Assembly (NCBI GenBank): GCA_026388345.1
Contig: JAPLJY010000049.1
Location: 1-17,922, forward strand
Direction of reading: 5' to 3'
Source: Deltaproteobacteria bacterium
GTDB lineage: Bacteria; Desulfobacterota; Syntrophia; Syntrophales; UBA5619
Length of the DNA: 17,922 nucleotides
Below the pieces are notes generated by a model that ran no database searches, had not been told where the DNA came from, and worked only from the letters and a program-made list of their open reading frames with translations. Numbering within the stretch: position 1 is the stretch's first letter; every line of letters starts with the position of its first letter. Made by a program: the position numbers and the translations under genes. Shown one piece after another: positions 1 to 17,922 of the stretch.

Positions 1-48
1 TCGCCTGACCTCCCGCATACTCATGACGATAATGTCCCTACCGGCCAT
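1..48 (-). CDS. Transposase N-terminus (IS21/ISNCY-like), cut by window edge
   Basis: Reading leftwards from an ATG at 48, the frame stays open to the window edge and gives 16 residues, MAGRDIIVMSMREVRR. This resembles the N-terminus of ISNCY- or IS21-like DDE transposases, which often begin with a short 'RDIIVMS...EL(K/R)R' stretch before their helix-turn-helix domain (family recollection, not a search). The repeated GGACAT motif just outside it (91-139) looks like the end of the same element. Only the start codon region is visible, so neither intactness nor exact family can be judged. Confidence 0.5.
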   Translation of the reverse strand, partial: MAGRDIIVMSMREVRR

Positions 49-84
49 AATTACCCCCCTTCGTTAGGGAAAAATTACAGCCTT

Positions 85-140
85 ACATTAGGACATTTCT
101 ACTTTGGTGATTTAGGACATTCTCATTTTGGCGGGACATG
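85..140. mobile_element. Probable insertion-sequence end with three GGACAT motifs
   Basis: Three GGACAT hexamers lie at 91-96, 115-120 and 134-139, in an AT-rich stretch immediately outside the transposase start. On the minus strand they read ATGTCC, with flanks such as AAAGTAGAAATGTCC and AATGAGAATGTCC. Repeated motifs of this kind are typical of the multiple transposase-binding sites at IS21/ISNCY-type ends. The outer boundary and target-site duplication cannot be set, because the other end lies outside the window. The element would have inserted within about 100 bp downstream of the sensor kinase stop codon. Confidence 0.45.
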
Positions 141-225
141 AAATCATGGCCGCTCAACGGATCAGGCCTTTTGATGCTTGATGAAGGTGCCGTTTTCGTA
201 TTCCTCGAAGGCGATCCGCAGCTCC

Positions 226-3200
226 TCATACGGGCGCTGCTTTATCCGTGATCTGCTTCACGGTCTGGGCAAGGACGGGGAGCGAAACGGGTTTCATGAT
301 GAAAGCCCGGATGCCTATCTTCTTCGCTTCCTCCTCGTTGATCCGCTCGCTGAATCCCGTGGTTAAGATGATAGGGAGTCCCGGCCGTATCTTCAACATC
401 TCCCGGGCCAGGTTTGCCCCCGTCATATTGGGCATGGTCATATCCGTTATGACCAGGTCAAATCTCTCCGGATGGGCGCGAAATACCTCCAGGGCATCGC
501 GACTGCTGAATCTCACTGCCACTTCATAGCCGAGGGCGGTTAGCATTTCCTCGCCCAAAGAGGCAATGGGTTCTTCGTCGTCAACCCACAAAATGCTGCC
601 GCTGCCCCTGGGAATGACGGTGGATTCCTGAATCTCCTGCTGATCAACGGTGTCGATCAGAGGCAGCGAAATCGTAAAGGTTGTTCCTTCCCCTGGCTTG
701 CTTTCAACCGCAATCACCCCGCCGTGGTCCCTCACGATGCCGTATATGATGGACAATCCCAGTCCCGTTCCCTCACCCGGTTTCTTGGTGGTAAAGAATG
801 GATCGAAAATCTTGTCTTTGATGGCGGGATCGATTCCCTCTCCGGTATCGCTTACGGTGAGCTGTAAATAAACTCCTGACTTCAGTTCCGGATCGTATAT
901 CGGGTAGTCGGCAGAAATCTCTTGCTGGTCGAGGCGTACCTCCAAGACGCCGCCTTCGCGCTCCCGCATGGCGTGAACGGCATTGGTGCATAGATTCATG
1001 ATGACCTGGTGGATCTGGGTGGGATCGGCAAAGACGATGTCATGCTGGTTGGTGAAACTCTGACGAATTTCGACAGTAGCCGGAAGGGAAGACCGGAGAA
1101 GTTTCATGGCCTCTTTGACGATAGGCGTGACGGCTACAGGTTTCTTCTCCTGCTCTCGCTGGCGGCTGAAGGTAAGAATCTGTTTGACCAGATCTCGTGC
1201 ACGATCGCAGGCCTTGAGAAGCTGCTCAAGATAGGGATAGATTTTAACATCCGTAGTCTTGAATTTTGTCAGTTCGACATAACCCAGCATAGCCCCGAGG
1301 ATATTGTTGAAATCATGGGCGATCCCACCGGCAAGGGTGCCGATTGCCTCCATTTTCTGCGCCTGGCGGAGCTGGGCTTCGAGTCTGACCGATTCGGTGA
1401 TATCCCTTTTCAGAGCAACATAGCCCGTGAGTTCGCCTGCCGAATTGAGCAGGGGACTGATGGTGGCATCCTGCTGGATAAGCCTGCCGTCTTTGTGTTT
1501 GTTCGTAATGCGGCCGGTCCAGATGTTGCCGCCCTTGATCGTATTCCAGAGGTTTTCGTAGAATGCCGGCCCTTGGACGCCGCTCTTCAGTATCCGCGGG
1601 GTCTGGCCGATCGCTTCCCCCCGAGAGTATCCCGTGATTTTTTCAAAAGCGGGGTTTACGTACCGAATGACTCCTTCCGGGTCGACGATGATGATATCTT
1701 CCGCGGCCTGCTCAATGGCGATGCTCAAGCGCCGCAAATCTTCTTCCGCCTTCTTGCGTTCCGTAATGTCCAATAAGGTTCCGATGACGGCAGGCTTCCC
1801 CTGGTACATCGTGCGAGAGCTATAGACTTCGACATGTTTTATCCTGCCGTTTTTCGTGCATATCCTGAACTCATAATGCTTGGACTGCACTTCATCGGAG
1901 ATCCTCTGGCGGATGCTTTCCTCCACCACAGACAGGTCCTCGGAAAATATCACATTCTTTGGTCCCAATCTGCCGATCATCTCATCAATCCCGTATTCGA
2001 GTATGTCGGCAAACCTCGAATTGACATACTTGAACAGGTCATCCTGAATAAGATAGATGCCGACGAAAGATTTTTCAGCCAGGTCTTTGAACTTGCCCTC
2101 GGATTCCCGCAGGGATGCCTCCGCGTTGTTCTGCGCCTGCTCTCTTTGAACCAAAGCCTCGGCCATGCGGTCGAAGGCATGGGCCAGTTCACCCAGCTCA
2201 CCGCCCTTTACGACGGATGATACGTTCACGATATCCGAACCGGCCTCCAGTTGCCGTGAGGCCTCCTTCAGCAGCCGGATCGGGTTCACAAGGACGCGCT
2301 TTCCGATGACCCAGGCCAGGAGAAACCCAGCGACAAACAGCGACAGGAGTTTTGCCAGGTTCCGGAACATTGTCTTGTTCGCTTTCGACATGGCCGAGGT
2401 CAGCGGTATGCTGGAACGGATATACAAATAGGGGCTCGGTTCGTTCGCCAAGCTGATTTTTTTATAGGCAAACAGGCGGACACTGTCCTCATCTCCCTTT
2501 GCCTCGAATGTGTCTTCACCGAGCCCACCCTGCATCCGCTGGAAAATCTCCGGCCTGGCATCGCCCTTGCCGGTGAAGCTTTTCGAAGGATGATCATCAA
2601 GATTCCGGAAGAGGATGATGCCCCTGTAATCGATTACGCTGAAGGACGAGCCCGACGGAAGGTTCATTTTTTTGAAATTGTGCTGGATGTACTCCAGATC
2701 GAGAGCCACTCCAATAACGGCGATCAATCGATTCGCCTTGTCCTTTACGGGATATCCGAAATTGATGATGGGTTTTTTCGATATTCTGCCGATGGTAAAT
2801 TCACCGGAAGAAAACTTTCCCGTATGGATGGCATCTTGAAAATATTTTCGGTCGCCCAATGACACCTTGCCTTGAAAGGGTACCGATGTTCCCCAGACGG
2901 AGCCGGTTTCATCCATCACGGCTATGTTCGTATATTGCGGATTCTTTTTCAGCAGATCGACAAGAATGACATTCGTGGCGGCGATATTTCGAGATTGAAT
3001 TTCCGGGAGATAAGAAAGAGCGGTTACCAACTGCTCCACACCGGCGACAAAAACCTGCTGCTCGTTTGCAACAATATTGACAAATTTGAGACTCTCTCTT
3101 TTTGCGTCGTTGATCGCCTCCGTGCGTTCTACCATTCCTGAATGGATGATCAGGGTTATAGATGGGACCGCCAACAACGATATCAAGATCATCAGATGGA

Positions 3201-3234
3201 TACGGATGGGCAGTGACAGATATTTGTTCATCAT
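226..3234 (-). CDS. Hybrid sensor histidine kinase: Cache-HAMP-PAS-PAS-HisKA-HATPase-REC
   Basis: A 1002-residue membrane sensor kinase that would autophosphorylate on histidine and pass the phosphate to its own C-terminal receiver. A membrane helix at about 12-32 and a second at about 294-312 bracket an extracytoplasmic Cache-like sensor (about 37-280). HAMP follows at about 312-365, then PAS domains at about 378-495 and 500-615. The HisKA box GGIAHDFNN holds His640. The ATPase domain shows the N-box [10 protein letters not shown] (Asn747), DTGEGI and GTGLGLS. The receiver has the acidic pair Asp885/Asp886, phospho-acceptor Asp931 (ITDMTMPN), Thr958 and Lys981. The start is one of two adjacent ATGs (3234 or 3231) with only a weak ribosome site. 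No response-regulator or output gene is adjacent, so the target is unknown. Cache domains commonly bind small organic ligands, but the ligand here cannot be read. Confidence 0.95.
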
Positions 3235-3335
3235 ACGCAGAATGTCTCGCTGACTGAAGCGCCCGAAGTTGACACCATGGATCCCTCATGATCGAAATGC
3301 AAGAGAGAAATATATTAAAAACAAGAATTTTCAAT

Positions 3336-3364
3336 ATTATACCATAGTGGGCACCGGCAGTCAA
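3336..3364 (-). promoter_or_regulatory. Strong sigma70-type promoter for the sensor kinase
   Basis: On the minus strand a TTGACT -35 box (3359-3364) is followed by a 17-nt spacer and a perfect TATAAT -10 box (3336-3341). Transcription would start near 3329, leaving about a 95-nt leader before the kinase ATG. The promoter lies about 100 bp past the stop of the MerB-like gene, so the kinase is probably an independent transcription unit. No clear intrinsic terminator is visible between them. Confidence 0.75.
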
Positions 3365-3463
3365 ACTTGCAACTGGGGCAATCGGTGGTCAAAAAGTTGT
3401 CACCAATTCTTTTTTATGTGCCGCTGATTTCATTTTATCGCCGAATAGATTTTGCCTGACATT

Positions 3464-4219
3464 TCATTCACCTTGCCGGAATCCGAACAGCGCGGACTGG
3501 GCGATCCGGTCGAAAACAGCGCCCTGCTCCAGGGTGTAGAAGTTGCCGTCCGGGCTTTCATGGCCGGCGCGGTAGCTCCTGGCATGTTCTTCTGAACAGA
3601 AGAACTGGGATTTGCGTCAGAAGGCGTTGATGATGCTCGGCTCGGGGAGCGTCGCGAAGTCCACGAAGGGATGGAAGAGCATCGGCTCCGGGCCTCCTTC
3701 CAGGACTTGGTACCCGAGTTCACTGTCCATCTCAAAGACCAGAGGAGCGCCGCAATGGGCGCAGGATGATTCAACCGTAACGAAAAGGGGTTCCCCCCGT
3801 AAGCGCCCTTGCACGAAGGGCGTCGCGATCGCGTCGATCGCTCAGGCGGCGTACAGGCTCTCGCCGGCGGCGAAGCGGATCCGGTGCGGCGTGGGATCGA
3901 CCGTCACCGGATAGGCCCAGGCGACGGCCCCCTGTTCGTTCCGAAACAGGAACGTCATGTGTTTTTCCAGTTCGTCCAGGATGACCTTTACCTGCGCAAC
4001 GGTCAGGTTCAATGACCCGGCGATGAATTCCGGCGCGAGCGGCAACCCGACCCGGGGAAGCTCCCGGACGACGAAATTGCGTACCCGGTGATGCTCATCC
4101 GTCATGAAGGCAAGGCCGGCCGCTACATGCCCGGGGACGGCGGCCAGCCCTTCTTCCCAATCCTTCCGGGAAATTTCCGTAATCCGGTCACCATGTGCCA
4201 TGAGGATCGTTTCGTTCAT
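3464..4219 (-). CDS. merB-like: MerB-like organomercurial lyase homologue with two in-frame UGA (putative selenocysteine) codons
   Basis: The start is the ATG at 4219, with AAAGGAG (4228-4234) 8 nt upstream; an in-frame GTG three codons earlier is less likely. The frame meets UGA at 3842-3844 (residue 126) and 3617-3619 (residue 201), and ends at TGA 3464-3466: 251 residues. Protein similarity continues through both UGAs. SLYAA-U-AIDAIATPFVQGR matches MerB LYAWCALDTLIFPALIGR, so U126 falls on catalytic Cys96 and Asp129 on Asp99. SSCAHCGAP (Cys153, Cys156) matches the Cys117 region. NAF-U-RKSQFF matches SFCCHVHFF, so U201 falls on Cys159. The C-terminal tail also fits the family. Residues of about 45-95 look like the N-terminal winged-helix region of MerB. 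MerB cleaves carbon-mercury bonds by protonolysis; whether this homologue does so is inference. It follows the hydrolase gene by 25 nt. A pseudogene is the alternative, but two random stops landing on exactly these two codons is unlikely. Confidence 0.85.
3586..3605 (-). promoter_or_regulatory. Candidate SECIS element after the second in-frame UGA
   Basis: Eleven nucleotides after UGA 3617-3619 the mRNA forms a perfect 8-bp stem, GTTCTTCT paired with AGAAGAAC, closed by a GUUC tetraloop. The loop GU lies 20-21 nt after the UGA. Stem length, loop GU and distance all match the known form of bacterial SECIS hairpins. This is the cleaner of the two elements. Confidence 0.7.
3804..3841 (-). promoter_or_regulatory. 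Candidate SECIS element after the first in-frame UGA
   Basis: Directly after UGA 3842-3844 the mRNA can form a 7-bp hairpin (GCGATCG-ACG-CGATCGC, 3841-3825). Just beyond it is a second 7-bp perfect hairpin (CGCCCTT, loop CGTGC, AAGGGCG; 3822-3804). The second has a GU in its apical loop about 28 nt after the UGA, within the usual range for bacterial SECIS elements, whose loop GU contacts SelB. Both structures sit inside coding sequence, as bacterial SECIS elements do. The two hairpins are adjacent and do not exclude each other. Confidence 0.6.
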
Positions 4220-4244
4220 AAAAACCACTCCTTTCTCGTGTTAT

Positions 4245-5093
4245 TCACCCTCTTCCTTTGAGAATGAGGCTAAACCGGTCGAGCGCCCTCCAGTATTCCT
4301 CCCCGGCGACCTGCTGCAGGTTTTCGTGATCCGCCCCCTCCACCCGGAGCATCAGCTTTGGTTCGCGGGCCTGCCGGTAGAGTCTCTCCCCGTGCCAGAA
4401 CGGGACGATCTCGTCCCTCGTTCCGTGGATCACGAAGACCGGGCAGGCAATCTTTCCGATTTTCCGAAGGTTTTCGAATTTGTCGAAGGGGAAGACCGGA
4501 ACCCTCGTCATCACCCGGAAGATCGACACGAATGTGCTCTCCAGGGCGAGCCCGGCGACGGGTCGGCGGGCCGCCAGATCGACACTCGGTCCTCCGCCGA
4601 CCGATCTTCCGTAGACGATGATCCTCTCCGGGCGGACCCGGGCCTTCAGCAGAAGATGGTCGTAGACGGCTTCGATGTCGGCGCAGGCGGCCTCCTCCGA
4701 GGGGCGTCCGGGGCTGGTTCCGTATCCCCGGTAGTCGTAGGCGATGATCGAAAAGCCCCGCTCCCGGTATCGGGCGAGCATTCCGCGGATATCGCCCAGA
4801 TCCTCGGCGTTGCCGTGGCTGTATAGGATCGTGTAGTATGCGGCGGGATCGGGAAGATAAACGGCCGAGATGGTGGAATGGTTTCCCACGGGGATCTTCA
4901 GGATCGTCTCCCCGTCCCGGTAGGACGGGGAGGGGGGCTGGAAAACGAGGCGGTCGGCGAAGAAATAGGCATGACCCATCAGGAGCAGATAGAGAAGCGC
5001 CGTGAATGCGAGGATCGATCCGGCGGAGCGCCTTCCGGGGGAGTCCCCCGCAAGAAACCTTTTCAGCCTTGTCCCATTCATGTCGGTACCCAT
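4245..5093 (-). CDS. Membrane-anchored alpha/beta hydrolase (ABHD13/YfhR-like serine hydrolase)
   Basis: A 282-residue alpha/beta-hydrolase fold protein. A hydrophobic segment at about 25-41 (SILAFTALLYLLLMGHAYF) should anchor the N-terminus in the membrane. Next come the oxyanion-loop motif YSHGNAEDL (91-99), DYRGYGTSPG (120-129), the nucleophile elbow YGRSVGGG with Ser164, the acid Asp227 in HGTRDEIVP, and His256 in GADHENL: a complete catalytic triad. Relatives are esterases or thioesterases of uncertain substrate. The start could instead be the ATG four codons downstream, and neither has a clear ribosome site. It lies 57 nt after the alkylation-repair gene and 25 nt before the MerB-like gene, so the three are probably co-transcribed. 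Confidence 0.9.
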   Translation of the reverse strand: MGTDMNGTRLKRFLAGDSPGRRSAGSILAFTALLYLLLMGHAYFFADRLVFQPPSPSYRDGETILKIPVGNHSTISAVYLPDPAAYYTILYSHGNAEDLGDIRGMLARYRERGFSIIAYDYRGYGTSPGRPSEEAACADIEAVYDHLLLKARVRPERIIVYGRSVGGGPSVDLAARRPVAGLALESTFVSIFRVMTRVPVFPFDKFENLRKIGKIACPVFVIHGTRDEIVPFWHGERLYRQAREPKLMLRVEGADHENLQQVAGEEYWRALDRFSLILKGRG

Positions 5094-5150
5094 GCCGTGA
5101 CGTTTGGACTTGGGATGCGGACCGGACGGAAAAGCCGCCGATGCCGCAGG

Positions 5151-5882
5151 TCAGGACGATCCCCGACGGCCGGGCGGGGGAGGCGCCGCTCTCCCTTTCC
5201 GGCCTGTGTTTCGCCAGCGGTACCAGGACTTATCGTCGGTCAGCTCCCGGAGGGCGTCGCCGGCGATCCAGCGGGCCGATCTTGCATCCATTTCCCGGAT
5301 TTTCCGGGCGGCCTCGACGGCGAGAAGATTCAAGGCGGGATTCCGCTTGCCGATCTGGCGCAAGGCCCAGTTGACGGCCTTTTTCACGAAGTTGCGGTCG
5401 TCGCCCGCCTCACGGGCGATCAGGGGAAGAAACGAGGCGAAAACGGCGTCATCGGCCTTCTTGTCGTGGACGGCGAGGGCGGCCATGAGGACGAAGCCCG
5501 CCCTCTTGACGAAGGTCTCCGGCCGGCTGCTCCAGGCCGCAGCCTTTTCCAGGGCGAGGCCGGTCCGTGAGAAGAGGTTGCTGCAGAGCTGGTCGCAGAT
5601 GTCCCAGGAATCGATGTCGAGTACCCACCGTTCCATCTGATCGTCCGTGACCAGCGAAGGATCGTCGATCAGGCCGGCGAGGATCCGGGCCTCGTGGATC
5701 CCCGATCGCCAGAGTCCTTCGGCCAGGCCATGGCGGCGGCCGATTTCTCCGGCCATCTTCCGCAGGGCGGGCATGGGGACCCCGAGACACCCCTCGGGGC
5801 TGATCCCGTAGCGTGCCATCCCGGCGACGTTGTCCGGGTTGGCCAGGGCCTTGAGAATGGCGACGATCTGATCGAGGGTCAT
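5151..5882 (-). CDS. DNA alkylation repair protein, AlkD-like HEAT-repeat glycosylase
   Basis: A 243-residue all-helical protein of the DNA alkylation repair family (AlkC/AlkD type). Known members remove positively charged alkylated purines such as 3- and 7-methylpurines without flipping the base. Family-typical stretches include GVPMPALRKMAGEIGR (35-50), ARILAGLIDDP (65-75), the DSWDICDQLC helix (91-100) with the Trp/Asp of the active cleft, FVKRAGFVLMAALAVHDKK (124-142) and NFVKKAVNWALRQIGKRN (164-181). The C-terminus ends in a Pro/Arg/Gly-rich tail that is probably disordered. The ATG at 5882 has AAGGA 8 nt upstream. It is the first of three closely spaced genes with the hydrolase and the MerB-like gene, which suits a response to alkylating or organometal stress (inference). 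Confidence 0.9.
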   Translation of the reverse strand: MTLDQIVAILKALANPDNVAGMARYGISPEGCLGVPMPALRKMAGEIGRRHGLAEGLWRSGIHEARILAGLIDDPSLVTDDQMERWVLDIDSWDICDQLCSNLFSRTGLALEKAAAWSSRPETFVKRAGFVLMAALAVHDKKADDAVFASFLPLIAREAGDDRNFVKKAVNWALRQIGKRNPALNLLAVEAARKIREMDARSARWIAGDALRELTDDKSWYRWRNTGRKGRAAPPPPGRRGSS

Positions 5883-5958
5883 GACCTGTTCCTTGTCAAA
5901 GCGCTAACGTGCCACCGGGATTACGTAGAGCAGGATGCGCCGGTCGTTTTCATAGCTT

Positions 5959-6849
5959 TCAGTAGCGCCCGATGATGGCGGCCACATCCTTCACGATCCT
6001 GAAGGCCCGTTCCAGATCGAATTCCCGGAAATCCTTTTCGCGCAGTACTGTTTTCAATTCCGTATCAAGCTGTTGTCGAAGCGAAGCCATCCGTTCCGGA
6101 GATATGTCAACCGGTTCGTTGCCCGGTACGGAAAGTTTTTGCCTGACCAGTTTAGTCATGGCTGTTTCCAGCGGAAGAAAAGCCTGTTTTCACACGGCAT
6201 AATCGATATCGTAGAAATCCCGTATCGCGGCCTCGCGTCTCGACAAGGCCGCCCGCAGTTTTTCGGCCATCGCCTCGCTCCGGGAAATGCATGGCACCGG
6301 TATGGCCGGCGTTATCGGTTTTCCCGACACGGGATTGAGGAGGATCGTCTGGGCCTTGCCGATCCATACTTGCGTCAGGAGCGGCTCGCGCAATCCCGCC
6401 TCGATCTTGACAGTCTCCTCTTGTTGGTTGATTAGCGATGTATAACCAACGACCGCGACATATTGGGTCGAGTTGTTTGCGCCCGTAAGCGGCTTGACTA
6501 TCCGGAAAGCGCTCAGTCTGCCCGGAAGCTGAGAGATGGCCCTTTTGAGCCCTGCCGACAGGCCTCGGCGTTCGGATCGGGAGGCGGAAAGGGGCGTCGG
6601 GATGACGAAGTCCAGATCCTCGCTCAGACGGTAGAACCCGGCATGGACCTTTGCCAGGCACGTTCCGCCCTTGAACACGAGTGAACCGTCCGATGCCGAC
6701 AGATAGCCCAGCAGCAGGGTGCAGAAGTAATCTTTTTCGATCAGGCGGGGGAGAAACAGGGTTTCCGCCGCCGTAAAGTGAATCGCCTCTCGAAACCGGG
6801 CGGGATCTTCGTGAACTCGCGGAAAGGATGACGGTTCAGGTCTGGTCAT
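5959..6849 (-). pseudogene. abiEii: AbiEii-family nucleotidyltransferase toxin interrupted by in-frame UGA
   Basis: The first part (6849-6190) gives 219 residues with the AbiEii/AbiGii nucleotidyltransferase signature: LVFKGGTCLAKV (58-69), then LSEDLDF with metal-binding Asp78/Asp80, and IRDFYDIDYAV near the end. A UGA at 6190-6192 then stops it. The same frame continues through KQAFLPLETAMTKLVRQKL and on to a stop at 5959, giving a tail (PVDISPERMASLRQQLDTEL) that resembles the normal AbiEii C-terminus. The full protein would be about 296 residues. Family members usually continue with a basic residue here, so a CGA-to-UGA change is the simplest cause. No cysteine is expected there, unlike in the MerB-like gene. 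The start overlaps the antitoxin end by 14 nt. The 219-residue product keeps the catalytic motifs and might retain some activity. Confidence 0.75.
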
Positions 6850-7636
6850 TCAGCACAACCCCCCAGCGGCGGTTGATCTTTCCCCGTTTCGGTTTTGTGG
6901 GTATCCACGGGATCAGACCCGTGGACGGGTCCAAAACTTTTTCAAGTTTCCGCAACAGACCCGCCTCCACACCCTGCATCTCCAGCAACGCCCCGATCCG
7001 CCGGATCGTTCCCTTGTCGCCGTAGCGCAAGGCGACGGCCACCAACTCCGCAGCGCCGACACGTCTCGCGGCCAGTTCTCCCCGGATCCAATCATAGGCG
7101 CGGGGCAGGCTGTTGAACCGGGACCAGTCATACACCGCATCCACCAGCGTCCGCACCCGCGATCCATAGACGGCTGTCTGGTCCTCCACTGTTTGCATCT
7201 CCTCCGTGTCGCCAAGCCGTTCGTCCGCCACCTTGATCAATGTCAGGGCGACCGCCCCGATGGTCCGCTCTCCGGAAATCCGGTTGTTGTAGGCATAAAC
7301 CCGGTTGGGAATCTGGTCGTCAAAGCCATAGCGGTTGAAGGCGTTCGGTCCACAGATCTGGTAACGTCCCTTCCTGTCTCGGATTAGCGTGTTTAAAGCA
7401 AGGGTTTCATCCGGACTCCAGGAACCGCCGAGAGGCAGTCGCTCCGGCACAAGATAGAAACCGGGGCGAACCCGTGCGATCAACCCCCCGCGCGCCATCC
7501 GGCGGAACAGTTCCCGCTCCTGCTCGCGGCTCAGTTGCAGCGGGCCGGTCAGCTCGCCGGTTTTGACCGTCTGACACTTGCGCATCTGCAGGTAGGCCAA
7601 CATCTGCATCTCCTGTTTTCCCAGCTTCATTTTCAT
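6836..7636 (-). CDS. abiEi: AbiEi-family antitoxin/transcriptional regulator (type IV toxin-antitoxin)
   Basis: A 266-residue protein with an N-terminal winged helix-turn-helix (about 5-60, with TGPLQLSREQERELFRRM and GLIARVRPGFYLVPERL), followed by the conserved AbiEi body (WSPDETLALNTLI, ICGPNAFNRYGF, VRTLVDAVYDWSRF). AbiEi antitoxins bind their own promoter and counteract the AbiEii nucleotidyltransferase. The next gene on the same strand is that toxin, overlapping by 14 nt, which supports the pairing. No Shine-Dalgarno sequence is visible. The ATG lies only 6 nt below a -10 box, so translation is probably leaderless; an ATG two codons inside is a possible alternative start. Such pairs act in phage abortive infection and plasmid or island maintenance. 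Confidence 0.88.
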   Translation of the reverse strand: MKMKLGKQEMQMLAYLQMRKCQTVKTGELTGPLQLSREQERELFRRMARGGLIARVRPGFYLVPERLPLGGSWSPDETLALNTLIRDRKGRYQICGPNAFNRYGFDDQIPNRVYAYNNRISGERTIGAVALTLIKVADERLGDTEEMQTVEDQTAVYGSRVRTLVDAVYDWSRFNSLPRAYDWIRGELAARRVGAAELVAVALRYGDKGTIRRIGALLEMQGVEAGLLRKLEKVLDPSTGLIPWIPTKPKRGKINRRWGVVLNDQT

Positions 7637-7642
7637 GGGTGC

Positions 7643-7670
7643 ATTGTATTTCTTTTAGATGGTTTGTCAA
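7643..7670 (-). promoter_or_regulatory. Promoter of the abiEi-abiEii pair, apparently leaderless
   Basis: On the minus strand a perfect TTGACA -35 box (7665-7670) and a TACAAT -10 box (7643-7648) are separated by 16 nt. Only 6 nt lie between the -10 box and the abiEi ATG at 7636, so transcription should begin at or next to the start codon. A direct repeat of GCACAG lies just upstream and could be part of an operator for AbiEi autoregulation (speculative). Confidence 0.7.
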
Positions 7671-7851
7671 GTCATCTGTGCAAAATAGAATACTGTGCCA
7701 TGAAGCGGGCAATCGCAACCGGCGTCAGAAACTGCCCGATGTCCGAGCCTTCCGCCCGCTGTGTGCGGCCGTTCACGGTCCGACAAACGTGATCAAGGAT
7801 ATTTAAAAATTGTTCCGCCAATCCATCCCTTCTGAAACCACTTTAGTACAA

Positions 7852-7947
7852 TGAAGTGACTTATCTATATGATATAATTTAGACTATGACGAAGACTCCA
7901 ATTATGTTCACATCAGAACTTTACCGCCTTGGCCACCTGGCCGAGGG
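7852..7947 (+). repeat. Dispersed repeat, outer pair, copy 1 (promoter plus ORF start)
   Basis: About 96 bp align with 12251-12347 at roughly 75 of 97 positions (counted by eye, one indel). Shared blocks are TGAAGTGA, ATGATATAATT and CAGAACTTTACCGCCTTGG. The copy carries a TATAAT box, and on the plus strand a short ORF from 7886 (MTKTPIMFTSELYRLGHLAEGF and a few more residues) ending at a TGA near 7969. Differences in the PIMFTSELYRLG part fall mainly at third codon positions relative to the other copy, which suggests an ancestral plus-strand coding start. An inverted CACTT/AAGTG pair (7839-7843 and 7854-7858) sits upstream. Confidence 0.65.
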
Positions 7948-8115
7948 CTTTGAGATTTACGGCCGATGAACTTGTGTAGCAGCTTTCCGTTTCCTCCCAT
8001 AATACTCAAGAGTGATCAAGGGAAAAATGGAATGCACCGGTTATTGGTGTCACCTACAAGTCAAGTATACGATACTTAACAATATGCCGCGAATTACCGT
8101 TTGAAAGGAACGACG

Positions 8116-8165
8116 GCCTTCACGCGATTGAGTGTTCCGCACGGCACACTCAATCGCGTGAAGGC
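8116..8165. repeat. Perfect 20-bp inverted repeat (long hairpin)
   Basis: The arms at 8116-8135 and 8146-8165 are exact reverse complements (GCCTTCACGCGATTGAG... paired with ...CTCAATCGCGTGAAGGC), separated by a 10-nt loop, TCCGCACGGC. No run of T follows on either strand, so it is not a canonical intrinsic terminator. It lies between the FMN-binding protein stop codon (8233) and the toxin-antitoxin promoter. A cruciform, a protein-binding palindrome, a mobile-element remnant or a structured RNA are all possible. Confidence 0.85.
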
Positions 8166-8232
8166 TTGGTTCGGCAATTCCTGTTGTGATCTAAGCTTGT
8201 TACATGGATTACAGAAACCATGCAATTGTGCT

Positions 8233-8604
8233 TCACCAAGTTTGAGTGGCTGATTCGATTGTAACGGCCAAGGTGGCACGTAGCCAACTGAACTTCTCTT
8301 TCATGAAATCAAAATCAGGGCCGGACGTCACGAAGCTCGCCTTTCCCTTGATCAAGAAACCGGCACCCGCTCCATGCAGCCCCTCAACCTTACTGCTCCC
8401 CAATGTAATCAAAACATCCGGATTGTGGGTTATGTTGGCCTCTGTCTTGTGCATGTAACCTGCGGGGATAAAAAGCCTTTCATCTTGCGATATTCTGAGG
8501 TAGCTATTCCAAGTATTGACCATGTGGGGCCCATCAGGTCCCAGGGTGGCGATCGCAACAACTCCGTCCTTCTTCATGATTTCCTTCAGTTTATCCGGGA
8601 TCAT
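8233..8604 (-). CDS. FMN-binding protein, pyridoxamine 5'-phosphate oxidase-like (Desulfovibrio FMN-bp type)
   Basis: A 123-residue split-barrel flavoprotein very close in size and sequence pattern to the 122-residue FMN-binding protein of Desulfovibrio vulgaris. Shared stretches are DGVVAIATLGPDGPHMVNTWNSYL (13-36), MHKTEANI (51-58), VLITLGSSKVEG (64-75), GAGFLIKGKASF (80-91) and a TIESATQTW end. The NTWNSY and HKTEAN segments line the FMN phosphate and ring in this family. The physiological role is probably low-potential electron transfer or redox sensing, but it is not settled for the family. AGGAGG lies 8 nt before the ATG. It is a single-gene unit with its own -10 box. Confidence 0.92.
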   Translation of the reverse strand: MIPDKLKEIMKKDGVVAIATLGPDGPHMVNTWNSYLRISQDERLFIPAGYMHKTEANITHNPDVLITLGSSKVEGLHGAGAGFLIKGKASFVTSGPDFDFMKEKFSWLRATLAVTIESATQTW

Positions 8605-8633
8605 CGTATGTTCCTCCTGTTGTTTGGATTGTT

Positions 8634-8639
8634 ATTATA
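8634..8639 (-). promoter_or_regulatory. -10 box upstream of the FMN-binding protein gene
   Basis: A perfect TATAAT lies about 30 nt upstream of the ATG at 8604, in a GGTATAATAAC context. The -35 region at 17-nt spacing (CGAAAA) is poor, so the promoter may be weak, extended or activator-dependent. Confidence 0.5.
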
Positions 8640-8894
8640 CCGAATACCAATTTCCCTTTTCGATAATGAATATATGAACGGCTGCTTTGCATGTCAATTG
8701 AAGTTAGTCAGAGTTATTCGCCAGGTGCCAAAGGGAAATTTGGGCCATTACATACCGCTTACCGTTCAAAATGTTTGCTATCTGTCAGAATCGCCGGACG
8801 CTACATTACAGGAAGAAGCGCATGTGGTCTCCATCATATCTGCAGCCTCAGATAAAGGATCAAAGTGAGGATAACCTTTGAACTGCTACCTCGG
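8640..8894. other. Intergenic region downstream of the diguanylate cyclase
   Basis: This stretch separates the cyclase stop from the FMN-binding protein promoter and contains copy 1 of the inner dispersed repeat (8735-8815). A long plus-strand frame runs through it (8374-8868), but it starts antisense to the FMN-binding protein gene and shows no family features. I see no gene here. Confidence 0.5.
8735..8815 (+). repeat. Dispersed repeat, inner pair, copy 1
   Basis: About 81 bp align with 11304-11383 in the same orientation at roughly 61 of 81 positions (counted by eye, one gap). The right ends are almost identical: GCCGGA, then C or T, then GCTACATTACAGGAAG. The two copies bracket the diguanylate cyclase gene. 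Many differences are C/T transitions. Function and origin are unknown. Confidence 0.65.
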
Positions 8895-11195
8895 TCATGA
8901 TTCACAACAAACCCTGTCTTTCCCGTTCCTTTTCCCTTGGTACATGAGCTGATCTACCCGGTGAACGAACGCCTTCATTTCTTCCATCGTCTGGTACTGC
9001 CCGATACCGATGCTCACCGTCACACGGACCTCTTGACCCGACATCGGGAAAAAGATCTCTTTTCGGAATTCCGTTCGGATTCTTTCCGCCGTTACAACCC
9101 CATCCCCGCTTGTGGTCATCGGCAGTAGGATCGTAAATTCCTCGCCGCCATAACGATAGGCGGAATCGGTCTCGCGAAGGCATCTTTTGACCACCTGGCC
9201 AAGCCGCCCTAAGACCTGGTCTCCCTCGACATGACCGTAAGCGTCGTTGAATGCCTTGAAATTGTCAAGATCCAGCAGCAGAAGGGTCAAAGGCTGTCCA
9301 TAACGGTTCGACCTCTCTGTTTCGCTTTTAAGCTGAACGTAAAAATGCCTGGAATTGAAGAGCTGGGTGAGATCATCGACCATGCTGAGTTCCCGGTATT
9401 TCTGTTCGCTCTCTTTCAGTTCCCGGTCCATCTTCTTGAGGCCGGCATAAAGCTGTGCATTGGCGATGGCACCGGCAATCTGCGACCCGATCCTCTCCGC
9501 CAAGTGGAGGTCCCTCTCTGAATAGGCTTCTGATTTTTTTGACCAAAAATGCAGGGCGCAGATCACCTCGTCCCTATAGATCAGGGGAACACTCAGCAGG
9601 GAGCACAACCCTGCCTCTGCATGTAAGACGGTGCCGACGCCTGGGAACCGGGCGGCCATCTTCTCGACGCTCGCCGACTGGATGATAATGCCGGACCGTG
9701 TGCGCAAGAGCAATTCATCGGTCGACCCCGACAGAGATTTAGAATCCCCCGGTCTTCTCCCGGGGATATCCACCCCGGAAACATAGGCGCAGCGGCATTC
9801 ATTCTCTTGAGGGTTGTTCAGATTCACGACAAGCCTGTCAAAGGGAATCAGTTTTTTGGACTCGGCGGCGAATCGCTCGTACACCTCTTCGATCTCCAGG
9901 GTGGAACCGATCAGCCGCTCAATGCCTGCGAGGATGGCCTTCTCTTGCTCCGCCAGCTTGCGCTCGGTGATGTCACGGAAAATTCCAAAAATGTGAGTCT
10001 CGCCTCGGTATTTGACAGGCACACCGGTGGACTCAACATGCACCACCTGCCCATCCAAGGCCAAAAGTCGGTGTTCACGGGGAGGTGCAATCCAGTTTTC
10101 ATCCAAGGTCCTTTTCACCCGTTCGGTTGATATGGCCAGGTCGTCGGGATGAACCAAGTCTAAGTATTGTTTTCCAATCAAATCTCCTGGATGATTTGCC
10201 CGAAACAGTTTGAGCGCGGCCGGGTTCGCGTAGATGATATTCTCTTTTGAGCGAAGGAGAACGGCGTCACTCGATGCTTCAACGATTCTGCGGTATCTTT
10301 CTTCGCTGTCGCTCAGCGCCTCCTCCATCCGCCTGCGCTCGGTGATGTCGCCGAAGGACCACACCCGGCCGATGATCACGCCCTCCATTATCACCGGAAA
10401 GGAATAACGTTCAAAAACACGGCCGTCCTTGAAGGCCAGTGTGTCTATTTCCACCGTATCCGAGGCGTAGAGCAACCGCACCTTCTTGAGAAACGCGTCG
10501 GGATCGGACAACTGGTTCATCACGAAATCCAGCAGGGCATGGTCGTCTCCGGCTTCGATGAGAGATTGGGGAATCCGCCACAAATCAACAAACCGCCGAT
10601 TGGTTTTGATCACCTTCCCCTTGTTGTCCACGGCCAAGATGCCGTCAGCGGTGGATTCGAGGATTGCATGGAGTTGGATTTCACTCCAGCGCAACGCCTC
10701 CTCAGCCCGCTTGCGGTCGGTGATTTCTCGGCCCACGCCCACAATCCCGATCCTGTTGCCTTGCTTGTCGAGTAGAGGTACTTTGGTCGCCAGGTTCCAC
10801 CGTGTGATCGTGCCGCTCTCGCTCACTAAAGGTTCCTCGCGGTTAATCATCGGTGTGCCGGACTGGATGATCGCCTGCTCATCGGCATGAAATCGTTGCG
10901 CCATCTCCAGCGGCAGAAAGTCAAAGTCTGACTTGCCCGCGAGCTCGGCCATACTGGTCATACCCATACGGCGAATCATCGCTTCATTGCAAATGATAAA
11001 TCGGCCCTCGGAGTCTTTGGCATAGATACGATCGGGCACATTATCGATCAGATTTCGCAGCAGAGTGCGCTCGCTTTCCAGCGTTTCTTCTGCCCGCTTG
11101 CGCTGGGCTTCTGAGTGCTCCAGTTCCTTGATTCTCTGTTGTAAGGCAGATATCTCTTCGATCAGTTCTTGATTTGTTCCGCATGGATCTTTCAT
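8895..11195 (-). CDS. Diguanylate cyclase with three PAS domains and a GAF domain
   Basis: A 766-residue soluble signalling protein that would make cyclic di-GMP from two GTP. The order is an N-terminal coiled coil (about 8-45), PAS at about 45-165, PAS at about 170-290, PAS at about 298-415, GAF at about 425-580, a short coiled coil, then GGDEF from about 604 to the end. The GGDEF domain begins DDLTQLFNSRHF, carries LDLDNFKAFND (641-651), the active-site loop RYGGEEF (Gly683-Phe687) and RETD (674-677) five residues before it, which matches the product-inhibition I-site RxxD. No EAL or HD-GYP domain is present. No membrane helices are seen, so it probably senses cytoplasmic redox state, oxygen or small ligands. 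The ATG at 11195 has an AGGGGG ribosome site 6 nt upstream. It stands alone, bracketed by a pair of dispersed repeats. Confidence 0.95.
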   Translation of the reverse strand: MKDPCGTNQELIEEISALQQRIKELEHSEAQRKRAEETLESERTLLRNLIDNVPDRIYAKDSEGRFIICNEAMIRRMGMTSMAELAGKSDFDFLPLEMAQRFHADEQAIIQSGTPMINREEPLVSESGTITRWNLATKVPLLDKQGNRIGIVGVGREITDRKRAEEALRWSEIQLHAILESTADGILAVDNKGKVIKTNRRFVDLWRIPQSLIEAGDDHALLDFVMNQLSDPDAFLKKVRLLYASDTVEIDTLAFKDGRVFERYSFPVIMEGVIIGRVWSFGDITERRRMEEALSDSEERYRRIVEASSDAVLLRSKENIIYANPAALKLFRANHPGDLIGKQYLDLVHPDDLAISTERVKRTLDENWIAPPREHRLLALDGQVVHVESTGVPVKYRGETHIFGIFRDITERKLAEQEKAILAGIERLIGSTLEIEEVYERFAAESKKLIPFDRLVVNLNNPQENECRCAYVSGVDIPGRRPGDSKSLSGSTDELLLRTRSGIIIQSASVEKMAARFPGVGTVLHAEAGLCSLLSVPLIYRDEVICALHFWSKKSEAYSERDLHLAERIGSQIAGAIANAQLYAGLKKMDRELKESEQKYRELSMVDDLTQLFNSRHFYVQLKSETERSNRYGQPLTLLLLDLDNFKAFNDAYGHVEGDQVLGRLGQVVKRCLRETDSAYRYGGEEFTILLPMTTSGDGVVTAERIRTEFRKEIFFPMSGQEVRVTVSIGIGQYQTMEEMKAFVHRVDQLMYQGKRNGKDRVCCES

Positions 11196-11303
11196 GTGAT
11201 GCCCCCTGTAATGACAAAACGGTGCCCACTGAAAAGAAAGACATGTAGTATATGAGACTTATCTGACTTAAACACTACTGGATACCCCTTGAGCTGTTAA
11301 ATG

Positions 11304-11383
11304 GAAAGTGGGCCGTCAGATACTGATTTCTGTTTGAAATGTTGGATACTCGTTAAAATTGCCGGATGCTACATTACAGGAAG
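11304..11383 (+). repeat. Dispersed repeat, inner pair, copy 2
   Basis: This is the partner of 8735-8815 in direct orientation, about 75% identical by eye. It lies about 110 bp upstream of the cyclase start, in a region (11196-11434) where no gene is seen. Its conserved right end reads GCCGGATGCTACATTACAGG. Confidence 0.65.
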
Positions 11384-11434
11384 CCGTCCGTAAATACGAG
11401 AGACCGAAAACCATCAACTCAGCCGTCGCACCTT

Positions 11435-12136
11435 TTATCCGGTAAGTGCGCCACGAGGCCGCACAACACGCCCGGCGATCCAAATCGTGTGGTATCCTCC
11501 CCCACGGGGACCTCGCGCCCGGACACGTTTCTCGTCAACATCAAATCCCGCTTTGCGCAGCAACTGGGCGAAAGCCCGATTGGGGCTTGCCGACCATAGG
11601 GCGAAAACGCCCGCAGGCCGCAGTGCCGTAAAGGCTGCATCCAGTCCGGTCTGGGTGTAGAGCCAGTCGTTGCTCTTCCGGGTCAGGCCCCTGGGGCCAT
11701 TATCCACGTCCAGCAGGATGGCATCGTAGGCCCGATGCTCCGCCTGGAGAATTTGCGCGACGTCGACTTCTCGAACCGTGACCCGGTCGTCATCAAGGGG
11801 ATGGCCTGTCAGGGCTGCAAGAGGCCCCCGGTTCCACGCCACCACCGCCGGCACGAGTTCGGCCACCACCACCCGGCTTTCGGCGCCGAGTCGATTCAGT
11901 GCCGCGGCCAGGGTGAACCCCATGCCCAATCCTCCGATCAGGACCTGGGGACAGGGGAGGGAGGCGATTCTTGCACAGGCGAACTCTGCCATAGCATCCT
12001 CCGATCCATGGACACGACTATTCATGAGTTCGGAACCGTCCACCCGGATCGAGAACTCTCCACTGCGCTGGTATAGGCGAAGATCTTTGTTTTCTCCGGG
12101 CACCTGTGCACTGTCGAGAAGCTGCCAGGGAATCAT
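11435..12136 (-). CDS. Spermidine-synthase-like SAM-fold protein
   Basis: A 233-residue Rossmann-fold protein of the spermidine synthase/methyltransferase superfamily. The nucleotide-binding loop is VLIGGLGMGFTLAAAL (65-80), an acidic residue closes strand 2 (VVVAELVP, 89-96), and DAILLDVDNGP (138-148) follows at the usual distance. The N-terminal beta domain is short (SIRVDGSELMNSRVHGSEDAMAE, about 29-51). Many bacteria carry such SpeE-like proteins of unproven substrate; some lack aminopropyltransferase activity. No SAM decarboxylase gene is near. An ATG at 12136 with GAGG upstream is preferred to an in-frame GTG two codons earlier (12142). Confidence 0.82.
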   Translation of the reverse strand: MIPWQLLDSAQVPGENKDLRLYQRSGEFSIRVDGSELMNSRVHGSEDAMAEFACARIASLPCPQVLIGGLGMGFTLAAALNRLGAESRVVVAELVPAVVAWNRGPLAALTGHPLDDDRVTVREVDVAQILQAEHRAYDAILLDVDNGPRGLTRKSNDWLYTQTGLDAAFTALRPAGVFALWSASPNRAFAQLLRKAGFDVDEKRVRARGPRGGGYHTIWIAGRVVRPRGALTG

Positions 12137-12250
12137 GGACACCTCAAGGATCGGAGTCTGGGGTTCAATAGCTTCAGCTCATCGGGTCCCGGCCATGTAG
12201 CCGCGCCACGCCCCTGGACCGGCCCCTATCCGGAAGTCACTTCGGCGCGC

Positions 12251-12347
12251 TGAAGTGATTAATCAACATGATATAATTAACAATACTCCGACGAGGCCGA
12301 TCATTTTCACGCCAGAACTTTACCGCCTTGGGCCGCCCGGTCGAGGG
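12251..12347 (+). repeat. Dispersed repeat, outer pair, copy 2
   Basis: This is the partner of 7852-7947. The TATAATT box and the CAGAACTTTACCGCCTTGG block are kept, but one extra G (in CTTGGGCC) breaks the plus-strand frame that would read PIIFTPELYRLG then RPVEG. An inverted repeat TCACTTC/GAAGTGA (12237-12243 and 12252-12258) sits at its left end, like the shorter CACTT/AAGTG pair at copy 1. Its right part overlaps the end of a small minus-strand ORF. Confidence 0.65.
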
Positions 12348-12450
12348 TCTCGTCCAGGGTGTTCTTCAGAGAGGTCAAGGCCTCCGTGACCATCTTCCGA
12401 TCTCCCGTGGAGATGGAAGGAAAATCCTGGTCTCCAAGTTTGTTCTGCAT
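12307..12450 (-). CDS. Small hypothetical protein downstream of the glycogen fusion gene
   Basis: A 47-residue frame, MQNKLGDQDFPSISTG... ending ...LDRAAQGGKVLA, starts 15 nt after the stop of the synthase-phosphorylase gene. It is amphipathic and probably helical at the C-terminus (EALTSLKNTLDETLDRAA). The ribosome site is weak (AGG about 5 nt upstream). I do not recognise it. Its last 40 bases lie within a dispersed repeat, so the frame may be fortuitous. Confidence 0.3.
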   Translation of the reverse strand: MQNKLGDQDFPSISTGDRKMVTEALTSLKNTLDETLDRAAQGGKVLA

Positions 12451-12464
12451 GGCTGCCTGAATGC

Positions 12465-15400
12465 CTACCCCCAGTACACCAGCCCCGTCTCCTGCTTGAC
12501 GGCGAGGTCGGGGTGGTAGGGGAGAACCCGGATGCCGTAGGCGTAGGCGCCGTTCTGCCGGACCGTGTAGGAGGCAAAGAAGGTGAGGACGCCGTCCGCA
12601 TCCTTTCCGTCCGGCCGGAGGGCAATGCACTCCGGGGGCTCCGCGAAGCCGCTGCCGTCCTTCTTTCCGATCACCAGCTCCACGAGCACCTCCGCCGGTT
12701 CCAACTTTCCCGGATCGATCCGGACGGTGACATCGAACGGCCGCTCCACGAGGATGGTGTCGCCGCGTATCCCCTCGATGCTGACGTCGAGGAGGCGCAG
12801 GGAGGAGAAGCGCATCGGAACCTTCCGTTTCCAGTCGGCCAGCTCCCGGGCCATCCGGAAGGACTCCCCGTAAAGCTCGTGTTCCCGCATCGCTGTGGGG
12901 AGGTAGAGGTCGCGGTAGTATTCGATCAGCATCCGCTGTGTGTTGAAGCGGGGGACAAGGGTCTGCATGGATCTCTTGATCATGGCGATCCACCGCTCGG
13001 GGAGGCCCGACATTTCGCGGTCGTAGAAGAGGGGGATCACGCTGTTTTCCAGAAGTGCGAAGAGGGACTGGGCATCCTCCTCGTCGGCGTTGGCCGTCTC
13101 TTCGCTGATTCCCTTCACGACGGGACCGATCGTCCAGCCGTTCGTGCCGTCATATCCCTCCACCCACCACCCGTCGGAGATGCTCAGGTTGAGAACGCCG
13201 TTGGCGACCACCTTCTCGCCGCTGGTTCCGCTCGCCTCCAGCGGCCGCCGGGGGGTGTTCAGCCAGACGTCCACCCCCTGGACGAGGTGGCGGGCGATCC
13301 GGATGTCGTATCCCTCGACGAAGAAGATCTTCCCCCGGAACCGCTCGTCCCTGCAGATGCCGATGACCTTTTTGATCAGGTCTTTTCCCATGTTGTCGTT
13401 CGGGTGCGACTTGCCGGCGAAGACGATGTGGACGGGACGGGTGGGGTGGTTCAGGATCCGGTCGAGGCGGTCGAGATCGGAAAGGATCATGTCGGCCCGC
13501 TTGTAGGGGGCGAACCTCCGGGCGAAGCCGATCATCATGGCGGACGGGTTGATCTTGGAGAACAGCTCTTCCCGCCAGGTTTTCGTGTAGCCGTACTTCA
13601 TCCAATTCCGGGAAAGGTCGTCCCGCAGGAGGTCGATCATCTTCTGCTTGAGCTCATAGCGCGTCCGCCACAGAAGGGTGTCGGGGATGTCCTGGATGCG
13701 CGCCCACCGTTCGGAATCGCCGATGTGGCGGTCCCAGTCCATGCCGAGGTAGGAGTCCAGGAGGGCCTTCATGCGGGGGGAGATGTAAGAGAGGATGTGG
13801 GCGCCGTTCGTGACGTGGCCGATCGGGATGTCCGATTCGTCGCACCCTTTCCAGACATCCTGCCACATCCGCCGCGAAACCTGACCGTGGAGGCGGCTCA
13901 CCGCGTTGCTCTTGTGGGCCATCTTGAGGGCGAGGATCGTCATGAAGAAGGGCTTCCCTTCACCGCTCTCCTTGCGCCCCAACTCCCAGAACTGCGACCA
14001 GGAGATCCCGGTCCATTTCACGAAATTCGCAAAGTAGTGTTCGATCAGTTCGCTGCTGAACCGCTCGTTTCCCGCCTCCACCGGCGTGTGGGTCGTGAAG
14101 ACAGTGCTTCCGCGAACGACCTCGCTCGCCTCGTCGAAGGAGAGGCCCTCCTCCGTGATCAGCGAGCCGATCCGCTCGAACAGGAGAAAGGCCGAGTGTC
14201 CCTCGTTGATGTGATAGACGCGGGGGCGGATTCCCAATTTCCGGAGGAGCCGGACCCCGCCCATCCCGAGGAGGATCTCCTGTTCGATCCGCGTTCGGGG
14301 ATCGGCGGCGTAGAGGCGTTCCGTGATCTTCCGGTCCTGGGGGGTGTTCCGCGGGACGTCGGTGTTCAGGAGGTAGAGGGAGACGCGCCCGACGTGGACC
14401 TCCCAGATGTTGGCGAAGAGCGTCCGGCCCGGCAGTTCCAGGGATATCTGCACGGCGTCGCCCTGGTCATCCTGGACGATCTGCACCGGCATGCTGGAGA
14501 AATCGTTCTCCGGGTACTCCTCCGTTTGGGCGCCGTTTCTGTCGATGACCTGCTTGAAAAACCCGTTCTTGTAGAGAAGGCCGATGCCGATGAGGGGAAG
14601 GTTAAGATCGCTCGCCGTCTTTAAATGATCTCCGGAGAGTGTGCCGAGGCCGCCGGAATAGATGGGCAGGCACTCGTGAAGGCCATATTCCGTCGAGAAG
14701 TAGGCGATCGGCTGTGGCCATTTCAGGCCGGTGAGGGGTCCGATTTGCGGGGAGGCGGCCCTATCCCCCATGTAATCGTCGAACTGCTGGAAGATCTGTC
14801 CGTAGAGGCTCAGGTAACTGGCGTTTTCCGAGGCCTCGTGGAGGCGTTCGGGGGAGACCGTCTCCAACATCCGGACGGGGTTGTTGCCCATCCGGTCCCA
14901 GACCTTCGGATCGATGGAGGAGAATAGTTCGCGGGCGCGGGGGTTCCAGGCCCACCAGAGGTTGTGGGCGAGTTCCCGGAGCCGGGAGATTTTTTCGGGG
15001 AGGTTGGCCACCGCCGTGAAGTTCCGGAAGTGGGGCTGGACGGAGACTGTCCCGGCAAAGGTGCGTTTCAATTCCGTCTTGAGGTCCTTGGCGGCGATCT
15101 TTTCCGTGCGGACCGAGGCGGCCGTGAGGGCGCGTTCATAGGCCTCCGCGTAGCTCCGGTAGAAATCCTTCCAGTTTGCACGGCAGGCGATGGCGCGGGC
15201 GTCTGCCCGCATGCACTGCACCTCCTCCTCCCTCATGGCGAGAAAGTTCCGGAAGATGCCGTGGAGGTTATCCGTGATCGCCTCGATGGGCTGACCCAGG
15301 TGTTTCAGGAGGATGATCCCGCCGCACTCGCCCGCCGTCTGCTGTGCCCAGAGGCCGAAGCCGGCCTGATCGGTCGTGATCGTGGGGACGGCGTGGGCCG

Positions 15401-16718
15401 CGCTTTCCAGGGGGGTGTAGCCCCAGGGTTCGTAGTAGGATGGAAAGACCCCGAGATCGCATCCGGCCAGGGCCTCATAGTAGGTCATATCAACTAGGCC
15501 GTCGTGACCGTTGAGATAGGCCGGGATGAATATGACCTGGACCCGGTTCTGGGGGAGGTTCCGGAGGCCGAGGCGGTCGCAGGCCCGCAGGATGGGATCG
15601 GACGCCTCATTGTGCAGGCGGTGGGTGGCGATCGGCGGGTTTCCGGGATCCGGCCGGGCCGTGTCGCTCTGGAGGGAGGGGATCAGGTCCGTGTAGCCTC
15701 CCAGCACAAAGAGGAAGGCGAGGACCGTCTCGTCCGGTCCCTGTTCGCTGTTCAGGCGGCCGAGGGCCTCGAGAAAGACGTCAATCCCCTTGTTGTGGTA
15801 TTCGTAGCGCCCCGAGATGAGCATGATTCGTGTATTTGCGGGAAAATCCCGGCGGAGGAAGCGGGCTGCGGCGGCCAGGAGCCTCTCCCGTGACTTCCGG
15901 GCCTCCGTCCGGTCAACCGCAAGGTCGGGGATGTTCTCCACGTCGAGGCCGTTCGGAGTGATCAGTTCCGGTGTCCGGCCGAGGAAATTCTTCGCCTCCG
16001 TCGCTGTGATCTCGCTTACGGTCGTGAAGCAGTCCGCCTCACGGGCCGATGCCGTTTCCATCGAGCACTTGGCCGTGATGTTGTGGGCGCCTGCCTCCCG
16101 TTGGGGGGAGATGTGGTCCATCGTCGTGTAGATATCTATTCCGGAGCCGGCCAGTGCCCTCCCGAGCATCGTCGCGTGCGTCGTGAAGACGGTACCGATC
16201 TCCGGGACCCGCTTCTTCAGGCCGAGGAGCCCCGCTCCCGTCATCCATTCGTGAAACTGCGCGACGCTTCTCATCCCCCGGGGGCGCACGTGGAGGTTGT
16301 GGACCGTCTCGATCACCTCGCTGCAGGCGTAGCTGAACATGACCGGTTCCAGGTAATCCCATCCCCCGGCTATGGAATCGACGCCGTAGTCCTCCCAGAG
16401 CCTGTAGAGGAGCTGATCCTTGTCGTACTTTTTCCCGAAGCCGACGAGGATCGCCTTGGGCTCGCCCTGTACCTTCCAGCGGCCGAAGCGGCAGGGGATC
16501 TCTTTGATCGCCACCCCTTCACGGATCCGGTTCCAGCACTCCTCGTCCGTTTCCTCGAAATCGAGGTTTGTCTTGAGGTCCGGGCCGAGGAGGAAGTAGT
16601 CCTCCCCGAAGATCCGGGTCGCTTCGGGAAGCTTGCTCCGGATGACCGTGTAGATCCCCCCGACCTTGTTGCAAACCTCCCAACTCACCTCGAACAGGCA
16701 GTGGCTTGTCGCTGTCAT
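12465..16718 (-). CDS. Fusion of GT3-type glycogen synthase and GT35 alpha-glucan phosphorylase
   Basis: A 1417-residue two-enzyme protein. Residues 1 to about 545 resemble eukaryote-type (GT3) glycogen synthase: the start SWEVCNKVGGIYTVIRSK, FTTHATMLGRAL, SGRYEYHNKGIDVFLEALG, and the catalytic pair Glu430 and Glu438 in YYEPWGYTPLE (E-x7-E). From about 575 to 680 comes the DUF3417-type segment (LRELAHNLWWAWNPRARELF). The phosphorylase (about 690-1265) has the divergent GlgP/MalP pattern: YFSTEYGLHECLPIYSGGLG, HINEGHSAFL, FTTHTPVEAGNERF and EASGTSGEKVVANG with PLP-binding Lys1169. A beta-rich C-terminal part follows (about 1300-1417). One half builds alpha-1,4-glucan from a sugar nucleotide and the other releases glucose-1-phosphate. 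The start overlaps the GH57 stop in an ATGA, with AGGAG 7 nt upstream. The donor (UDP- or ADP-glucose) cannot be read. Confidence 0.93.
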   Translation of the reverse strand: MTATSHCLFEVSWEVCNKVGGIYTVIRSKLPEATRIFGEDYFLLGPDLKTNLDFEETDEECWNRIREGVAIKEIPCRFGRWKVQGEPKAILVGFGKKYDKDQLLYRLWEDYGVDSIAGGWDYLEPVMFSYACSEVIETVHNLHVRPRGMRSVAQFHEWMTGAGLLGLKKRVPEIGTVFTTHATMLGRALAGSGIDIYTTMDHISPQREAGAHNITAKCSMETASAREADCFTTVSEITATEAKNFLGRTPELITPNGLDVENIPDLAVDRTEARKSRERLLAAAARFLRRDFPANTRIMLISGRYEYHNKGIDVFLEALGRLNSEQGPDETVLAFLFVLGGYTDLIPSLQSDTARPDPGNPPIATHRLHNEASDPILRACDRLGLRNLPQNRVQVIFIPAYLNGHDGLVDMTYYEALAGCDLGVFPSYYEPWGYTPLESAAHAVPTITTDQAGFGLWAQQTAGECGGIILLKHLGQPIEAITDNLHGIFRNFLAMREEEVQCMRADARAIACRANWKDFYRSYAEAYERALTAASVRTEKIAAKDLKTELKRTFAGTVSVQPHFRNFTAVANLPEKISRLRELAHNLWWAWNPRARELFSSIDPKVWDRMGNNPVRMLETVSPERLHEASENASYLSLYGQIFQQFDDYMGDRAASPQIGPLTGLKWPQPIAYFSTEYGLHECLPIYSGGLGTLSGDHLKTASDLNLPLIGIGLLYKNGFFKQVIDRNGAQTEEYPENDFSSMPVQIVQDDQGDAVQISLELPGRTLFANIWEVHVGRVSLYLLNTDVPRNTPQDRKITERLYAADPRTRIEQEILLGMGGVRLLRKLGIRPRVYHINEGHSAFLLFERIGSLITEEGLSFDEASEVVRGSTVFTTHTPVEAGNERFSSELIEHYFANFVKWTGISWSQFWELGRKESGEGKPFFMTILALKMAHKSNAVSRLHGQVSRRMWQDVWKGCDESDIPIGHVTNGAHILSYISPRMKALLDSYLGMDWDRHIGDSERWARIQDIPDTLLWRTRYELKQKMIDLLRDDLSRNWMKYGYTKTWREELFSKINPSAMMIGFARRFAPYKRADMILSDLDRLDRILNHPTRPVHIVFAGKSHPNDNMGKDLIKKVIGICRDERFRGKIFFVEGYDIRIARHLVQGVDVWLNTPRRPLEASGTSGEKVVANGVLNLSISDGWWVEGYDGTNGWTIGPVVKGISEETANADEEDAQSLFALLENSVIPLFYDREMSGLPERWIAMIKRSMQTLVPRFNTQRMLIEYYRDLYLPTAMREHELYGESFRMARELADWKRKVPMRFSSLRLLDVSIEGIRGDTILVERPFDVTVRIDPGKLEPAEVLVELVIGKKDGSGFAEPPECIALRPDGKDADGVLTFFASYTVRQNGAYAYGIRVLPYHPDLAVKQETGLVYWG

Positions 16719-17922
16719 CTCTTCTCTCCTGTGCTCGCCTTCTTCAGGGATTGTGAAAAATCATCGAGGATGTTCATGAAGTTGATGTACGCCTCGTAGG
16801 GCGACTCATAGGGGTTGAAGTAGCGGTGAACATCCCCGTCGGAAAACCATTTCGTGCACATGTAGTAAAAATGATCGGACGTCTGGAGCATCCGCCAGGC
16901 CCGGAGGCGTCCCTCGTCCTTCCGTCTGCGGACGGCGGCCTCGAGATTGTAAAGCTTGCGGGCGGCGTCCTGCTGCATTGCGTTTCCGAGCCAGGCCGTC
17001 GTGTCCCGCTCCTCGTCCGCCCAGGAGATAAAACCGGGACAGTCGATCACTCGGTCTCGGTGGGGACACGATGCGGCATCATGTCCCCACAAATCCCCGT
17101 CCGCTGCTACCTCCGCGGGCGTTTGAAAGCAAAAGTCGGGGTGGCGGAGGATCTCCTTGGGCAGCGCCCGCAGAAAATCGAAGATCCCCGTCTCCCGCCA
17201 CTGGTGTTCGCCGATGGTCTCGTAGTCCATGAAGAGGTTGACGACCGCCTCCTCCCGCCGGATCCGGTGGAGCCAGTGGGCGTATTTGGCCGCCGTGAGC
17301 GGGTATTCGGCCCAGTTCCGGTCGGAGAAGCGAAAGGCCACGTCGTCGGAGAGGCGGTAGTTCCGCAGCAGGAGCTTCAGCTTCCCGCAGCCTGCCGGAC
17401 GGTACACCAGGTTTGGGCTCCGCCGGCCTAAGATCTTTTCGGTCCCCTCGGCGAGGATCGCCCGGTAGCCCATCTTTTCCACCACCGCCGCGAGGGCGTT
17501 GCTATAGATCAGCTCCGTGTGGCGGAAGGTCCGGCCCTCCTGCCCGAAGAGGGAACGGACCCGCTCCCGGTGGCGGAGGACCTGCGTCCGGAACTCTCGC
17601 GGCGAGAAGAGGAAGGCGAGGGAGTGGCTGTCGGTCTCGTTGAGGAATTCGACGCATCCCGTTGCGCTTAGACGCTGAAAGCCCTCCAGGACGTCCGGGC
17701 GGTACCGTTCCAGTTGGTCGAGGACCACCCCGGAGAGGGAAAAGGCGACCCGGAAGGCGCCGACGTATTCCTGAATCAACTGAAGCAGGAGGGCGCCGGC
17801 GGGGAGATAGCATTTCTCCGCGACGCGGTCCAGGATCCGGCGGTTCTCCGCATCGTCCTCGTAGTCATGGAGATGGCCCACGTCGAAGAAGGAGTACCGC
17901 CGCAGACGGCAGGGCTGGTGGA
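16715..17922 (-). CDS. GH57 alpha-amylase-like glycoside hydrolase, cut by right window edge
   Basis: The frame is open to the right edge, so the true start lies beyond 17922. Visible GH57 conserved regions, numbered from the in-frame GTG at 17881, are: region 1 HQP at 17912-17920; region 2 GCVEFLNETDSHSLAF (75-90); region 3 TFRHTELIYSN (118-128) with the probable nucleophile Glu123; region 4 NLFMDYETIGEHQW (215-228) with the probable acid/base Asp219; and region 5 SWADEERDTTAWLGN (286-300). It would hydrolyse or transfer alpha-glucans. The last four bases overlap the start of the synthase-phosphorylase gene, so translation is probably coupled. No signal peptide can be judged, but relatives in glycogen operons are cytoplasmic. 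Confidence 0.93.
   Translation of the reverse strand, partial: HQPCRLRRYSFFDVGHLHDYEDDAENRRILDRVAEKCYLPAGALLLQLIQEYVGAFRVAFSLSGVVLDQLERYRPDVLEGFQRLSATGCVEFLNETDSHSLAFLFSPREFRTQVLRHRERVRSLFGQEGRTFRHTELIYSNALAAVVEKMGYRAILAEGTEKILGRRSPNLVYRPAGCGKLKLLLRNYRLSDDVAFRFSDRNWAEYPLTAAKYAHWLHRIRREEAVVNLFMDYETIGEHQWRETGIFDFLRALPKEILRHPDFCFQTPAEVAADGDLWGHDAASCPHRDRVIDCPGFISWADEERDTTAWLGNAMQQDAARKLYNLEAAVRRRKDEGRLRAWRMLQTSDHFYYMCTKWFSDGDVHRYFNPYESPYEAYINFMNILDDFSQSLKKASTGEKR

Follow-up and report, generated by a model that had tools for sequence, protein, structure and literature searches.

The question raised by this locus is whether a frame resembling MerB, the organomercurial lyase, is translated through two in-frame UGA codons and, if so, what the resulting protein would act on. 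In the window, by which we mean the whole stretch of 17,922 nucleotides that was analysed, a minus-strand frame runs from ATG 4219 to TGA 3464, and with TGA read as U its inner TGA codons fall solely at residues 126 (3842-3844) and 201 (3617-3619). This agrees with the sequence-only reading, which had described a single frame interrupted by two UGA and nothing else. The features of the locus are as follows.

3464..4219, minus strand: candidate MerB-like selenoprotein gene, 251 residues with UGA read as Sec; stop TGA at 3464-3466
4228..4233, minus strand: Shine-Dalgarno-like AAGGAG upstream of ATG 4219, read from the sequence
3842..3844, minus strand: UGA codon 126 (predicted Sec126), MerB Cys96 column by alignment; TGA in 33/33 covering loci
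3833..3835, minus strand: Asp129 codon, MerB Asp99 column; Asp in 33/33 loci
3805..3821, minus strand: bacterial-SECIS-like hairpin after UGA 126, GCCCUU-CGUGC-AAGGGC, from codon freezing and pairing
3761..3763, minus strand: Cys153 codon, MerB Cys117 column; Cys in 34/34 loci
3752..3754, minus strand: Cys156 codon, forming a CxxC with Cys153; Cys in 28/34 loci
3617..3619, minus strand: UGA codon 201 (predicted Sec201), MerB Cys159 column by alignment; TGA in 34/34 loci
3587..3604, minus strand: bacterial-SECIS-like hairpin after UGA 201, UUCUUCU-GUUC-AGAAGAA, from codon freezing and pairing

Elsewhere in the window UGA appears to be an ordinary stop, since TGA terminates 8 of the 10 other long frames (which are without inner TGA by the way they were listed) and TGG is present in all ten. 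A PPOX frame at 8233-8604 was considered and rejected; stops come soon after its TGA. An Rfam scan of the window gave no match, and a tRNA search of it found none.

The likeness to MerB was assessed at the level of domain, active site and fold. The Pfam MerB model matched with 57.5 bits against a cut-off of 27 in an alignment that spans both TGA codons, and conservation continues past them, bearing out the earlier claim that similarity runs on beyond each UGA. The active-site columns were taken from an alignment of MerB 3f2g/1s6l with a profile built from 33 rows of the family, MerB residues being numbered as in PMC8261052. In this alignment residue 126 corresponds to Cys96, Asp129 to Asp99, Cys153 to Cys117 and residue 201 to Cys159, while the Cys160 position of MerB is Arg in the window. 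Both UGA codons therefore lie on the catalytic cysteines, of which Sec is a chemical analogue, and the Asp is kept, as had been proposed. The product is predicted to have the MerB fold, and the predicted structure matches mercury-bound MerB with 18-21% identity over the structural alignments. The two NCBIfam MerB equivalog models scored the window at 56.4 of 193 and 45.2 of 200 bits, under both cut-offs.

Relatives were sought at the DNA level using two methods. A scan of genome contigs gave eight loci with best segments 47-56% identical, among them Candidatus Aquidulcis, Anaerolineae (two), Deltaproteobacteria, Acidobacteriota, Thermoflexales and Nitrospirae, and TGA was found at both places in all eight. 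Profile searches then covered 395, 400, 396 and 295 genomes from the phyla of four of these first relatives and gave matches at E 0.001 in 22, 16, 13 and 9 genomes. Loci of at least 140 bits were kept, in 15, 4, 8 and 2 genomes, with the partial locus L070 coming from one of the eight; dropping five second copies of loci already included left 34 loci with the window counted. Under the 140-bit line lay L071 (a shorter piece with 90 bits and one TGA) and distant MerB-like matches. Column 126 was TGA in 33 of 33 covering loci and column 201 in 34 of 34, TAA and TAG were found at neither, and the remaining TGA codons in the 34 loci were confined to the gene end, where the terminators are TGA, TAA or TAG. 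The occurrence of TGA at both columns is far beyond chance. Viral contigs yielded no relative, and among plasmids the 10 of 14 matches listed were 27-29% identical, eight of them annotated merB or merBA and two unannotated.

Two side observations concern these loci. One genome (G1127) carries the double-Sec gene twice, at L066 and L076. Four more distant MerB-like frames (L041, L044, L045 and L046) have Cys in the Cys96 column and one TGA in the Cys159 column, with a CU motif in L041 and L045, as in the catalogue entry of SaoL.

A protein collection gave 241 matches, of which the 120 listed were analysed. Fifty of these terminate exactly before column 126. A further 24 terminate exactly before column 201 and have Cys (21), Trp (2) or Arg (1) at column 126. 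Trp was found at both columns in 42, and one more protein, with Trp at 126, ends elsewhere. Judging from the protein records alone, proteins with Trp at both columns most plausibly come from a gene caller that applied code 4 to UGA, and those ending at column 200 from one that took UGA as a stop. Close homologues had been expected to show Cys or UGA at these columns, and they do, with the TGA counts given above and Cys at column 126 in at least 21 listed homologues. A tree of 75 rows, built by a quick method, included 18 of the 21 proteins with Cys126 and 17 of the 42 with Trp at both columns; 31 of its 72 inner branches were open, and seven or more changes on starred branches are required to account for the Cys126 form. 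Sec126 therefore seems to have been exchanged with Cys repeatedly while column 201 stays UGA, and Sec201 appears to be kept more strictly than Sec126. The Cys126 form, in which loss of the hairpin could be looked for, was not found in 41 genomes of one class. Three full-length homologues among the 120 (P0015, P0056 and P0061) have Gly/Leu, Ser/Ser and Ser/Cys at the Sec columns, possibly reflecting a loss of catalysis. In 26 of the 120 (P0074 to P0120) a twin-arginine signal peptide of RRTFLK type precedes the family N-terminus by pattern, and this branch would be exported folded.

Each of the two UGA codons is followed by a bacterial-SECIS-like hairpin. Both hairpins were defined from the window alone, before the relatives' DNA was compared and with the translations of eight relatives already known. 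Codon freezing is the stronger argument for them: codon entropy relative to the genes' own usage averaged 0.12 over the 10 hairpin columns and 0.89 over 62 other conserved columns (Mann-Whitney p 2.5e-7). Support from covariation is thin, as 7 of the 13 hairpin pairs are invariant and so uninformative, and three cells are unpaired. In the first helix 99.5% of cells are paired and L067 replaces C-G by U-A on both sides, which was matched by 10 of 500 shuffles. In the second helix 99.1% are paired, and a compensatory change from U-A to C-G occurs in five sequences, two of them sisters, turning the usual Trp208 into Arg and altering the Ser209 codon silently from TCA to TCG; five such cells were reached in none of 500 shuffles. 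Total folding energy by itself is not convincing. For 48-base windows after the UGA compared with synonymous shuffles, the mean z was -0.89 at codon 126, the lowest of 44 positions, and an unremarkable -0.08 at codon 201. The loop of the second hairpin is GUUC in the window and GGUC in most relatives (UUCUUCU-GGUC-AGAAGAA), the latter of which we take to resemble the fdhF loop, and the spacing from UGA to hairpin and the G early in the loop presumably fit a bacterial SECIS.

The machinery needed for selenocysteine is widespread in the relatives' genomes. SelB was above cut-off in seven of the first eight genomes, with a partial match of 101 positions in the remaining one. It was also above cut-off in 22 of 23 further genomes with the gene, compared with 18 of 26 without it (p 0.032). 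This amounts to 29 of 31 relatives' genomes, with the L070 genome outside the count; G120 had no SelB at E 1e-40. A tRNA-Sec with anticodon tca was found in seven of eight relatives' genomes, the match above the Rfam cut-off in G004 having proved to be a tRNA-Cys. Absence of selB or selC had been named in advance as evidence against selenocysteine, and this test, run on the relatives, did not refute it. Together with the relatives, the hairpins and the exchange of Cys and UGA at column 126, these results support the Sec-Asp-Sec active site that had been proposed. In one genome (G1003, C19, L092:5743-12245) the double-Sec MerB gene lies about 0.55 kb upstream of selA on the same strand, in a run with selD fused to a carboxymuconolactone decarboxylase (CMD)-like domain and selB. 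As an additional SelB is encoded elsewhere in the genome, this arrangement, all on one strand, may be a self-contained selenium cassette.

Neighbouring genes and other mercury genes were examined for hints of the substrate. There were no mer genes among the seven scanned neighbours in the window, and no conserved operon with mercury genes was seen across the loci, most of which covered about 1.5 kb on each side, with 20 neighbours scanned against Pfam. MerA was above cut-off in one of 31 genomes with the gene and in none of 26 without it; its scarcity in the latter too suggests that its absence is general in these groups and carries little weight either way. A MerR-family gene adjoins in 6 of 33 loci (L003, L007, L027, L035, L037 and L079, the last with a broken frame), and adjacent regulators of one kind (SRSTLLYYDSIGL) have a conserved Cys. 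MerR has three mercury cysteines, and these are absent from all five unbroken adjacent MerR-family genes. A MarR-family gene, identified in L029, occurs in four related loci (L029-L032).

HgcA was above cut-off in 11 of 31 genomes with the gene compared with 1 of 26 without it, and within one phylum sample, with 80 genomes added, in 8 of 15 compared with 22 of 90 (p 0.031). The association is weak, because the comparison genomes were the first of each sample and not a random draw, and the genomes with the gene are larger by eye. As a separate observation, an HgcA match with one inner TGA (G1003:C102:948-1898) fits the catalogued Sec form of HgcA. The hosts are probably anaerobes. Neighbours, MerA and HgcA do not name the substrate, which we infer; the kept Asp and the fold favour protonolysis of a carbon-metal bond.

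Our best explanation, to which we assign a probability of roughly two in three, is that both UGA codons are translated to give a MerB-fold protein with a Sec-Asp-Sec site that breaks carbon-metal bonds in organomercury or similar organometal compounds. The presence of two Sec is very likely, given UGA at both catalytic columns and conserved hairpins in 33 of 33 copies spanning both. SelB is predicted to bind each hairpin and deliver Sec-tRNA at UGA 126 and UGA 201. By analogy with the MerB mechanism, the selenolates of Sec126 and Sec201 would grip R-Hg and Asp129 would protonate the leaving carbon. Hg(II) would then stay on selenium until removed by thiols, sulfide or the Cys153-x-x-Cys156 pair, a route proposed because MerA was above cut-off in one of 31 host genomes. 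Selenium has a higher affinity for mercury than sulfur has, and selenols are ionised when the pH is neutral, so that such an enzyme would suit trace methylmercury in sulfide-rich anoxic habitats. Several results count against this explanation. For organomercury in particular, these are the lack of a conserved operon with mercury genes in the regions scanned, HgcA in just 11 of 31 genomes, and very tight Hg-Se binding that could slow product release. More generally, the window does not reach the cut-off of SaoL or of either NCBIfam MerB model, the folding energy of the 48-base windows barely beats shuffles, most hairpin pairs are invariant, G120 showed no SelB at E 1e-40, and the five unbroken adjacent MerR-family genes are without the mercury cysteines.

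The most serious competitor, if an unlikely one, is a double-Sec MerB-fold protein that acts on another organometal or organometalloid, on a small electrophile, or in Sec-Sec redox chemistry. The Tat-type signal in 26 of the 120 listed homologues points this way, as MerB is not known to carry one, and so do MerA under cut-off in 30 of 31 genomes and the varied neighbours, with no recurring mer gene among those scanned. SaoL, moreover, is catalogued as an organometallic lyase with the metal unspecified (PMC13188914). Against it stand the whole MerB triad, invariant including the Asp, the kept Cys117 column, the predicted fold matching mercury-bound MerB and the somewhat higher frequency of HgcA in hosts (8/15 compared with 22/90, p 0.031); simple redox chemistry would have no need of the Asp. 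We consider it improbable that the protein is a scavenger or carrier of mercury or another metal, whose two selenols hold Hg(II) or R-Hg tightly with little turnover. The known chemistry of Hg-Se bonds would allow this, and broader metal binding is reported for MerB variants that carry Ser at position 99 (PMC8261052), but Asp129 is Asp in 33 of 33 loci and binding alone would not require it. A pseudogene with two nonsense mutations or a sequencing error, for which two in-frame stops and nothing more would speak, is refuted by the recurrence of TGA at both columns in 33 of 33 loci, drawn from four phylum samples and eight record titles, with no TAA or TAG at the columns and conservation beyond both. 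Equally negligible is a reassignment of UGA to Trp or Gly: Trp stands at both columns in 42 of the 120 listed proteins, but inner TGA is restricted to two columns, which refutes it, TGA terminates 8 of 10 other long genes in the window, Cys replaces UGA at column 126 in 21 of the 120, MerB has Cys at both columns, and SelB and tRNA-Sec are present in relatives.

The organometal lyase favoured here differs from MerB (PF03243; NF009710, NF033555) in having UGA codons at both catalytic Cys positions, and the window protein differs further in its Arg for Cys160, its extra CxxC, its low structural identity, its scores under the NCBIfam cut-offs and the lack of mer genes among the scanned neighbours. 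Another close counterpart is SaoL (NF040728, SAO system), likewise a MerB-like selenoprotein, which has one Sec in a CU motif and was the only MerB-like entry seen in a catalogue from 2026 that covers 119 families or subfamilies of selenoproteins (PMC13188914). From the CU motif and the one-UGA loci L041 and L045, the Sec of SaoL would fall on the Cys159 column. In the present family, by contrast, Sec201 follows a Phe or Tyr and a second Sec occupies the Cys96 column; the window scored 49.7 bits against the SaoL cut-off of 140, and in comparison with SaoL no ABC transporter was found among the seven scanned window neighbours. Two UGA in one frame are also found in two-Sec selenoproteins such as the UxxU metal-binding protein NF041115, whose two Sec share a single short motif (PMC13188914). 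In the present family the two Sec lie 75 residues from each other, a separate hairpin follows each UGA, and only folding would bring the two Sec together. The sequence-only reading had supposed a MerB with two Sec to be undescribed. None was found in the literature searched, papers on SAO and new selenoprotein neighbourhoods lying outside that search, and the claim holds for the second Sec, since a MerB-fold selenoprotein with one Sec is already known.

If the favoured reading is true, nature has put selenium in place of both catalytic sulfurs in a well-studied enzyme, which would offer a clean test of selenium's role in metal-carbon bond cleavage. It would also tie methylmercury breakdown in anoxic habitats to a concrete gene and give the hosts a new route for degrading methylmercury or a similar compound. 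A broader proposal, which we would not back at even odds, is that Sec-Asp-Sec organomercury lyases are widespread and account for the demethylase still missing from anaerobes, among them mercury methylators, which would both form and degrade methylmercury within a single cell with no need of MerA; the family would have been overlooked because gene callers stop at the first UGA. A mer gene survey screened MerB by Cys96, Asp99, Cys117 and Cys159 and reported HgcAB in no genome that has MerB only (PMC8261052). Such a screen would miss the double-Sec family, whose host genomes have HgcA in 11 of 31, and methylmercury degraders in anoxic sediments may be undercounted. The combination of HgcAB and MerB is itself not new, as PMC9948709 reports three genomes with both hgcAB and an ordinary merB, and Geobacter bemidjiensis as one strain that does both.

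Elsewhere in the window, an AbiEii-like nucleotidyltransferase (6190-7636, minus strand) has a weak AbiEi-like partner upstream, resembling a type IV toxin-antitoxin pair.
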